Shown here piece after piece: positions 1 through 64,000 of a DNA stretch of 64,000 nucleotides (its first letter is position 1; the number at the start of each line of letters is the position of its first letter). The stretch is from Flavobacterium flevense (GTDB lineage: Bacteria; Bacteroidota; Bacteroidia; Flavobacteriales; Flavobacteriaceae), in assembly GCF_900142775.1 (NCBI RefSeq), contig NZ_FRCC01000011.1, positions 1 through 64,000 of the forward strand. The letters run 5' to 3'. Made by a program: the position numbers and the translations under genes. The notes below the pieces were generated by a model. That model was not told the DNA's origin, did no database searches, and saw only the letters and a program-made list of their open reading frames with translations.

Positions 1-774
1 AGCCAGCCAAATGCGGGTACAGATGGTTCTACTATCGTTTGCGAAAGCAGTACAACTCCTATTGACTTATTTAGTTTGATTACAGGAGAAGATGCAGGAG
101 GAACTTGGACTAGATTAACAGGTACAGGCGGAACATTTAATGCAGCAACAGGAACTTATACTCCGGCATTAGATGCAACAACAAGTACCTTTAGATATAG
201 TTTATCAGCAACCGCACCATGTGTTGGAGATGATAGTGTGGCTACAGTGACCATTAATAGCCAGCCAAATGCAGGTACAGATGGTTCTACTATCGTTTGT
301 GAAAGCAGTACAACTCCTATTGACTTATTTAGTTTGATTACAGGAGAAGATGCAGGAGGAACTTGGACTAGATTAACAGGCACAGGCGGAACATTTAATG
401 CAGCAACAGGAACTTATACTCCGGCATTAGATGCAACAACAAGTACCTTTAGATATAGTTTATCAGCAACCGCACCATGTGTTGGAGATGATAGTGTGGC
501 TACAGTGACCATTAATAGCCAGCCAAATGCGGGTACAGATGGTTCTACTATCGTTTGTGAAAGCAGTACAACTCCTATTGACTTATTTAGTTTGATTACA
601 GGAGAAGATGCTGGAGGAACTTGGACTAGATTAACAGGTACAGGCGGAACATTTAATGCAGCAACAGGAACTTATACTCCGGCATTAGATGCAACAACAA
701 GTACCTTTAGATATAGTTTATCAGCAACCGCACCATGTGTTGGAGATGATAGTGTCGCTACAGTGACTATAAAT
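1..774 (+). repeat. Three tandem 258-bp coding repeats (86 aa)
   Basis: Units start at 1, 259 and 517. Unit 1 is at the window edge, so more copies probably lie upstream. The units differ at only 3 to 6 positions pairwise and every difference is synonymous (for example GCG/GCA, TGC/TGT, GGT/GGC, GTG/GTC), so the protein repeats are identical. The third unit leads into unique sequence after its last few codons. Confidence 0.97.
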
Positions 775-2028
775 CCAAATCCAACTTGTGAAATCACAGG
801 AGAGCAAACTATCTGTGCTGGAGCTAGTTCTATATTCACAGCGACAGAAGGTATGACCAGCTACGCTTGGACAGGTCCTAATGATTTTAGTGCTGATACA
901 CAAACTATCAATGTGAGTGTTGCAGGGGTTTATACTGTAACAATTACCAAAGATGGTTGTCAAAGCACTTGTTCAAGAGAACTTATGATTGTAGCTTGTG
1001 GAGGTCCATTATGTACTTACACCCAAGGATATTATGGTAATGAAGGTGGTATGTCTTGTGCTCCTGATCCTGAAAATCCTGGGGAATTTAAACAATATAC
1101 TACCAAAGCGCTTATTGCAAGAGCTTTAGAAGCTTATAATGGTGCTATGTATATTGGTATAAAAGATGTTCGTCATGTTTCAGTTATGAATGCTGATATT
1201 GAAGCTGTTATAGCAGTATTACCAGGTGGTGGTATGAGTAAAGAGCTTCCTAGTCAGCCTAATAATGGTTTGTATTCAATAAGTAATTTACCTCAAAGTT
1301 TATTGAAAGGCGGAAATATCAATAATACTTTATTAGCTCAAACTATTGTTTTAGGACTTAATTTAGGTATCAATTCGAATCTAGGTAATTTTGAATTACA
1401 AGCCGGAACTTTTGCAACCGCCGATTCAGAAGGAGGTTGTGGTTCTGATACACCTAAAGCACGTTCTTGTAATCCTGATGGAACAGCAAATAATGAGTAT
1501 GAATTTTACAGTATTCCAGCTAATATTGTTACAGCCTTAGGTGGTAATGCTACAGTTCAGGGATTATTTGCTTTGGCAAATCAGGCTTTAGGTGGCGGAA
1601 GCACTAACGGTGTGTCACTAAGTGCTATTGCAGATGTGGTTGATAAAATCAATAATGCTTTTGATGAATGTAGAATACCATTGGGTTACGGAATTGAACC
1701 ATTAGACTGTCCGGTTATTGAACCAACACTATCTTTATTTGCTGTACAAGCTGATTTAGCTGGTTTAGCTGGTTTTGTAGCTTATCCGGTTCCTATTGAT
1801 GGTCAATTGTCAGTGCAATGTACTTTTGACTATACTTCTGATGCTGTAATTGAAGTGTTTGATGTGAAAAACCAATTGCTTTATACTAAATCACAAACTC
1901 AATGTACTAATGGTACAGTAATTACATTAGATTATAATTTTAATAGCGAACAACAACAAGTTTTCTATATAAGATTAACAACTAGTCAAGGAGCTACAGT
2001 TCATGATGTAATATCTGCTGCTAAATAG
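1..2028 (+). CDS. Repeat-rich T9SS-exported surface protein (5'-partial)
   Basis: The frame is open from the first base, so the N-terminus lies outside the window; 675 residues are visible. Residues 1-258 are three copies of an 86-residue Ig-like/adhesin repeat beginning SQPNAGTDGSTIVCESS, each with two cysteines. A PKD/Ig-like domain follows (about 259-330: TCEITGEQTICAGASS to DGCQSTC), then a Gly/Asn-rich region (about 335-560). The last 80 residues (AYPVPIDGQLSVQ onward) resemble a T9SS C-terminal sorting domain, so export across the outer membrane and surface attachment or release is inferred. A terminator follows directly. Probably a large adhesin; the ligand is unknown. Confidence 0.8.
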   Translation, partial: SQPNAGTDGSTIVCESSTTPIDLFSLITGEDAGGTWTRLTGTGGTFNAATGTYTPALDATTSTFRYSLSATAPCVGDDSVATVTINSQPNAGTDGSTIVCESSTTPIDLFSLITGEDAGGTWTRLTGTGGTFNAATGTYTPALDATTSTFRYSLSATAPCVGDDSVATVTINSQPNAGTDGSTIVCESSTTPIDLFSLITGEDAGGTWTRLTGTGGTFNAATGTYTPALDATTSTFRYSLSATAPCVGDDSVATVTINPNPTCEITGEQTICAGASSIFTATEGMTSYAWTGPNDFSADTQTINVSVAGVYTVTITKDGCQSTCSRELMIVACGGPLCTYTQGYYGNEGGMSCAPDPENPGEFKQYTTKALIARALEAYNGAMYIGIKDVRHVSVMNADIEAVIAVLPGGGMSKELPSQPNNGLYSISNLPQSLLKGGNINNTLLAQTIVLGLNLGINSNLGNFELQAGTFATADSEGGCGSDTPKARSCNPDGTANNEYEFYSIPANIVTALGGNATVQGLFALANQALGGGSTNGVSLSAIADVVDKINNAFDECRIPLGYGIEPLDCPVIEPTLSLFAVQADLAGLAGFVAYPVPIDGQLSVQCTFDYTSDAVIEVFDVKNQLLYTKSQTQCTNGTVITLDYNFNSEQQQVFYIRLTTSQGATVHDVISAAK

Positions 2029-2052
2029 TTAATAAATAAATCTAAATTAATG

Positions 2053-2082
2053 AGCACCCGTTTTGTAACGGGTGCTTTTTTA
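2053..2082 (+). terminator. Rho-independent terminator
   Basis: Stem AGCACCCG/CGGGTGCT with an eight-base loop and a T run, 25 bases after the adhesin stop codon. Confidence 0.9.
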
Positions 2083-2173
2083 TGGGCAATTGAGAAAAGT
2101 TTTTTAGAAATTAAATTTTGGCACAATTAATGAATAATAAATTGTATACCTTAACTATTTAAAAATTTATATC

Positions 2174-2689
2174 ATGAAAAAAATAATAACACTTTTCGCT
2201 TTTGTTAGCTTTTTAGCTATTTCCGGTTGCTCAACTTCAGATGATTTTGAGGAAGATAAAGATACTATACCATATGCGTTTGAAATTGAAAATAAAAATT
2301 TTGGATTTAATAATACTGACGGTTATAATCTGAGTTATTTTTTTGAAGATTGGATTGGAGAAGATTTGTATGATGATGAAACGGTTTTAATTTATAGACT
2401 TGAGGATGTTCTTGATTCCGGTGCCCCAGTTTGGCAGTTAATTCCAAGAACACTTTATACCAATCAAGGAGAACTTGATTATGATTATAATTTTAGCCCT
2501 ATAGGATTTAAAATTTTTGCTGGGGGTAATTATGATTTAAGTTTAACACCACAATATTTAAATAATCAGACTTTTCGTGTTGTGATTATGCCATCCTATT
2601 TAGCCGCTTCTATGGATACAAGCAACTATACAGAAGTAATGAATACTTTAAAAATTAGTGAAACCAATGTTAAAAAAGTGAAATTGTAA
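2174..2689 (+). CDS. Hypothetical surface lipoprotein
   Basis: 171 residues. A short lipoprotein signal ends in the lipobox AISGC (Cys19). It is followed by STSDDFEEDKD, an acidic stretch like the Bacteroidota lipoprotein export signal, which suggests display on the cell surface. The mature part is rich in aromatic residues, Asn and Asp, and has no domain I recognise. It stands alone: a terminator lies upstream, and a bidirectional terminator separates it from the convergent TerC gene. Function unknown. Confidence 0.75.
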   Translation: MKKIITLFAFVSFLAISGCSTSDDFEEDKDTIPYAFEIENKNFGFNNTDGYNLSYFFEDWIGEDLYDDETVLIYRLEDVLDSGAPVWQLIPRTLYTNQGELDYDYNFSPIGFKIFAGGNYDLSLTPQYLNNQTFRVVIMPSYLAASMDTSNYTEVMNTLKISETNVKKVKL

Positions 2690-2708
2690 TTGCCTAATTT
2701 GATAACAT

Positions 2709-2740
2709 AAAAAAAGGAAATCTCTCGATTTCCTTTTTTT
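2709..2740. terminator. Bidirectional terminator
   Basis: Stem GGAAATC/GATTTCC flanked by an A run on the left and a T run on the right, between two convergent genes, so it can serve both strands. Confidence 0.85.
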
Positions 2741-2745
2741 ATGTG

Positions 2746-3696
2746 TTATACTTTTTGGTTTCGTTTTTCTTTTTGAAGCGAAGCAATTATTCCTGATAAT
2801 AAAGCTGCTGCAATGAATGCTAAGGAAGCCCATTCCGGCAGGTGTATAAATTTATGCAGGATCATTTTTAAACCTACAAAGGTCAAAATAGCAATTAAGC
2901 TGTATTCTAAATAACTGAATTTTTCCAGCATATTAGCCAGGAAGAAATACATAGAACGCAGCCCTAAAATGGCAAAAATATTCGAACTAAATACTAAAAA
3001 AGGATCGGAAGTAATCGCTAAAATAGCAGGTACACTATCTAATGCAAAAATGACATCCATTACCTCAATAAGAATTAATGCTACAAATAATGGAGTAGCG
3101 GTATTAACATTACCAATTTTTACAAAAAAATGCTCTCCTTCAATTTTTGTTGTTATGGGAGTTAGTTTTCTTAAATATTTATAAATAGGGGAGTTGTGTG
3201 GGTTGTATTCGTGATCTTCTTTGGTGAAAAACATTTTCACAGCGGTATAAATTAAGAAAGCGCCAAACAAATAAGTGGTCCAGGCAAATTTGTTGATGAT
3301 CATGACGCCAAAATAAATCATAAGTCCCCTAAAGATAATGGCACCTATAATTCCCCAGAATAATACACGATGCTGGTATTTTTTTGGGATTCTGAAAGAA
3401 GAAAAGATAATAGCAATTACAAATATATTATCGATACTCAGCGAAAGTTCAATCAGGTAACCCGTTATATATTTCATGGTAGCGGCCATCGGTTTAAGAT
3501 GGTCGGGATTTTCTATATAATGATTTTGATACAGCCAATACACTACAGCAGAAAACAAAAAAGATAATGAAACCCAGATTCCGGTCCATTTTCCGGCTTC
3601 TTTTGAACTGATTACATGAGGGTTTTTGTTGAAAACACCTAAATCAAGGGCAAGGAATATTAAGATAGCAGCTAAAAAGCAAATCCAGACTAACAT
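2746..3696 (-). CDS. TerC/Alx-family integral membrane protein
   Basis: 316 residues with about eight or nine predicted membrane helices. The two TerC signatures are present: ELSLSIDNIFVIAIIF (about 83-98) and EVMDVIFALDSVPAILAI (about 211-228). Their acidic residues lie within membrane segments and are thought to bind metal. Characterised family members (Alx, MntX, YkoY) export Mn2+ or supply metal to exported enzymes; the substrate here cannot be read from sequence. Single gene, convergent with the lipoprotein, and its terminator is shared with it. Confidence 0.88.
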   Translation of the reverse strand: MLVWICFLAAILIFLALDLGVFNKNPHVISSKEAGKWTGIWVSLSFLFSAVVYWLYQNHYIENPDHLKPMAATMKYITGYLIELSLSIDNIFVIAIIFSSFRIPKKYQHRVLFWGIIGAIIFRGLMIYFGVMIINKFAWTTYLFGAFLIYTAVKMFFTKEDHEYNPHNSPIYKYLRKLTPITTKIEGEHFFVKIGNVNTATPLFVALILIEVMDVIFALDSVPAILAITSDPFLVFSSNIFAILGLRSMYFFLANMLEKFSYLEYSLIAILTFVGLKMILHKFIHLPEWASLAFIAAALLSGIIASLQKEKRNQKV

Positions 3697-3783
3697 AGAA
3701 TTTTAATTTTTGATGATTTACAAAGATAATTTTTTGTGTTATACTTTATGTTTATTCTTTGTTAATCTGTTATAGTAATAAAA

Positions 3784-3813
3784 AAAAGTGCCTCCATTTC
3801 TGAAAGCACTTTT
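3784..3813 (-). terminator. Terminator of the type II glutamine synthetase gene
   Basis: Stem AAAAGTGC/GCACTTTT located just beyond the stop codon in the minus direction, with an A run on the plus strand that gives the U tract. Confidence 0.85.
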
Positions 3814-3835
3814 TAGTTTTATAAATAAGGAATTA

Positions 3836-4852
3836 TTACAATGCAGATTTAACTGTTTTGATAATTCTTGCAGCAATTTTGTATGGATCACCGTTAGAAG
3901 CAGGTCTTCTGTCTTCCAGCCATCCTTTCCATCCTTTTTGAACAGTCATTAAAGGAATACGGATAGAACATCCTCTGTCTGATACTCCGTAAGAGAAATC
4001 ATTGATAGAAGCAGTTTCATGTTTACCAGTTAAACGTTGGTCGTTGTAAGCTCCATAAACAGCAATGTGTTCTTTAGTTACAGGACGGAAAGCCTCACAG
4101 ATTTTTTCGTAAACTTCTTGAGAACCACATGTTCTTAATACTTCGTTAGAGAAGTTAGCGTGCATACCAGAACCATTCCAGTCAGTATCACCTAGTGGTT
4201 TTGGGTGGTATTCAATATAGTAACCATATTTCTCAGTCAAACGATCTAATAAGTAACGAGCAACCCAGATTTCGTCACCTGCTTTTTTAGCTCCTTTTGC
4301 AAATAATTGGAATTCCCATTGTCCGCAAGCAACCTCTTGGTTGATTCCTTCAAAGTTTAATCCTGCTTCAATACATAAGTTAGCATGCTCTTCAACTAAT
4401 TTTCTACCGTGTGTGTTTTTTCCACCTACAGAACAGTAGTACATACCTTGAGGAGCTGGGTAACCACCTACAGGGAAACCTAATGGTAATAAAGTTTTAG
4501 TATCCATGATGAAATACTCTTGTTCGAAACCAAACCAGAAATCATCATTGTCATCATCAATTGTAGCTCTACCGTTAGAAGGGTGTGGAGTTCCATCAGC
4601 ATACATAACTTCAGACATAACTAAGTATCCGTTGATACGATCTGGATCCGGATAGATAGCAACTGGTACTAAAAGACAATCAGAAGAACCACCTTCAGCT
4701 TGTCTTGTAGAAGAACCGTCAAAAGACCAGTTTCCAATTTCTTCTAAAGTTCCCTGAAAATTTTCGTGCTCTTCAACTTTAGTTTTGCTTCTAAGATTTT
4801 GAGTTGGTTCGTATCCGTCTAACCAAAGGTACTCTAACTTTATTTTTGCCAT
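3836..4852 (-). CDS. glnII: Glutamine synthetase type II (GSII)
   Basis: 338 residues, the compact eukaryote-like GSII size and much shorter than GSI (about 470). It makes glutamine from glutamate, ammonia and ATP in the cytoplasm. Visible motifs: beta-grasp start (LEYLWLDGYEPTQNLRSKT), GFEQEYFI (metal-binding Glu), NQEVACGQWEFQ, the ATP loop NGSGMHANFS, and GKHETASINDFSYGVSDRG with the catalytic Arg region RIP. The GSI adenylylation site is absent, as expected. It is divergent from the GSIII gene across 272 bp. A -7 box (TATATTTG) lies 38 bp upstream on the minus strand. Confidence 0.95.
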   Translation of the reverse strand: MAKIKLEYLWLDGYEPTQNLRSKTKVEEHENFQGTLEEIGNWSFDGSSTRQAEGGSSDCLLVPVAIYPDPDRINGYLVMSEVMYADGTPHPSNGRATIDDDNDDFWFGFEQEYFIMDTKTLLPLGFPVGGYPAPQGMYYCSVGGKNTHGRKLVEEHANLCIEAGLNFEGINQEVACGQWEFQLFAKGAKKAGDEIWVARYLLDRLTEKYGYYIEYHPKPLGDTDWNGSGMHANFSNEVLRTCGSQEVYEKICEAFRPVTKEHIAVYGAYNDQRLTGKHETASINDFSYGVSDRGCSIRIPLMTVQKGWKGWLEDRRPASNGDPYKIAARIIKTVKSAL

Positions 4853-4890
4853 AATAATATAAATTAATTTTCTTTATTTTAACTGAGGTG

Positions 4891-4898
4891 CAAATATA
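4891..4898 (-). promoter_or_regulatory. -7 box for glnII
   Basis: CAAATATA on the plus strand reads TATATTTG on the minus strand, matching TAnnTTTG. No clear -33 TTG at normal spacing. Confidence 0.5.
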
Positions 4899-5068
4899 TA
4901 ATAATTTTTTTAGTGCTGAAAACCTTGGGGTCTCTTTTGTTTGAATGAATGTTATTTTTCACATTACTATATTTTGGTGGGGGGTATATTCAAAAAAAAG
5001 CAATTTTGATGCTAAATAAAATATAATTTGATAATGGCTTATCCTTCTTTTTTTAGTTCAACTTTCTT

Positions 5069-5076
5069 TATCTTTG
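5069..5076 (+). promoter_or_regulatory. -7 box for the GSIII gene
   Basis: TATCTTTG matches TAnnTTTG, 48 bp before the start codon. No -33 box is evident. Confidence 0.5.
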
Positions 5077-5124
5077 TGTTTTTAATTACAAAATTGATTA
5101 TTAACAGTTTAAAAAATACTCCTA

Positions 5125-7314
5125 ATGTCAACAATACGTTTTCAAGCGCTACGAGAAGCTTCTAATAGAAAAGCAGTACATTTTGAAGAAACAAACAGAA
5201 AGTCAACCATTTTTGGTTCGAATGTATTTAATGAAAAAGCAATGAAGCAATATTTAACTTCGGATGCTTTTAAAGCGGTACAAGGCGCTATTGAACATGG
5301 TACTAAAATAGACAGAAAACTAGCTGATTATATCGCTATGGGGATGAAAGAATGGGCTCTGTCTAAAGGAGTTACTCATTATACACACTGGTTTCAGCCT
5401 TTAACAGGAACAACAGCTGAGAAACATGATGCTTTTTTTGAAACTTCTTATGATGGAAGTGATCCTGTAGAAAAGTTTGGCGGAGCTCAATTAGTACAAC
5501 AGGAACCGGATGCTTCGAGTTTTCCTAACGGCGGAATCAGAAATACATTTGAAGCCCGTGGTTATACCGCATGGGATCCTACCTCTCCTGCTTTTATTTA
5601 TGGAACGACTTTGTGTATTCCTACCGTTTTTATTTCCTACACAGGAGAAGCTCTGGATAATAAAATCCCATTGTTAAGAGCTTTAGCTGTGATGGATGAG
5701 GCAGCTACCGAAGTGTGTCGTTATTTTGATAAAAATGTAAAAAAAGTTACTGCAACTTTAGGTTGGGAACAGGAATATTTTCTGGTAGATAAAGCTTTGG
5801 CACATTCCCGTCCTGATTTAATGATGACAGGAAGAACTTTGCTTGGACATACTTCAGCCAAAGGGCAACAACTTGATGATCACTATTTTGGTTCGATTCC
5901 TACCCGCGCTTTAACGTATATGCGTGATTTAGAACAGGAATGTATGTTGCTTGGAATTCCGGTAAAAACCCGTCATAATGAGGTGGCACCTAATCAATTT
6001 GAGTTGGCTCCTATTTTCGAAGAAACAAATTTAGCAGTAGATCATAACTGTCTTTTAATGGATGTGATGCAAAAAGTAGCAGAACGTCATGACTTCATTG
6101 TTTTATTCCATGAAAAACCTTTTAAAGGAGTAAATGGTTCCGGGAAGCACAACAACTGGTCATTGGCAACAGATACCGGAGTGAATCTATTGAGTCCAAG
6201 TAAAACACCAATGAGTAATTTGCAATTCCTGACTTTCTTTATCAACACTATTAAAGCAGTAAATGATTATGAAGAGTTATTACGTGCTTCAATTGCAACG
6301 GCAAGTAATGACCATCGTTTGGGTGCTAATGAGGCGCCACCGGCAATCATATCAGTGTTTATTGGAGAACAACTGACTAAAGTTCTTGCTGAATTAGAAA
6401 GTGTAACCAGAGGTAAATTATCTCCTGAGGAAAAAACCGATTTGAAATTAAATGTAGTAGGGAAAATTCCGGAAGTAATTTTAGATAATACCGACAGAAA
6501 CAGAACTTCACCTTTTGCTTTTACAGGAAATAAATTTGAATTCAGAGCAGTAGGTTCTTCGGCAAACTGTTCGAATGCGATGACTACTTTAAATACCATT
6601 GTGGCTAAGCAATTGAGAGATTTTAAAGTAGAAGTAGATGCTTTGATTGATTCGAAAGCAATGAAAAAAGATGATGCTATCTTTAATGTTTTAAGAGAAT
6701 ATATTAAGGTATCGAAAGACATCCTTTTTGAAGGTGACGGTTATAGTGAAGCCTGGGAAAAAGAAGCGAAGAAAAGAGGTTTGAGTAATTTTAAAACGAC
6801 TCCGGAAGCTTTAAAAGCCAGAGCGTCAAAACGTGCATTAGATTTGTTTTCTGAATTAGGGATTATGAATCATGTGGAAGTAGAAGCGCGTTACGAAATT
6901 GAATTAGAAGAATACACTAAAAAAATCCAAATTGAAAGCAGGGTTTTAGGCGATATTTCTAAAAATCATGTGATCCCAACAGCTATTCGTTACCAAAATA
7001 CTTTGATTGAAAATGTAAAAGGTCTGAAAGATATTTTTGGAAAGGAATTTGAATCTATTGCTAAAGAACAAATTGGCTTGATTAAAGAAATTTCGCTTCA
7101 TATCGAAGGTATTAATGCTAAGGTAGAAGAAATGCGAAACGAAAGAAAAACGGCTAATATGATGAATGATGCTCAAAAAACCGCTGAAGCTTATTGTAAC
7201 AAAGTAAAACCTTATTTTGAAATCATCAGAAATCATTGTGATAAGTTAGAATTGCTGGTAGATAATGAATTGTGGACACTGACTAAATACAGAGAGTTGT
7301 TGTTTACTAAATAA
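5125..7314 (+). CDS. glnN: Glutamine synthetase type III (GSIII)
   Basis: 729 residues, the typical GSIII length, in a family common in Bacteroidota and cyanobacteria. It makes glutamine from glutamate and ammonia with ATP as a large oligomer. Motifs: THYTHWFQPLTG near residue 92, GWEQEYFLVD (about 213), NEVAPNQFELAPIFEETN, the ATP loop NGSGKHNNWSL, NDHRLGANEAPPAI, NRTSPFAFTGNKFEFRAVG, and a long helical C-terminal region (about 590-729). A terminator follows. Having GSII and GSIII back to back suggests joint nitrogen control, but no operator could be identified. Confidence 0.96.
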   Translation: MSTIRFQALREASNRKAVHFEETNRKSTIFGSNVFNEKAMKQYLTSDAFKAVQGAIEHGTKIDRKLADYIAMGMKEWALSKGVTHYTHWFQPLTGTTAEKHDAFFETSYDGSDPVEKFGGAQLVQQEPDASSFPNGGIRNTFEARGYTAWDPTSPAFIYGTTLCIPTVFISYTGEALDNKIPLLRALAVMDEAATEVCRYFDKNVKKVTATLGWEQEYFLVDKALAHSRPDLMMTGRTLLGHTSAKGQQLDDHYFGSIPTRALTYMRDLEQECMLLGIPVKTRHNEVAPNQFELAPIFEETNLAVDHNCLLMDVMQKVAERHDFIVLFHEKPFKGVNGSGKHNNWSLATDTGVNLLSPSKTPMSNLQFLTFFINTIKAVNDYEELLRASIATASNDHRLGANEAPPAIISVFIGEQLTKVLAELESVTRGKLSPEEKTDLKLNVVGKIPEVILDNTDRNRTSPFAFTGNKFEFRAVGSSANCSNAMTTLNTIVAKQLRDFKVEVDALIDSKAMKKDDAIFNVLREYIKVSKDILFEGDGYSEAWEKEAKKRGLSNFKTTPEALKARASKRALDLFSELGIMNHVEVEARYEIELEEYTKKIQIESRVLGDISKNHVIPTAIRYQNTLIENVKGLKDIFGKEFESIAKEQIGLIKEISLHIEGINAKVEEMRNERKTANMMNDAQKTAEAYCNKVKPYFEIIRNHCDKLELLVDNELWTLTKYRELLFTK

Positions 7315-7335
7315 TTAAGATATTGTTCATTGTAG

Positions 7336-7369
7336 AAAATGCCTATTCGTTTTGGATAGGCATTTTTTT
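7336..7369 (+). terminator. GSIII terminator
   Basis: Stem TGCCTAT/ATAGGCA extended by A/T pairs and followed by a run of T. Confidence 0.88.
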
Positions 7370-7420
7370 ATTTCTAAGTTTTTGCAAAAAATGAAAATGA
7401 TTTTTGTTGATTTTCATAAA

Positions 7421-7693
7421 TCATTCAGAGGTAGTTGGGTCGATAATTGTTGCTACTTTACTTATCGAATTTGCCGGAAATCCGCCTTGTTTAGCATGTT
7501 CCCGAATCATTTCTTCATCCGGAGCAATGTAAATGCAGTAAATTTTGTCATTGGTAACAAAACTGTTTACCCATTGAATTTCAGAACCCATTTTTCTCAA
7601 TACTCCGCAGGAAGTTTGCGAAATTCCTTTTAGTTGTTCAGCAGTAAGTTTGCCTGCATCAGGGATGTCTCTTTCAATTACATATTTTGGCAT
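7421..7693 (-). CDS. DUF4242 family protein
   Basis: 90 residues, a small soluble single-domain protein starting MPKYVIERDIPDAGKL, with SQTSCGVLRKMG, YCIYIAPDEEMIREHAKQGGFPA and an acidic/Ser-Thr end. This is the DUF4242 pattern as I remember it; some members are annotated as nickel-binding, but no biochemical role is firm. The conserved Cys lies in TSCGVL. Single gene, convergent with GSIII. The 190 bp upstream to the divergent purM promoter shows no other gene. Confidence 0.75.
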   Translation of the reverse strand: MPKYVIERDIPDAGKLTAEQLKGISQTSCGVLRKMGSEIQWVNSFVTNDKIYCIYIAPDEEMIREHAKQGGFPANSISKVATIIDPTTSE

Positions 7694-7925
7694 CTTTTAT
7701 AAAATTAGTTTCCTACTCTTTTGGCTTTTCGGAATAGCCCCGTTTTTTACCGTGGTTGCTGGTTTCCACCTTATTGTATTTGTAGTGTAGTGGTTTTAAG
7801 GTTTATCTGTTTGATATTTAGTATTTTATATTAAATTTAGTGAAATAAAATGAGATTTAGAATGAGGATTACAAATTTTAAAAAATGCACAGAAGAATGG
7901 GACGGGATAAACCCAAAAAAATAAT

Positions 7926-7933
7926 TATCTTTG
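7926..7933 (+). promoter_or_regulatory. -7 box that fixes the purM start
   Basis: TATCTTTG. It lies inside the longest open frame (from 7885), so translation from 7885 would need a transcript starting upstream of this box. This supports the ATG at 7978. Confidence 0.55.
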
Positions 7934-7977
7934 CCGCAAAATCACGTTGCTTATTTGCAGCTACACAATTACAATTC

Positions 7978-9156
7978 ATGAGTTCAGATACTTCAAAAAG
8001 ATACGCACAACGCGGTGTTTCAGCATCTAAAGAAGATGTGCACAATGCAATAAAAAACATTGATAAAGGATTGTTTCCTCAGGCATTTTGCAAAATTGTT
8101 CCTGACTATCTAACACAGGACGAGGAATATTGTCTTATCATGCACGCTGATGGTGCCGGGACAAAATCCTCATTAGCTTATATGTATTGGAAAGAAACCG
8201 GAGATATTTCTGTCTGGAAAGGTATTGCTCAGGATGCATTAATCATGAATATTGACGATTTATTGTGTGTAGGAGCAACCGATAATATCCTGCTTTCTTC
8301 AACTATTGGAAGAAACAAAAATCTAATTCCTGCCGAAGTAATTTCGGCAATTATCAACGGAACTGAAGAGTTGATTAAAGAATTGGCAACTTTTGGTGTG
8401 AGCATTCATTCAACTGGTGGGGAAACGGCTGATGTGGGTGATATAGTTCGAACTATCATTGTAGATTCTACCGTTACGGCAAGAATGAAGCGTTCAAAAG
8501 TGATTGATAATGCCAATATCAAAGCGGGTGATGTAATCGTAGGATTGGAATCTTTCGGTCAGGCTTCTTATGAAAAAAGCTATAATGGCGGAATGGGAAG
8601 TAACGGATTAACATCGGCTCGTCATGATGTTTTCGGGAAATATTTGGCAACAAAATACCCTGAAAGTTATGATGCTGCTGTTCCGGAAGAATTAATTTAT
8701 TCAGGTCAGGTACAATTAACTGATGCTGTAGCTAATTCTCCAATCGATGCCGGACAATTAGTACTGTCGCCAACACGTACTTATGCACCTATTATCAAGA
8801 AAATATTAGATAAATATGCTGCGAATGAAATTCACGGAATGGTTCACTGTAGTGGTGGAGCACAAACTAAGATTTTACATTTTGTAGATAATTTACATAT
8901 TATAAAAGACAATTTATTTCCGGTTCCTCCTTTGTTCCAATTAATTCAGGAGCAATCAAAAACGGATTGGAAAGAAATGTATCAGGTTTTTAACTGTGGA
9001 CACCGTATGGAAATTTACGTTCCTGAAGCTGTGGCACAGGATATAATCGCTATTTCAAAATCATTCAACGTAAACGCACAAATTGTGGGTCGTGTTGAAG
9101 CTGCTGATACTAAAAAATTAACTATTTCCAGCGAATACGGAACTTTCGAATATTAA
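7978..9156 (+). CDS. purM: Phosphoribosylformylglycinamidine cyclo-ligase, Bacteroidota form
   Basis: 392 residues from the ATG at 7978 (MSSDTSKRYAQRGVSASKED). A longer frame from 7885 is open, but it contains the putative promoter box and an unconserved lead. AIR synthase closes the imidazole ring in purine synthesis (FGAM + ATP to AIR). Visible PurM features: HADGAGTKSSLAY (about 55-67), DDLLCVGA, STGGETADVGDIVRT, GMGSNGLTSARHDVF and HCSGGAQTK. The protein is longer than E. coli PurM (about 345), as is usual in Bacteroidota. An AIR-synthase-related paralogue with another role cannot be excluded. Confidence 0.82.
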   Translation: MSSDTSKRYAQRGVSASKEDVHNAIKNIDKGLFPQAFCKIVPDYLTQDEEYCLIMHADGAGTKSSLAYMYWKETGDISVWKGIAQDALIMNIDDLLCVGATDNILLSSTIGRNKNLIPAEVISAIINGTEELIKELATFGVSIHSTGGETADVGDIVRTIIVDSTVTARMKRSKVIDNANIKAGDVIVGLESFGQASYEKSYNGGMGSNGLTSARHDVFGKYLATKYPESYDAAVPEELIYSGQVQLTDAVANSPIDAGQLVLSPTRTYAPIIKKILDKYAANEIHGMVHCSGGAQTKILHFVDNLHIIKDNLFPVPPLFQLIQEQSKTDWKEMYQVFNCGHRMEIYVPEAVAQDIIAISKSFNVNAQIVGRVEAADTKKLTISSEYGTFEY

Positions 9157-9166
9157 CAAGAAGTTG

Positions 9167-9248
9167 CTAAGAAACTAAGACGCTAAGTTGCTGAGATGTC
9201 ATATTTCAGTTAAATATAGCTCAGTACCTCAGAATCTCAGAACCTCAG
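9167..9248. repeat. Two blocks of 8-bp-periodic CTnAG repeats
   Basis: The first block has CTAAG at 9167, 9175 and 9183 and CTGAG at 9191. The second has CTCAG at 9220, 9228, 9236 and 9244. Spacing is exactly 8 bp within each block and the spacer between blocks is about 24 bp. The inner CTGAG (9191) and CTCAG (9220) are complementary and the outer units pair imperfectly, so an irregular hairpin could form. It fills most of the purM to 9262 intergenic space. Confidence 0.85.
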
Positions 9249-9261
9249 AAACTTTAAAAAC

Positions 9262-9627
9262 ATGTACGAATTAGTTTTTTGGAAATATTTAGAAGAAGTT
9301 TATTTGAATCATCAGGAGGTCTATGAAGCTATTGATGAACAGGAAACAATCGAAGGTCTGGAAGTACTTCCGGTTGCGGTTATCCTGAACCGAATCGCTT
9401 CTGTTTTTTCTAAATGGGAACGAGTAGATGAGAACAGCTGGAAAAATAACGAAGGAGTAGGCGCTTTTCAGGTGAAAACAACTTCTCAAATTGTTGAAAT
9501 AGATTGTTACGGAACATCCGGAAAAACCATGGATAAATTAGTAGATATTATGGAAGAATTTAAATGTCCTCTTTTTGATCCTCAAATTCCTGCCCGTTAC
9601 GACGAAATGTACGAAGAAGAAGAGTAA
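9262..9627 (+). CDS. Hypothetical protein, 121 aa
   Basis: I do not recognise this protein. It is soluble and acidic, without signal peptide or membrane helix: MYELVFWKYLEEVYLNHQ at the start, a mixed alpha/beta middle (WKNNEGVGAFQVKT, VEIDCYGTSGKTMDKLVDIM), and a C-terminus ending EMYEEEE. It lies 105 bp downstream of purM on the same strand. The gap holds the octamer repeat and no terminator, so co-transcription is possible. A strong terminator follows. Confidence 0.7.
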   Translation: MYELVFWKYLEEVYLNHQEVYEAIDEQETIEGLEVLPVAVILNRIASVFSKWERVDENSWKNNEGVGAFQVKTTSQIVEIDCYGTSGKTMDKLVDIMEEFKCPLFDPQIPARYDEMYEEEE

Positions 9628-9633
9628 AAATAC

Positions 9634-9668
9634 AAAAGCGTTAAGAATTAAAACTTAACGCTTTTTTT
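9634..9668. terminator. Bidirectional terminator
   Basis: Stem AAAAGCGTTAAG/CTTAACGCTTTT with an eight-base loop and T run, shared by the convergent genes ending at 9627 and 9673. Confidence 0.92.
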
Positions 9669-9672
9669 GTGC

Positions 9673-11145
9673 TTACAACTTGGTGTCGTTATCTTCTTCT
9701 TTATTTTGTTTAGGAGTATTTTTAAAACCAATTAGTTTGCGGTATTTGGTTTCGGTTTCTTCGAGTTCTTCTTCCATTTTTTTGTATTTACTAATATCTT
9801 TAATGGTTATTACCGCTGCAATAATTTTATTATCCTGATCAATCAAAGGGCGTCCGCTAATGAGTACTCTTCTTTTTTCGCGGGTGTCAGGATCCCAGAG
9901 TACCACATCTACGTCATCGGTTATTTCTCCATTAAAGGCACGTTCCATAGGCAGGTTTTGTGCTGGAAATATGGTTTTTTCATCCGGAAAATACAGTTCG
10001 AAATGTGCTGTTAAATCTGTCGATATTTTATCGTCTTCTTCCACACCAAAAATATCATTAGCCATGTAATTAGCCAGAATTACTTTTTTATCCGCATTAG
10101 CTACTATGACACCTTCACCTATATTTTCAACAATAACCCGCAATTTTTCTTCGTTTTCAGATAATTCATCCACTGCTTTTTGCTGTTCCCGCTCCAGTTC
10201 TACTTTTTCGGTAATATCACGTGCAGCAGAATAAATGATTCCTTCTTGTACATCAATACTGCTGTTCCAGTCCAGCCAGCGATAACTGCCATCTTTGTGA
10301 CGCACTCTGTTTTTAAAGCTGATAACCGTACTGCCTTTTCTTATTTTGGAAAGAATTTCGTCTGAAACTTTCCGGTCATCTGGATGGGTGAGGTCCATAA
10401 ATTGAATCTCATCCATATCTTTCTGGGTATAGCCCAGTGTATTGGTAAAAGCAGCATTGATTTTGATAAAATAATCCCCTTTAGCAACAGTAAAAATATC
10501 AAATGACATATTAAAAAAAGCATCGGTGGCCTTGAGGGAATCTTCCAATTTTTTTCTTTCGGTAATGTCCGTGGAAATTCCGCCTATGGCATAAATTCTT
10601 CCTTTGGCATCATACAATGGAAATTTTACGGCAAGGTATGTATGAGGTCCGTCTTTTTCCTGAATGGTTTCTTCTGATTTTAATTCGATTAATTTTTTGG
10701 CAACTTCTAAGTCCGAATTGCGATAGATTTCGGCAGTCTCTTTGGGTAAAAAATCAAGATCTGTTTTTCCTATAATTTTTTCATTTGCAGTTCCAAATAA
10801 AGTGTCAAAATGTTTATTGACTAATAAATATTCGCCGTTTAGTTTTTTTATAAAAATGGGATTAGAGGTATTGTCAATAATAGATTGTAATAATTGCTGG
10901 TTTTCTTCCAGTTGGTTTTGTGCCGCTTGTTTTGCTTTTAATTGTGTTCTGATAATAAAATAAACCACAATTAATAAAAAAGCCGAAAGTATAAATAATA
11001 CTATTTCTATGGTTTCCAGTTGAGCATCTAAGGTTCTATCCCGTTCAGGATCTAATCGCATCATGAAAATGTAAGCCGCTGTTACAACTACAATCAGATT
11101 GATAATGAAACCAAGAAATATTTTTTTTTCAAGCGAGAGGTTCAT
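9673..11145 (-). CDS. Membrane-bound triple-PAS sensor without output domain
   Basis: 490 residues. Two helices near the N-terminus (about 9-29 and 45-66) enclose a very short loop, so the protein sits in the inner membrane with a cytoplasmic bulk. Three PAS/PAC units follow: about 82-197 (ends GGISTDITERKK), 200-318 (ends YSAARDITEKVE) and 330-455 (ends AVITIKDISKYKK), joined by coiled linkers. After PAS3 only a coiled, Lys/Asp-rich tail of about 40 residues remains. There is no HisKA, HATPase, GGDEF or PP2C domain. A partner kinase must be encoded elsewhere if this is a signalling protein. Terminator shared with the convergent 9262 gene. Confidence 0.8.
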   Translation of the reverse strand: MNLSLEKKIFLGFIINLIVVVTAAYIFMMRLDPERDRTLDAQLETIEIVLFILSAFLLIVVYFIIRTQLKAKQAAQNQLEENQQLLQSIIDNTSNPIFIKKLNGEYLLVNKHFDTLFGTANEKIIGKTDLDFLPKETAEIYRNSDLEVAKKLIELKSEETIQEKDGPHTYLAVKFPLYDAKGRIYAIGGISTDITERKKLEDSLKATDAFFNMSFDIFTVAKGDYFIKINAAFTNTLGYTQKDMDEIQFMDLTHPDDRKVSDEILSKIRKGSTVISFKNRVRHKDGSYRWLDWNSSIDVQEGIIYSAARDITEKVELEREQQKAVDELSENEEKLRVIVENIGEGVIVANADKKVILANYMANDIFGVEEDDKISTDLTAHFELYFPDEKTIFPAQNLPMERAFNGEITDDVDVVLWDPDTREKRRVLISGRPLIDQDNKIIAAVITIKDISKYKKMEEELEETETKYRKLIGFKNTPKQNKEEDNDTKL

Positions 11146-11230
11146 GGCAAAATAATTTTATTTGGCTTTATGAAGTTAAGAAATAATATTTTGATTATTC
11201 TGTATTACTATACAATTCTAGAAAATGTCC

Positions 11231-13126
11231 TTAAGGTTTTTCTTTTTCAAACTGCATTAAATTCAAACTGAATAAGATCACAATAAGTGTAACGCCTACA
11301 TCGGCAGCAATGGCTAATGCCAGATTGCTATAACCCAAAACAGCCAGAATAATGAATACAAATTTGGTAAGTATAGCACCAAAAGTGTTGGTTTTTATCT
11401 GTTTTATTGTTTTTTTACCCAGTCGGATAAGAAAAGGAATTAAGGAAAGCTGATCATTCATTAAAGCAATATTAGCGGTTTCTATAGCAGTATCACTTCC
11501 CGCAGCACCCATAGCAATTCCTACTGTACTTAATGCCAGAGCAGGAGCGTCATTGATTCCATCACCTACCATGGCTACTTTATCGTATTGCTGTAACAAG
11601 GCTTTTACTTCTTCTGATTTTTGTTCCGGAAGCAAACCTCCAAAGGTTTTTGTGATGCCTACTTTCCTGGCGACATAATGTGCCGCTCTTTCACTGTCAC
11701 CGGTAAGCATAATTACGGCTATGTTTTGCTCCTGCAATTGTCTGATGGCTGCATAACTATCAGGTTTTATTTCATCGGTTAAACCAATGATTCCATTTAC
11801 TTCTTTGCCAAAACTGATTACCACACTCGTTTTACCTTCGCTGGATAATTTTGCAACAATAGCTTCTACTTCTTCTGATATGGTATGGTATTCTCTGATG
11901 AAATCTAATTTCCCTACCAATACCGTATCTATGCGGCAAGCTTCCATTTTTGCAATTGCTCCTTTACCTAATATGGTTTTAAAATCTGTGGCGGTCTGGG
12001 GTTCAAAACCTTCGTCTTTTGTGGCTTTGATAATGGCTTGCGCCAAAGGATGTTCCGAAAATAATTCGGCTCCGGCGGTACAGGAAAGTAATTCCTCACG
12101 GCTGGTTCCTACCAATGGGAAAACATCTGAAACTACCGGATTTCCATAGGTAATGGTTCTGGTTTTGTCCATTGCAATAGCCTGAATATCGGCTAAGGCT
12201 TCCAGATATTTTCCTCCTTTTACCAGAACACCTTTTGCGGAAGCATTACCTATAGCAGCATAAATTGCCACTGGCGTTGAAATGACTAATGCACACGGAC
12301 AGGCAATCACTAATAAAGTCACGGCCTGTTTAAGCCAATGATCAAAATCTAACTGAAGCAGAAAAACAGGAATAGTGAAAATTAAAATTGCTATTCCGAT
12401 AATGATGGGTGTGTAGAGTTTAGAAAAACGCTGAATGAATTTTTGAGTTTCACTTCTGGCTGATCCTGATTCAAATGTAAGTTGGATAATTTTAGCAAAA
12501 GTAGTATCAGCAGAACGTTTAGTAGTCCTGATTTCAATAAAACCATTGCTGTTAAATGTTCCTGCAAAAACGGTATCACCTTTTTGTTTTTCTTTAGCCA
12601 TGGGTTCGCCGGTAATGGCTGATTCGTCAATTAAACCAGAACCCAAAGTAATCTTTCCGTCCAGCGGAATGATTTCGCCGGCTTTAATCTGGATGATACT
12701 TCCGGGTTCGATATCTTCGATGGGTATTTCCTTGTTGGCGGTTTTTACAAATGCTGTTTTAGGAATACTTTTGATTAAGTTATCCAGAGCCGATTTGGAG
12801 TTTTCAAGGCCAATATCTTCCAGCCGTTCTCCTAAAACATACAATACAATTACAACTGCTGCTTCGGGATATTCACCCAGATACAGTGCCGCAATTACGG
12901 CAATAGTCATCAGTAAATTAATACTGCTGAAGTTGAGTTTTATCAGTGCTTGTAGTCCGTTAAGGATAACATCATGACCAATTATGATGATGAAAGTACT
13001 AAAAACGAAGGGTTCGTAGGGCATGGGTAAATGAATTCCTAAAAGGGATAATATTTCCAGTACTAGTACAATACTGACGCATAGGAGTAAAAAAAGAAAC
13101 TTTTTGTCTTTAAAAGGTAAATTCAT
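11231..13126 (-). CDS. P1B-type heavy-metal ATPase (Zn/Cd/Pb type) with DKTRT motif
   Basis: 631 residues in the inner membrane, with no N-terminal HMA domain. Motifs: TGEP (actuator), CPC at 276-278 in the ion-binding helix, HP in SEHPLAQAI, the hinge VGDGINDAPA, and a final helix ADVGVTLIV with the DxG seen in Zn/Cd/Pb exporters (P1B-2). The phosphorylation signature at 320-324 reads D-K-T-R-T instead of D-K-T-G-T: the Arg codon is AGA at 12160-12158 (GGA would be Gly). The phosphorylated Asp320 itself is kept. Expected role: metal efflux. It stands alone, with no metalloregulator visible beside it. Confidence 0.88.
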   Translation of the reverse strand: MNLPFKDKKFLFLLLCVSIVLVLEILSLLGIHLPMPYEPFVFSTFIIIIGHDVILNGLQALIKLNFSSINLLMTIAVIAALYLGEYPEAAVVIVLYVLGERLEDIGLENSKSALDNLIKSIPKTAFVKTANKEIPIEDIEPGSIIQIKAGEIIPLDGKITLGSGLIDESAITGEPMAKEKQKGDTVFAGTFNSNGFIEIRTTKRSADTTFAKIIQLTFESGSARSETQKFIQRFSKLYTPIIIGIAILIFTIPVFLLQLDFDHWLKQAVTLLVIACPCALVISTPVAIYAAIGNASAKGVLVKGGKYLEALADIQAIAMDKTRTITYGNPVVSDVFPLVGTSREELLSCTAGAELFSEHPLAQAIIKATKDEGFEPQTATDFKTILGKGAIAKMEACRIDTVLVGKLDFIREYHTISEEVEAIVAKLSSEGKTSVVISFGKEVNGIIGLTDEIKPDSYAAIRQLQEQNIAVIMLTGDSERAAHYVARKVGITKTFGGLLPEQKSEEVKALLQQYDKVAMVGDGINDAPALALSTVGIAMGAAGSDTAIETANIALMNDQLSLIPFLIRLGKKTIKQIKTNTFGAILTKFVFIILAVLGYSNLALAIAADVGVTLIVILFSLNLMQFEKEKP

Positions 13127-13401
13127 AAGAATACAGTTTTTTATTCGAAAGCAAATTTGAAATAGTATTTTTTCTTCGAATTTTTTAGAGCAAAATTGCT
13201 GTTGGTACCAGAATAACCATTTGTTGGATCCGATAAAACTCGTTTTTTAAATAATTTAACGGATGGCGCTATTTACTAATTTACTGAAAAATTATCTTAT
13301 CTCCTTTGGCTTTAATAAAACCTTAAGATTATAAAATATTGCATGGTCTAAAAGGAGTAAAAAAAGAAAAAGTTTGCGACATTTGTACAAAATTAGAAAC
13401 A

Positions 13402-13842
13402 ATGAAAATAAATCTTAAAAACGGAATTGATAAACTCATTTTCGGTATGAAACAAAAAGATGTTGAAGCCGTTTATGGAAAACCCGACAGAAATTATAAA
13501 GACGAAGATGAGAATGTAATTTTTGTTTACAATAAATTCAAAATGCGTCTGACATTCTATAAAGAAGAAGATTTTAAAATGGGCTATATTGTTGCTTCAG
13601 CTGCTGATTTAGACTTATTTGGTAATAAAGTGATTGGCAGAAATATCAAAGACGTGAAAAAAGATTTAGCTCAAAAAGGCATTACTAAATTCACACAGGA
13701 AGAATTTGATACTTTTGAAAACTATTTTGATGAAGACCATTGGTTGTTATTTCAAACTGAATTTAATGAGGTAGTAAAAGTAGAAGTAGGTGCTATCATC
13801 AACGATAAAGACGAATTTGACTGGAAATTTGGAAAAAAATAA
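13402..13842 (+). CDS. Hypothetical protein, 146 aa
   Basis: No family recognised. The ATG at 13402 (MKINLKNGIDKLIFGM) is chosen because the 21 residues that an earlier start at 13339 would add look non-conserved in composition; the earlier start remains possible. The protein is soluble, charged and rich in Lys, Asp and Phe. The phrase IFGMKQKDVEAVYGKPD resembles the GmtxxeVxxxlGkP motif of SmpA-like and some immunity-type proteins, but this is only a hint. It is convergent with a small membrane protein and shares a bidirectional terminator with it. Confidence 0.65.
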   Translation: MKINLKNGIDKLIFGMKQKDVEAVYGKPDRNYKDEDENVIFVYNKFKMRLTFYKEEDFKMGYIVASAADLDLFGNKVIGRNIKDVKKDLAQKGITKFTQEEFDTFENYFDEDHWLLFQTEFNEVVKVEVGAIINDKDEFDWKFGKK

Positions 13843-13866
13843 ATTTTCAGTTTTGTAAAAAAAAAT

Positions 13867-13899
13867 AAAACCCTTTCATTTTTATAGTGAAAGGGTTTT
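13867..13899. terminator. Bidirectional terminator
   Basis: Stem AAAACCCTTTCA/TGAAAGGGTTTT between the convergent genes ending at 13842 and 13904. Confidence 0.92.
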
Positions 13900-13903
13900 T
13901 CTA

Positions 13904-14125
13904 TTATTTCGATTTGTTCAGACTGTATAAACCGCCAGCTAAAAGTAATACGGCAAATCCAATATATAAATAGCCTTTTTGTTGTCCGGATTCATCCGAA
14001 GCTTCAATTTTTATACCCAGAAAATTAATTTTATTAGTGTTTTCCTGTACTTTGTTTATTCCTATATAACCTATAAATAAACTCAGAATGATTAATACAA
14101 TTGCAATAATTTTGGATAGATTCAT
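13904..14125 (-). CDS. Small two-helix membrane protein
   Basis: 73 residues. Two hydrophobic helices (about 5-24 and 52-69) flank a polar loop (NKVQENTNKINFLGIKIEASDESGQQKG). This topology recurs in short DUF3185-like membrane proteins, but assignment is uncertain. It stands alone between the convergent 13402 gene and the isomerase operon. Function unknown. Confidence 0.6.
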   Translation of the reverse strand: MNLSKIIAIVLIILSLFIGYIGINKVQENTNKINFLGIKIEASDESGQQKGYLYIGFAVLLLAGGLYSLNKSK

Positions 14126-14250
14126 AATTTTTAAGTTTTTGAATTTCTCTAAGATAATAAAAATATTTTAAAGAAACAGTATAAGTTTTTTGGTCTAATG
14201 CTTTTGTATTTTGTTATTGAATCTAGAAAAGAAACTGTTTTTCATAAAAA

Positions 14251-14283
14251 AAAGTCCGGTCTGCAATTTGCAAACCGGACTTT
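14251..14283 (-). terminator. Terminator of the isomerase operon
   Basis: Stem AAAGTCCGGT/ACCGGACTTT after the stop at 14303 in the minus direction, with the A run (plus strand) giving the U tract. Confidence 0.9.
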
Positions 14284-14302
14284 AGCGTTTTATAATCCTA
14301 AG

Positions 14303-15466
14303 TTATTTAGTTTCTGTTTGTTTGTCAAATATTTCTATTTCAAAAATCAATGTAGCATTAGGAGGTATTACACCACCTGCACCGCTTTCTCCATACGCTA
14401 ACTTGGCAGGAATAAAAGCTGTGATTTTATCTCCAAAAGAAAGTAAATCAATAGCTTCTGTAAATCCGCGAATCATCCCGTCTTTTTTGCCAGCTTCAAA
14501 TGGAAAAGGTTTGTAGCCACCTTGCATAGCTCGCATTTCATTATGCTGGTTGTATGTTTTTGCAACTTCTTCACGGCTGCTGTCAAATAATTTTCCGTCT
14601 TCTAAAAACCCTGAATAGTGGAAATAAATGGTAGTACCTGCGACAGGTTTAACTCCTGTTCCTTTTTCGGTTATTTTATAAATTAAACCGGAAGGAGTAG
14701 TGGTTGCCGTTGCTTTTAAATTGTTAAAGTGGGCTACTTTTTCAGCCATTAAAGCTGCCATTTTTTCTTTCTGGATTTTCTCAGCTTCAGCCTTTGCTTC
14801 CGCTTCTTTTCTTTCTTCTTCGGCTTTGTTGTTGTAATAATCAGCAAATACTTTTTCGGCTTTGAATTTCTTAGCTAATTTTCCGTTTTGAGTAATAATA
14901 ATGTTTTCGATAACATCATCCTGAGCAATACTGTTTACTACATCCATTCCTTGAATAACATGACCAAAAATAGTGTGTTTTCCATTAAGCCATGGGGTTT
15001 CTTTGTGGGTAATGAAAAACTGACTTCCATTAGTTTTTGGACCGGAATTAGCCATAGCCAGTATTCCGCCTTTGTCAAATTTTAATTCGGGAATAAATTC
15101 GTCTTTAAAAGAGTAACCCGGACTTCCTGCACCTGTTCCTTGCGGATCACCACCCTGAATCATAAAATCACTTATGACACGGTGGAATTTTAAGCCATTA
15201 AAAAAAGGTTTGCCTTTTAATTTTTTATCTGTTACAAATTCATTTTTGCCCTGAGCAAGACTAATAAAATTAGCTACTGTAACAGGTGTTTTTTGAAAAT
15301 CTAATTCCAGAATTATAGCTCCTTTATTAGTATTGATGGTTGCAAAAACACCATCTTGTTTGATAGGAGCTGCTTTTTCGGTTTTCTTAACCGGTTTTTT
15401 GGAAGTCTCCTGTGCCTGCAAGTTTGCTAAAGCAAAAAAGGCTAAAAATAATAATTTCAGTTTCAT
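14303..15466 (-). CDS. Cyclophilin-FKBP fusion peptidyl-prolyl isomerase (exported)
   Basis: 387 residues. The signal peptide ends NLQAQ (about 19). Residues about 39-205 are cyclophilin: FHRVISDFMIQGGDPQGTG, MANSGPKTNGSQFFIT, GKHTIFGHVIQGMDVV. An Ala/Glu/Lys-rich coiled linker (about 215-245) leads to an FKBP domain (about 255-382: YFHYSGFLEDGKLFDSS, IPAKLAYGESGAGGVIPPNATLIFEIE). Both folds catalyse prolyl cis-trans isomerisation, here presumably in the periplasm. It is the last gene of the minus-strand run, 35 bp after its paralogue at 15502. Confidence 0.9.
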   Translation of the reverse strand: MKLKLLFLAFFALANLQAQETSKKPVKKTEKAAPIKQDGVFATINTNKGAIILELDFQKTPVTVANFISLAQGKNEFVTDKKLKGKPFFNGLKFHRVISDFMIQGGDPQGTGAGSPGYSFKDEFIPELKFDKGGILAMANSGPKTNGSQFFITHKETPWLNGKHTIFGHVIQGMDVVNSIAQDDVIENIIITQNGKLAKKFKAEKVFADYYNNKAEEERKEAEAKAEAEKIQKEKMAALMAEKVAHFNNLKATATTTPSGLIYKITEKGTGVKPVAGTTIYFHYSGFLEDGKLFDSSREEVAKTYNQHNEMRAMQGGYKPFPFEAGKKDGMIRGFTEAIDLLSFGDKITAFIPAKLAYGESGAGGVIPPNATLIFEIEIFDKQTETK

Positions 15467-15501
15467 TGGATGTGATTTATGCTAATAGTTGTTTTTAAGG
15501 A

Positions 15502-16620
15502 TTATTTGGTCGAAACTAATTCAATTTCGAAAATCAGGTTGGCATAAGGAGGGATGATATTACCCGCTCCGCCTGCTCCGTATGCCAGATGAGAAGGGAT
15601 GAACAAAATAGCTTTGTCGCCTATAACCATTTTATCGATTCCTTCTATGAATCCCGGAATCAAACCGTCTTTTCTTCCTGCCTGAAAAGGGATGGGCTGG
15701 TAACCGCCTTGTTCAGCTCTGGCCGGATCATATTTCCCAAAAGCCTGTGCTACACTTTCAACAGAGGTGTCAAATAGTTTGCCGTTTTCAAGGAAACCTG
15801 CATAATGAATAAAAAGAGGTGTGCCTTTTGCCGGTTTTTTACCATTTCCTTTGTGGGTAATACTGTATTTTAATCCCGAAGCAGTTTTAGTTGCTTTGGT
15901 TTTTAAAGCATCAAAATAAGCTGTTTTTTCTTCAATTACTTTTCCGTATTTAGAATCATATTCTTGTTCGTTTTTTGCTTCAAGATCCATTTGCTCTTTT
16001 TGCTTTTTGGACTCAACAGAAAAATAATCATAGAAAGTTTTAACGGCATTGAATTTCTTTGCAGCTTCTCCTTTGCGTATAATAGTAATGGATTTGATTA
16101 AGTCATTTTGTTCAATTTTATTGACAACTTCCATTCCGTTATCTACAACATGACCAAAAATAGTGTGTTTATTGTCCAGCCAGGGAGTAGGAACGTGGGT
16201 GATAAAAAACTGACTGCTGTTTGTGCCCGGACCGTTATTAGCCATGGCTAAAAGCCCTTCTTTGTCAAAAATTAAATCGCTAAATTCGTCTTTAAATTTA
16301 TAACCTGCATCTCCGGATCCTGTTCCCAGTGGGTCTCCGGTTTGTATCATAAATTCTTTAATAACACGGTGGAACTTTAAACCGTCATAAAACGGACGTC
16401 CTTTAAGGTGTTCATTAGTAACAAAATCATTGTTTCCTTCGGCAAGTGTGATAAAATTAGCTACGGTAATAGGTGCTTTTTTGTAATCTAATGCTAAATA
16501 GATGTCGCCTTTGCTGGTTTCAATTTTGGCATATAAACCATCAGCCAGATTTTTATTTTCTTCTTTACAGGAAATAAAAGTTGCAAGGAGAAGTAATACA
16601 AATAAAATGGTTTTTTTCAT
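15502..16620 (-). CDS. Cyclophilin-FKBP fusion peptidyl-prolyl isomerase (lipoprotein)
   Basis: 372 residues, with the same two-domain order as the neighbour at 14303. The lipobox TFISC (Cys19) replaces a cleavable signal, so this copy is membrane-anchored in the periplasm. Cyclophilin motifs: FHRVIKEFMIQTGDPLGTG, MANNGPGTNSSQFFIT. FKBP motifs: FIHYAGFLENGKLFDTS, IPSHLAYGAGGAGNIIPPYA. The two genes are a clear tandem duplication with divergent linkers. It lies 18 bp downstream of gldI and is probably co-transcribed with it, suggesting a shared envelope-protein folding role. Confidence 0.9.
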   Translation of the reverse strand: MKKTILFVLLLLATFISCKEENKNLADGLYAKIETSKGDIYLALDYKKAPITVANFITLAEGNNDFVTNEHLKGRPFYDGLKFHRVIKEFMIQTGDPLGTGSGDAGYKFKDEFSDLIFDKEGLLAMANNGPGTNSSQFFITHVPTPWLDNKHTIFGHVVDNGMEVVNKIEQNDLIKSITIIRKGEAAKKFNAVKTFYDYFSVESKKQKEQMDLEAKNEQEYDSKYGKVIEEKTAYFDALKTKATKTASGLKYSITHKGNGKKPAKGTPLFIHYAGFLENGKLFDTSVESVAQAFGKYDPARAEQGGYQPIPFQAGRKDGLIPGFIEGIDKMVIGDKAILFIPSHLAYGAGGAGNIIPPYANLIFEIELVSTK

Positions 16621-16638
16621 AATAGATTTATATTAAAC

Positions 16639-17301
16639 TTATTGTTGTAAGCTGTCTTGAATTGCCGGTTTTGGTTTCAAAATTGCTCTTTGTGGTTTTT
16701 TGATGCTGTCCAGATTTAAAGAGGCTCTTTGTTCTAATTCTTTTCTGTAAACGGCTTCAGGTTTGAAATCATTTAAAGTTACGGTACAAATTAAGGGTTG
16801 GTTGGGACCAATTTCTTTATTGTCACCATGATAACCATAGGTAATATGGGAGGGAAACAAGAAGTTCACTCTCTCATTTTTACGCATCAGTTTGATACCT
16901 TCTCTTAATCCCGTCATGATTTCTTGTTTGTCCACACGATATACCTGAGGTCTTAATTCTACTTCTGTATAAAATATGTTACCGTCAAGATCTTTTAATT
17001 CATAGTTAAAAAAAGCTACATCGCCTTTTTTAGGTGTTAATGTATCCGAAGTGTTTCTGGTTTCGTAAGAATACCAATAGCCTTTAGTAGAAGCAAAGTA
17101 GCTAATGTTAGGATTTTTTTTCATTACGGCCTTAATACGATCTTCTTCAGTAGCAATTAGTTTTTTATTCCTTTCTACAGATTTTTTCATGAAAACACCA
17201 GAGGCTCTTGATACAGGGCGTCTGGCATCCTGATGCTGTTTACAGGCTGAGAAACTTATGCAGAAAAGGCAACATACAATAATGATTCGGATGGCTTTCA
17301 T
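16639..17301 (-). CDS. gldI: Gliding motility-associated FKBP-type isomerase lipoprotein GldI
   Basis: 220 residues. The lipobox SFSAC (Cys20) marks a lipoprotein. The FKBP-like domain spans about 88-180 (KGDVAFFNYELKDLDGNIFY, LFPSHITYGYHG, GPNQPLICTVTLNDF), matching GldI as I know it from Flavobacterium. GldI is needed for gliding and belongs to the set of Gld lipoproteins tied to the T9SS/motility machinery; it probably folds one of these components. The gene begins 5 bp after the DHH phosphoesterase gene and precedes two more isomerase genes. Confidence 0.9.
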   Translation of the reverse strand: MKAIRIIIVCCLFCISFSACKQHQDARRPVSRASGVFMKKSVERNKKLIATEEDRIKAVMKKNPNISYFASTKGYWYSYETRNTSDTLTPKKGDVAFFNYELKDLDGNIFYTEVELRPQVYRVDKQEIMTGLREGIKLMRKNERVNFLFPSHITYGYHGDNKEIGPNQPLICTVTLNDFKPEAVYRKELEQRASLNLDSIKKPQRAILKPKPAIQDSLQQ

Positions 17302-17306
17302 GATAT

Positions 17307-18311
17307 TTATAATGTTAGGTTGTGTACCAGATTTTCAAATTTTTTGATGGTTTCTTCCATCGATACTTCCGATTTTCCTCCGGCAGCATTGCGATGTCCT
17401 CCGCCGTTAAAATAGCTTCTGGCAAATTCATTTACATCAAAATCTCCTTGCGAACGGAAAGAAATTTTAATAATATTCTCATCTGAATTTTCGATAAAAA
17501 TAGCAGTAAACTGAATTCCTTTTATACTTAAGCCATAGTTTACGATTCCTTCGGTGTCCCCTTTTACATAATTAAAACTATTTAATTCTGCCTGAGTTAA
17601 GGTGGTGTATGAGGTTTTGTGTTCCGGAATTACTTTTAGATTTTGCAGTGCTTTTCCAAGTAATTGCAGTCGGTGATACGAGCTATTGTCAAAAAGTAAG
17701 TTAGGAATGGCTGTGTTTTCTACACCTAAATCAATCAGTTCGGCTACAATTCTGTGGGTGTTTCCAGTGGTATTCGGGAATCGAAAAGATCCCGAATCTG
17801 TTAAAATACCTGTATAAATGCAAGTTCCTATGGTTTTGTCTATTTGGTCTTTTTTATCTAAAAACGAAATAAAGTTATACACCATTTCGCAGGTAGAACC
17901 AAAAGAAGTATCCGAATACATATAATTGGCATAATCATCGGGTTTTTGATGATGATCAATCATTATAAAAGTGGTGTCAAGTACTTCCAGTACTTTTTCC
18001 ATTTCGCCTACACGATGAAAAGCATTAAAATCAAGGGTGAAAACAATATCGGCCTGCTCTAATATCTGAGTACAGTTTCCTTTGTCTTTTTCAAATATTT
18101 GAACGGTTTCTGAACCCGGTAACCAGGCTAAAAAATCAGGAAATTCGTTGGGTGAGATTACGGTTGCCTGATGCTCGTTTTTTGTTAAAAAATGGTATAG
18201 TGCTAAGGTTGAGCCCATAGCATCACCATCAGGATTTCGGTGCGGAATAATAGCAATTTTTTTTGGCGTAGCCAATAACGATGCTATCGCTTGTATGTCA
18301 TGTATTTTCAT
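17307..18311 (-). CDS. nrnA: DHH-family phosphoesterase (NrnA-like)
   Basis: 334 residues, cytoplasmic. Metal-binding motifs of the DHH/DHHA1 family are visible: HRNPDGDAMGS (about 24-34), FTLDFN, the DHH triplet in IMIDHHQKPDDY, LTDSGSFRF, and the DHHA1 substrate motif GGGHRNAAGG near 303-312. NrnA-type enzymes degrade short oligoribonucleotides and/or pAp; which substrate is used here cannot be told. First gene of the compact run with gldI; in Flavobacterium this pairing is familiar. Confidence 0.87.
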   Translation of the reverse strand: MKIHDIQAIASLLATPKKIAIIPHRNPDGDAMGSTLALYHFLTKNEHQATVISPNEFPDFLAWLPGSETVQIFEKDKGNCTQILEQADIVFTLDFNAFHRVGEMEKVLEVLDTTFIMIDHHQKPDDYANYMYSDTSFGSTCEMVYNFISFLDKKDQIDKTIGTCIYTGILTDSGSFRFPNTTGNTHRIVAELIDLGVENTAIPNLLFDNSSYHRLQLLGKALQNLKVIPEHKTSYTTLTQAELNSFNYVKGDTEGIVNYGLSIKGIQFTAIFIENSDENIIKISFRSQGDFDVNEFARSYFNGGGHRNAAGGKSEVSMEETIKKFENLVHNLTL

Positions 18312-18380
18312 AGGTTGCGAATTTACATTTTTTTAATGTAAACTATGAAATCATTTAAAAATTAACTTCTTTTTTAGAAC

Positions 18381-19628
18381 TTAAAAATACTTTAGCCTGC
18401 CGGCTTTTATTTTTTCGTACAAAAGGTATTTAACACCTCTTGGATTTTGAGAATGATAAATACCCACAGAGCCCGAAGCCAGGTAAGCGATAAAACAAGC
18501 AATTGCTATAAAAACAGCACTTTCAATGCCAAAGAGTTCTATTCCCATAACAGTGCAGGCAACCGGTGTATGTGTAGCTCCTGAAAATACAGCTACAAAT
18601 CCCATTCCGGCCAAAAGAGCTATTGGTAAAGGGATAAAAACGGATAAAGCACTTCCTAAAGTTGCCCCTACAAAGAATAAAGGAGTGACTTCACCACCTT
18701 TAAAACCAGCGCCTAAAGTGAATCCTGTAAACAGTATTTTGAGTAAGAAATCATAATATTCGTTGGGTTTGCTGAAAGCTTCCACGATATAAGGAACTCC
18801 TAATCCCATAAATTTAGTAGCATCAAAAGAATAAAAAGCTACTGCTAAAAGGAGTCCGCCTATTAAAGGTCGGAAAGGAGGATAGGTGATTTTTTTTGAA
18901 AATAAAGAACCCCAAAAATGCGTGCTTCTTGAAAACAGCATGGCGGCTAAGCCAAATAAAACACAGGAAGGAATGAGCCAGAATAGATTATGAAGAGTTA
19001 ATGTTGGTACAACAGGAATACTGTAAATGGTGTGATGAACGCCCCACAGTTCCACAGTATAAAAAGCAAAATAAGCAACTACAAAAGATAAAACAGCACT
19101 TTTCAGACTAAATTTAGATGACAAAATAACTTCAAGGGCAAAAATAGCTCCGGCAAGTGGTGTGCCAAAAACAGAAGCAAATCCGGCACTGATACCTAAA
19201 ATGAGAAGTGTTTTTCTGTCGGAATTATCAAGGTGAAATATTTTTGTAAACTGGTCGGCTATGGCACCTCCCATTTGTACAGCAGTGCCTTCACGTCCCG
19301 CTGACCCACCAAAAAGATGGGTAAAAATAGTTCCGATTAACACAAAAGGAGCCATCCTGAATGGAATTACTTTTTGAGGAAGCCTGTATTCTTCCAGTAA
19401 AAGATTATTGCCTTTTAGAACATCTTTGCCATGATAATGATACAATAACCCAATTAATAATCCACCAATGGGCAAAAGTCCAATAAGCCAGATATGGTGT
19501 GTTCTAAGCTGAGCTGCCCATTCTAAAGCGACTAATAAAAAAGCAGAAGCCGAGCCGGAAAATAAGCCTATTAGAGCACAGATTAAAATCCATTTAACAA
19601 GAAGGAAAATTGTTTTTTTAAAATCCAT
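18381..19628 (-). CDS. CLC-family transporter, probably CLC-F fluoride/proton antiporter
   Basis: 415 residues, about 10-12 membrane segments. The CLC motif GREGTAVQ (111-118) carries the gating Glu113. In the place of the chloride-selectivity motif GSGIP stands GNNLL (73-77). GNN-type replacement of that serine is a hallmark of the fluoride-exporting CLC-F clade, so fluoride export coupled to protons is the preferred reading. GGEVTPLFFVGATLG replaces GGxFxP. The length is short for a chloride CLC and lacks C-terminal CBS domains. No fluoride riboswitch was recognised in the 110 bp upstream; that gap holds an 18-bp inverted repeat. Confidence 0.82.
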   Translation of the reverse strand: MDFKKTIFLLVKWILICALIGLFSGSASAFLLVALEWAAQLRTHHIWLIGLLPIGGLLIGLLYHYHGKDVLKGNNLLLEEYRLPQKVIPFRMAPFVLIGTIFTHLFGGSAGREGTAVQMGGAIADQFTKIFHLDNSDRKTLLILGISAGFASVFGTPLAGAIFALEVILSSKFSLKSAVLSFVVAYFAFYTVELWGVHHTIYSIPVVPTLTLHNLFWLIPSCVLFGLAAMLFSRSTHFWGSLFSKKITYPPFRPLIGGLLLAVAFYSFDATKFMGLGVPYIVEAFSKPNEYYDFLLKILFTGFTLGAGFKGGEVTPLFFVGATLGSALSVFIPLPIALLAGMGFVAVFSGATHTPVACTVMGIELFGIESAVFIAIACFIAYLASGSVGIYHSQNPRGVKYLLYEKIKAGRLKYF

Positions 19629-19661
19629 TATTGTTTAGTCTTTGTTCTTGTTTTATAATCA

Positions 19662-19715
19662 TCGAGCGCAATAAAAGCAGTTTTAGTTATCTAAAGTTGC
19701 TTTTATTGCGCTCGA
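19662..19715. repeat. Perfect 18-bp inverted repeat (54-nt hairpin)
   Basis: Left arm TCGAGCGCAATAAAAGCA (19662-19679), right arm its exact complement (19698-19715). The 18-nt loop contains a further 5-bp stem TTTAG/CTAAA around TTAT. No T run follows on either strand, so it is not a standard terminator. It sits between ridA and the CLC gene, both on the minus strand. Confidence 0.93.
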
Positions 19716-19738
19716 AGTGAGACACTTTAGAATTTTGA

Positions 19739-20125
19739 TTATTCTGCAATAACAGCAGTTAATTCAATTTCAACAAGGTATTCAGGAGCTACTAATTGGT
19801 TAATTCCATAAAAACCAGTAGTTGGTTTGATGTCTTTAAAAAATGTTGCGTGAGCAGTTGCAACTGCTTCAAAAGTGCTTACATCAGTAGTAAAAATACG
19901 GGTACGGATCACATCTTTCATACTTGCATTTAAATCTTCAAGTACTTTTTCAACTCTTTCTAAGATATTTAAGGTTTGAGCATGAGCGTCATCTGCTTTT
20001 ACTTTATCGCCGTCAACAATAGCAACAGTACCTGAAACTTCAATGATGTTTCCAATGCGTACTGCACGACAATATCCCATTTTGTCTTCCCATGGCGATC
20101 CTGTTAAGATGTTTTCTCTTTTCAT
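19739..20125 (-). CDS. RidA/YjgF/UK114 family protein
   Basis: 128 residues, the family length. Motifs: NIIEVSGTVAIVDGD, QTLNILERVEKVLEDLNASMKDVIRTRIFTTD (Arg-rich signature) and the C-terminal P-x-YLVEIELTAVI. RidA proteins form trimers that hydrolyse reactive enamines and imines from PLP enzymes. The sequence is closer to the broad Rid superfamily than to archetypal E. coli RidA, so the exact substrate is unclear. Upstream of the CLC gene with a hairpin between. Confidence 0.85.
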   Translation of the reverse strand: MKRENILTGSPWEDKMGYCRAVRIGNIIEVSGTVAIVDGDKVKADDAHAQTLNILERVEKVLEDLNASMKDVIRTRIFTTDVSTFEAVATAHATFFKDIKPTTGFYGINQLVAPEYLVEIELTAVIAE

Positions 20126-20365
20126 TTTGATGTATTTAATTAGTTTTTAGAGGAATACGCCTCTGGTTTAAGTTTTCAATATGTGGTGCAATTTATAAAA
20201 AATACTAAAATAAAAAACACCCATTTACATAAACGCAATATTGTGTTTTTGTTTATTTTTGATTCATTGTTTTTACAATAAAATTCAAACTTTATTGTTA
20301 TCTATTAGGAATAAGTTCAGAAAAGTCGTTTTTTTGAATGGAGTTATAATTAAATGATATAAAAG

Positions 20366-20965
20366 ATGAAACAATATTTTAATTTTAAAGGTCAGGTTTT
20401 TATTTTAGGTTTAATGTTCGGAATATTTTCTAATGCCTATTCTCAGGAAGAATTTAAAACATTTAAGGCTGCACCCATTAAAAAGAAAGAGGTGAAAGCT
20501 AAAAAAGAAAAAGATGTGAAAATATCCACAGCCGATTATAATAAAATCAAATCGTATGTGATAGAAGATGTTGCTGAAAACACCTATGAAATCCCAAAAA
20601 GAGAAGAGTATGATGCTGAAAAATTAGCTAAAAGAGATCAGGATTTGGGGATAGTTAAAGTAGCTTCGGGAGTTGCAAAAGTAAGGTACCGTGATGCGGC
20701 TTATGTGGATGGAGATAAAGTAAGAGTGTATCTGAATTATGTGATTATTCAGCCGGAAGTACTTTTGAATGGTGAAGAACAAGGTTTTGATATTGAATTG
20801 CAAAAAGGAGTCAATCGTATTGATTTTGAGGCAATCAATGAGGGTTATGCTGCGCCAAATACAGCCGAATTTCAAATCTTTGATGATGCCGGAAATGTGC
20901 TTTCATCCAATCAATGGAATATTGCAGAAGGTTACAAAGCAACTATTATTTTAGAAAAAGAATAA
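20366..20965 (+). CDS. Secreted hypothetical protein (paralogue A)
   Basis: 199 residues. The signal peptide (MKQYFNFKGQVFILGLMFG to NAYSQ) is followed by a Lys-rich segment (about 40-55). The C-terminal 110 residues (VAKVRYRDAAYVDGDKVRV to AEFQIFDDAGNVLSS) match the C-terminal part of the protein at 21087 segment by segment. Predicted beta-rich, periplasmic or secreted. No family recognised. Lies 121 bp before its paralogue. Confidence 0.75.
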   Translation: MKQYFNFKGQVFILGLMFGIFSNAYSQEEFKTFKAAPIKKKEVKAKKEKDVKISTADYNKIKSYVIEDVAENTYEIPKREEYDAEKLAKRDQDLGIVKVASGVAKVRYRDAAYVDGDKVRVYLNYVIIQPEVLLNGEEQGFDIELQKGVNRIDFEAINEGYAAPNTAEFQIFDDAGNVLSSNQWNIAEGYKATIILEKE

Positions 20966-21086
20966 GGGTTTCACTCTGTTAGGTTAAAATTTCTTTAATG
21001 TTCCCGATAGATTTGTTTTGTGAAATTAAAGCTTGGTATATTTGTTGATACTCAGGAAGTAGTTAATAAAACAAACTTGGTATAAT

Positions 21087-21785
21087 ATGAAGCAGTTTCT
21101 GTTATTTATAATGATATGTTTTGCATGGAGTAGTGGCTTTGCTCAGAGCGAGTTTGGTGCTGCAAAATTTAAAGCAATTGCGCCATTAAATACTGCTCCG
21201 GCTCCTAAGGAAGCTAAACCTTTAAAGACTGATGCTCCATTAATCAAAGCACCGGATCTTTTTAAAAAACCAGATGTCGTTTTGCCTTCGAGCTCTAAGT
21301 ATAAAATAGGGGAAACCAAGTCTTTTTCGATGGGACAAACCAATGATTTTGCTAATCCGGGAGATCGTATTAGGGATAAAATGACCAAAGATTTAGATAA
21401 AACACTGGTTAGGGAAGGTTTGAGAGAAGATGATAGGCTGTTAGTGAAAATCGATAAAAATTTTGGAGAAATCAGGACTAAATCTAAATATTTTGTTGTT
21501 AAATATCGTGATTTTGTATACATCGATGGAGATTTGATTAAAGCAACAATTAACAGCCAGATGATAGGAGATATAAAGGAATTGTACTCCAGTTATGGTC
21601 AGTTTATTTTTGATTTAAAAGAGGGTTTCAATACTTTCGAAATGGAAGCTTACAGTAAAGGAACTTCTGGAGGGAATACATGCGAGTTTAAAATCTATGA
21701 TGATAAAGGAGTTTTAGTTCGTTCGGAGTTTTGGGACAACTGGGATAAGGGTGTCAAAGGGAAATTTGTTATTGTAAAAGAATAA
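21087..21785 (+). CDS. Secreted hypothetical protein (paralogue B)
   Basis: 232 residues. Signal peptide ends GFAQ (about 19), then a low-complexity Ala/Pro/Lys stretch (20-75). The C-terminal domain (about 130-232: YFVVKYRDFVYIDGDLIKA, FIFDLKEGFNTFEMEAYSKG, CEFKIYDDKGVLVRSEFWDN) corresponds to that of paralogue A, including the VxYRDxxYxDGD signature and the (C/A)EFxIxDDxG motif. The N-terminal parts differ. Function unknown. The gene precedes guaA by 124 bp but looks functionally unrelated. Confidence 0.75.
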   Translation: MKQFLLFIMICFAWSSGFAQSEFGAAKFKAIAPLNTAPAPKEAKPLKTDAPLIKAPDLFKKPDVVLPSSSKYKIGETKSFSMGQTNDFANPGDRIRDKMTKDLDKTLVREGLREDDRLLVKIDKNFGEIRTKSKYFVVKYRDFVYIDGDLIKATINSQMIGDIKELYSSYGQFIFDLKEGFNTFEMEAYSKGTSGGNTCEFKIYDDKGVLVRSEFWDNWDKGVKGKFVIVKE

Positions 21786-21896
21786 TAAGGATTGCGTTGG
21801 GGATTGTTTTTTTCGAAAAGAAATCTGGGATGAAAACAGAAAGTAAAAAAAATAAAAAATTTCAAAAATCCGTTTTTCCATTCCAAATTTTAAAAG

Positions 21897-21904
21897 TAAT
21901 TTTG
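21897..21904 (+). promoter_or_regulatory. -7 box very close to the guaA start
   Basis: TAATTTTG matches TAnnTTTG and ends only 5 bases before the guaA ATG (21910). If used, the mRNA would be leaderless or nearly so. Confidence 0.4.
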
Positions 21905-21909
21905 CGCCC

Positions 21910-23439
21910 ATGCAACACAACGTACTTATTTTAGATTTCGGGTCGCAATACACTCAGCTGATTGCGCGTAGAGTTCGCGAATTAAATATATTCTGCGAAA
22001 TTTTTCCATATAATAATTTCCCATCAGATTTATCAAGTTATAAAGCTGTAATTTTAGGAGGAAGTCCTTTTTCTGTTCGTGCAGAAGATGCTCCACATCC
22101 GGATTTATCTCAAATAAGAGGAAAATTACCGATGCTGGCTGTATGTTACGGAGCACAATATTTGTCTCATTTTAGCGGAGGTGAAGTTGCTGCATCTAAC
22201 ACCAGAGAATACGGAAGGGCTAATTTGTCTTATATTAAAGAAGATGAGGTTTTCTTTGAAGGTGTATCTCCAAACAGTCAGGTTTGGATGAGTCATAGTG
22301 ACAGTATTAAGACGTTGCCAACAAATGGAGTAAAACTGGCAAGTACACATGATGTGGAATTTGCTGCTTACAAAATTGAAGGTGAAACTACTTATGCTAT
22401 TCAATACCATCCGGAAGTATATCATTCTACGGAAGGGAAGCAAATGTTAGAGAACTTTTTAGTGAAAATTGCTCATGTTCCTCAAAACTTTACGCCAAAT
22501 GCTTTCGTTGAAGAAATCGTGGCTGAAATGAAAGAAAAAATCGGGAATGATAAAGTTGTTCTTGGACTTTCAGGAGGTGTAGATTCAACTGTAGCGGCAG
22601 TGTTGCTGAACAAAGCAATCGGGAAAAACCTGTATTGTATTTTTGTAAATAACGGTTTGCTTCGTAAAAATGAGTTCCAAAGTGTATTAGATCAATACGA
22701 AGGAATGGGATTAAACGTAAAAGGGGTAGATGCTTCGCAACGTTTTTATGATGCCTTAGCCGGAGTTACTGATCCTGAATTGAAAAGAAAAGCCATCGGA
22801 AATGCTTTTATCGAAGTATTTGATGATGAGTCACATAAAATTGAAGACGTTACCTGGTTAGCCCAAGGAACGATATATCCTGATGTTATCGAATCGGTTT
22901 CTGTAAAAGGACCATCGGCAACTATTAAATCACACCACAATGTGGGCGGTTTACCGGATTATATGAAATTAAAAATTGTAGAACCTTTGCGTATGCTTTT
23001 TAAAGATGAAGTACGCAGAGTGGGAGCAACTTTAGGAATTGATCCTGAATTATTAGGAAGACATCCTTTCCCGGGACCAGGATTGTCTATTCGTATTTTA
23101 GGAGATATTACTTTAGAAAAAGTGCAAATTTTACAAGATGTAGATAAAGTTTTTATCGACGGATTGAAATCTTGGGGATTGTACGATAAAGTATGGCAGG
23201 CAGGAGCTATTTTGCTTCCTGTAAATAGTGTTGGTGTTATGGGTGACGAGCGTACTTATGAAAAAGTGGTGGCGCTTCGTGCTGTAGAATCTACTGATGG
23301 TATGACTGCTGACTGGGTTCATTTACCTTATGATTTCCTGATGAAAGTATCTAATGATATTATCAATAAGGTAAAAGGGGTAAATCGTGTTGTTTATGAT
23401 ATTAGTTCAAAACCACCTGCAACAATTGAGTGGGAATAA
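21910..23439 (+). CDS. guaA: GMP synthase (glutamine-hydrolysing)
   Basis: 509 residues. It converts XMP to GMP using ATP and glutamine. The N-terminal class I amidotransferase domain (1-190) has the nucleophile Cys in [12 protein letters not shown] and the His/Glu pair in QYHPEVYHS. The ATP pyrophosphatase domain has the PP-loop [16 protein letters not shown] (about 218). The C-terminal dimerisation domain includes [16 protein letters not shown] and ends [10 protein letters not shown], as in GuaA generally. The start [17 protein letters not shown] is conserved in the family, so it is firm even with almost no 5' leader after the putative -7 box. Confidence 0.97.
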
Positions 23440-23474
23440 TAGAAACTTTTTAGTTAATGTTTCTTAGTTATTAT

Positions 23475-23517
23475 GAAAACGGTATCAGATTTTGGAATAA
23501 AATTTGATACCGTTTTC
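23475..23517 (+). terminator. guaA terminator
   Basis: 13-bp perfect stem GAAAACGGTATCA/TGATACCGTTTTC. The T run after it is interrupted (TTTTCTTATCTTT). Confidence 0.8.
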
Positions 23518-23556
23518 TTATCTTTAGTACAATAATTTTTTAAATAAAATAATCGA

Positions 23557-25440
23557 ATGAAGTATTTTTTTGCCATTTGGATTCCTGTTTTACTGTTTGC
23601 TAATGTGGTTTTTTCGCAGGAAATGATTACTCATAAAGTAGAGCGTGGAGAAACGATAACTGAAATCGCTAAAAAGTATCAAGTAACTCCTTATGATATT
23701 TACAAGTTAAATCCGGATGCTCAGGACAGACTGAAACCCAGAATGAAGCTTTTGATTCCTTCTAAATCAGGATTGAAGGTGACAACTAATCAGTCTCAAA
23801 TTACACATAAAGTTTTGCCTAAAGAAACCTTATACGGAATTGAGAAAAAATACAATGTTTCGGATGCTGATTTGAAAAAAGCTAATCCGTTTCTGGAAAC
23901 AGATGGTTTGCAAATAGGTCAAATTTTAACAATTCCCGGAAAAAAGGCTGCGGCAAACCAGGAGAAAGTGATTTATCATGATGTAAAACCTAAGGAGACA
24001 AAGTATTCTATAGCTAAAAAATACGGCATTACCATTGCTGAATTAGAAAGAAAAAATCCTGAAATTATACCTAATCTTACTATTGGTTACCATTTGTTAA
24101 TTAAAGGAAATCCATCAAAAAATGAAAGTGCTCTTCAAAAAGAAGCTGCTCCTGCTTCAGTAAAAAAATACAATACTTATCAGGTAAAGCCTAAAGAAAC
24201 CTTGTATAGTTTGTCAAAAATGTTTGATTTGAGTCAGGAAGAGTTGATAAAACTAAATCCGGAACTTAAGAATGGTGTAGAAATAGGAATGCTTTTAAAA
24301 GTACCAGCAACTACTTCTTTTCCGGCGATTCAGGAAAATAAAGTGTATGCTGATCTGACTCCTAAAAACACTGATGGCGGACGTAAAAGAATAGCTTTGT
24401 TACTGCCTTTTAATGTCTCTAATTTAGAAGATGATGCGGTTAATCCGGTGTCAGAACGATTGAAAAAAGATAAGTTTCTAAATATGACTCTGGATTTTTA
24501 CGCTGGAGCTTTGATGGCGATAGATTCGGCTAAAACTTTAGGACTGCCTATTGATGTTAGTATATTTGATTCTGAAGAAACAAAGTACAATTCAAATGCT
24601 GCGTCAATTATTAATGCCAATAAACTGCAAACAGCAGATGCTTTAATAGGTCCTTTTTATCAAAATAATGCCGAAGCCACGGCTCGTTTATTAACGAGTT
24701 ATAATGTGCCTGTGATTTCGCCTTTGTCTAAAGATGCAGGTAATTCAATAGCAAATTTGTACCAAACAGTACCTTCAAATGAAATTTTGCGAACTGCAAT
24801 GTTTGATTTTATGCGTTCTAAACGAGGAAATATTGTTGCTGTTGTGGATAAAAAGAAAAGTTCGATGATTCAGTACCTATCTCAAAGTCAGCCTGATGTA
24901 AAATTAGTGCCGTTGAATGCTAATGGGAATGTCTCGGCAGAAAGTCTAAAGAGCATGCTGGTTACAGGACGTATGAATTATGTGTTAATGGAAACAGCCA
25001 GTATCTGGATGGTTAAAACAACCATAACAGCAATGCTAAGTGCTATGCCTAATTATCAGGTGCAATTAGTAGTGTTAGAAACTAATGATGCTATGGATTC
25101 AGATGAAATTAATTTTTCTAATCTGGTAAAACTAAAATTAATGTATCCTTCGGTGACAAGAGATAATAATTCGCCTGAAAGAGTTGCTTTCGAAAATAAA
25201 TTCAGAAAGTTAAATTCTGTTTCTCCAAGTGATTATGCGACCAGAGGATTTGATGTTACTTTTGACACGATGATGCGTTTACTGCAGAATAAATCTTTTG
25301 AAGACACCGTTAATACTACAGCTACGGAGCAATTTGAAAATAAATTCGAATATTATAAAAAAGACGGTTTGGGCTACGCTAATAGAGGAGTCTATATACT
25401 TTACTATGATTCTGATTTGACTGAAAAAGTAGCTAACTAA
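23557..25440 (+). CDS. Exported LysM (x4) plus type 1 periplasmic-binding-fold protein
   Basis: 627 residues. A signal peptide ends VVFSQ (21). Four LysM domains follow (about 24-69, 81-128, 139-185, 204-250), each with the H/YxVxxxETxxxIxKxYxV pattern, which bind peptidoglycan. Residues about 275-625 (RKRIALLLPFNVSNLEDDA, ADALIGPFYQNNAEATARLL, PVISPLSKDAGN, RGFDVTFDTMMRLLQ) look like a type 1 substrate-binding/LpoA-like fold. The likely place is the periplasm, attached to the wall. A ligand-sensing or synthase-activating role is only inference. The DUF3820 gene follows after 8 bp. Confidence 0.85.
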   Translation: MKYFFAIWIPVLLFANVVFSQEMITHKVERGETITEIAKKYQVTPYDIYKLNPDAQDRLKPRMKLLIPSKSGLKVTTNQSQITHKVLPKETLYGIEKKYNVSDADLKKANPFLETDGLQIGQILTIPGKKAAANQEKVIYHDVKPKETKYSIAKKYGITIAELERKNPEIIPNLTIGYHLLIKGNPSKNESALQKEAAPASVKKYNTYQVKPKETLYSLSKMFDLSQEELIKLNPELKNGVEIGMLLKVPATTSFPAIQENKVYADLTPKNTDGGRKRIALLLPFNVSNLEDDAVNPVSERLKKDKFLNMTLDFYAGALMAIDSAKTLGLPIDVSIFDSEETKYNSNAASIINANKLQTADALIGPFYQNNAEATARLLTSYNVPVISPLSKDAGNSIANLYQTVPSNEILRTAMFDFMRSKRGNIVAVVDKKKSSMIQYLSQSQPDVKLVPLNANGNVSAESLKSMLVTGRMNYVLMETASIWMVKTTITAMLSAMPNYQVQLVVLETNDAMDSDEINFSNLVKLKLMYPSVTRDNNSPERVAFENKFRKLNSVSPSDYATRGFDVTFDTMMRLLQNKSFEDTVNTTATEQFENKFEYYKKDGLGYANRGVYILYYDSDLTEKVAN

Positions 25441-25448
25441 TAGTTTTT

Positions 25449-25682
25449 ATGGATGCAAATCAGCAAAAATTAGTAAAATTAGCATATGCTAAAATGCCTT
25501 TTGGTAAATATGAAGGTCGGTTTTTAATCGACTTACCCGAATATTACGTGGTTTGGTACCATAATAAAGGATTTCCAAAAGGCGAACTTGGCGAACAGTT
25601 GCAATTAATTTATGAATTAAAACTGAATGGATTAGAAGAATTGATACGAAATATTAAAAAAAGATACCCAAAACCTCATTGA
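25449..25682 (+). CDS. DUF3820 family protein
   Basis: 77 residues. The pattern MPFGKYEGRFLIDLPEYYVVWYHNKGFPKGELGE is the DUF3820 signature. The fold is related to small nucleic-acid-associated exonuclease-like domains in some annotations, but the function is not established. It starts 8 bp after the LysM gene and its stop codon lies inside the terminator stem, so it is probably co-transcribed with that gene. Confidence 0.82.
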   Translation: MDANQQKLVKLAYAKMPFGKYEGRFLIDLPEYYVVWYHNKGFPKGELGEQLQLIYELKLNGLEELIRNIKKRYPKPH

Positions 25683-25709
25683 TTTAAGAAATTAATGGGG
25701 TTTTTATTT
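25670..25709 (+). terminator. Terminator overlapping the DUF3820 stop codon
   Basis: Stem AAAACCTCATT/AATGGGGTTTT (one T-G pair) followed by T-rich sequence. Confidence 0.75.
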
Positions 25710-25778
25710 TTGTATTAACAAAAGTTACTTTTAGAAATTATCTCATTTCCAAATTAGCATAATCTAAATTTATAATCG

Positions 25779-25786
25779 TATTTTTG
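25779..25786 (+). promoter_or_regulatory. -7 box for pyrG
   Basis: TATTTTTG matches TAnnTTTG, 39 bp before the start codon. Confidence 0.5.
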
Positions 25787-25819
25787 CCACGTTTTTTACA
25801 CAACTCCAATACAAACTAG

Positions 25820-27439
<1,620 letters not shown>

Positions 27440-27503
27440 TAAAATATTCTGCGACAGAATAATATAATCGGACTCAATAAGTCACAAAATAATTTATATT
27501 AAA

Positions 27504-29399
27504 ATGGAAGAAAAAAAGTTTGACCCCAATTCGTTAATTGGTTTTGTATTGATTTTCGGTATATTGCTTTGGATTATGTACCAAAACAAACCTTCTGAAG
27601 CGGAACTTGCTGCAGAAAAAGCCAAAAAAGAATTGGTTGTTAAAGAAGAAGCTAAACAGCAACAGGGTACTGCAAAATTAGCAGCTGCCCCAGTAGCAAC
27701 AAATGATACTTTGCAATTAGCTAAACTGCAAAAAACCTTAGGTAGCTTTGCTTATTCGGCAACATTACCAAGTGCTAAAGAGGAGTTTACTACTATCGAA
27801 AACAAATTAGTTAAGCTTAAAATAGCCAATAAAGGAGGTTATATCGCTGAAGCAACCCTGAAAAATTTTGAACGTACTAAAAAAGGATCAGGTGAGTTAG
27901 TAAAATTAATTAAAGACAATAATGCACAGTTTAATTTAGAATTAGCCACTGCTGATAACCATACTTTAAACACTAAAGAACTTTATTTTGAACCAACGTT
28001 GACAAAAAATGGGGAAGACCAAATTTTGACAATGCGTTTAAAAGCGGCTCCTAATGCCTATTTAGAATATAAATATGTATTAAAAGCAAATGATTATATG
28101 CTGGATTTTGATATTCAGACACAAGGATTGAGCAGTATTTTAAAAACAGCTAAACCATTACAGTTAGAATGGGAATTTAAAACCTATACTAACGAAAAAA
28201 GTATTTCTTACGAAAACCGTTATTCTGAAATCTATTTTGAATACGAAGATGGTAAGAGCGACTATTTAGGTCAGGGACAGGATAAAACAGAAACTGCCGA
28301 AGATGTGAGTTATGTAGCATACAAGCAACATTTCTTTTCTTCTATTTTATTATCGTCAACTCCATTTAAAACAGCTGAATTGTACTCTAATAATTTAGTG
28401 AATGATGAAGAGGTTGATACTACTTTTACCAAACATTTCAAGGCGGTAATGCCATTGGCTTTCAAAAATGGAGAGATTGATCAAAAAATGAATTGGTATT
28501 ATGGTCCTACGGATTATAAATTATTAAAATCGTATGACAGAAACTTAGAAGACATCGTAGCCTTAGGCTGGGGAATTTTTGGATGGATTAACCGTCATTT
28601 ATTTATTCCAATGTATGGTTTTTTAAGTATGTTTATTTCACAGGGATGGGCGATTGTATTGTTTACTATTTTAGTAAAATTACTGATGTCTCCGATTACT
28701 TATAAGTCATTCCTTTCACAGGCAAAAATGAAGGTATTGCGTCCTGAAATCACTGAAATTAGTGAAAAATATAAGGATGAACCAATGAAAAAGCAACAGG
28801 AAACAATGAAGTTGTACAACAAAGCCGGTGTAAACCCAATGGCAGGTTGTGTGCCCGGTTTGCTGCAAATGCCTGTTTTTTATGCTTTATTCCAATTTTT
28901 TCCATCAGCTATTGAGTTGAGACAAAAAGGATTTTTATGGGCAGATGATTTATCTTCATTTGATTCGGTTTATAAATTACCGTTCCATATTCCTGCTTAT
29001 GGAGATCATATTAGTTTGTTCCCTATTTTAGCTTCTATCGCTATTTTCTTTTACATGAAAATGACCACCGGAGATCAGCAAATGGCGACACCACAACAAG
29101 AAGGAATGCCTGATATGGCTAAGATGATGAAAATAATGGTGTATATTTCGCCATTAATGATGTTGTTGTTCTTTAACAGTTATGCGTCAGGATTGAGTTT
29201 GTATTATTTTATTTCTAATACCATTACAATCGGAATCATGTTAGTAATTAAAAATTACATCATTGATAGTGATAAGATTCACGCTCAAATTCAGGAAAAC
29301 AAAAAGAAAGAGCCTAAGAAACAAAGTAAGTTTCAACAAAAGCTTCAGGAAGCTATGGCACAACAGGAAGCTATGAAAGCGCAAAAGAAAAAGAAATAA
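27504..29399 (+). CDS. yidC: Membrane protein insertase YidC
   Basis: 631 residues, the long Gram-negative form. TM1 (about 8-24) is followed by the large periplasmic beta-sandwich domain (about 90-355), then the conserved five-helix core: MYGFLSMFISQGWAIVLFTILVK, LLMSPITYKSFLSQAKMKVLRPEI, MAGCVPGLLQMPVFYALFQFFP, and late helices near 540-595. The tail is Lys/Gln-rich (KKKEPKKQSKFQQK). It inserts proteins into the inner membrane with or without SecYEG. Downstream of pyrG; terminator at 29411. Confidence 0.96.
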   Translation: MEEKKFDPNSLIGFVLIFGILLWIMYQNKPSEAELAAEKAKKELVVKEEAKQQQGTAKLAAAPVATNDTLQLAKLQKTLGSFAYSATLPSAKEEFTTIENKLVKLKIANKGGYIAEATLKNFERTKKGSGELVKLIKDNNAQFNLELATADNHTLNTKELYFEPTLTKNGEDQILTMRLKAAPNAYLEYKYVLKANDYMLDFDIQTQGLSSILKTAKPLQLEWEFKTYTNEKSISYENRYSEIYFEYEDGKSDYLGQGQDKTETAEDVSYVAYKQHFFSSILLSSTPFKTAELYSNNLVNDEEVDTTFTKHFKAVMPLAFKNGEIDQKMNWYYGPTDYKLLKSYDRNLEDIVALGWGIFGWINRHLFIPMYGFLSMFISQGWAIVLFTILVKLLMSPITYKSFLSQAKMKVLRPEITEISEKYKDEPMKKQQETMKLYNKAGVNPMAGCVPGLLQMPVFYALFQFFPSAIELRQKGFLWADDLSSFDSVYKLPFHIPAYGDHISLFPILASIAIFFYMKMTTGDQQMATPQQEGMPDMAKMMKIMVYISPLMMLLFFNSYASGLSLYYFISNTITIGIMLVIKNYIIDSDKIHAQIQENKKKEPKKQSKFQQKLQEAMAQQEAMKAQKKKK

Positions 29400-29410
29400 T
29401 ATAAAGTAAA

Positions 29411-29438
29411 AAAAGCTCTCTAATTGAGAGCTTTTTTT
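29411..29438. terminator. Bidirectional terminator
   Basis: Stem AAAAGCTCTC/GAGAGCTTTT with a TAATT loop, between convergent yidC and the fasciclin gene. Confidence 0.92.
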
Positions 29439-29445
29439 ATGGTTT

Positions 29446-30405
29446 TTAATTTAAGTTAGGTAACAAAACCTTGTCAATGACATGAATGACACCATTCGAG
29501 CATTGTACATCTGTAGCGGTAATATTTGAAATCCTGTTATTGAAGTCTTTTATTTTAGCACCTCCGGCCAATTGAACGGTGAAGGTTTGTGGAGTTTGTA
29601 GTGTATTAACCACTTGTCCTTCGGTTAAACTTGCAGCTAAAATATTTCCATTTACAACATGATACTGCAATACTTTAGTCAAATTGGCAGCTGAAACTCC
29701 TGCAATTCCTCCTGGAGCTAGTTCTGTATTCAATGCAGTAAAGGCAGCATTTGTTGGTGCAAATACTGTAAAAGGACCTGTTCCTGATAAAATACTAACA
29801 AAGTCAGGTTGACCTGCTCCGGTTAAAGCTCCTACTAATGAAGTAAAGTTAGGATTAGCAATTGCATGTGTAACAATCGTAGGCAAATTGATTACAGCAT
29901 CAACCACATGTATTACTCCATTAGAAGCCATTACATCAGCAGTTGTTACTTTGGCTACTCCGTTTAATTTTACTCCAGATGTCAAATCCACATACATACT
30001 CATGGTGTTGGTTCCTGATGTGGCACTTGTGGCCAGTGTTTTAACATATCCCGTCGTTAAATCAGAGGATTCTACTTTGCCGCTAACAACATGATTTAAT
30101 AAAATTTGTGTTAACACATCCTTAGGTACATCATTAATTGTTGCATAAGGAGTTGATGCTAAAAATGCTGTAAAAGCAGCATCTGTAGGAGCAAATACTG
30201 TAAAAGGACCTGAGCTTTTTAGTGTTGTGGCTAAATCAGCACGTGTTAAAGCTTTTACTAAAATGCTAAGGTTGGGATTTTTAACTGCTAATCCAGTTAT
30301 CGTATTGTCAACTGGTTTTGGATTGTCGTCATTATCGCAGGATACCATTAATGATAAAAATGCAATACACGCCAGGGCAATTCTAAATTTTGATACAATT
30401 TTCAT
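29446..30405 (-). CDS. Two-domain fasciclin (FAS1) lipoprotein
   Basis: 319 residues. Lipobox SLMVSC with Cys at about 23, followed by DNDDNPKP, an acidic stretch typical of surface-exposed Bacteroidota lipoproteins. Two FAS1 domains: about 36-175 (GPFTVFAPTDAAFTAFL, ASNGVIHVVDAVI) and about 178-318 (GPFTVFAPTNAAFTAL, CSNGVIHVIDKVLLP). FAS1 domains mediate adhesion and matrix contacts; the specific partner is unknown. Single gene. Confidence 0.9.
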   Translation of the reverse strand: MKIVSKFRIALACIAFLSLMVSCDNDDNPKPVDNTITGLAVKNPNLSILVKALTRADLATTLKSSGPFTVFAPTDAAFTAFLASTPYATINDVPKDVLTQILLNHVVSGKVESSDLTTGYVKTLATSATSGTNTMSMYVDLTSGVKLNGVAKVTTADVMASNGVIHVVDAVINLPTIVTHAIANPNFTSLVGALTGAGQPDFVSILSGTGPFTVFAPTNAAFTALNTELAPGGIAGVSAANLTKVLQYHVVNGNILAASLTEGQVVNTLQTPQTFTVQLAGGAKIKDFNNRISNITATDVQCSNGVIHVIDKVLLPNLN

Positions 30406-30733
30406 AGTTTTCTTGTTTTTATAGTTGTTGTTAATTTGTTTAAAGTTAATTAATAAACGTTAAACAAAAATTATTTTATAATTTGATTAATAGTTGTTTA
30501 AGGCATAGAATATTATTTTTTCATTGATAACAAGGATTTTTGTTTAGTATAATCTTTAATTGATTAAACAAAATATCGTACAGATTAATTCTTGTTTCTA
30601 ATAGCCATTTAGTAAATTTGATTCCCCGAATTGCTTCAGTCAGATTATTGTTTTGACGGAGATTAAAAAACAGTTTGGCTCAGTCTTAATGAAGTCTTTA
30701 AAATAATAATCGTTAAAAATTAAATTTGACCAA
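30406..30733. other. 328-bp intergenic region between divergent genes
   Basis: No ORF, RNA or repeat recognised. AT-rich. It carries a good two-box promoter on the plus strand (30592-30620) and a second TAAATTTG at 30721-30728, just before the next start. Confidence 0.6.
30592..30620 (+). promoter_or_regulatory. Two-box Bacteroidota promoter for the MORN-type gene
   Basis: TTG (30592-30594), 18-bp spacer, TAAATTTG (30613-30620): fits TTG-N17-23-TAnnTTTG. It predicts a leader of about 105 nt before ATG 30734. Confidence 0.55.
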
Positions 30734-31432
30734 ATGATAAAAAAAAGCTTGTTACTCTTTTTGTTCTGCACAACACTAATGGCGCAAACAGGAATTAATC
30801 AATTTGATGGTGAGCAAAAAAAAGATGGCGTTTGGAAAGGGGTTTATCCGGAATCCAAAAGACCGCGTTACGAAGGAACTTTTTCGCATGGTAAAGAAGT
30901 AGGCGAATTCAAATTTTTTGATGATACTAAAGCAGGAACCATTATTGCAACCCGCACTTTTAATCCAAATGATAATGCAGCTTATACTGTTTTTTATGAT
31001 CAAAATAAAAATAAAGTCAGCGAGGGTAAAGTAGTCAATAAAATGTTTGAAGGCGAATGGAAATACTATCACAAGGCATCTAAAACCATTATGACCATTG
31101 AGCATTATAAAAATGGTAAATTAGAAGGATTGCGTTCTGTGTTTTTTCCAAGTGGAAAAATTGCAGAAGAAACTTATTATAAAGCAGGTTTGAAAAATGG
31201 CAGTTCTAAAAAATATTCTGAAAAAGGATTTGTTTTAGAAGAAGCTGCTTTTAAAAATGATCAATATGATGGCGATGCTGTTTTTAGAGATGTAGATAAC
31301 AATATCGTTTCAAAAGGTAAATTTACTAATGGAAAGAAAACCGGCATTTGGCAATTTTTCGAAAATGGAAAATTAATATCAGAAGAGAATGTGAATTCTT
31401 CTAAAAAAGCAGATTCCGTCAAAACAAAGTGA
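30734..31432 (+). CDS. Exported MORN/YwqK-type repeat protein
   Basis: 232 residues. Signal peptide ends TLMAQ (about 18). The rest is a series of about eight short repeats of the form G-x-(W/F)-x-x-(Y/F)-x-x-x-G-x (GVWKGVYPESKRPRYEG, GEWKYYHKASKT, GKLEGLRSVFFPSGKIAEE, GIWQFFENGKLISEE), the MORN-like pattern annotated as the YwqK family. Such beta-hairpin repeats scaffold proteins or membranes. The antitoxin label sometimes given to YwqK is not supported here, since there is no toxin gene beside it. Ends in a Lys-rich tail. Confidence 0.8.
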   Translation: MIKKSLLLFLFCTTLMAQTGINQFDGEQKKDGVWKGVYPESKRPRYEGTFSHGKEVGEFKFFDDTKAGTIIATRTFNPNDNAAYTVFYDQNKNKVSEGKVVNKMFEGEWKYYHKASKTIMTIEHYKNGKLEGLRSVFFPSGKIAEETYYKAGLKNGSSKKYSEKGFVLEEAAFKNDQYDGDAVFRDVDNNIVSKGKFTNGKKTGIWQFFENGKLISEENVNSSKKADSVKTK

Positions 31433-31577
31433 TTTTTTTGTTTCTCTTTTCATCAAGCAAAAAAGAAAATTATTAAAGATGATTCTATTATATAAAATGT
31501 TTGAATAGACTTTAGATAATTACCTAACCGCTTTATAATTAACAAAGCTTAGGGATAGAAATCCTTTTAAAACTTTG

Positions 31578-31585
31578 TACCTTTG
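31578..31585 (+). promoter_or_regulatory. -7 box that fixes the mnmA start
   Basis: TACCTTTG within ACTTTGTACCTTTG. It overlaps the longer open frame (from 31575), so the ATG at 31611 is preferred. Confidence 0.55.
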
Positions 31586-31610
31586 CAGCCTTATAAAAAG
31601 AAATTTTAGA

Positions 31611-32798
31611 ATGAAACGTGTTGTAGTAGGACTTTCTGGTGGTGTAGATTCAAGCGTTGCAGCTTATTTGTTGCAACAACAAGGTTATGAAGTTATTGGG
31701 CTTTTTATGAAAAACTGGCATGATGATTCGGTAACGATATCTAATGATTGCCCGTGGTTAGAAGACAGTAATGATGCTTTGTTAGTAGCTGAAAAGCTGG
31801 GAATTCCGTTTCAAACCGTTGATTTAAGCGAACAATACAAGGAAAAAATCGTTGATTATATGTTCAACGAATATGAAAAAGGAAGAACTCCTAATCCAGA
31901 TGTACTTTGTAATCGCGAGATAAAATTTGATGTTTTCATGAAAATCGCCTTAAGCCTGGGAGCCGATTATGTGGCTACAGGACATTATTGTCGCAAAAGT
32001 GAAATTAATGTTGACGGAAAACCGGTTTACCAATTGCTGGCCGGTGTTGATAACAACAAAGATCAATCGTATTTTTTGTGCCAATTATCACAAGAACAAT
32101 TAGCCAAAGCGCTTTTTCCTATTGGTGAATTAACGAAACCTCAGGTTAGAGAAATTGCAGCCGAAATGGAATTAGTTACTGCCGAAAAGAAAGATTCTCA
32201 AGGATTGTGTTTTATTGGTAAAGTACGTCTTCCGGAATTTTTACAACAAAAATTACAGCCAAAACCCGGAATAATTGTCCAAATTGATAAAGATAATTCC
32301 GTTTATAACATCGCAATTCCTAAAGGATTATCTGATGAAGAAACTTTGTCTCTGGCAGCAAGTCCTATTCAATATACAGCGGATATGGGTAAAACCGTTG
32401 GCAGGCATCAGGGAGCACATTATTTCACTATTGGTCAGCGAAAAGGCTTAAATGTAGGCGGTACAGCCGAGGGGTTGTTTGTAATTGCAACTGATGTAGA
32501 TTCGAATATTATTTATACCGGAATGGGAAGTCATCATCCGGGTTTGTTCAGGAAAGCCTTATTTGTAGAAAAATCTGAAGTGCATTGGATTCGGGAAGAT
32601 TTGGCTCTTGCCAATGGAGAAACGATGAAAATAATGGCCAGAATTCGTTACAGACAGCCATTGCAAGAAGCTACTTTGCATCAATTTGCATCCGGAATGT
32701 ATGTTTCTTTTGAAGAACCACAGTCGGCAATAACCGAAGGTCAGTTTGTAGCCTGGTATCAGGATGATGAATTGTTAGGTTCCGGTGTGATTTCGTAG
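31611..32798 (+). CDS. mnmA: tRNA 2-thiouridylase MnmA
   Basis: 395 residues from ATG 31611 ([17 protein letters not shown]). A longer frame opens at 31575 but includes the promoter box. MnmA thiolates U34 of tRNA Lys, Glu and Gln. PP-loop [15 protein letters not shown] (8-22); first catalytic Cys in [12 protein letters not shown]; second in [11 protein letters not shown]; AdoMet-independent C-terminal beta-barrel with [11 protein letters not shown] terminator follows at 32828. Confidence 0.95.
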
Positions 32799-32827
32799 TG
32801 TTACTTTCGAAAAAAAATAATAAATTT

Positions 32828-32866
32828 AAGTGATTAATTCTGTTACAGGTTAATCACTTTTTTTTT
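32828..32866 (+). terminator. mnmA terminator
   Basis: Stem AAGTGATTAA/TTAATCACTT and a run of eight T, 30 bp past the stop codon. Confidence 0.9.
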
Positions 32867-32878
32867 AATGGTATCACT

Positions 32879-34492
32879 ATGAAAAAGTTTCGTTTGTTAT
32901 TTTTACTATTGTTCCCCCTTTTCGTTTTTTCCCAGGAAGAAGCCTGGGTGTATTTTAATGCTAAAGAAAAGGAACAGGAATTTTACAGCAATCCGTTAAA
33001 AATGCTTTCACAACGAGCTCTGGACAGACGAAGTACTCAAAATATAGCTTTGGATTTTAAAGATGTTCCCATAAGTGAAAATTTTATTAGTATCCTAAAA
33101 AAAGTTTCGGGAATCCAAATTATGGCTACGTCCAAATGGATGAATGCCATTCATATCAGAGGTTCTCAGAATGCTGTTAATTCATTAAAAAATTATGATT
33201 TTGTATCCAAAATAGAATTTGCCGCTAACACTTTGAATCCAACTAATATAGTATCAAAAGCCAGCATTCCGAAAAATAAGAGACTAAAAAAGGAGAAGTC
33301 TGTTTTTGCTAACAAGGAAACGGCTGATTTACAAATAAAAATGCTGAACGGACAGGTTTTGCATCAGCACCATTATACCGGTTCAGGAAAAATAATTGCA
33401 GTACTGGATGCCGGTTTTCTGGGAGTTGATAAAGCGGTTCCGTTTAAACAGTTGAGAGATAATAATCAAATTTTAGGAGCTTATAATTTTGTAAACAGAA
33501 ATGATGCTGTTTATACTCAGGATTCGCATGGCACCAATGTGCTTTCAACAATGGCTGCTTATACTGAAAATTCGTTAATTGGGACAGCAATTGACGCTTC
33601 GTATTACTTGTTTGTTACCGAAGATGTAAGTGTCGAAAATCCGGTGGAAGAATCATTATGGGTGGAAGCGGCTGAAAAAGCAGACAGTTTAGGAGTTGAT
33701 ATTATAAACAGTTCGTTAGGTTACACGGAGTTTGATAACCCCGCTTATAATCATACTTATGAACAAAGAAATGGGAGTACGGCTTTTATTTCTAAAGCTG
33801 CCGAAATTGCTTTTAGCCGTGGAATGCTCGTTGTTGTTTCAGCAGGTAATGAAGGAACTACAAAGGATCCCTATATTGTAACTCCGGCTGATGCTCCTTC
33901 GGTTATCGCAGTTGGAGCAGTTGATGAAAATAAAAATCGGGTAAATTTCAGCTCAGTTGGCCCCACATTTGACGGCAGAATAAAACCGGATATTATGGCT
34001 TTAGGGCAAAATACGGTTGTTTCAGATGAGAATGGAAATAGTGTTTATCTAAGTGGAAGTTCTTTTTCGGCTCCTCTCATTTCCGGAATGCTAGCCTGTT
34101 TGTGGCAGGCTTATCCGGAGAAAACAAATCAGGAAATAAAAAAAATACTGCTTGAATCTTCTACTAATTATAGTACTCCGGATAATCAATACGGTTACGG
34201 AATTCCCGATTTTAAATTGGCTTTAGCTAACAAAGCTAATTCAGGAGACGAAAATCTGCAGTATTTTGTAGCCTATCCCAATCCTGCATCTGATGCTGTT
34301 TCAGTTCATTTTCCTGCTGATTTTAATAAAGGAAAAATGTTTTTTTATAATGTCCTTGGGCAAAAAGTTTTAGAAAGAAAGATATTGGATTTAGAAACTA
34401 ATTTTTCTGTAGCACCCTTAAGCAACGGACTTTATTTTTATAAAATTGAATCCGATTTCTTTTCCAGATATGGGAAAATAATTAAAAATTGA
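32879..34492 (+). CDS. Subtilisin-like (S8) protease with T9SS C-terminal domain
   Basis: 537 residues. Signal peptide ends FVFSQ (about 19), then an inhibitor-like propeptide (about 20-150). The S8 catalytic triad is complete: Asp177 (IIAVLDAGF), His217 (QDSHGTNV) and Ser395 (SGSSFSAPL), with the oxyanion Asn in SAGNEG (about 324). The last 80 residues (YFVAYPNPASDAVSVHF to SRYGKIIKN) form a T9SS type A sorting domain, so this is an exported protease, probably released or surface-attached. The start of the next gene lies 5 bp after its stop. Confidence 0.93.
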   Translation: MKKFRLLFLLLFPLFVFSQEEAWVYFNAKEKEQEFYSNPLKMLSQRALDRRSTQNIALDFKDVPISENFISILKKVSGIQIMATSKWMNAIHIRGSQNAVNSLKNYDFVSKIEFAANTLNPTNIVSKASIPKNKRLKKEKSVFANKETADLQIKMLNGQVLHQHHYTGSGKIIAVLDAGFLGVDKAVPFKQLRDNNQILGAYNFVNRNDAVYTQDSHGTNVLSTMAAYTENSLIGTAIDASYYLFVTEDVSVENPVEESLWVEAAEKADSLGVDIINSSLGYTEFDNPAYNHTYEQRNGSTAFISKAAEIAFSRGMLVVVSAGNEGTTKDPYIVTPADAPSVIAVGAVDENKNRVNFSSVGPTFDGRIKPDIMALGQNTVVSDENGNSVYLSGSSFSAPLISGMLACLWQAYPEKTNQEIKKILLESSTNYSTPDNQYGYGIPDFKLALANKANSGDENLQYFVAYPNPASDAVSVHFPADFNKGKMFFYNVLGQKVLERKILDLETNFSVAPLSNGLYFYKIESDFFSRYGKIIKN

Positions 34493-34497
34493 TTGTA

Positions 34498-35442
34498 ATG
34501 AACAGGATAACAACACTTTTTGAGATACAATATCCGTTAATTCAAGCCGGAATGGTTTGGGTAAGCGGATACAAACTAGCCAGTGCAGTGAGTAATGCCG
34601 GAGGTTTAGGATTAATAGGTGCAGGCTCGATGTATCCTGAGGTTTTAAGAGAACATATTAGGAAATGTAAAAAAGCAACGGCTAAACCTTTTGGGGTTAA
34701 TATTCCTATGTTATATCCTAATATTGAAGAAATCATGCAGATTATTATCGAAGAAGGAGTCCGGATTGTATTTACGTCCGCAGGGAATCCGATGACCTGG
34801 ACACCTTACTTAAAAGATCATGGAATTACGGTAGTTCATGTGGTGAGCAGTACTAAATTTGCATTAAAAGCACAACAGGCAGGAGTAGATGCTATTGTCG
34901 CCGAAGGTTTTGAAGCCGGAGGACATAATGGTCGGGATGAAACGACTACTTTTACTTTAATTCCGATGGTGAAAGAACAAATAAAAATTCCTATTATTGC
35001 AGCTGGCGGAATCGCTACCGGAAACGGAATGCTTGCAGCTATGATTCTGGGAGCAGATGCTGTTCAGGTAGGAAGCAGGTTTGCTGCTTCGACAGAATCT
35101 TCGGCACATGATAATTTTAAAAAAATAATTCTGGATACAAAGGAAGGCGGTACACAATTAACATTGAAAGAACTGACTCCTGTGAGATTGATAAAGAATA
35201 AGTTTTTTGAAGACATTCAGGAATTGTATACCCAATGTCCCACTAAAGAGGATTTGTGCGGATTATTAGGAAGAGCCCGAGCCAAGAAAGGTATTTTTGA
35301 AGGAGATGTGGTTGAAGGAGAATTAGAAATAGGTCAGATAGCCGGATTAATTCACGATATAAAGTCCGCTCAAACCATTGTTTTAGACATGATGCAGGAA
35401 TATGAATTTGCTAAAAAGCAAGTTGCCAATTTTTTATTTTAA
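34498..35442 (+). CDS. Nitronate monooxygenase / 2-nitropropane dioxygenase family
   Basis: 314 residues from ATG 34498; a TTG at 34489 in the same frame overlaps the upstream stop and is less likely. TIM-barrel flavoprotein: YPLIQAGMVWVSGYKLASAVSNAGGLGLIGAGSM, PFGVNIPML, EGFEAGGHNGRDETTT, IPIIAAGGIATGNGMLAAMILGADAVQVGSRFAAS (FMN phosphate site). It oxidises alkyl nitronates in characterised members; close relatives include the enoyl-ACP reductase FabK, which remains an alternative. Co-oriented 5 bp behind the protease. Confidence 0.87.
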   Translation: MNRITTLFEIQYPLIQAGMVWVSGYKLASAVSNAGGLGLIGAGSMYPEVLREHIRKCKKATAKPFGVNIPMLYPNIEEIMQIIIEEGVRIVFTSAGNPMTWTPYLKDHGITVVHVVSSTKFALKAQQAGVDAIVAEGFEAGGHNGRDETTTFTLIPMVKEQIKIPIIAAGGIATGNGMLAAMILGADAVQVGSRFAASTESSAHDNFKKIILDTKEGGTQLTLKELTPVRLIKNKFFEDIQELYTQCPTKEDLCGLLGRARAKKGIFEGDVVEGELEIGQIAGLIHDIKSAQTIVLDMMQEYEFAKKQVANFLF

Positions 35443-35453
35443 ATAAGTCAAAA

Positions 35454-35873
35454 ATGACACAAAAAAAATGCTTTTATTTTTACATCTGTTTATTGTTTTT
35501 TACAATGGGTTTGCAGCAATCTTACAGTCAGGTATATCGATTCAAAACTTCGGGTTTTAGTGTTTTGGAAAAAAATGAAAAAGGAAAATGGGGGAAATGG
35601 TCTGATCTGGGATTAGTAAATATCACTGTTACTTTAGATACTGATAAAAACAGGATTGTAGTATATTCTCAAAATATTCAATTGTACAATATAGTAGTCT
35701 ATCAGCCGGAATCAGAGTCTGAAAGTGATTTAGTGTATTCCTTTACTTGTAAAGACAATGATGGTGTTGATTGTACCCTTTCTATCATCACCCGAAAAAA
35801 GCAGGAAAACCGAAAACAATTATATATCACTTATCCGGATCATGTGATTGTGTATAATATTTTTACGATGTAA
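35454..35873 (+). CDS. Small exported hypothetical protein
   Basis: 139 residues. A signal peptide (about 1-26, ending QQSYSQ) precedes a beta-rich domain: VYRFKTSGFSVLEKNEKGKW, ITVTLDTDKNRIVVYSQNIQLY, two cysteines (CKDNDGVDC), and YITYPDHVIVYNIF. No family recognised. It begins 11 bp after the nitronate monooxygenase gene and is probably co-transcribed with it, and is convergent with the DUF4268 gene 10 bp further on. Confidence 0.72.
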   Translation: MTQKKCFYFYICLLFFTMGLQQSYSQVYRFKTSGFSVLEKNEKGKWGKWSDLGLVNITVTLDTDKNRIVVYSQNIQLYNIVVYQPESESESDLVYSFTCKDNDGVDCTLSIITRKKQENRKQLYITYPDHVIVYNIFTM

Positions 35874-35883
35874 AATCGGAACA

Positions 35884-36324
35884 TTATTCGATTTCAATAT
35901 CCTTTATAAACTCATCATATTCCAGATAAAAACGCTCCAGAGCATCCATTTTTTCATTAAAAAAATCAAAAATACTGTCCCAGTAATTACGGTTGCTGAA
36001 ACCAACGCCTGATTTTTCAACCCAAATCCTGCTAATGGTCTTTCCATTTTCCAAAACATAGTCTTTTTCAAAAACTAAATCAGTGATGAATTCTTCTTCT
36101 AAGATGTTTTTTAAAGCTTCCAGTTTTTCAAAATAAGCAATTCGTTTTTCAGTATTGCGATGTTCGATATCAATCAAAACCTGAGCTTTTTTATTATCCA
36201 CATAAAATTTAAAAGAGAAGTCCTTAATCTTAGTGTCGTATAAAAGCCATTTTCGAGGATGTTTTTCGGCAAATGTTACCCAGAATTCTCGTTTTAACCG
36301 TTGCGTTTCTTCTTTACTATACAT
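35884..36324 (-). CDS. DUF4268 family protein
   Basis: 146 residues, soluble. REFWVTFAEKHPRKWLLYDTKIKDFSFKFYVD, then IDIEHRNTEKRIAYFEKLEALKNILEEEF, and an acidic aromatic C-terminus (FFNEKMDALERFYLEYDEFIKDIEIE). Matches DUF4268 as I remember it; the role is unknown. Divergent from the Nudix gene (87 bp). Confidence 0.78.
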   Translation of the reverse strand: MYSKEETQRLKREFWVTFAEKHPRKWLLYDTKIKDFSFKFYVDNKKAQVLIDIEHRNTEKRIAYFEKLEALKNILEEEFITDLVFEKDYVLENGKTISRIWVEKSGVGFSNRNYWDSIFDFFNEKMDALERFYLEYDEFIKDIEIE

Positions 36325-36411
36325 TTTATTAAGCTTTCATCTTTAGAAAATTTGTTCAGGCTCGTTTTCTAAAGTATATTTATGTTTTATTTGCAAAAAT
36401 AGACTTTGATT

Positions 36412-37065
36412 ATGGATTTTCAGCATTTTTTAAAAATTATACCCAATTTAGTTCCCGCAGTACTTCCTGCTTTTGCTTCTCATGAAAAGATGATGCCTGT
36501 TGAACGCAAAGAACTTTTGGAGAAAATTAATCTGAAAGAAAAAAATCCCAGAGAAGCTGCTGTGACGATGTTGTTTTATCCTAAAAACAATCAGGCTCAT
36601 TTGGTTTTGATTGTTCGAAATTCCTACGAAGGAGTGCATTCTGCTCAAATTGCTTTTCCGGGCGGCAAATTTGAAGTTGGTGATAGTAATTTAAAAGAAA
36701 CTGCTTTAAGAGAAACGGAGGAAGAAATTGGAATCAGTCGTGACAAAATCGAAATTGTGAAAGATTTTAGCCCGTTGTATATTCCGCCAAGTAATTTTAT
36801 GGTATATCCTTTTTTAGGAATTTGTATCGAAGAACCAGCATTCGTTTTAGATCCTCAAGAAGTAGCTTCAATTATTGAATTGCCTCTGGAAGTTTTTAAA
36901 AATGATGCTATTTTAACGGTCGAAAATCTATCCACTTCTTACGGTTCCTTTATTGAAGTTCCGGCTTTTAAGATTGATGGACATATAGTGTGGGGAGCTA
37001 CCGCTATGATGCTGAGCGAATTAAAAGATGTGTTGTTAAGTGTTTTTGATACTGGAAAGTTGTAG
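36412..37065 (+). CDS. Nudix hydrolase, CoA-pyrophosphatase type
   Basis: 217 residues from ATG 36412 (a TTG at 36406 is in frame but weaker). The Nudix box GX5EX7REUXEEXGU is complete in GGKFEVGDSNLKETALRETE plus EEIGI. The upstream SAQIAFPGG corresponds to the CoA diphosphatase (UPF0035) signature, pointing to hydrolysis of CoA to phosphopantetheine and 3',5'-ADP. Divergent from the DUF4268 gene and followed after 56 bp by the acyltransferase gene; a link through CoA/acyl metabolism is speculative. Confidence 0.87.
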   Translation: MDFQHFLKIIPNLVPAVLPAFASHEKMMPVERKELLEKINLKEKNPREAAVTMLFYPKNNQAHLVLIVRNSYEGVHSAQIAFPGGKFEVGDSNLKETALRETEEEIGISRDKIEIVKDFSPLYIPPSNFMVYPFLGICIEEPAFVLDPQEVASIIELPLEVFKNDAILTVENLSTSYGSFIEVPAFKIDGHIVWGATAMMLSELKDVLLSVFDTGKL

Positions 37066-37121
37066 AGCGCTTCATCTTGTTTTTGTAAATTTATAATCTA
37101 ATATTAAACTAATTACCTTTT

Positions 37122-37934
37122 ATGAAACTCATTAAAAGAAATCCCTTTGGGCATATTTTATTTTTAAAAAAATGGCTAATCCGTTTTTTTGGAAGCTTTA
37201 CTCATAGACGTTATCGGGGTTTTAATGATTTACAAATTGAAGGTTCGGAAATCATTCGAAAATTACCCGATACCAATGTGTTGTTTATCTCCAATCACCA
37301 AACCTATTTTGCCGATGTGGTGGCAATGTTTCATGTTTTTAACGCCAGTTTAAGCGGGCGAATTGATTCAATTAAGAATATTGGATATTTATGGGAGCCT
37401 AAAATGAATATTTATTATGTGGCGGCTAAGGAAACCATGCGTTCCGGTTTATTGCCTAAAATATTGTCTTATGCCGGAGCCATTCCTGTAGAAAGAACCT
37501 GGCGTTCCGAAGGTGTAGATGCTATGGAGAAAAAAGCAGTAAACCCCAATGATACCGAGAACATAAAAAAAGCCTTAAATGACGGCTGGGTCATCACTTT
37601 TCCGCAGGGAACCACCCGCTCTTTTAAACCGGTTCGTAAAGGAACAGCTCATATTATTAAACAGCATCGCCCTATTGTAGTGCCGATTGTTATTGATGGT
37701 TTCAGACGTTCATTTGACAGAAAAGGAATCCGAATGAAAAAGAAAGGAATTTTACAGTCTTTTATCATCAAAGAACCGCTGGTAATTGATTATGATAACG
37801 AAACTATTGACGAAATTGTAGAAAAAATAGAATACGCTATTGAGCAGCATCCTTCTTTTTTAAAGGTGATTCCGGCTGAGGAATTAGAAGAACAGGAACA
37901 ATTAAATAAATTGCGTCAGTGGGAAATAGATTAA
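37122..37934 (+). CDS. PlsC-type 1-acylglycerol-3-phosphate acyltransferase
   Basis: 270 residues. The HX4D catalytic motif is NHQTYFAD (about 58-65). The substrate motif FPQGTTRSFKP appears near 160, and IVVPIVIDGF near 185. These define the lysophosphatidic acid acyltransferase family acting at the inner membrane; an aminophospholipid or ornithine-lipid acyltransferase of the same family is possible. A hydrophobic/basic N-terminus suggests peripheral membrane binding. A terminator follows at 37937. Confidence 0.88.
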   Translation: MKLIKRNPFGHILFLKKWLIRFFGSFTHRRYRGFNDLQIEGSEIIRKLPDTNVLFISNHQTYFADVVAMFHVFNASLSGRIDSIKNIGYLWEPKMNIYYVAAKETMRSGLLPKILSYAGAIPVERTWRSEGVDAMEKKAVNPNDTENIKKALNDGWVITFPQGTTRSFKPVRKGTAHIIKQHRPIVVPIVIDGFRRSFDRKGIRMKKKGILQSFIIKEPLVIDYDNETIDEIVEKIEYAIEQHPSFLKVIPAEELEEQEQLNKLRQWEID

Positions 37935-37936
37935 AA

Positions 37937-37963
37937 AAAGAGAGTTTTTTACTCTCTTTTTTT
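37937..37963 (+). terminator. Terminator after the acyltransferase
   Basis: Stem AAAGAGAGT/ACTCTCTTT followed by T run. Confidence 0.85.
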
Positions 37964-37995
37964 GTATTCCATACCAGTAGAATTTTTATACTTTG

Positions 37996-38003
37996 TATCT
38001 TTA
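37996..38003 (+). promoter_or_regulatory. -7 box for the NDH-2 gene
   Basis: TATCTTTA (one mismatch to TAnnTTTG) in ACTTTGTATCTTTA, the same extended context as at mnmA and pepD. Confidence 0.45.
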
Positions 38004-38026
38004 GTAAGTTGTAAATAATTTAAAAT

Positions 38027-39331
38027 ATGAATATTCCCCATTCTGATAATCCTCGAATCGTTATAATTGGTGGTGGTTTTGCAGGAATTGCATTGGCCAA
38101 AGAATTAAGGAACAAAAAAGTTCAGGTGGTGCTTTTAGACAAACACAATTACAATACTTTTCAGCCTTTATTGTATCAGGTTGCTACCGGCGGACTCGAA
38201 GCGGGTTCTATTGCCTTTCCCATTCGGAAAGTAATTCAGGAGTACGATGATTTTTATTTTAGATTGACGAATGTTCAGGAAATTGATACTCAAAACAAAA
38301 AGATAATTGCCGAAATAGGAGAATTGAGCTATGATTATTTGGTTATGGCTACGGGCTCTACAACTAATTTTTTCGGAAACGAAGAGATAAAACGAAACAG
38401 TATGGAAATGAAAACCATACCGCAATCCCTTAATATTCGAAGTCTTGTACTGGAAAACTTTGAACAGGCTGTTTTTACTAAAGATGTTGAAGAACAAAAC
38501 TGCTTAATCAATTTTGTTTTGGTTGGAGGAGGGCCAACAGGAGTAGAGTTGGCAGGTGCTTTGGCAGAAATGAAAAAAGCCATTTTGCAAAAAGATTATC
38601 CTGATCTGGATATCACAAAAATGCAAATTAACCTGATTCAGAGTGGCGATAGAATTCTCAATACGATGAGTGAGAAGTCATCTGTAGCAGCGGAAAAGTT
38701 TCTTTTAAAAATGGGGGTTAAAATCTGGAAAAATGTAAGAGTGACTCATTATGACGGTCGCACTATTTCCACAAATTCCGATTTGAGTTTTGATACCGCA
38801 ACCGTAATTTGGACTGCCGGTGTTCAGGGAGCGCTTGTTTCCGGGTTAGATGCCAGTGCGTTAGTAGAAAAAGCAGAACGCATTCGTGTCAATTCCTACA
38901 ATCAGGTAAAAGGATATGATGCTATTTTTGCTATTGGAGATATCGCTTCAATGGAAACCGAAGATTATCCACAAGGGCATCCTATGATGGCACAACCCGC
39001 CATACAGCAAGGTAAATTATTAGGAAAGAATATTATTCGACTCATTCAAAAACAGCAGATGGAAGCTTTTGAATACAAAGACAAAGGTTCGATGGCTACC
39101 ATAGGGAGAAACAAAGCTGTTGTCGATTTGCCTAAATTTCATTTTAGTGGTTTTTTCGCTTGGTTTGTCTGGATGTTTGTGCATTTGTTTTCACTCATTG
39201 GTTTCAAGAATAAAGCGTTTGTTTTCTTGAATTGGGTGTATAATTATATCCGTTTTGACCGCGAAGGACGTTTGATAATCAGACCTTATAAGAAAAGAAG
39301 TTTTACCACTTTTACCAGTGATGAGTTGTAG
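38027..39331 (+). CDS. ndh: Type II NADH:quinone oxidoreductase (NDH-2)
   Basis: 434 residues. Rossmann motifs: FAD site RIVIIGGGFAGIALAKEL (10-27) and NADH site FVLVGGGPTGVELAGALAEM (about 163-182). Quinone-side motif YQVATGGLEAGSIAFPIR and AIGDIA (FAD C-terminal site) are also present. A hydrophobic amphipathic region near residue 375-410 (FFAWFVWMFVHLFSLIGF) anchors the protein to the inner membrane. It passes electrons from NADH to quinone without pumping. Single gene, convergent with the DUF3810 gene 10 bp away. Confidence 0.93.
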   Translation: MNIPHSDNPRIVIIGGGFAGIALAKELRNKKVQVVLLDKHNYNTFQPLLYQVATGGLEAGSIAFPIRKVIQEYDDFYFRLTNVQEIDTQNKKIIAEIGELSYDYLVMATGSTTNFFGNEEIKRNSMEMKTIPQSLNIRSLVLENFEQAVFTKDVEEQNCLINFVLVGGGPTGVELAGALAEMKKAILQKDYPDLDITKMQINLIQSGDRILNTMSEKSSVAAEKFLLKMGVKIWKNVRVTHYDGRTISTNSDLSFDTATVIWTAGVQGALVSGLDASALVEKAERIRVNSYNQVKGYDAIFAIGDIASMETEDYPQGHPMMAQPAIQQGKLLGKNIIRLIQKQQMEAFEYKDKGSMATIGRNKAVVDLPKFHFSGFFAWFVWMFVHLFSLIGFKNKAFVFLNWVYNYIRFDREGRLIIRPYKKRSFTTFTSDEL

Positions 39332-39341
39332 CATTTTAATT

Positions 39342-40403
39342 TTACAAAGGCTTGTTTTTATAATAATTCACCAATAAATCAACAAACTTACTGTAGCTGT
39401 TTATTCCTTCTTCCTGTTGATTAATTTTTAAATAATGATCATAAAAAGTATGAAATCCTTTCTCAATCGGCGTTTGATACTGCATCCAGAATTGTTCACT
39501 TTCTTTATAGTTTTTTAGAATTCCGGGGTGAACGGTTTTTAATAATTCCTGATATATTTTTTCATTTCGAATGTACCAATTGTTTAAACAATACCGCAAC
39601 GCAAAGCTGTAACCGGAATATTTAAAATACAAATCATCATTGTGAACCGAAGCAAGAAACCCAATGAAATTACATTCGCTTTCGCTGGCATAACCCATTT
39701 GATGCGCCATTTCGTGACAACTGGTGGTAGGTAAATTGTACCGGGGCATTAAATAATTGACCTGAGCTTCATTAGTAAAAGGATTTAAATATCCGCCAAA
39801 ACCCATATAAGTTAAAGGCAGACTAAACAGGGATTTTTTAAGGCTTTGATTGGAATAACTAAAAAACGGATAGTTTTTAGCCAGATGTTTGTACCCATTA
39901 ATATTTTTTTCAAAAGTGGCTTCATGGCTGTAAGGGTAAATTACTTTTAGGCTATCGTTTTTAGTAATCTGGTTTTGAATTTCATTCGTTTTTGCAATAA
40001 CTTTTTTGGTGAAATCTAATAAATCAGCATCCGAATACTCTCTTTTAATTTGCATTTTTTCGAAAAGAGGAATTCTGTAATAGTTGATTGCCCAAATAAA
40101 ATAAAAGAAGAAATGAAAAACCGAAACAGCACCTAAAACTGCTAATACACGGTCTTTCCAGTTTAATCTCCAGTTTTTTCGATTGGACCAAAACCATTTT
40201 AAAGCCAGTAAAATCAAAATAAAATACAGAATGTCTCCAATTGAAAACGGAATCCATCCCAACAGAATTCTCAGGAAATTAGAAAGTAACGGATACAATC
40301 CGTTGCTGTAAAAAGACTCTACTAATTCCGGAAAAAAAGCAAGTGTTTTTAGAATCAGAATCTGAATAATGAGCAGTAATGGTAATAAGTATTTTCGTTT
40401 CAA
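39342..40403 (-). CDS. DUF3810 membrane protein with HExxH-type motif
   Basis: 353 residues. About three membrane segments occupy the first 115 residues. A metal-site motif SCHEMAHQMGYASESECNF (about 229-247) has HEMAH plus a downstream Glu, as in zincin metalloproteases. The pattern fits DUF3810. A membrane-linked protease is the natural inference, with the catalytic part probably in the periplasm; the substrate is unknown. No terminator or partner identified. Confidence 0.8.
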   Translation of the reverse strand: MKRKYLLPLLLIIQILILKTLAFFPELVESFYSNGLYPLLSNFLRILLGWIPFSIGDILYFILILLALKWFWSNRKNWRLNWKDRVLAVLGAVSVFHFFFYFIWAINYYRIPLFEKMQIKREYSDADLLDFTKKVIAKTNEIQNQITKNDSLKVIYPYSHEATFEKNINGYKHLAKNYPFFSYSNQSLKKSLFSLPLTYMGFGGYLNPFTNEAQVNYLMPRYNLPTTSCHEMAHQMGYASESECNFIGFLASVHNDDLYFKYSGYSFALRYCLNNWYIRNEKIYQELLKTVHPGILKNYKESEQFWMQYQTPIEKGFHTFYDHYLKINQQEEGINSYSKFVDLLVNYYKNKPL

Positions 40404-40716
40404 AATAGCATTTTAGTGTTGTAAATATAATTACAATAATTAACAAGGCAAACGCATGCGTTTCAGAAATAAAAAAAATCAGCCATGAATTACACGAAAT
40501 AACACAAATTGATATGTCATAAATATTGCACGAATAGAGCAAAGGCTTGTAAGATTGGTGTGATTTTTAGATTTATTAAAATTGGTGTAAAATAGTGTAA
40601 TTCGTGGCAAGAAATAAAACGCATGAGTTTGACCAGCAATAATTAATTTAATGTTAGAAAAGGATTTTAAACTTTGTAACTTTGAGTTTTTTAAATCGAA
40701 AATACAATACAACTAT
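40404..40716. other. 313-bp intergenic region
   Basis: Lies between two divergent genes. Contains the pepD -7 box (40677-40684). Between about 40440 and 40630 lies AT-rich sequence with imperfect internal repeats such as ATTACACGAAATAACAC and GTGTAATTCGTGGCAA, which are partly complementary. No gene recognised. Confidence 0.5.
40677..40684 (+). promoter_or_regulatory. -7 box that fixes the pepD start
   Basis: TAACTTTG in ACTTTGTAACTTTG. It lies within the longer open frame (from 40651), favouring ATG 40717. Confidence 0.55.
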
Positions 40717-42180
40717 ATGAGTCAGGAAATATGGAATTTAGAGCCACGGGCTTTATGGAATAATTTTGCCAGTTTGAATGCGGTACCAAGGCCTTCTAAA
40801 AAAGAAGAACGTGTGGTGGCTTTTATAAAAGATTTTGGTAAAAACTTAGGGTTAGAAGTTTTTGAAGATAAGGTTCAAAATGTAATTATTAGAAAGCCGG
40901 CCACAGCGGGAATGGAAAACCGCAAGGCAATTGTGTTGCAGGGACATTTGGATATGGTACATCAAAAAAATGCTGATACAGCGTTTGATTTTGATACTCA
41001 GGGAATCGAAATGTATGTAGATGGCGACTGGGTGCGTGCCAAAGGAACAACTCTGGGAGCGGATAATGGATTAGGTGTTGCCGCAATTATGGCTATTTTA
41101 GAAAGTAAAGATCTCGCTCATCCTGCTATTGAAGCCTTGTTTACTATCGATGAAGAAACCGGAATGACAGGTGCTATGAACTTAGAAGAAGGTTTATTGC
41201 AAGGACAAATTTTGCTGAATCTGGATACCGAAGAAGATGATGAAATCGACATTGGTTGTGCAGGAGGAATTGATGTCACTGCAGAAGCGGAATACGATGA
41301 GGAAGAAACGCCGGAACATTCAACGGCATACAGCATCACCGTAAAAGGACTCAAAGGCGGACATTCCGGGATTGATATTCATAAAGGATTAGGGAATGCC
41401 AATAAAATTATGAACCGATTGTTGTTTGATGGTTTTGATAATTTTGGTTTGCAAATTTCGGAAATTCATGGCGGAAGTTTGCGCAATGCTATTCCACGTG
41501 AAAGTGTGGCAAAAGTGATTATTGCTTCAGTTTATGATGAAGCTTTTGTTTTTGATATGCAGCAAATTGTCAGCGAAATTAAAAACGAACTGAAAACTAC
41601 GGAACCCAACTTAGAAATTGTTTTCGAAAAATTGAAAAATACTCCTGCAAAGGTGATGCCTCCGATGGCGCAATACTATTTTGTGCGTTCGATGGCAACG
41701 GCAGCTAATGGTGTGCACAGAATGAGTGCTGATTTTGACAATTTGGTCGAAACTTCAAATAATATTGCAAAAGTTAATTTAGGTAAAGGAAAATTGTCAG
41801 TGCAATGTTTAACGCGTTCTTCGGTAGAATCGGCTAAGTTTGATTTGGCTAATGAGTTGCGTTCTGCTTTTGAATTAATGGGTTGTGAGGTAGAGATTTC
41901 AGGTTCTTATCCGGGCTGGACTCCTAATCCCCAATCAGAAATTTTAGAGGTTTTGGTTCCTCTTTATGAAAAACTAAATGGCGAAAAACCCAAAGTAGTA
42001 GCTTGTCATGCCGGTTTAGAATGTGGTATTTTAGGAGGCAATTATCCGGATATGGATATGATTTCTTTTGGACCCACTATTCACGGAGCTCATTCGCCGG
42101 ATGAAAGAGCGAGTATCGCTTCTTCTCAAAAATTCTGGAAATTTTTAGTGGAGATTTTAGCGAATATTCCGGTAAAATAA
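40717..42180 (+). CDS. pepD: Aminoacyl-histidine dipeptidase (PepD, M20 family)
   Basis: 487 residues from ATG 40717 (MSQEIWNLEPRALW). An earlier start at 40651 would include the promoter box. M20 metal ligands: LQGHLDMVHQKN (His and Asp), TLGADNGLGVAAI (bridging Asp), FTIDEETGMTGAM (Glu base) and CHAGLECGIL, with the final His in FGPTIHGAHSPDE. It hydrolyses Xaa-His and other dipeptides in the cytoplasm. Full length for the family (about 485). Confidence 0.94.
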   Translation: MSQEIWNLEPRALWNNFASLNAVPRPSKKEERVVAFIKDFGKNLGLEVFEDKVQNVIIRKPATAGMENRKAIVLQGHLDMVHQKNADTAFDFDTQGIEMYVDGDWVRAKGTTLGADNGLGVAAIMAILESKDLAHPAIEALFTIDEETGMTGAMNLEEGLLQGQILLNLDTEEDDEIDIGCAGGIDVTAEAEYDEEETPEHSTAYSITVKGLKGGHSGIDIHKGLGNANKIMNRLLFDGFDNFGLQISEIHGGSLRNAIPRESVAKVIIASVYDEAFVFDMQQIVSEIKNELKTTEPNLEIVFEKLKNTPAKVMPPMAQYYFVRSMATAANGVHRMSADFDNLVETSNNIAKVNLGKGKLSVQCLTRSSVESAKFDLANELRSAFELMGCEVEISGSYPGWTPNPQSEILEVLVPLYEKLNGEKPKVVACHAGLECGILGGNYPDMDMISFGPTIHGAHSPDERASIASSQKFWKFLVEILANIPVK

Positions 42181-42190
42181 AAAAGTGCTC

Positions 42191-42240
42191 AGTATTCCGT
42201 TTTAGTATTCAGTTTTGCTGATCACTAAAAGCGGAATACT
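42191..42240. repeat. Inverted repeat with internal 13-bp tandem repeat
   Basis: AGTATTCCGTTTTAGT (42191-42206) faces ACTAAAAGCGGAATACT (42224-42240), complementary except for one extra base. The left arm is also the first half of a 13-bp direct repeat (42191-42203 and 42204-42216, one difference). No T run follows, so it is a poor terminator for pepD. Confidence 0.8.
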
Positions 42241-42252
42241 GATGACTTAAAT

Positions 42253-42363
42253 TTAGTCTCTTTTCGGACTGTTTTTCTTTTCTCTTTTTTCTTCTTTCTT
42301 TTCTTTGGCTGTTTTTTGCGGTTCTTTCTTTACCGTTTTTTTAGCGTCTTGACTTTTTGCCAT
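42253..42363 (-). CDS. 36-residue Lys/Glu-rich microprotein
   Basis: Begins MAKSQDAKKTVKKEPQ and continues with a KEKKEEKREKK run to a Lys/Arg/Asp end. Over half the residues are charged and there are no hydrophobic segments. I recall similar short, annotated hypotheticals in Flavobacterium genomes, which supports it being real. It lies between pepD and the carboxypeptidase-regulatory-domain gene, on the same strand as the latter but after its terminator. A nucleic-acid-binding or ribosome-associated role is only a guess. Confidence 0.6.
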   Translation of the reverse strand: MAKSQDAKKTVKKEPQKTAKEKKEEKREKKNSPKRD

Positions 42364-42438
42364 GATAATTATTTTTTAGGATTGTGTTTTAGTAAATGTA
42401 GGTTTTATTGTGTTTGCTTTGCGCTTTATCTAAAAAAA

Positions 42439-42463
42439 AATCCCCAATTAGGAATTGAGGATT
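42439..42463 (-). terminator. Terminator of the gene at 42480
   Basis: Stem AATCCCCAATT/AATTGAGGATT (one wobble pair) with a nine-base A run on the plus strand giving the U tract in the minus direction. Confidence 0.8.
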
Positions 42464-42479
42464 GAATATAAATTTTTTA

Positions 42480-43244
42480 TTATTTTTTCAGAATTTTATA
42501 TTGTTCATAGCATCCGCTTATGGCATCCATGATTTGTAAGTCGTTAGCGGTTTGTATAAAAGATTCTGAATAATTACAGCGTTGTAATATTTCGGGAATT
42601 TCGTTTTTATCAATTCCCAGCAATACCGCAAGAGTTTCACGGTCAAATTTAGATTCGAGAAGGTTTCTTACCGTATCATCTTTCTTAATTTGTTTTAATT
42701 TTTTCAGCTCTGTTCCTTTTTTTCCAAAGAAATTATAAAGCATATCCGCGGGATTGAAAATGGAGCCCAAAACTTTTCCAAAAGCTCCGGGAGAATATTC
42801 TCCTGCTTCGTAACCATTGTTTAATCCTGAAATGCTGTATTGGTAGTTTTTATTGATAGGAATTGTTTTCGAATCTACCTCTAAGTAACCGGTAAGGTTA
42901 AAGGGGCGAATTACAACTTCTTCTAAAGCGATGGCTTTTTCAGTCAGATATATTTTAGCTACTTTATTTTTTATCCAGTCATTCGTTACTTTCACTCTTA
43001 GTGATTGGAATCCTAAAAGGGACAAATGTAAGGTGTCAGTAGGGTGAATGTCAATTTCAAAATACCCATTCATATCAGTTCTGGAACCTCTTACTCTATT
43101 GATATTGATGATGTTTACACCTGATAAAGGAGTTTTAGTATTGTCGTTATAGATATAGCCGGTTACTTTTTGGGAAGTAATTTGATCCTGGGCAAAAGTG
43201 ACTGTAGAGAATACTAAAAAAAAGAAAACTACAAAATATTTCAT
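42480..43244 (-). CDS. Exported protein with carboxypeptidase-like regulatory domain
   Basis: 254 residues. Signal peptide ends VTFAQ (about 19). Residues about 27-105 form a CarboxypepD_reg-like beta-sandwich (VTGYIYNDNTKTPLSGVNIININ, RTDMNGYFEIDI, LHLSLLGFQSLRVKV), the domain found at the N-terminus of SusC/TonB receptors. Here no receptor barrel follows; the rest is a helical region with charged stretches (FFGKKGTELKKLKQIKKDDTVRN). The role is unknown; periplasmic or outer-membrane location is inferred. Confidence 0.83.
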   Translation of the reverse strand: MKYFVVFFFLVFSTVTFAQDQITSQKVTGYIYNDNTKTPLSGVNIININRVRGSRTDMNGYFEIDIHPTDTLHLSLLGFQSLRVKVTNDWIKNKVAKIYLTEKAIALEEVVIRPFNLTGYLEVDSKTIPINKNYQYSISGLNNGYEAGEYSPGAFGKVLGSIFNPADMLYNFFGKKGTELKKLKQIKKDDTVRNLLESKFDRETLAVLLGIDKNEIPEILQRCNYSESFIQTANDLQIMDAISGCYEQYKILKK

Positions 43245-43330
43245 AAACTGGTTTAAAACTTTAAAAGTAATAAAACGGCTTTAAATATTTTGTAGTTTAT
43301 TATTTTAATTATAAGAAAATTAACGAATCG

Positions 43331-45199
43331 TTAATCTCTTCTTGGTCTTCTTGGTCTTGGTGCATCACCAAAGCTTTCTGAACGTCTGGCAGGTCTTTCT
43401 GATGAACCACCTTCACGTCTTGGAGCTGAGCTTCTTTCGCTTCTGAAACCACCTTCTCTTGGAGCTGAATTTCTGTCGCTTCTAAAACCACCTTCACGTC
43501 TTGGAGCAAAGCTACCTTCTCTTCTTGGAGCTGAACTTCTTCCGCCAGAACTTCTTCCGTTGTGATCGCGTCTTCCGCCACCATCATTTTTAGAGATTTC
43601 AACATTGATACGACGTCCTTCTAATTGTACGTTGTTCAACACTTCCATTACTTTATCAGTGTGTTCCGGATCAGTGTTAAAGAAAGAGAATCCTTCTTTT
43701 ACATCTACTTTGAAAACGTCATCACGACCTAAGTCTAATGTTTCTTTCAAATAATCTTTTAATGACATCCAGTCAAAATTGTCTCTGGAACCAATGTTTA
43801 CAAAATATCTTGTAGCACCACTATTGTTGTTTTCTCTTGGAGCACGATCGTCTCCACGCTCACGTCTGTCACCAGATTGAGCCGAAATATCTCTTGTTTT
43901 CTTGTAGTAGTTGATGAAACGGTTAAATTCAACAGAAACCATTTTCTTGATCAGTTCTTCCTTAGTCAAACCTTCTAATACATCATTGATAGCCGGTAAG
44001 TAGTTGTCAATTTCGTGATCTACTTCAGTATCTTTAATTTTAGTAGCTAAGTGTAATAATTGGATTTCGCAGATTTCGATTCCGGAAGGAATTGTTTTTT
44101 CTTCAAATTTTTGTTTGATGATTCTTTCGATAGAAGAAATCTTGCGTAATTCGCTTTTTGTTACAATTACAATAGAAGTTCCTAATCTTCCTGCACGACC
44201 TGTTCTTCCTGAACGGTGGTTGTACGTTTCAATTTCGTCCGGTAATTGGTAATTTACTACGTGAGTAATATTATCAACGTCAATTCCACGTGCCGCAACA
44301 TCAGTTGCAACAAGCATTTGGATTTGTCTTCCACGGAAAGATTTCATTACTCCGTCACGTTGTGCCTGAGATAAATCTCCGTGTAATGCAGCAGCGCTGT
44401 ATCCGTCTTCGATTAATTTTTCGGCAATAGCCTGTGTATCACGTTTTGTTCTGCAAAAAACTACAGAGAAAATGTCCGGGTTAGCATCTGCTAAACGTTT
44501 TAAAGCTTCGTAACGATCACGTGCGTTTACAAGATAAAATTCGTGAGAAACGGTAGCAGAACCAGAGTTTTTAGTTCCTACAGTTACTTCCTCAGGGTTT
44601 GTCATGAATTGTTTACCAATTCGGGCAACCTCTGCCGGCATTGTTGCAGAAAACAACCATGTGTTTTTCTCGTCAGGAGTTGTTGAAAGGATGTTTACGA
44701 TATCATCATAGAATCCCATGTTCAGCATTTCGTCTGCTTCGTCAAGAATACAATAATTAATCTGAGTGATGTTTACTAATCCTCTGTTAATCATATCCTG
44801 CATTCTTCCTGGAGTAGCCACAATAATTTGTGCTCCTCTTTTAATGTCTCTCGCTTGTTCGGTAATACTAGCTCCTCCGTAAACTGCTACCACATTAATA
44901 CCTTTTTCGTATTTAGAGTAGTTTTTAAGTTCGTTGGTAATCTGTAAGCAAAGTTCGCGCGTTGGAGATAAAATCAACGCCTGTGTATTTCTGTTGTCGG
45001 CATCAATTTTTTGAATAACTGGAAAACCAAAAGCTGCCGTTTTCCCTGTCCCTGTCTGAGCCAACGCAACTAAATCTGTATCTTTTTCCAATAATAGGGG
45101 AATCGCTTTCTCCTGTACTTCTGACGGATTCTCAAATCCTAGATCTAAAATCGCCTTCAGTAACGATTCACTCAATCCTAATTGTTCAAATTTATTCAT
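43331..45199 (-). CDS. DEAD-box RNA helicase with DbpA-like domain and Arg-rich tail
   Basis: 622 residues. Helicase motifs in order: Q motif (FENPSEVQEKAIP), AQTGTGKTAAF (I), PTRELCLQ (Ia), TPGR (Ib), DEAD in CILDEADEMLNMGF (II), FSATM (III), VATDVAARGIDV (V) and YNHRSGRTGRAGR (VI). A DbpA-type RNA-binding domain occupies about 455-535 (RYFVNIGSRDNFDW to RINVEISK). The last 80 residues are repeats of SAPRREGGFRS type. It is a DeaD/CsdA-like helicase, probably for ribosome assembly and cold growth. Single gene. Confidence 0.94.
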   Translation of the reverse strand: MNKFEQLGLSESLLKAILDLGFENPSEVQEKAIPLLLEKDTDLVALAQTGTGKTAAFGFPVIQKIDADNRNTQALILSPTRELCLQITNELKNYSKYEKGINVVAVYGGASITEQARDIKRGAQIIVATPGRMQDMINRGLVNITQINYCILDEADEMLNMGFYDDIVNILSTTPDEKNTWLFSATMPAEVARIGKQFMTNPEEVTVGTKNSGSATVSHEFYLVNARDRYEALKRLADANPDIFSVVFCRTKRDTQAIAEKLIEDGYSAAALHGDLSQAQRDGVMKSFRGRQIQMLVATDVAARGIDVDNITHVVNYQLPDEIETYNHRSGRTGRAGRLGTSIVIVTKSELRKISSIERIIKQKFEEKTIPSGIEICEIQLLHLATKIKDTEVDHEIDNYLPAINDVLEGLTKEELIKKMVSVEFNRFINYYKKTRDISAQSGDRRERGDDRAPRENNNSGATRYFVNIGSRDNFDWMSLKDYLKETLDLGRDDVFKVDVKEGFSFFNTDPEHTDKVMEVLNNVQLEGRRINVEISKNDGGGRRDHNGRSSGGRSSAPRREGSFAPRREGGFRSDRNSAPREGGFRSERSSAPRREGGSSERPARRSESFGDAPRPRRPRRD

Positions 45200-45404
45200 T
45201 ATGTATTTTTAAAATAGGGTGCAAAATTACTGTTAATTATCCATATAAACTAATGCATTTCTAAGTTTTAATGATTTAATATCTTTTGATTATCAGAAAG
45301 TTATGTTTTGAAACTTAAAATAGCGCCTTCAGTTTTAGAATTTTAACGGTAAATAGAAGGTTTATTTTCGAAAAAACACCTGAAAAATATTGGATATTAG
45401 ATAA

Positions 45405-45983
45405 TTATTTTGTTTCTGTTAAATAAGAAATGAGTAATTGGGTGGCTTTTCCTCGATGGCTAATTTGGTTTTTTATTTCCAAATCTAAATCGGCAAAAGT
45501 TTCCTGGTAACCTTCAGGCTGAAAAACAGGATCGTATCCAAATCCTTGATTTCCTGATTTTTCCAGCGTAATTTCCCCCTTTGCAATTCCGGTGAAGAGT
45601 TGTTGTTTGCCATTTATATTTAATGCAATTACAGTTTTAAATTGTGCGGTGCGGTTATCTTGATTTTTTAAGTTTTCCAATAAAAGATTCATATTGTCTT
45701 CTGCATTACGCTGCATTCCGGCATATCGTGCAGAATAGACACCGGGTGCTCCGTTTAAGGCTTCCACTTCCAGTCCTGTATCATCGGCAAAGCAATCATA
45801 ACCGTATTTTTGAGTTACATAATTGGCTTTCAGGATGGCGTTGCCTTCTATAGTGTCAGCTGTTTCCGGAATTTCTTCATGACAACCAATGGCTTCCAGA
45901 CTTAAAAGCGTAATGGTATCCGGCAATAATTGTTGGATTTCTTTGATTTTATTTTTGTTATTAGAGGCAAATACGAGTTTCAT
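45405..45983 (-). CDS. rdgB: Non-canonical purine NTP pyrophosphatase (RdgB/HAM1)
   Basis: 192 residues, the family length. It hydrolyses dITP, XTP and related nucleotides to monophosphates, keeping them out of DNA and RNA. Motifs: [17 protein letters not shown] (substrate/phosphate loop), [27 protein letters not shown] (metal-binding Asp), [12 protein letters not shown] and [11 protein letters not shown]. No operon partner; the orphan RNA unit lies behind its start on the opposite strand. Confidence 0.95.
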
Positions 45984-46100
45984 AATAAGAGAATTTTAAA
46001 AAATATTATTTTTTGTATTAAAAAATATATAAGTATCTGTATTTCAGGTTAATTAGGTGTTAAATTATAGTAAGAAATATTTTTCTTTGAATAATAGCCG

Positions 46101-46108
46101 TATCTTTA
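46101..46108 (+). promoter_or_regulatory. -7 box of the orphan RNA unit
   Basis: TATCTTTA, identical to the box before the NDH-2 gene. Predicted start near 46112-46115. No coding frame lies downstream before the terminator. Confidence 0.45.
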
Positions 46109-46111
46109 CAC

Positions 46112-46253
46112 TGTGGTTTTGATTCATTAATGTGTGTATGTTAATTTGGGTAGAAAAATGAAAGCACACTATCAACACTTTTTAGTTAATTATAGTTGAT
46201 AATAGTAAATCAAAACCAATTTTTGGAGGGCTTTCATAGCCCTCCTTTTTTTT
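46112..46253 (+). ncRNA. Candidate structured small RNA, possibly 6S-like
   Basis: Between rdgB and the glutamate-synthase-like gene lies a plus-strand unit of about 140 nt with its own -7 box, no ORF, and a strong one-directional terminator. Its ends pair: TGGTTTTGATT (46114-46124) and AATCAAAACCA (46208-46218) form an 11-bp perfect stem. Inside, ACTATCAAC (46168-46176) pairs with GTTGATAATAGT (46195-46206) with a small bulge, and GTGTG (46132) can pair with CACAC (46165). A long closing stem, open middle and terminal hairpin recall 6S RNA. The 5' strand also contains TTTG and, about 20 nt later, TTAATTTG, close to the host promoter boxes. The family assignment is unproven. Confidence 0.6.
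46225..46253 (+). terminator. Orphan plus-strand terminator
   Basis: Stem GGAGGGCT/AGCCCTCC with a TTCAT loop and eight T. The minus direction lacks a T run, and no plus-strand CDS lies upstream. Confidence 0.92.
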
Positions 46254-46254
46254 G

Positions 46255-47763
46255 TTAATGCTGACTGACATTGGTTAGGTTATTTGGAAAATACGAATCG
46301 GAAAGATGTGCAAATTCGTCCCCACGCATAAAAATAGAAATATCAGCTTCGGCAAAACTGTTTTTTCCGGCTGCGGCTAATAATTCATTGGCAGCATGAA
46401 GTGTATTTCGATGATAATGATAAACCCGTTCGGATTTATCGGTTACCACTAAACCTTTCATCAGCATTTTATTCTGGGTGGCCACGCCGGTGGGACACTG
46501 ATTGTTGTGGCAACGCAACGCCTGAATGCAGCCCAGTGAAAACATAAAACCCCGGGCGCTGTTACACATGTCTGCCCCTAAAGCAATAGCATGTAAAACC
46601 GAATAACCGGAAATGATTTTTCCACTTCCTATGATGCGTATTTTATCCCGGATATTTAAATTGACTAATGTTTTATTGACAAATATCAACGCAGGTTCAA
46701 AAGGCATTCCCACACCATCCGAAAATTCTAAAGGTGCAGCACCTGTTCCTCCTTCGGCGCCATCAACGGTGATAAAATCAGGATAGCAATCTGCGGCAAT
46801 CATTTCGTGACAAATGGCTTCAAATTCACTGGTTTTTCCAATACAGAGTTTGAAACCAATGGGTTTTCCGTTAGACAATTCGCGTAAGCGGGCGATAAAT
46901 TCAATTAAGCCTTTCGCATCCGAAAAAGCACTGTGAGCAGGAGGAGATAATATTAATGTGTGAGGTAATACACCTCTTATTTTAGCAATTTGTTCGGTGT
47001 TTTTAGCAGCGGGTAATACACCTCCGTGTCCGGGTTTAGCGCCTTGAGAGAGTTTGATTTCAATCATTTTCACATTGGGATGACTTGCTTTTTCTTTGAA
47101 TTTTCCACCGTCAAAATTCCCTCTGTCATCCCTACAGCCAAAATATCCGGTTCCTATTTGCCAGGTTACATCGGCTCCCTGTAAATGAAAATCAGTTAAT
47201 CCTCCTTCGCCGGTATTGTGATAAAAATGACCTCTTAAAGCACCTTTGTTAAGAGCTACAATTGCGTTTTCGCTTAATGACCCAAAACTCATTGCCGAAA
47301 TATTGAGCAATGAGGCTGAATAAGGTTGTTTACAATCTTTTCCTCCCACCAGTACGCGGGGTAATTCCTCATTTACTTTGGCAGGAAATATAGAATGTTT
47401 GATTCCTTCATAATTGGTATGGTTGAGGTCTAATTGTGTTCCAAATGGTGTATTAGAATCAATGTTTTTGGCTCTCTGATAAACCAGCGAACGCTGGTTT
47501 CTTGAAAAAGGTTTTCCATCGGTAGAGCGTTCAATAAAATACTGTTGAATTTCCGGTGAGATACTTTCGAAAATATATCTGAAGTAACCTATAACCGGAA
47601 AGTTTCGGAGTATTGCGTGCTTTTTCTGGACACTATTATAAAATCCGATTGCTATAAAAACCAGCATTATTACAGAAAACAAATACGATGTTTCCATATA
47701 ATAATTAAAAAATAGCGAAATGGCTAATAATGAAATTCCAACGATGAAAATTTGCTTTCTCAT
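46255..47763 (-). CDS. FMN-binding glutamate-synthase-like membrane protein
   Basis: 502 residues. Two hydrophobic helices at the N-terminus (about 5-22 and 28-45) anchor it. The rest is the FMN/[3Fe-4S] TIM-barrel domain of GltB-type glutamate synthases: NISAMSFGSLSENAIVALNKGA, HNTGEGGL, QGAKPGHGGVLPAAK, TVDGAEGGTGAAPLEFSDGVG, GADMCNSARGFMFSLGCIQALR and the iron-sulphur cysteines in CHNNQCPTGVA. The amidotransferase domain is absent, so ammonia-dependent or unrelated redox chemistry is implied. Single gene. Confidence 0.87.
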   Translation of the reverse strand: MRKQIFIVGISLLAISLFFNYYMETSYLFSVIMLVFIAIGFYNSVQKKHAILRNFPVIGYFRYIFESISPEIQQYFIERSTDGKPFSRNQRSLVYQRAKNIDSNTPFGTQLDLNHTNYEGIKHSIFPAKVNEELPRVLVGGKDCKQPYSASLLNISAMSFGSLSENAIVALNKGALRGHFYHNTGEGGLTDFHLQGADVTWQIGTGYFGCRDDRGNFDGGKFKEKASHPNVKMIEIKLSQGAKPGHGGVLPAAKNTEQIAKIRGVLPHTLILSPPAHSAFSDAKGLIEFIARLRELSNGKPIGFKLCIGKTSEFEAICHEMIAADCYPDFITVDGAEGGTGAAPLEFSDGVGMPFEPALIFVNKTLVNLNIRDKIRIIGSGKIISGYSVLHAIALGADMCNSARGFMFSLGCIQALRCHNNQCPTGVATQNKMLMKGLVVTDKSERVYHYHRNTLHAANELLAAAGKNSFAEADISIFMRGDEFAHLSDSYFPNNLTNVSQH

Positions 47764-47910
47764 AATCTTAAAAAAAATGTTGATGAACTAATGTAGAAAG
47801 AATATATAGTCCTGTGAAATATTTTAGAAAATATTAATAAATTAAATTTAAAGATTTTGTCAGCAAAAAAAGAATATAAGTGTTATGTCATGAAAGTCAG
47901 CATGTTTTGC

Positions 47911-47918
47911 TACTTTTG
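47911..47918 (+). promoter_or_regulatory. -7 box for the hybrid kinase gene
   Basis: TACTTTTG matches TAnnTTTG, 22 bp before ATG 47941. Confidence 0.5.
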
Positions 47919-47940
47919 CTTACCCCTAAAATGATTGAAT

Positions 47941-50322
47941 ATGAAAACGGAAAGCTTTTTGGTTTTTCTAAAAAGAATAGTATTATTCTTTTTTCTGCTG
48001 GTTTATGCTAACAATTACTCGCAATATGTTTTTAAATCAGATGATTTACCAGATGTGCTTTCGCTGCAAGATTACACTTCAATTGCTGATGTAGGTCAAA
48101 AAGACCTTGATATTCAATTTGTTTTAAGAGAATTTAATACTTTAAATCCACAAGAACTTAAAGCTAAGGGAGATTATTTAGGATTCACTGAAAATAATTT
48201 TTGGTCAATGACTACTTTAGTGAATGATACTGATGAAGAGTTGCATTACTTTTTTGAGACGGCACGCCCCATAACGGATGTAGTTGAATTGTATCTTGTG
48301 AATGCCGCTACGGGAAAAATTGAAAAAGAAATTAGTGGTGACGCTATGGCTTTTGAGGAACGAAGCTATCCTAACAGAAGGAGTCTGTTTAATTTGAAAA
48401 TTAAACCGAAAGCGAATTTAAAGTTAGTTTTGCATATTAAAAGTGACGGTGAAGTAGTTAAACTGCCATTAGTTTTATATTCTCCGGAAGGTTTTGTAAA
48501 TGCTAATTCGACCGCACAGTTTGTTAACGGACTTTTTTACGGTGTTTTAGCCATAGTTGCTATTATTTATTTCTTTTTCTTTTTAGGATTGAAAGAATCT
48601 ACATTTTTATATTACAGTTTGTATGTAGTCTCTGTGGGCTTGTTACAATTTGCATTAGACGGATATTTTTACCAATACATAACTCCTGGTGGCGGCTGGT
48701 TTTCAAATCATGCGGTACTGTTTTTAGCCATAATAGGAGCATTTTTATCAGGTAAGTATAGCGAATTGTTTTTGAAAATTAAGGAGAATAGCAGTGTTAT
48801 CTATTTAATGTATCGGGTGAGTTATGCTTTGCTGTTAATTTTATTGTTTTTTGCTGTTTTTGTACCTGTAGCTCTGATTTATTGTTACCAAATAGTAAAC
48901 TTGTTAGTTTTAGTTTTTTTATTTCTGATCGTTTTTTCAATAGGATATTTATACTACAGTAAGAAAGCTGTTGATTCTTTGTTTATCATCGGTATTTTCT
49001 TTTTGATTCTGGGTTTTGGTGTTTTTATTCTCAATAATCTGGGATTGGTGGAGAATACTTTTGTGACTCAGAATAGTTCTAAAATTGGTACTGGTTTAGA
49101 AGTAATTTTTCTTTCTCTTTCAATGTCAAATCTGATTCGGAAATTAAAAAATGAAAAAGAAGAATTTAACCGGATTGCTTTAGTGAAGTCGGAAGAAATG
49201 AATGAGTTAAAATCATATTTTTTATCGAATATCAGCCATGAATTGCGTACACCGCTGAATGCGATTAGTAATTTGATTGAAACTGTTTCCGGTGCCGTCA
49301 AAGATAAAAAAGAGAAGAAAAACTGTGAGGTTATAAAATATTCAGCTCAGAGTTTATTGGGGTCTGTAAACGATATATTGGATTTTTCTAAAATTGAAAA
49401 AAATGAATTAAGGCTGGAGAAAAAAGAGTTTGATTTACTGACGGTTTTAAAAAATGTTAAGTCCAGTGCTAAAATCAAATCAAAAGATAAAGGGCTTAAG
49501 TTCCATTTTACTAAGCCGGATACTCCTGTTTCAACTCTTGTGGGTGATGAGAACAGATTGTTTCAGATTATCAACAATGTTTTAAATAATGCTATAAAAT
49601 TCACTTCTCACGGCTTTGTTGATTTCAAGGTGGAAGTGGAAAAAAAATCAGATACTATTGCAAGTGTAAAATTGATTGTTACCGATTCAGGTGTTGGCAT
49701 AGCCAAAGAAAAAATGAATAGCTTGTTTGATTCTTTTTCTCAGCACAGTATTGATAATAAACGAAAATTTGGAGGACTGGGATTAGGACTTTACATTGTG
49801 AAAACCTTAGTGGACAAGCAAGGAGGACTTGTCGAAATTCAAAGTGAAATCCATAAAGGAACAGTTTGTACCATTGTAATTGATTATGAAATCGCAGCCA
49901 AAAAGAAAATCCCGGTTGCGGTTGCTGACTCAGCAGTTTGCGATTTAGGTGGTAAAACTATTTTGGTTGTAGAGGATAATGCAATGAATCAAATGGTCAT
50001 TAAAATGATTACTAAAAAGTGGTTGAATACCACAATTGTGTATGCCAATAATGGGAAAGAAGCTTTAGATGCTTTTGCAAATAATACTTTTGATTTAGTT
50101 TTAATGGATCTTCAAATGCCTGTTATGGACGGTTATGAAGCTACCATTGCCATAAGGAATGGAAAAGTGGGTGAACAAAACGCAAACATTCCTATTGTTG
50201 CCGTAACTGCAGATGTGATGGAAAGCACTCAATTGCGTGTCAAGGAAATAGGAATGAATGATTATTTGTCTAAACCTATTAGTAAAGAATTATTGTATCA
50301 GGTAGTTAAAAAGTTAATTTAA
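47941..50322 (+). CDS. Hybrid sensor histidine kinase with 7TM-DISM sensor
   Basis: 793 residues from ATG 47941 (an in-frame TTG at 47935 is less likely). Signal/anchor at the N-terminus, a periplasmic DISM-type beta domain (about 30-170), seven membrane helices (about 185-385), then HisKA with the phospho-His in NISHELRTPLNA (His433), HATPase_c (NNVLNNAIKFTSHG, VTDSGVGIAKEKMNSLFDSF, GGLGLGLYIVKTLV) and a receiver domain with phospho-Asp723 (DLVLMDLQMPVMDGYEA). A complete phosphorelay input; no Hpt protein or regulator lies beside it. Its end overlaps the convergent NYN gene by 4 bp. Confidence 0.93.
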   Translation: MKTESFLVFLKRIVLFFFLLVYANNYSQYVFKSDDLPDVLSLQDYTSIADVGQKDLDIQFVLREFNTLNPQELKAKGDYLGFTENNFWSMTTLVNDTDEELHYFFETARPITDVVELYLVNAATGKIEKEISGDAMAFEERSYPNRRSLFNLKIKPKANLKLVLHIKSDGEVVKLPLVLYSPEGFVNANSTAQFVNGLFYGVLAIVAIIYFFFFLGLKESTFLYYSLYVVSVGLLQFALDGYFYQYITPGGGWFSNHAVLFLAIIGAFLSGKYSELFLKIKENSSVIYLMYRVSYALLLILLFFAVFVPVALIYCYQIVNLLVLVFLFLIVFSIGYLYYSKKAVDSLFIIGIFFLILGFGVFILNNLGLVENTFVTQNSSKIGTGLEVIFLSLSMSNLIRKLKNEKEEFNRIALVKSEEMNELKSYFLSNISHELRTPLNAISNLIETVSGAVKDKKEKKNCEVIKYSAQSLLGSVNDILDFSKIEKNELRLEKKEFDLLTVLKNVKSSAKIKSKDKGLKFHFTKPDTPVSTLVGDENRLFQIINNVLNNAIKFTSHGFVDFKVEVEKKSDTIASVKLIVTDSGVGIAKEKMNSLFDSFSQHSIDNKRKFGGLGLGLYIVKTLVDKQGGLVEIQSEIHKGTVCTIVIDYEIAAKKKIPVAVADSAVCDLGGKTILVVEDNAMNQMVIKMITKKWLNTTIVYANNGKEALDAFANNTFDLVLMDLQMPVMDGYEATIAIRNGKVGEQNANIPIVAVTADVMESTQLRVKEIGMNDYLSKPISKELLYQVVKKLI

Positions 50323-51116
50323 CTATAACGAAGACGTACATAAACGTGTTTAATCCCTTTTTTATCTGAATCTCTTTCATCTATTTCAAGAATGTCAGTT
50401 AGTGATTTTAACATGGGAGTCAGTTTTGTAAAGCCGTAATTTCGTGGGTCAAATTCGGGTTTTTTCTTTACAATCAGGTTTCCTACATCGCCCAGAAAAG
50501 CCCAGCCACTATCATCGGCAATGTCGTCAATAGAATCTTCGATAAGATCCATGGTAGGTTCGTCAATTTTATTTAATGGTTTTTGAGTCGGTTTTTCGGT
50601 GGCTTTAATAGTGGTTTTTTCCACTGGTTTTTTAGAATCCACTACAGTTTTAGTGGTTTTTTTCTTGATAGCGCCATCTAAAACTTCGATAAATATAAAA
50701 CGGTCGCAGGCGCTGATAAAAGGTTTTGGTGTCTTTTGTTCACCAATTCCAATCACTTTCATGCCTGATTCTCTTAAACGAATCGCTAAACGGGTAAAAT
50801 CGCTGTCACTGGAAACAATACAAAAACCGTCCAGTTTCCCAGAATACAGTAAGTCCATAGCATCGATAATCAACGCAGAATCGGATGAGTTTTTGCCTGT
50901 AGTATAGCTGTATTGTTGGATAGGAGTGATGGCGTGTTCCAGTAAAACACCTTTCCATCCATTGGCATTGGGTTTAGTCCAGTCGGCATAGATACGTTTT
51001 GTGGTTGGGGTACCGAATTTAGTAATTTCTTCCATCATTCCTTTTACATTGCTGTACGGAACATTATCGGCATCAATTAATACGGCTAGTTTGAGTTCTT
51101 TTGTATTTTGCGGCAT
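50319..51116 (-). CDS. NYN-domain RNase with C-terminal LOTUS domain
   Basis: 265 residues. The NYN (PIN-like) nuclease domain spans about 8-150 with its acidic residues in LAVLIDADNVPYSNVKGM, SSDSALIIDAMDLLYSG and CIVSSDSDFTRLAIRLRESG. A Lys/Thr/Pro linker (about 152-195) leads to an OST-HTH/LOTUS domain (GWAFLGDVGNLIVKKKPEFD to HVYVRLRYS). This pairing suggests RNA cleavage with RNA (G-quadruplex-type) recognition, known only by family analogy. Convergent with the kinase gene. Confidence 0.88.
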   Translation of the reverse strand: MPQNTKELKLAVLIDADNVPYSNVKGMMEEITKFGTPTTKRIYADWTKPNANGWKGVLLEHAITPIQQYSYTTGKNSSDSALIIDAMDLLYSGKLDGFCIVSSDSDFTRLAIRLRESGMKVIGIGEQKTPKPFISACDRFIFIEVLDGAIKKKTTKTVVDSKKPVEKTTIKATEKPTQKPLNKIDEPTMDLIEDSIDDIADDSGWAFLGDVGNLIVKKKPEFDPRNYGFTKLTPMLKSLTDILEIDERDSDKKGIKHVYVRLRYS

Positions 51117-51272
51117 TGTGTTTTTTTATGAGAGCTAAAGATAAATATTTTCATTTAGTTTTTGTCCTAATTGTAATTATTTCATTTGGCTTTATTTTTT
51201 TTAATAGAAAAGGAGAAGTTTTTTTACTTCCCCTTTGTTTGTATTATTTTTACGAAAAGAGCGTGAATAGGT

Positions 51273-51785
51273 TTATCTGATATTCAGGTTTCCTTCAACT
51301 CCATCGCTGTTATCGGTTGTTGATCCGGTTAAAGCGGCACCCACAAAACTCATCATGGTTATAAATTTTCCTGCTTTGGTATCCCAATAATAGGTTTCTT
51401 CTGGAGTCACTCTGATTACGGTTACTTTAGGGTCGTCTTTTCCTTCTTCAAACCATGCATTTGCCAGAGAGCTCCATTGTTCTTCTATCGTATTTTTGTC
51501 TTTGTAAATAAAAGCTTTGCCATAAATAGACAGGTATTCGGAATTACTATTATTCATAAAGAACAGCTGTACTTTGTTTTCTTCTTTTATTTCAAAATTT
51601 TTATTGCTTTCGGCACTGCTTATAAACCAGAGGTTTCCCTGATTGTCGCATTCCTGAAGGCTCATAGGTCGGGAATTCATCGGAAGTTCTGTTAAATTGG
51701 TACAAAACATACAAATTCTTGCACTTTCTGATAATTCTTTTAATTTTTCAATGGCTTTTGTATGTGTTAGATTTTCTATTGACAT
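51273..51785 (-). CDS. Pyridoxamine-phosphate-oxidase-fold general stress protein
   Basis: 170 residues. The split-barrel flavin-binding fold is visible: ARICMFCTNLTELPMNSRPMS, NLWFISSAESNKNFEI, KVQLFFMNNSNSEYLSIYGKA, WFEEGKDDPKVTVIRVTPEETYYWDT. Resembles the YdaG/general stress protein 26 family; FMN or F420 binding is likely, but the substrate is unknown. It lies 18 bp downstream of the SpoIIAA-like gene on the same strand, presumably in one transcript. Confidence 0.85.
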   Translation of the reverse strand: MSIENLTHTKAIEKLKELSESARICMFCTNLTELPMNSRPMSLQECDNQGNLWFISSAESNKNFEIKEENKVQLFFMNNSNSEYLSIYGKAFIYKDKNTIEEQWSSLANAWFEEGKDDPKVTVIRVTPEETYYWDTKAGKFITMMSFVGAALTGSTTDNSDGVEGNLNIR

Positions 51786-51803
51786 GTCTTAGATTTTTAA
51801 AAG

Positions 51804-52184
51804 TTAATGATTGTTTTCTGCTCCGTTAGCACACCAAATAATAGCCTTGTCTAGTTCGTTTTTCGAAAAAGACTTAAATTCTCCCGGCATCAGGACGCTA
51901 AATATTTCGGTGAAATTTTGCACATTATTGTTGTCTGTAACAATAGCGCAACGATTCCATTTGGTAAGATTTTTTATCCCCAGGAGTAAATCCTGCAACC
52001 AGGCTTTAAAAGTAAAATCTCCAATCTCGGTGTTTAGATACAAAAGGTAATTTAATTCGTTAAAAATTTTTACTTTTTGTTCTACAGTGGGGAAGACCAC
52101 GTTTTCAAAATCGGCTTGAGTTACGGTGCCGCGTGCTTCAAAAGCAGCAACATTATCGGGAGTATTTTGTAGTATAGCTATCAT
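51804..52184 (-). CDS. SpoIIAA/STAS-like protein
   Basis: 126 residues from the ATG at 52184 (MIAILQNTPDNVAAFEARG); an earlier in-frame ATG at 52214 adds a Lys-rich lead that is less convincing. Pattern of the SpoIIAA-like STAS group: GTVTQADFENVVFPTVEQKV, LNYLLYLNTEIGDFTFKAWLQDL, WNRCAIVTDNN, FKSFSKNELDKAIIWC. Proteins of this type are small single-domain and often appear beside stress-type genes, as here. The role is not established. Confidence 0.8.
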   Translation of the reverse strand: MIAILQNTPDNVAAFEARGTVTQADFENVVFPTVEQKVKIFNELNYLLYLNTEIGDFTFKAWLQDLLLGIKNLTKWNRCAIVTDNNNVQNFTEIFSVLMPGEFKSFSKNELDKAIIWCANGAENNH

Positions 52185-52310
52185 GATTATTTTGTTTTTA
52201 TTCAAAAATATCACTTCTATATTGGGGTATGTTACAGATTTTCACCGAATTATTACATCATTTTCTTTTTGGAGTATAAAAAGGTGATTCGGCTGAGGGA
52301 AGTTAATTTT

Positions 52311-52661
52311 CTAACTGCGCAAAATTTTATCCATCGATTTTCCCTTGGCTAATTCATCAACCAATTTGTCCAGATAACGGATTTGCTGCATCAGCGGATC
52401 TTCAATTTCTTCTACACGATAGCCGCAAATAACGCCGGTAATTTTAGAAACATTGGGATTGATTTGTGGAGCCTGAGCAAAAAATGTTTCAAAATCGGTT
52501 TTGTTGTCCAATATGTGTTGTAAGTTTTGCTCGTTGTATCCGGTAAGCCAGAAAATAATTGCATCAACTTCCTGCTTGCTGCGTCCTTTTTTCTCCGCCT
52601 TGGTAATGTAATGCGGATAAACCGAAGCAAAGGACATTTTATAGATTCGGGTGTTTTTCAT
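52311..52661 (-). CDS. DUF2200 family protein
   Basis: 116 residues, soluble. Signature: [40 protein letters not shown], and [37 protein letters not shown]. Fits DUF2200 as remembered; biochemical function unknown. Lies in a row of small minus-strand genes with no clear terminators between. Confidence 0.83.
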
Positions 52662-52748
52662 TTTTCATTTTTGTTAAGTTCCCTATACCTTTTAATATAT
52701 TCAACGATAACTACTGCTGTTTTCTTATTTCTGCTTTCTGCCGGCTGT

Positions 52749-53285
52749 TTATTTCCAGTTGTTGCGTTTTTTTGTTTGGGTTATGTGTGCCAAATGATGG
52801 TTGCAATGCCAGGCATAGGTGCCAATGTTTTCGTCTATTCTAAAGGTTTTTCCGTGTTCAGGATGAATAAAAACGCTTCCTTTTTGTTCTTCTGTAAGAT
52901 GGTTTAGCAGCATTGTCCATCGTTCATGAATACCTTCCAGCATTTTTAACGAAGGAGCGATTGGCATGTTTTTACTGTCCATAAGTTCTGCCCATCGTTC
53001 TTCATGATACGGTTTTATGGTAGGTTGGTCTTCGGTAAGTGTGAGTTTAAAACGGGTCAGGCTGTTCATATGGCTGTCGGCACAATGGTGAATTACCTGT
53101 CTGATCGTCCAGCCTTCGGGTCTGTATGGTGTATCTAATTGTTCATCGGTTAAATGATACACTTCGTTTTTTAGTCTTGCAGGAAAAGATGAAATGTCAG
53201 CTATCCATTGTGATAAAATGTCTTTTGTAATAGTTGCTGGAGCTTCAAACTTTCCGATGGGATATTTTAGTTGTTCTAATGTCAT
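52749..53285 (-). CDS. DinB/YfiT-like metal-dependent transferase
   Basis: 178 residues. A four-helix DinB fold with metal ligands in RQVIHHCADSHMNS (His about 64) and YAWHCNHHLAHIT (His near the C-terminus). This is the YfiT/BstA group, which includes thiol transferases; Flavobacteria are reported to use such proteins with bacillithiol-like thiols, so detoxification is plausible but not shown. The first codons and upstream region are duplicated at 54451, where only the start of the reading frame survives. Confidence 0.85.
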   Translation of the reverse strand: MTLEQLKYPIGKFEAPATITKDILSQWIADISSFPARLKNEVYHLTDEQLDTPYRPEGWTIRQVIHHCADSHMNSLTRFKLTLTEDQPTIKPYHEERWAELMDSKNMPIAPSLKMLEGIHERWTMLLNHLTEEQKGSVFIHPEHGKTFRIDENIGTYAWHCNHHLAHITQTKKRNNWK

Positions 53286-53439
53286 GTTAGTTTATAGTTT
53301 TGTTGCTATTTTTTATTTTCAATCCATTTCCTGTTTTTCTCAAACTTGTCTTCCTGACGAAGGAAGGAACTTCGTAAGTAACTCCGTATTGATTTAGAAA
53401 CGTACCACACGAAAGGATTCGTGTCAGCAGCGGGTATTA
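53272..53439. repeat. Left-flank repeat, copy 1
   Basis: About 165 bp, from the DinB start region through AACTTGTCTTCCTGACGAAG to CACACGAAAGGATTCGTG and the following CAGCAGCGGG. It is repeated with small changes at 54451-54609. Confidence 0.85.
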
Positions 53440-53484
53440 AATTTAAAAAAATCTTTAAAAGAGTAAGTCCGTTAACATTCAAAA

Positions 53485-53526
53485 ACCACCCCGTCTTTCA
53501 GACACCCCTCCAGAGGGCGGGGTGGT
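53485..53526 (-). terminator. Terminator of the Pmp3-like gene
   Basis: Stem ACCACCCCG/CGGGGTGGT; five A on the plus strand give a short U tract in the minus direction. Confidence 0.6.
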
Positions 53527-53577
53527 GCAGTCGCTATCACTTAACTTAGTGATATTGTATTTGTGCCAGCTTGAAAA

Positions 53578-53778
53578 CTACGATTTAGATTTCATTGCTT
53601 TTATGAGTTCTTTATTTCTTTTATCGGCTCTTGAATTTTGTAAAGAGATGACTGCCCAAATTGCAGCTGGAATCCATCCAATAAGCGTTATTTGTAATAG
53701 TAAACAAATGATTGACGTTAGTATTTTTCCTCTCAGGAAAAAAGAAACAAACGGAAAGAAAATGGCAATTAAGGTCAT
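53578..53778 (-). CDS. YqaE/Pmp3-like small membrane protein
   Basis: 66 residues. Two hydrophobic helices (about 2-15 and 19-45) with the Pmp3-like phrase TLIGWIPAAIWAVISLQNS, and a Lys/Arg-rich tail (RADKRNKELIKAMKSKS). Pmp3 proteins are stress-related membrane peptides. Its ATG lies within the 3' end of the Abi remnant, read in another frame, so the Pmp3 segment appears joined to a broken Abi gene. No promoter of its own is obvious. Confidence 0.68.
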   Translation of the reverse strand: MTLIAIFFPFVSFFLRGKILTSIICLLLQITLIGWIPAAIWAVISLQNSRADKRNKELIKAMKSKS

Positions 53779-54244
53779 GGTTTATGTACGATTGATTATA
53801 CTGAATTGCAGGTGTACTTGTAGGTTTTGATGGAAATACTTTTAGTAAAGTTTGTCCACCTGCAAAGAATTGAGGTTGAGCATAAAGATATCTCCAAAAA
53901 CCAAAATCAAATGTTGCTAAAAGCTTTGGGTGCGTATATACTATTAGTTTATTTAATGATTTATCAATTAATTTTTTAGTATTTACACATCTGTTTGTGC
54001 TAAAGGTTCCACCTGCTGCAATGCTGTCTCTTAACCAATCATTTCCATGTTGGGCTACATATTGTTCGTTTATTTTATTTCGTAATGCAACTTCAAAGCA
54101 ACTTATTACGGTGAACATTTCTTGAGAAAGCTGTAAATTTTTCCGATATAAAGTCATTGCTTTTCTTGAGTTGTTTCCAGTTGCTACAAGATATCTATGC
54201 ATTCTTGCACTTGACATTATATCTTCAAATTCGATATATTTCAT
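53621..54244 (-). pseudogene. 3'-truncated Abi family gene (HEPN motif lost)
   Basis: The frame encodes 207 residues. Residues 1-154 match an Abi-family protein as remembered: MKYIEFEDIMSSARMHRYL, MFTVISCFEVALRNKINEQY, FGFWRYLYAQPQFFAGG, LLKVFPSKPTSTPAIQYN. In complete relatives this is followed by a segment with the HEPN RNase signature (RNRIAHHEP type). Here the sequence after about 53783 is instead the Pmp3-like gene read out of frame, so residues 155-207 are not Abi-derived. The toxin-like RNase site is therefore missing and the gene is probably inactive. Confidence 0.72.
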
Positions 54245-54350
54245 TTTAATTTGGTGGTTTTAAATGAAGTTATTATATTTGTTCTATATTATTCCCGATA
54301 GCCCCTGATTAGTCAAGCTACCGGGTTTTCGTTTTTTATATACTTCCTTC

Positions 54351-54443
54351 TCAAATATATTCATTATTTCTTACAAACCTTCCGCTTATTAGTTGATTTT
54401 AGAAAATTATTCTGATTTCCTAGTCCCGATGCGAGCGGCGGAT
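54351..54443. repeat. Right-flank repeat, copy 1
   Basis: CAAATATATTCATTA onward, through CCGCTTATTAGTTGATTTTA to TAGTCCCGATGCGAGCGGCG. It corresponds to 55349-55440, upstream of the oxoamine synthase gene, at roughly 75-80% identity by eye. Confidence 0.8.
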
Positions 54444-54450
54444 ATTCAGG

Positions 54451-54609
54451 TGTTCTAATGCCATGTTAGTTATAGTTTGTTCTGGTTTTATTTTCAATCC
54501 ATTTCCTCAAACTTGTCTTCCTGACGAAGGAAGGAACTCCATAAGTAGCTCCGTATTGATTTTAGAAACGAGCCACACGAAAGGATTCGTGCGACAGCAG
54601 TGGGGATTA
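54451..54609. repeat. Left-flank repeat, copy 2
   Basis: Second copy of 53272-53439. It begins with a remnant start reading MALEHLNI on the minus strand (compare MTLEQLKY of the DinB gene), then runs through the shared CTTCCTGACGAAGGAAGGAA to CACACGAAAGGATTCGTG. Confidence 0.85.
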
Positions 54610-54623
54610 TCACTTGTTTGCTT

Positions 54624-54968
54624 TTAGAATATTAGTTGTTGAATTTCGTTTCGCATGAAGAATACAACAATCAAAATCACTAATGTAATTATGTTAGTTT
54701 TGGATTCAGTATATTTCTGTTCGTTAAAGTTTGAAAATATTTGAGACATTAAATATCCACCGATTATAAAGATTGGTAAATAGTCCAAAATTATTTCAAC
54801 GTACCAAATTTCTGAAATTCTGCTTGCAGTTGCACCTTCGCCATAAAATCCCCAAAAGACAAAAAATTCAATTATAAATAGTAAAATGAGAATCACACAA
54901 AGCAATATGCTTTTAATTGCAATGCTTTTATATTCGGTTTTTAGTTTAGTGAGTTTTTGTAAATTCAA
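54624..54968 (-). CDS. Small membrane protein (cargo pair, second gene)
   Basis: 114 residues with three hydrophobic helices (about 18-42, 60-82 and 94-110). No family recognised. It overlaps its upstream neighbour by 4 bp (ATGA), so the two are translationally coupled. Lies between the left- and right-flank repeats and may be an acquired module; no toxin, nuclease or immunity motif is visible. Confidence 0.62.
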   Translation of the reverse strand: MNLQKLTKLKTEYKSIAIKSILLCVILILLFIIEFFVFWGFYGEGATASRISEIWYVEIILDYLPIFIIGGYLMSQIFSNFNEQKYTESKTNIITLVILIVVFFMRNEIQQLIF

Positions 54969-55258
54969 AATGAGTCGTTATTAAAGTAAAAACATAAAGC
55001 TAATGCAAATAAATGTATACCAAACAGAAAGTATTTCCATTTCGGTTTGGATATTAAAATTTGGCTATAAATCGGTATTTGGATTAAAGCGAGGGTAAAA
55101 CCAATTAAATTTATTTCTCTATTCAAGTTTGCTAATAACATTGTAAAAGGAAAAATTATTTTAGCAGGAATATATGTACCGTGTCCTCCACCTGCAAAGA
55201 TTATTGTTACTAGGAGGCATAAAAATGTAATAATGAATGTTTTTACTACTGTTTTCAT
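54965..55258 (-). CDS. Small membrane protein (cargo pair, first gene)
   Basis: 97 residues. Helix at the N-terminus (about 5-24, possibly a signal anchor), then two more (about 36-62 and 73-92), with GGGHGTYIPAKIIFPF between. No family recognised. The start at 55258 is near right-flank copy 2. Coupled to the gene at 54624 by the ATGA overlap; the pair probably acts together. Confidence 0.62.
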   Translation of the reverse strand: MKTVVKTFIITFLCLLVTIIFAGGGHGTYIPAKIIFPFTMLLANLNREINLIGFTLALIQIPIYSQILISKPKWKYFLFGIHLFALALCFYFNNDSF

Positions 55259-55348
55259 TTAAATGTGTGCTAACTTTTAAATACTCGCTAAAAAGTAGCG
55301 CTTATACATCCAACGGCAGATTGGCAAAACTTTGCTTTGTTGCTTTCC

Positions 55349-55440
55349 CAAATATATTCATTAATTCCTTACAAACATTCCGCTCATTGGTTGATTTTGA
55401 AAACTATTCTTGTTTCTTAGCCCTGATGGAAGCGGCATCC
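55349..55440. repeat. Right-flank repeat, copy 2
   Basis: Counterpart of 54351-54443, ending AGCCCTGATGGAAGCGGCAT, directly before the stem-loop at 55440. Confidence 0.8.
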
Positions 55441-55474
55441 TCTTGTGGCTTGTTTCTTTAACAAGGCACAAGAG
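55440..55474. repeat. 15-bp stem-loop next to the right-flank repeat
   Basis: CTCTTGTGGCTTGTT / AACAAGGCACAAGAG with a five-base loop and one mismatch (14 of 15 paired). It is flanked by AGCGGC and GAGCGAACAGCGGG. I recall similar GCGG-bordered stem-loops repeated in Flavobacterium intergenic DNA. Confidence 0.75.
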
Positions 55475-55574
55475 ATAGAGCGAACAGCGGGTGAAAAAGG
55501 GAATGAAATGCACTTACGGAAATAGCTCCTAAAAATAAATTTAGCTTAAAAGCCCTTAATAAAATTTAAATAAT

Positions 55575-55582
55575 TATTTTTG
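55575..55582 (+). promoter_or_regulatory. -7 box for the oxoamine synthase gene
   Basis: TATTTTTG matches TAnnTTTG. A 6-bp hairpin CTCCCG/CGGGAG (55583-55600) starts right after it and would be at the very 5' end of the mRNA. Confidence 0.5.
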
Positions 55583-55631
55583 CTCCCGGAATTTCGGGAG
55601 TTAAAAATTAATGTTATTACATCACGATAGT

Positions 55632-56894
55632 ATGGTAAAAGATTTATTCGAAAGAATTCAGAGCAATAAAGGACCGTTAGGAAAATGGGCTTCGCAAGCA
55701 GAGGGATATTTTGTATTTCCAAAATTAGAAGGAGAACTAGGGCCTAGAATGAAGTTTGCAGGAAAAGATATTTTGAACTGGAGTTTGAATGACTATTTAG
55801 GTCTGGCCAATCACCCGGAAGTACGTCAGGCGGATACTGATGCAGCGATTCAGTTTGGTGCTGCTTATCCAATGGGTGCTCGTATGATGAGTGGTCACAC
55901 TACTTATCACGAACAATTAGAAAAAGAATTGGCTGAATTTGTAATGAAGGAATCGGCTTATTTATTGAATTTTGGTTATCAGGGAATGGTGTCTATTATT
56001 GATGCTTTGGTTACTAAAAATGATATTATTGTGTATGATGTGGATTCGCACGCCTGTATTATTGATGGTGTTCGTTTGCACATGGGTAAGCGTTTTACTT
56101 ACAAGCACAACGATTTAGAGAGCATGGAGAAAAACCTGCAACGTGCTACTAAAATGGCTAAAGAAACCGGAGGAGGAATTTTATTTATTACCGAAGGTGT
56201 TTTTGGGATGCGCGGGCAACAAGGAAAGTTGAAAGAAATTGTTGCTATGAAAGAAAAGTACAATTTCCGTTTGTTAGTTGATGATGCGCACGGTTTTGGT
56301 ACCCTTGGAAAAACAGGTGCCGGAGCAGGTGAGGAGCAAGGTTGTCAGGACGGAATTGATGTTTACTTTTCGACTTTTGCAAAATCGATGGCTAATATTG
56401 GTGCGTTTGTAGCGGCTGATAAGGATGTGATTGATTATTTAAAATACAACCTGCGTTCGCAAATGTTTGCTAAGGCATTACCAATGATTCAGACTATTGG
56501 TTCGTTGAAACGTTTGGAATTATTGCGTAAATCTTCGGAGATTAAAGACAAGCTTTGGGTAAATGTAAACGCATTGCAAAACGGATTAAAAGAAAAAGGA
56601 TTCAACATTGGTGATACTAATACTTGCATTACTCCTGTGTATCTTGAAGGAAGTATTCCTGAGGCGATGGTGATGGTAAACGACCTGAGAGAGAACTACG
56701 GTATTTTCCTTTCGATTGTGGTTTATCCGGTTATCCCAAAAGGGATTATCCTGTTGAGAATGATTCCTACTTCGTCTCATACCATTGCTGATATTGAGGA
56801 AACACTAACTGCATTTGAAGCTATTCGTGAAAAATTAGTAAATGGTACTTATAAAGCTATTGCAGAGAAAACTACGGTTAACATGGAAGCATAA
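55632..56894 (+). CDS. Alpha-oxoamine synthase (serine/cysteate palmitoyltransferase-like)
   Basis: 420 residues from ATG 55632 (MVKDLFERIQ, the start remembered for relatives); an in-frame ATG at 55611 adds seven residues. PLP-dependent acyl-CoA:amino-acid C-acyltransferase fold: AYPMGARMMSGHT, EKELAEFVMKESAYLLNFGYQG, VDSHACIIDG, LVDDAHGFGTLGKTG and the PLP lysine in YFSTFAKSMANIG. The family includes AONS, KBL and SPT. No biotin or threonine genes lie nearby. With the GNAT-type gene at 57549, a sphingoid or sulfonolipid (capnine) base synthase is the preferred reading. Confidence 0.85.
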   Translation: MVKDLFERIQSNKGPLGKWASQAEGYFVFPKLEGELGPRMKFAGKDILNWSLNDYLGLANHPEVRQADTDAAIQFGAAYPMGARMMSGHTTYHEQLEKELAEFVMKESAYLLNFGYQGMVSIIDALVTKNDIIVYDVDSHACIIDGVRLHMGKRFTYKHNDLESMEKNLQRATKMAKETGGGILFITEGVFGMRGQQGKLKEIVAMKEKYNFRLLVDDAHGFGTLGKTGAGAGEEQGCQDGIDVYFSTFAKSMANIGAFVAADKDVIDYLKYNLRSQMFAKALPMIQTIGSLKRLELLRKSSEIKDKLWVNVNALQNGLKEKGFNIGDTNTCITPVYLEGSIPEAMVMVNDLRENYGIFLSIVVYPVIPKGIILLRMIPTSSHTIADIEETLTAFEAIREKLVNGTYKAIAEKTTVNMEA

Positions 56895-56936
56895 TACATA
56901 AAAAAACAATTCTCTTTATGGGAATTATATAAAAGA

Positions 56937-56968
56937 ATCCATTCATTATATGAGTGGATTTTTTTTGT
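56937..56968 (+). terminator. Terminator of the oxoamine synthase gene
   Basis: Stem AATCCATTCA/TGAGTGGATT (one T-G pair) and eight T. Confidence 0.85.
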
Positions 56969-57012
56969 TAAAAAATATCTTTACATGATATTAATTTTAA
57001 AAATTTATAATT

Positions 57013-57489
57013 ATGAAAGTGATATATATACTTAGTAATGTGGCGTTGTTTGTAATTCTTGCTTCGTCTTGTATGAATAAGAAAAACGATCAGGTTGTTG
57101 TAGCTCCGCAGGAAGTTGAAGCGCCAATGGAAACACCTAAAAAAGAATGTTATCAGGCTGTGATTGAGAAGGATACACTGAGGCTGACTATTGATATCAA
57201 TGCTGTTAATGATGTAAATGGAGAATTAGATGCCTCGTATTTTGAAAAAGACAGAAGCTTTGGGACACTTTTAGGGAACATGCATGGAGACACCATATTT
57301 GCCGACTATAAATTTGAGTCTGAAGGTAAAACATCTATCCGAGAAATGGCTTTTATTAAAAAAGATTCTAATACCTATGTGGAAGGTCATGGCGAAATGA
57401 TTGAAACCAATGACAGAATGGCTTTTAAGGATAAAAGTGAAATTAAATTTGACGGAAATATCATTTATCACAAGATTGATTGTGAATAA
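57013..57489 (+). CDS. Hypothetical lipoprotein
   Basis: 158 residues. Lipobox LASSC (Cys20). The next residues are MNKKNDQ, not strongly acidic, so surface export is unclear. The mature part is beta-rich: YQAVIEKDTLRLTIDINAV, GTLLGNMHGDTIFADYKFESEG, FKDKSEIKFDGNIIYHKIDCE. No family recognised. Single gene with terminators on both sides. Confidence 0.72.
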   Translation: MKVIYILSNVALFVILASSCMNKKNDQVVVAPQEVEAPMETPKKECYQAVIEKDTLRLTIDINAVNDVNGELDASYFEKDRSFGTLLGNMHGDTIFADYKFESEGKTSIREMAFIKKDSNTYVEGHGEMIETNDRMAFKDKSEIKFDGNIIYHKIDCE

Positions 57490-57512
57490 TAGCTTTACTT
57501 TTTGACGAAAAA

Positions 57513-57548
57513 AAAATATCCATTAGTGTGCGCTAATGGATATTTTTT
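57513..57548. terminator. Bidirectional terminator
   Basis: Stem ATATCCATTAG/CTAATGGATAT flanked by A and T runs, between the convergent lipoprotein and GNAT-type genes. Confidence 0.92.
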
Positions 57549-58667
57549 TTAAAGATTTTTTCTAAATGTTTTTCTGCGGCAATGTACCTTAGGATCAAAG
57601 TGTTTCCACAAATTATGAATAGCAATATTGTCTGCTAATTCAGGGGTTCTAAAGCAATTTTCAATGCCTTTTTCTTTAAAAGTATCGTAATATTCGTTAA
57701 AAATAATAGCCGTTACCGCTTTGTTCTGGTATTCAGGATGTACCCCTATTAAGTAAAAAAGCATGTCTTTGCTTTGTTTTTTTGCTTTAAGCAAATGAAA
57801 TATTCCAAAAGGGAATAATTTTCCTTTGGCTTTTTGTAATGCTCTGGAAAAAGAAGGCATTACAATACTGAAAGCAATAATGTTATGATCCTTGTCTTCT
57901 ACAAATTTGATATATTCCGGATTGATGAAGCTAATGTATTTTTTCTTGAAATACTCTTTTTGCACATCAGAAATAGCTACAAAAGAGGATAAATTAGCAT
58001 AAGAGGTGTTGAACAAATCAAACATTTTATCTACATAAGGCATCACTTCCTTAGTAGATTTAAAATTAAGGGCATTTAACTGGTATCTTTTTTTAACTAA
58101 TTCATTGGCCTTCTGGAAAAACTCCGGTTTTACATTCGAAAAAGGGAATTTGCTTTCTACATATTCTTTTTCCACAACATAGCCCAGTTGTTCAAAATGA
58201 GTGGCATAATACGGATGATTGTACCAGGTAACCATAGTTCCCAGTTGATCAAAACCTTCGGTAAGGACACCTACCTTGTCCAGATTTGAAAATCCCATAG
58301 GACCTTCTACATACTCCAGATTGTTTTTTCGGCCCAGTTCGTATACTTTTTCCAGTAAAGCTTCGGTCACATTGATGTCGTTAATGACATCAAACCAGCC
58401 AAAACGTACTTTTTTCTTTTGCTGTCCGTTTACCTCTGCCCAATTGATGATGGCGGTAATGCGTCCTGCAATTTTATCATCTTTATAGGCAATATAAAAA
58501 TAAGCTTCTGCATTTTCAAAAGCTGGATTTTTAGTTTTATCGAATGTTTCTAATTCGTCTGCAATCAATGGTGGAACCCAAAATTCATTGTCTTTGTATA
58601 AAGAAAAAGGGAATTTAATATATTCGGTCAGTTCTTTTTTTGTTATTGCTTCTTTTACTGTAATCAT
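57549..58667 (-). CDS. GNAT-superfamily N-acyltransferase-like protein
   Basis: 372 residues, larger than a single GNAT domain. An N-terminal half (FPFSLYKDNEFWVPPLIADE, RITAIINWAEVN, VEGPMGFSNLDKVGVLTEGF) is followed by a second GNAT-like part (FVEDKDHNIIAFSIVMPSF, MLFYLIGVHPEYQNKAVTAI, ELADNIAIHNLWKHFDPKVH). Bacterial ceramide synthases belong to this fold and are often misannotated. Being near an SPT-like gene, an N-acyltransferase acting on a sphingoid or capnine base is a reasonable inference, but other acyl transfers are possible. Confidence 0.72.
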   Translation of the reverse strand: MITVKEAITKKELTEYIKFPFSLYKDNEFWVPPLIADELETFDKTKNPAFENAEAYFYIAYKDDKIAGRITAIINWAEVNGQQKKKVRFGWFDVINDINVTEALLEKVYELGRKNNLEYVEGPMGFSNLDKVGVLTEGFDQLGTMVTWYNHPYYATHFEQLGYVVEKEYVESKFPFSNVKPEFFQKANELVKKRYQLNALNFKSTKEVMPYVDKMFDLFNTSYANLSSFVAISDVQKEYFKKKYISFINPEYIKFVEDKDHNIIAFSIVMPSFSRALQKAKGKLFPFGIFHLLKAKKQSKDMLFYLIGVHPEYQNKAVTAIIFNEYYDTFKEKGIENCFRTPELADNIAIHNLWKHFDPKVHCRRKTFRKNL

Positions 58668-58679
58668 TGTTTGTTGTCT

Positions 58680-59633
58680 TTATTCAATTGCGTCTTTTCG
58701 TTTTTGATCTCTTTTGGCTGCTTTTCTAACCGATTTGGGTTGCGAAGGACTGTCGTCTATTTCCATTCGTACTTCTTTATAATTGGTGTCATATCGCCAT
58801 GAAAAGCCTATTCCTCCATAAAAAACAGTTGGTGTGTCTTTTAGATTATGGCTTATGGATGCGTCTATTTGCATGTTTTTGTTAAGTAAAAAAGCGGCTC
58901 CTCCACGCATGATGGCATCGCTGTAAAAATCGCTTTTATACCCCTGATTTTCGATAAAACCGGACCATTTGCGGCTGATGCCTTTTGTTAAAGTAACGAT
59001 GTAGCCGTAGCTGGGATAATCTGTAGCGATGTAATCAGCAATGATATTGGTAACTAAAACCCAGGAACCGTCGCCTAAATGGTTTTGTGTCACTAACATC
59101 ACCTTTGGAGAAATCATGGCATCAGGAGAAAAAGCATACGGATTGTTTTTCATCGTAAAATTAGCACCGGCAAAAACAGAAACAGCAGGAATTAATTGGT
59201 GCCAGTTGAAAGCATGATTGGCTTTCCAGCTGTAAATATTTACTTTTTTTTCGTAATTTTTATAGGGGTCGTAGATGAGGTATTTAGCTCCTAAAACAGT
59301 TTGCTTTAAATTGGATTTGTTATATTGATTAAAAGCGGTTACAAAGTCTTCGTTTTGATACTGAAGATTGGCAACTATTTCTAATTTTTCCATAAAAAAA
59401 CCATAGCGTAAATCAAGGTCTATACCATATCCATTAGCATCATAACCCAGTAAACGGTGGTTTTCATTGATGCCGTAAACACCGGTTTCAACCTGAATTA
59501 CTGATTTCCCAACGGCGTATGCCGACATGGATTCACCCGGCCTGTTGGAGTTAATTTCATCGGTGTGTTGTGCATAATTGTAATTAACAACTAAGCTTAT
59601 AACTAAGACTAATAAAACTTTAAATGAAGACAT
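58680..59633 (-). CDS. Exported outer-membrane-type beta-barrel protein
   Basis: 317 residues from ATG 59633 (MSSFKVLLVLVISLVVNYNYAQ, signal peptide); the longer frame from 59666 is less likely. Alternating polar/aromatic strands (SVIQVETGVYGINE, DLDLRYGFFMEKLEIVANLQYQ, KQTVLGAKYLIY, GGAAFLLNKNMQIDASISHN, FYGGIGFSWRYD) indicate a transporter-like outer-membrane barrel of the phenol-degradation MetA type. The last 20 residues are Lys/Arg-rich. Lies 12 bp upstream of the GNAT-type gene and is probably co-transcribed with it. Confidence 0.78.
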   Translation of the reverse strand: MSSFKVLLVLVISLVVNYNYAQHTDEINSNRPGESMSAYAVGKSVIQVETGVYGINENHRLLGYDANGYGIDLDLRYGFFMEKLEIVANLQYQNEDFVTAFNQYNKSNLKQTVLGAKYLIYDPYKNYEKKVNIYSWKANHAFNWHQLIPAVSVFAGANFTMKNNPYAFSPDAMISPKVMLVTQNHLGDGSWVLVTNIIADYIATDYPSYGYIVTLTKGISRKWSGFIENQGYKSDFYSDAIMRGGAAFLLNKNMQIDASISHNLKDTPTVFYGGIGFSWRYDTNYKEVRMEIDDSPSQPKSVRKAAKRDQKRKDAIE

Positions 59634-59726
59634 GTTAGTGGATTTTAAAAGTGATAGGCTTTCCAAATGTACTATATTTTATTATTTATTTAAGAATGAT
59701 AATCCAATTTTGAGCGTAGTATTTGT

Positions 59727-59734
59727 TAATTTTG
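59727..59734 (+). promoter_or_regulatory. -7 box for the DUF4834 gene
   Basis: TAATTTTG, 18 bp before ATG 59753; an upstream TTTG at 59709-59712 is only 14 bp away. Confidence 0.45.
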
Positions 59735-59752
59735 CTAAAAAATATTTTTATT

Positions 59753-60034
59753 ATGCAATTGGCTTCTTTTTCAGGATTTATAAAAACGTTGTTTTATATT
59801 ATAGCTTTCTATTATATTTTTAGGTTTCTGGCAAAACTTTTTTTGCCGTTGATAGTTAAAAAAGTAGTGGAGAAAGCAGGAGAAAATATGTATCAGCAAC
59901 AACAGCGTCAGCAACAGTCATCGTGGCAAAAGAATCAAAATGACGATACTGTAATTTACAATACTGATAACGTAAAGAAACCCCGTGAAACCAAAAAAGT
60001 AGGAGATTATGTGGATTACGAAGAAATAGATTAA
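59753..60034 (+). CDS. DUF4834 family membrane protein
   Basis: 93 residues from ATG 59753; a TTG at 59723 in the same frame overlaps the promoter box. A hydrophobic helix (about 5-30) precedes a basic/Gln-rich segment (MYQQQQRQQQ) and a short acidic tail (GDYVDYEEID). This composition matches DUF4834. Single-pass membrane protein of unknown role; it precedes the YfhO gene by 45 bp. Confidence 0.78.
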   Translation: MQLASFSGFIKTLFYIIAFYYIFRFLAKLFLPLIVKKVVEKAGENMYQQQQRQQQSSWQKNQNDDTVIYNTDNVKKPRETKKVGDYVDYEEID

Positions 60035-60039
60035 ATTTG
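60032..60039 (+). promoter_or_regulatory. -7 box for the YfhO gene
   Basis: TAAATTTG, overlapping the DUF4834 stop codon (TAA). It places the mRNA start near 60045, 35 bp before the TTG start. Confidence 0.45.
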
Positions 60040-60079
60040 CCTCGATAGTAATCCATATTTTAATAAAATTCCCGAAAAA

Positions 60080-62512
60080 TTGAAAATAATAAATAAGTTA
60101 TATCCGCACGCTATTGCCATTTTTGGTTTTGTATTAGTTTCACTCATTTATTTTTATCCCGTACTTCAGGGTAAACAGATTTTCCAGTCCGATATTGCCC
60201 AATACACGGGTATGGCTAAGGAACAAAATGATTTCAGGGCTGTAGAACATTTAGAACCTTACTGGACCAATTCGGCCTTTGGAGGGATGCCTACTTATCA
60301 GTTAGGTGCAAAATATCCGTATGATTTTATAAGTGTATTAGATCATGCTTTACGTTTTTTACCACGCCCGGCTGATTATTTATTCCTTTATTTTCTGGGC
60401 TTTTATGGTTTGCTTCTGGTATTAAAAACAGATCCGTTAAAAGCATTTTTTGGAGCCGTAGCCTTTGGTTTTTCAACCTATCTTATTATTATTTTAGGAG
60501 TGGGACATAATGCTAAGGCGCATGCGATTGCTTATATGCCATTAGTTATTGCCGGTTTTATATTGGTTTACAGGAAAAAATATATAGCAGGTGGTTTGTT
60601 GACGATGATTGCAACAGCATTAGAAATTAATGCGAATCACTTTCAAATGACTTATTATTTGTTGATTTTCCTTTTGATTCTTTCGGCTTATTATACTTAT
60701 ACGAGGATTAAAACCAAAGAATTTAAAGCGTTATTAACTTCTTTTGGCGTTTTAGCCGTTGCCGGAATTTTTGCTCTTGGTGCCAATGCTACTAATTTAA
60801 TGGCTACAGCTGAGTATGCTGATTTTAGTACCCGTGGGAAAAGTGAACTGACCTTTAATCCCGATGGTTCCAGAAGTACCAATACCAGTGCCATGACTCG
60901 TGATTATATTACCGAATACAGTTATGGGATAACAGAAAGTTTTAATTTAATTGCACCACGACTTTTTGGTGGTTCTAATCATGAAGCTTTGGGTACTGAC
61001 AGCAGTATGTATAATTTTATGATTAGTCAGGGTGTTCCTGCCGGACAGGCGGCTGATTTTGTCAGCGGAATGCCAACATATTGGGGTGATCAGCCCATTG
61101 TGGCAGCTCCGGCTTACATAGGAGTAGTGGTTTTCTTCCTGGGAATCCTCGCTTTAATTCTAGATGAAAGAAGAATAAAATATGTTTTCCTTTCAGGAGC
61201 TGTGGTGGCTTTATTGCTTTCCTGGGGTAAAAATTTCGCAATTTTAACCGATTTCTTTATTGACTACGTTCCTTTGTATAATAAGTTCAGAGCCGTTTCT
61301 TCTATTCAGGTTATTTTAGAATTATGCTTCCCCGTTTTGGCTATTATGGGATTGCAATCCTTTTTTAAAGTAGATAAAAATAAACAGTGGGAAGGTTTAT
61401 GGCAATCAGGAGCGATTGTTTTAGGAACTATTGTGATTTTGTTTTTATGCAAAAGCATGTTTAGTTTCTCAGGAGCAAGTGACAGTTATTTTTCCGAAAG
61501 CTACGGACCTAGTTTTGTAGATGCTCTTATAAGCGACAGAAAAACGTTATATAGTGCTGATTTGTTACGTTCGGCTTTCTTTATTGTTTTAACTGCAGGA
61601 GTTTTATGGTTGTTTATAAAAAACAGAATAGCGCAAACTACAGCACTTATTCTGGTAGGTTTGTTTATGGTTTCTGATTTGTTTTTGGTAGATAAAAAAT
61701 ACGTTTCGGCTAAGGATTTTGTAAGCTCAAGAGAAGTTGCTGTTCCTTTTGAGGCAACAGCTGCCGATGCTCAAATTTTAAGAGATTCATCTCATTACCG
61801 TGTTTTTGAAGTAAGTGGTAACTTCTCAAGTGCCCGAACTTCTTATTTCCATAAATCGATAGGTGGTTATCATGCCGCAAAACCTCGAAGAATGCAACAA
61901 TTGTTTGATTTCCAAATTGCTAAAAATAATTTGGAAATCCTCAATATGCTAAATGTGAAGTATGTTATCCAGACTGATAAGGAAGGAAAAGAATTTCCTG
62001 TTGTTAATCCGGATGCTAATGGAAATGCCTGGTTTGTTAACGAAGTGAAATTAGTGAATAAAGCTAATGACGAAATGAAAGCACTGGATCACTTAAACAC
62101 TAAGAAAGTAGCTGTTTTTAATTTGAATTTATACGGTAGTAAGTTTAAAAATGTACGTTTAAAACGCAATATGGATACTACAGGAACCATTCAGTTACGT
62201 ACTTATAAACCTAATTATATCAAGTATATTTCCGACAGCAAAAATGAAGGTTTAGCTGTTTTCTCTGAAATTTATTATCCAAATGGCTGGAATGCTTATG
62301 TAGATGGAGTAAAAACAGATCATTTTCCGGTAGATTATGTGTTAAGAGCGATGATGTTGCCTAAAGGTGTTCATACCGTAGAATTCAAGTTTGAACCGGA
62401 AGTCATCAAAATCGGAAGTACCATTACACTTATCAGTGGGGCAGGAATGCTTATTTTGTTAATAGGTGGCGTTTATTACCAAAGGAAAAAAGGAACTAAG
62501 GTTGAAGATTAA
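60080..62512 (+). CDS. YfhO-family multi-pass membrane protein (TTG start)
   Basis: 810 residues. The only plausible start is TTG at 60080 (MKIINKLYPHAIAIFGF); the first in-frame ATG would remove TM1, and upstream frames meet a stop at 60032. About 12 membrane helices, with an extracytoplasmic loop after TM1 (FQSDIAQYTGMAKEQNDF, EPYWTNSAFGGMPTYQ) and a C-terminal soluble domain (about 580-780). YfhO proteins are GT-C-like and linked to glycosylation of teichoic acids or lipids in other bacteria. Next to GT4 and flippase genes, so envelope glycan work is likely. Confidence 0.82.
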   Translation: MKIINKLYPHAIAIFGFVLVSLIYFYPVLQGKQIFQSDIAQYTGMAKEQNDFRAVEHLEPYWTNSAFGGMPTYQLGAKYPYDFISVLDHALRFLPRPADYLFLYFLGFYGLLLVLKTDPLKAFFGAVAFGFSTYLIIILGVGHNAKAHAIAYMPLVIAGFILVYRKKYIAGGLLTMIATALEINANHFQMTYYLLIFLLILSAYYTYTRIKTKEFKALLTSFGVLAVAGIFALGANATNLMATAEYADFSTRGKSELTFNPDGSRSTNTSAMTRDYITEYSYGITESFNLIAPRLFGGSNHEALGTDSSMYNFMISQGVPAGQAADFVSGMPTYWGDQPIVAAPAYIGVVVFFLGILALILDERRIKYVFLSGAVVALLLSWGKNFAILTDFFIDYVPLYNKFRAVSSIQVILELCFPVLAIMGLQSFFKVDKNKQWEGLWQSGAIVLGTIVILFLCKSMFSFSGASDSYFSESYGPSFVDALISDRKTLYSADLLRSAFFIVLTAGVLWLFIKNRIAQTTALILVGLFMVSDLFLVDKKYVSAKDFVSSREVAVPFEATAADAQILRDSSHYRVFEVSGNFSSARTSYFHKSIGGYHAAKPRRMQQLFDFQIAKNNLEILNMLNVKYVIQTDKEGKEFPVVNPDANGNAWFVNEVKLVNKANDEMKALDHLNTKKVAVFNLNLYGSKFKNVRLKRNMDTTGTIQLRTYKPNYIKYISDSKNEGLAVFSEIYYPNGWNAYVDGVKTDHFPVDYVLRAMMLPKGVHTVEFKFEPEVIKIGSTITLISGAGMLILLIGGVYYQRKKGTKVED

Positions 62513-62595
62513 CGATTGAAGATTTTTGATTTAGAAATCTGCATTCAAAAAAAAATAGTTAATCTGCATTCTGCAATTATCAGCTTCATTATCAT

Positions 62596-63906
62596 TTGAA
62601 AACTATAGTCAAATTGGAACCAAAAAAAGTCCTTATTATTACTTATTATTGGCCGCCTGCCGGAGGTCCGGGAGTGCAACGCTGGTTAAAATTTGTCAAA
62701 TATTTACCTGATTTTGGTGTTCAGCCCATTGTCTATATTCCTGAAAATCCCACATATCCCATTGTAGACGAAAATTTACTTCAGGAAGTTTCCGATAAGG
62801 CGATTATTCTGAAGCAAAAAATATTCGAACCCTATCAATTGGCTTCTTTTTTATCGAAGAATAAGACTAAGAAGATGAATTCGGGGATTATTCCCAACCA
62901 AAAGAAACAATCTTTTTTAGACAAGGTTTTCTTGTGGATTCGCGGGAATTTATTTATCCCTGACGCTCGTTTTTTTTGGGTAAAACCTTCTGTTTCCTAT
63001 TTAGAAAAATACATTGTTGAGAATAATATAGATACGATTGTTACATCAGGTCCCCCACATAGTTTACACCTCATAGGACTGGAATTAAAACAAAAACTGA
63101 ATGTAAAATGGTTTGCTGATTTCAGGGATCCCTGGACTACAATAGGCTATCATAAATCATTGCGACTGTCTGATTTTGCAGCTCAGAGACATAAGGATTT
63201 AGAATCTAAAGTTTTAAATACTGCCGATACTATTATTGTGACCAGCAAAACTACAAAATCAGAGTTTGAAGCGCTGACTACAAAACCTATTGCAGTAATT
63301 ACAAATGGTTTTGATGTAGAAAATGTTGAAAAACAACCATTGGATACTAAGTTTTCTTTGGCACATATTGGTTCTTTTCTTTCGGCCAGAAATCCTAAAT
63401 TATTATGGGAATCTTTAACGGAATTATTAGGTGAAATTCCTGATTTTGGATCTCATTTAGAAATTAAACTAATTGGCGCTGTTAGTCAGGAAGTGCTGGA
63501 TACGATTGCTGCTTTTGGCCTGAATTCGTATTTGAATAATCTGGGGTATGTTTCGCATGCTGAGGCTATTGTTCACCAAAGAAAATCGCAGGTTTTATTG
63601 TTAATCGAAATTGATTCGAAAGAAACAAAGAGTATTATTCCGGGGAAATTATTCGAATATATGGTTTCTAACAGACCCATAATTGCTATTGGACCTAATG
63701 GTTCTGACTTTGCAGAAATTATTACCAATACTAATACGGGAGTGTTTTTTGATTATTCTGAAAAAGTAAAGCTAAAAAACTTAATTTTGGACTTTTATAA
63801 TCAGTATCTGGAAGGCAAATTACAATCTCACGGGATTGGTATGGAAAAATATTCCAGAAAAAATTTGACGGGACAATTGGTACAACTTCTGACTTCTAAC
63901 AACTAA
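62596..63906 (+). CDS. GT4-type glycosyltransferase (TTG start)
   Basis: 436 residues if TTG 62596 is used; a second TTG at 62614 is an alternative (MEPKKVLIITYYWPP). No in-frame ATG lies near the start. Motifs: ITYYWPPAGGPGVQRWLKF (glycine-rich N-terminal loop), FADFRDPWTT, AHIGSFLSARNPKLLWESL, and IIPGKLFEYMVSNRPIIAIGPNGSD with the EX7E-like donor region. Predicted cytoplasmic/peripheral sugar transferase using a nucleotide sugar. Followed after 14 bp by the flippase gene. Confidence 0.85.
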   Translation: MKTIVKLEPKKVLIITYYWPPAGGPGVQRWLKFVKYLPDFGVQPIVYIPENPTYPIVDENLLQEVSDKAIILKQKIFEPYQLASFLSKNKTKKMNSGIIPNQKKQSFLDKVFLWIRGNLFIPDARFFWVKPSVSYLEKYIVENNIDTIVTSGPPHSLHLIGLELKQKLNVKWFADFRDPWTTIGYHKSLRLSDFAAQRHKDLESKVLNTADTIIVTSKTTKSEFEALTTKPIAVITNGFDVENVEKQPLDTKFSLAHIGSFLSARNPKLLWESLTELLGEIPDFGSHLEIKLIGAVSQEVLDTIAAFGLNSYLNNLGYVSHAEAIVHQRKSQVLLLIEIDSKETKSIIPGKLFEYMVSNRPIIAIGPNGSDFAEIITNTNTGVFFDYSEKVKLKNLILDFYNQYLEGKLQSHGIGMEKYSRKNLTGQLVQLLTSNN

Positions 63907-63920
63907 TTTCGTACTTATAA

Positions 63921-64000
63921 ATGGGACTTGTATTAAATCAGTCATTAAAAAATACTATAATAACCTATATTGGTTTCGGGATTGGAGCCATCAATACCAT
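63921..64000 (+). CDS. Polysaccharide flippase/biosynthesis protein (3'-partial)
   Basis: Only about 26 residues are visible (MGLVLNQSLKNTIITYIGFG and a further hydrophobic stretch). The start matches the N-terminus remembered for Flavobacterium oligosaccharide flippase-type proteins with a first membrane helix. It begins 14 bp after the glycosyltransferase stop, so the two are probably co-transcribed. The assignment needs the sequence beyond the window. Confidence 0.6.
   Translation, partial: MGLVLNQSLKNTIITYIGFGIGAINT

Follow-up and report, generated by a model that had tools for sequence, protein, structure and literature searches.

A folded small RNA of Flavobacterium flevense belongs to a multi-copy family with a probable regulatory role

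Results

A promoter-to-terminator unit beside rdgB

The window is the whole stretch of Flavobacterium flevense DNA that was analyzed, 64,000 nucleotides in length. A gap of ~270 bp between two of its minus-strand genes is occupied by a promoter-to-terminator unit that runs on the strand opposite to both (Table 1). This unit had been proposed in an initial annotation of the DNA, and it is real, with its parts as described there. A scan of 44000-48000 reports the window terminator on the plus strand only, in line with its description as one-directional. It has the most G-C pairs (6) among the 6 terminator-like sites of this region, and shuffles of the region contain a mean of 3.2 such sites. No ORF of ≥50 aa overlaps the unit (46101-46253). 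The first repeat of a predicted operator lies 65 nt 5' of the RNA body. Two other RNAs in the window have Rfam matches above the gathering score: Flavo-1 RNA at 55415-55498 on the plus strand (57.2 bits) and DUF805 RNA at 7706-7774 on the minus strand (69.8 bits).

Table 1. Features of the small-RNA unit and its neighbors in the window
Feature	Position	Strand	Basis
rdgB (Ham1 family)	45405-45983	-	neighbor of unit
Operator (predicted), direct repeat GTTAATTAGGTGTTAAA = GTTAA-N6-GTTAAA, 11-bp period	46048-46064	+	exact match
-7 promoter element TATCTTTA	46101-46108	+	from sequence
sRNA body, three-way junction	46113-46216	+	family model R1 match, 80.2 bits, E = 5.2e-10
P1, 5' strand (11 bp, one-base interruption, 4 bp)	46114-46129	+	MFE fold of window unit
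Hairpin P2; outer stem 46132-46137 with 46164-46169	46132-46169	+	MFE fold; base covaries
Hairpin P3; 46170-46176 with 46195-46201	46170-46201	+	MFE fold; covaries
P1, 3' strand	46203-46218	+	MFE fold
Intrinsic terminator, 8-bp stem + T8	46225-46253 (stem-loop 46225-46245)	+	terminator scan
Glutamate-synthase-domain protein gene	46255-47763	-	other neighbor of unit

The whole unit folds at -40.5 kcal/mol compared with -23.8 ± 3.4 kcal/mol in 200 dinucleotide shuffles, none of which folds as well (z = -4.90). Folding of the window body without the terminator is weaker (z = -1.32). The 11-bp perfect stem that had been noticed at the ends of the RNA is present, with 46114-46124 paired to 46208-46218. 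The remainder of the molecule is not the long rod with an open centre that had been envisaged; the MFE structure shows P1 enclosing two hairpins instead.

Distribution of the RNA in Flavobacterium

BLASTN was used to search 150 relatives, and 17 were matched, the window's own genome included. The search yielded 26 loci, 17 of which have rdgB, and several of the latter have tandem copies. A covariance model of the RNA body (R1) built from 17 copies matches 80 of 398 sampled Flavobacterium genomes at E ≤ 0.001. Eighty stretches from 75 other genomes were examined; the fetched stretches leave out the matching genomes G079, G203, G270 and G384 and a few further matched contigs in G174, G282 and G427. 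R1 has 159 matches at E ≤ 0.01 in the 81 stretches (these 80 and the window), and the best 150 of the 159 were aligned and analyzed.

The copies adjoin rdgB in 64 of the 80 stretches. Among the 16 stretches that lack rdgB, L097 carries the glutamate-synthase-like gene of the same neighborhood, and L089 and L112 carry a relative of the window gene at 50319-51116. A second home recurs in 7 others of the 16 (L109, L120, L127, L128, L130, L131 and L135), where the RNA lies beside a maleate-isomerase-like or OsmC-like gene, functions that were assigned by eye from translations. The second-home copies are a short form of the RNA with a body of 91-93 nt. Extra copies beside a gene for a 169-aa protein were seen in L062, L069 and L105, and the same genomes also have the rdgB array.

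An exact-pattern search of GTDB contigs returned 42 stretches, of which 35 have titles naming Flavobacterium or Flavobacteriaceae, 4 are titled Bacteroidetes bacterium and 3 have other names. The non-pathogenic species F. frigoris, F. xanthum and F. degerlachei are among the carriers named. Records titled as Klebsiella pneumoniae and Sphingobacterium thalpophilum MAGs (L160, L170 and L176) carry the RNA. L160 and L170 match in length the same-genus contigs L080 and L100, which have rdgB beside the RNA, and the Klebsiella and Sphingobacterium titles are probably wrong. A second model, R2, found the window's own copy alone in 397 genomes drawn from the family Flavobacteriaceae, a search that used strict filters and scored ~10 candidates per genome. 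The RNA family thus far appears confined to Flavobacterium.

Thirty genus genomes without an R1 match were checked, and rdgB is present in all 30. The RNA is absent from 27 of the 27 rdgB loci scanned in these genomes with filters off, indicating that many members of the genus can do without it. The operator repeat was found in 0 of the 30 genomes within 900 nt upstream of rdgB on the strand of the RNA.

The location of the unit in a ~270-bp gap between two minus-strand genes raises the alternative that it is a cis element or bare terminator of rdgB or of the glutamate-synthase-like gene and gives rise to no separate RNA. The strand of the unit is opposite to that of both genes, however, and the tandem copies repeat its -7 box, operator and terminator as well. 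Copies also occur at other loci, for example in L062, L066, L069 and L127, and we regard a cis element as improbable. Still harder to credit is a gene for a small protein or a part of a type I toxin-antitoxin system, which would find its support in the short ATG frames that can be read in the window copy. The longest frame in 62 diverse units has a median length of 16 aa and a maximum of 44 aa, and one-base indels fall within the body among copies of the window's subtype (L002, L004 and L005). A small ORF was rejected on the basis of these frame lengths.

A three-way junction with covarying stems

P1 with exactly two hairpins is the unconstrained MFE structure of 123 of 146 distinct bodies. 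Folding of the body alone in 62 diverse copies gave a mean z of -2.32 and a median of -2.30, with 52 of the 62 below -1. The three-way junction model came from single-sequence folds and a 52-sequence alignment and was tested afterwards. Alignment A3 contains 47 of the 52 chosen sequences, the exclusion of 5 poorly aligned ones favoring structure, and in it 90.4% of the cells of the named structure are paired compared with 87.0 ± 0.4% in shuffles. Double changes, in which both partners are substituted, affect 17 pairs in A3 compared with a shuffle mean of 8.7, and 0 of 500 shuffles are as high. P1 cells are 97.2% paired over the 47 sequences. Slid registers on A3 give ≤52.0% pairing and ≤9 double-change pairs.

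The two hairpins were analyzed with a motif-anchored alignment, in which the arms are set by sequence motifs rather than by pairing and all 62 sequences are kept. P2 and P3 beat all 500 shuffles in both pairing (79% and 82%, respectively) and double changes (23 and 19). Slid registers reach 22 double changes for P3 at +1 and +2 and for P2 at +2, and their pairing is at most 55% compared with the 79% and 82% of the named registers. The covarying bases in relatives that the initial annotation had suggested looking for are found in P2 and P3 of Flavobacterium copies. RNAalifold recovered P1 only from the first 17-sequence alignment and a poor P2 from the 47-sequence alignment. The structure was derived in part from the tested sequences, and related sequences can exceed shuffles of this kind, so the evidence for a conserved three-way junction with covarying stems, although strong, falls short of proof.

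Most of the conserved bases either pair or sit at the junction. Those that are unpaired form the junction linkers, part of the linker between P1 and the terminator, and the terminator loop. There is no long conserved unpaired seed among the conserved bases.

The RNA is distinct from 6S RNA

The initial annotation had interpreted the unit as a structured small RNA, possibly 6S-like. The first part stands as a small structured RNA gene that is conserved with covarying pairs in relatives, and the second does not. A 6S-like RNA would be predicted to bind RNA polymerase through promoter mimicry, and the words that suggested it, TTTG at 46118-46121 and TTAATTTG at 46141-46148, are literally present in the window copy, 19 nt apart. 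TTTG-N19-TTAATTTG is found in all 8 copies of the window's subtype, but it is limited to these 8 of the best 150 of 159 matches, and the mimicry is not a conserved property of the family. The Rfam 6S and 6S-Flavo covariance models have no match at the gathering score, and no 6S family is among the 14 Rfam matches at E ≤ 10 in 45960-46300. These weak matches, which include sRNA71, ncS025, the L20 leader and TarB, all score well short of the gathering thresholds and appear to be chance hits. The window's genome has a 6S-Flavo match of its own on contig 33 (RF01685, a model of 108 positions), which scores 85.4 bits against a cut-off of 85. The 6S layout is an extended hairpin opened by a large bubble at its center, and the conserved fold of this family is a three-way junction instead. 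The Rfam result, the 6S-Flavo match elsewhere, the rarity of the mimic and the fold together rule against 6S identity, and a 6S-like polymerase-binding RNA is very improbable.

Tandem arrays and loop subtypes

Tandem arrays reach 7 copies as counted by R1 matches (L081, L108 and L110), and the spacing in arrays of ≥3 aligned copies is mostly 257-364 nt. Several paralogous copies per genome are expected of sibling sRNAs, and ≥2 aligned copies are present in 36 of 76 genomes. The other 40 of the 76, including the window's own genome, have one. Copies lie close to contig ends or to a run of N in L089, L090, L100 and L128. Tandem copies seem to break assemblies at such places, and so the copy numbers may be lower bounds.

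Of 110 copies in multi-copy genomes, 89 resemble some copy from another genome more than they resemble any sibling. Loop subtypes, which account for 89 of the 150 copies, were defined by sequence words picked by eye within those same copies. Sixteen genomes carry subtype C, 11 carry B, 8 carry E and 7 carry F, with one copy in each; subtype D has 35 copies in 19 genomes. The window copy belongs to subtype E. Two or more loop subtypes are combined in 16 genomes.

The main rival to a role in regulating mRNAs is titration: the conserved junction of all the copies together would sequester an RNA-binding protein, with the loops being of minor importance. Titration would be consistent with conserved bases that lie at the junction and in P1, with conserved unpaired stretches that are short, and with a tandem dosage of up to 7 copies. 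The recurrence of several loop subtypes across species is not needed for pure titration, however, and the 40 of 76 genomes with one aligned copy also argue against it. We consider titration unlikely, yet it deserves serious attention.

An 11-bp direct repeat upstream of the RNA

Of the 150 copies, 149 have a loose -7-like box in the 16 nt that precede the body, and 122 have the strict form TANNTTTG. A T run of ≥4 is found 12-50 nt after the body in 146 of 150 copies. As would be expected of sibling sRNAs, nearly every copy appears from its sequence to have its own promoter and terminator.

The new element described here is an 11-bp direct repeat, GTTAA-N6-GTTAA, upstream of the RNA copies. It is present in 105 of 135 distinct upstream regions (130 nt each, <80% alike), and the commonest other period is seen in 4. 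The first repeat is at -67 to -62 relative to the body in 102 of the 135. Direct repeats with an 11-bp period are what OmpR/PhoB-class response regulators bind, and the PhoP boxes of Bacillus subtilis are TTAACA repeats. The 11-bp period and the fixed distance from the promoter are those of an OmpR/PhoB-type operator, and we infer that the predicted operator answers to a response regulator of this class.

The longer form GTTAA-N6-GTTAAA occurs 118 times in 611,381 bp of fetched stretches and lies upstream of 109 of the 150 analyzed copies. The window operator is its only occurrence in the 64-kb window; the whole 4.23-Mb genome has 8, fewer than the 25 of the reversed control. One of the 8 sites is that of the sRNA, one is inside a coding frame and six others precede genes. 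Of these six, one shares the orientation of the sRNA site and precedes a TetR-like frame by 87 nt, and five are 48-109 nt before a start codon in the TTAAC orientation. The genes behind the five TTAAC sites were identified by eye as two SusC-like genes, a MoxR-like ATPase, an SDR enzyme and one unknown. In L184 and L186, both from this genome, the TTAAC-oriented repeats precede genes for SusC-like receptors by 48 and 109 nt. The 8 exact operator matches in the window's own genome do not make up a clear regulon.

The pstS gene was used for comparison, with 25 of 30 loci analyzed (L191-L215) and five weak matches excluded. TTAA[CT]-N6-TTAA[CT] is present upstream of pstS in 14 of the 25 loci, and the only other periods between 7 and 16 are 7 and 15, seen once each. 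The pstS repeat precedes a TACTTTTG-like -7 box. This element is the probable PHO box of Flavobacterium, and such repeats were also seen by eye before pstS and pstC in the window's own genome. The sRNA repeat has the same half-site and period as the pstS repeat, but it is on the other strand and farther from the promoter. It reads GTTAA where the pstS repeat reads TTAAC, and 0 of the 25 pstS loci have a repeat in the orientation of the sRNA. The regulator may not be PhoB because the sRNA repeat is opposite in orientation and farther upstream; PhoB itself is a possible regulator of the sRNA.

Discussion

A working model of the family

The unit at 46101-46253 appears to be a real small-RNA gene and one copy of a folded RNA family in Flavobacterium, probably with a regulatory role. 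The reading we favor, with some confidence, is a family of sibling trans-acting sRNAs that have a fixed scaffold and are switched by an OmpR/PhoB-type regulator. Weighing against it are the reversed orientation and greater distance of the repeat relative to pstS, the rarity of the operator pattern in the window's genome, the double-change counts of slid registers, the lack of a long conserved unpaired seed, the choice of subtype words by eye and the absence of the RNA from the 27 scanned rdgB loci. The unit would be one gene of a Flavobacterium family of independently transcribed, ~140-nt trans-acting regulatory RNAs, and the typical gene has a predicted operator, a -7 promoter and a terminator of its own. 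In the predicted RNA, a fixed three-way junction (the P1 closing stem, P2 and P3) precedes the terminator hairpin. Tandem duplication has taken place mostly between rdgB and its upstream neighbor, and many copies belong to loop subtypes retained across species. A response regulator, possibly PhoB, would set the level of the array. The common junction would be a shared platform for folding, stability and protein binding, and the subtype-specific P2 and P3 loops would pick different mRNA targets. From a shared scaffold whose loops have diverged but been kept, we infer sibling sRNAs that share a partner and differ in their targets. Bacteroidota is regarded as a phylum poor in Hfq.

A more specific version of the sibling-sRNA model is a tandemly amplified riboregulator array in which loops are swappable on the conserved junction scaffold and the copies are placed under a PhoB-class operator. 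This version is tentative, and we would not expect it to hold in full. If it is true, a group of sRNAs, each with its own targets, would be controlled by phosphate or envelope signals.

To our knowledge, regulatory RNAs have received little study in Flavobacterium. A structured family that is conserved, present in multiple copies and preceded by a clear operator offers a direct way in to a regulator, a partner protein and targets. The range from 0 to 7 copies and the several loop subtypes make a natural series for asking why bacteria keep tandem sibling sRNAs.

Comparison with known systems

The RNA has no Rfam family at the gathering score and none that is credible at E ≤ 10. The literature on Flavobacterium sRNAs, Rfp18 and multicopy sRNAs, taken without the supplementary tables of PMC9723704 and PMC5395568, contains no description of the family. 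6S-Flavo RNA (RF01685) resembles it as a structured RNA of Flavobacteria, and the window copy has promoter-like words, but the window RNA has no match to the 6S-Flavo covariance model and its fold differs. The PHO boxes of the OmpR/PhoB class resemble the predicted operator in being 11-bp direct repeats with the half-site TTAAC, as upstream of Flavobacterium pstS. The sRNA repeat differs in being oppositely oriented relative to the promoter and at approximately -64/-53 rather than close to the -7 box. The available part of the paper on Bacteroides fragilis PhoB gives no box sequence (PMC3547664).

Rfp18 of F. psychrophilum is described as a strongly folded small sRNA with wide conservation across the genus; F. 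columnare expresses a homologue, and mRNA levels of two metalloproteases are lower in the deletion mutant (PMC9723704). Rfp18, Rfp11, Rfp13 and Rfp15 are like the present RNA in being small, strongly folded and conserved in other species, as described in that paper (PMC9723704). Compared by description only, Rfp18 differs in that tandem copies and an operator are unmentioned in the available text (PMC9723704). Rfp18, known here by description only, may or may not be the same RNA as this family. Genome G333, a candidate for F. psychrophilum, is not collinear with that species: dxs and gldN are 272 kb apart in it compared with ~527 kb in the published table (PMC9723704). RNA-seq of F. columnare ATCC 49512 yielded candidate sRNAs, none of which matched Rfam (PMC5395568). 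These candidates, also known here by description, are from the same genus and have promoters or terminators (PMC5395568).

FopS of Bacteroides thetaiotaomicron is ~65-70 nt with 14 copies, a 5' seed and canonical sigma promoters (PMC11697453). FopS and GibS are described as multicopy paralogous sRNAs of a Bacteroidota genus with their own promoters, and in this they resemble the Flavobacterium RNA (PMC11697453). Compared with that description, the Flavobacterium RNA differs in having ~140 nt, tandem copies, a three-way junction and an operator repeat. The conserved unpaired 5' seed of the FopS type is missing from the Flavobacterium RNA, in which body positions 4-11 are a P1 strand with a mean unpaired probability of ≤0.07. 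As far as the published descriptions go, FopS is the nearest multicopy sRNA family of the phylum found, and the Flavobacterium family differs from it in size, layout and seed.
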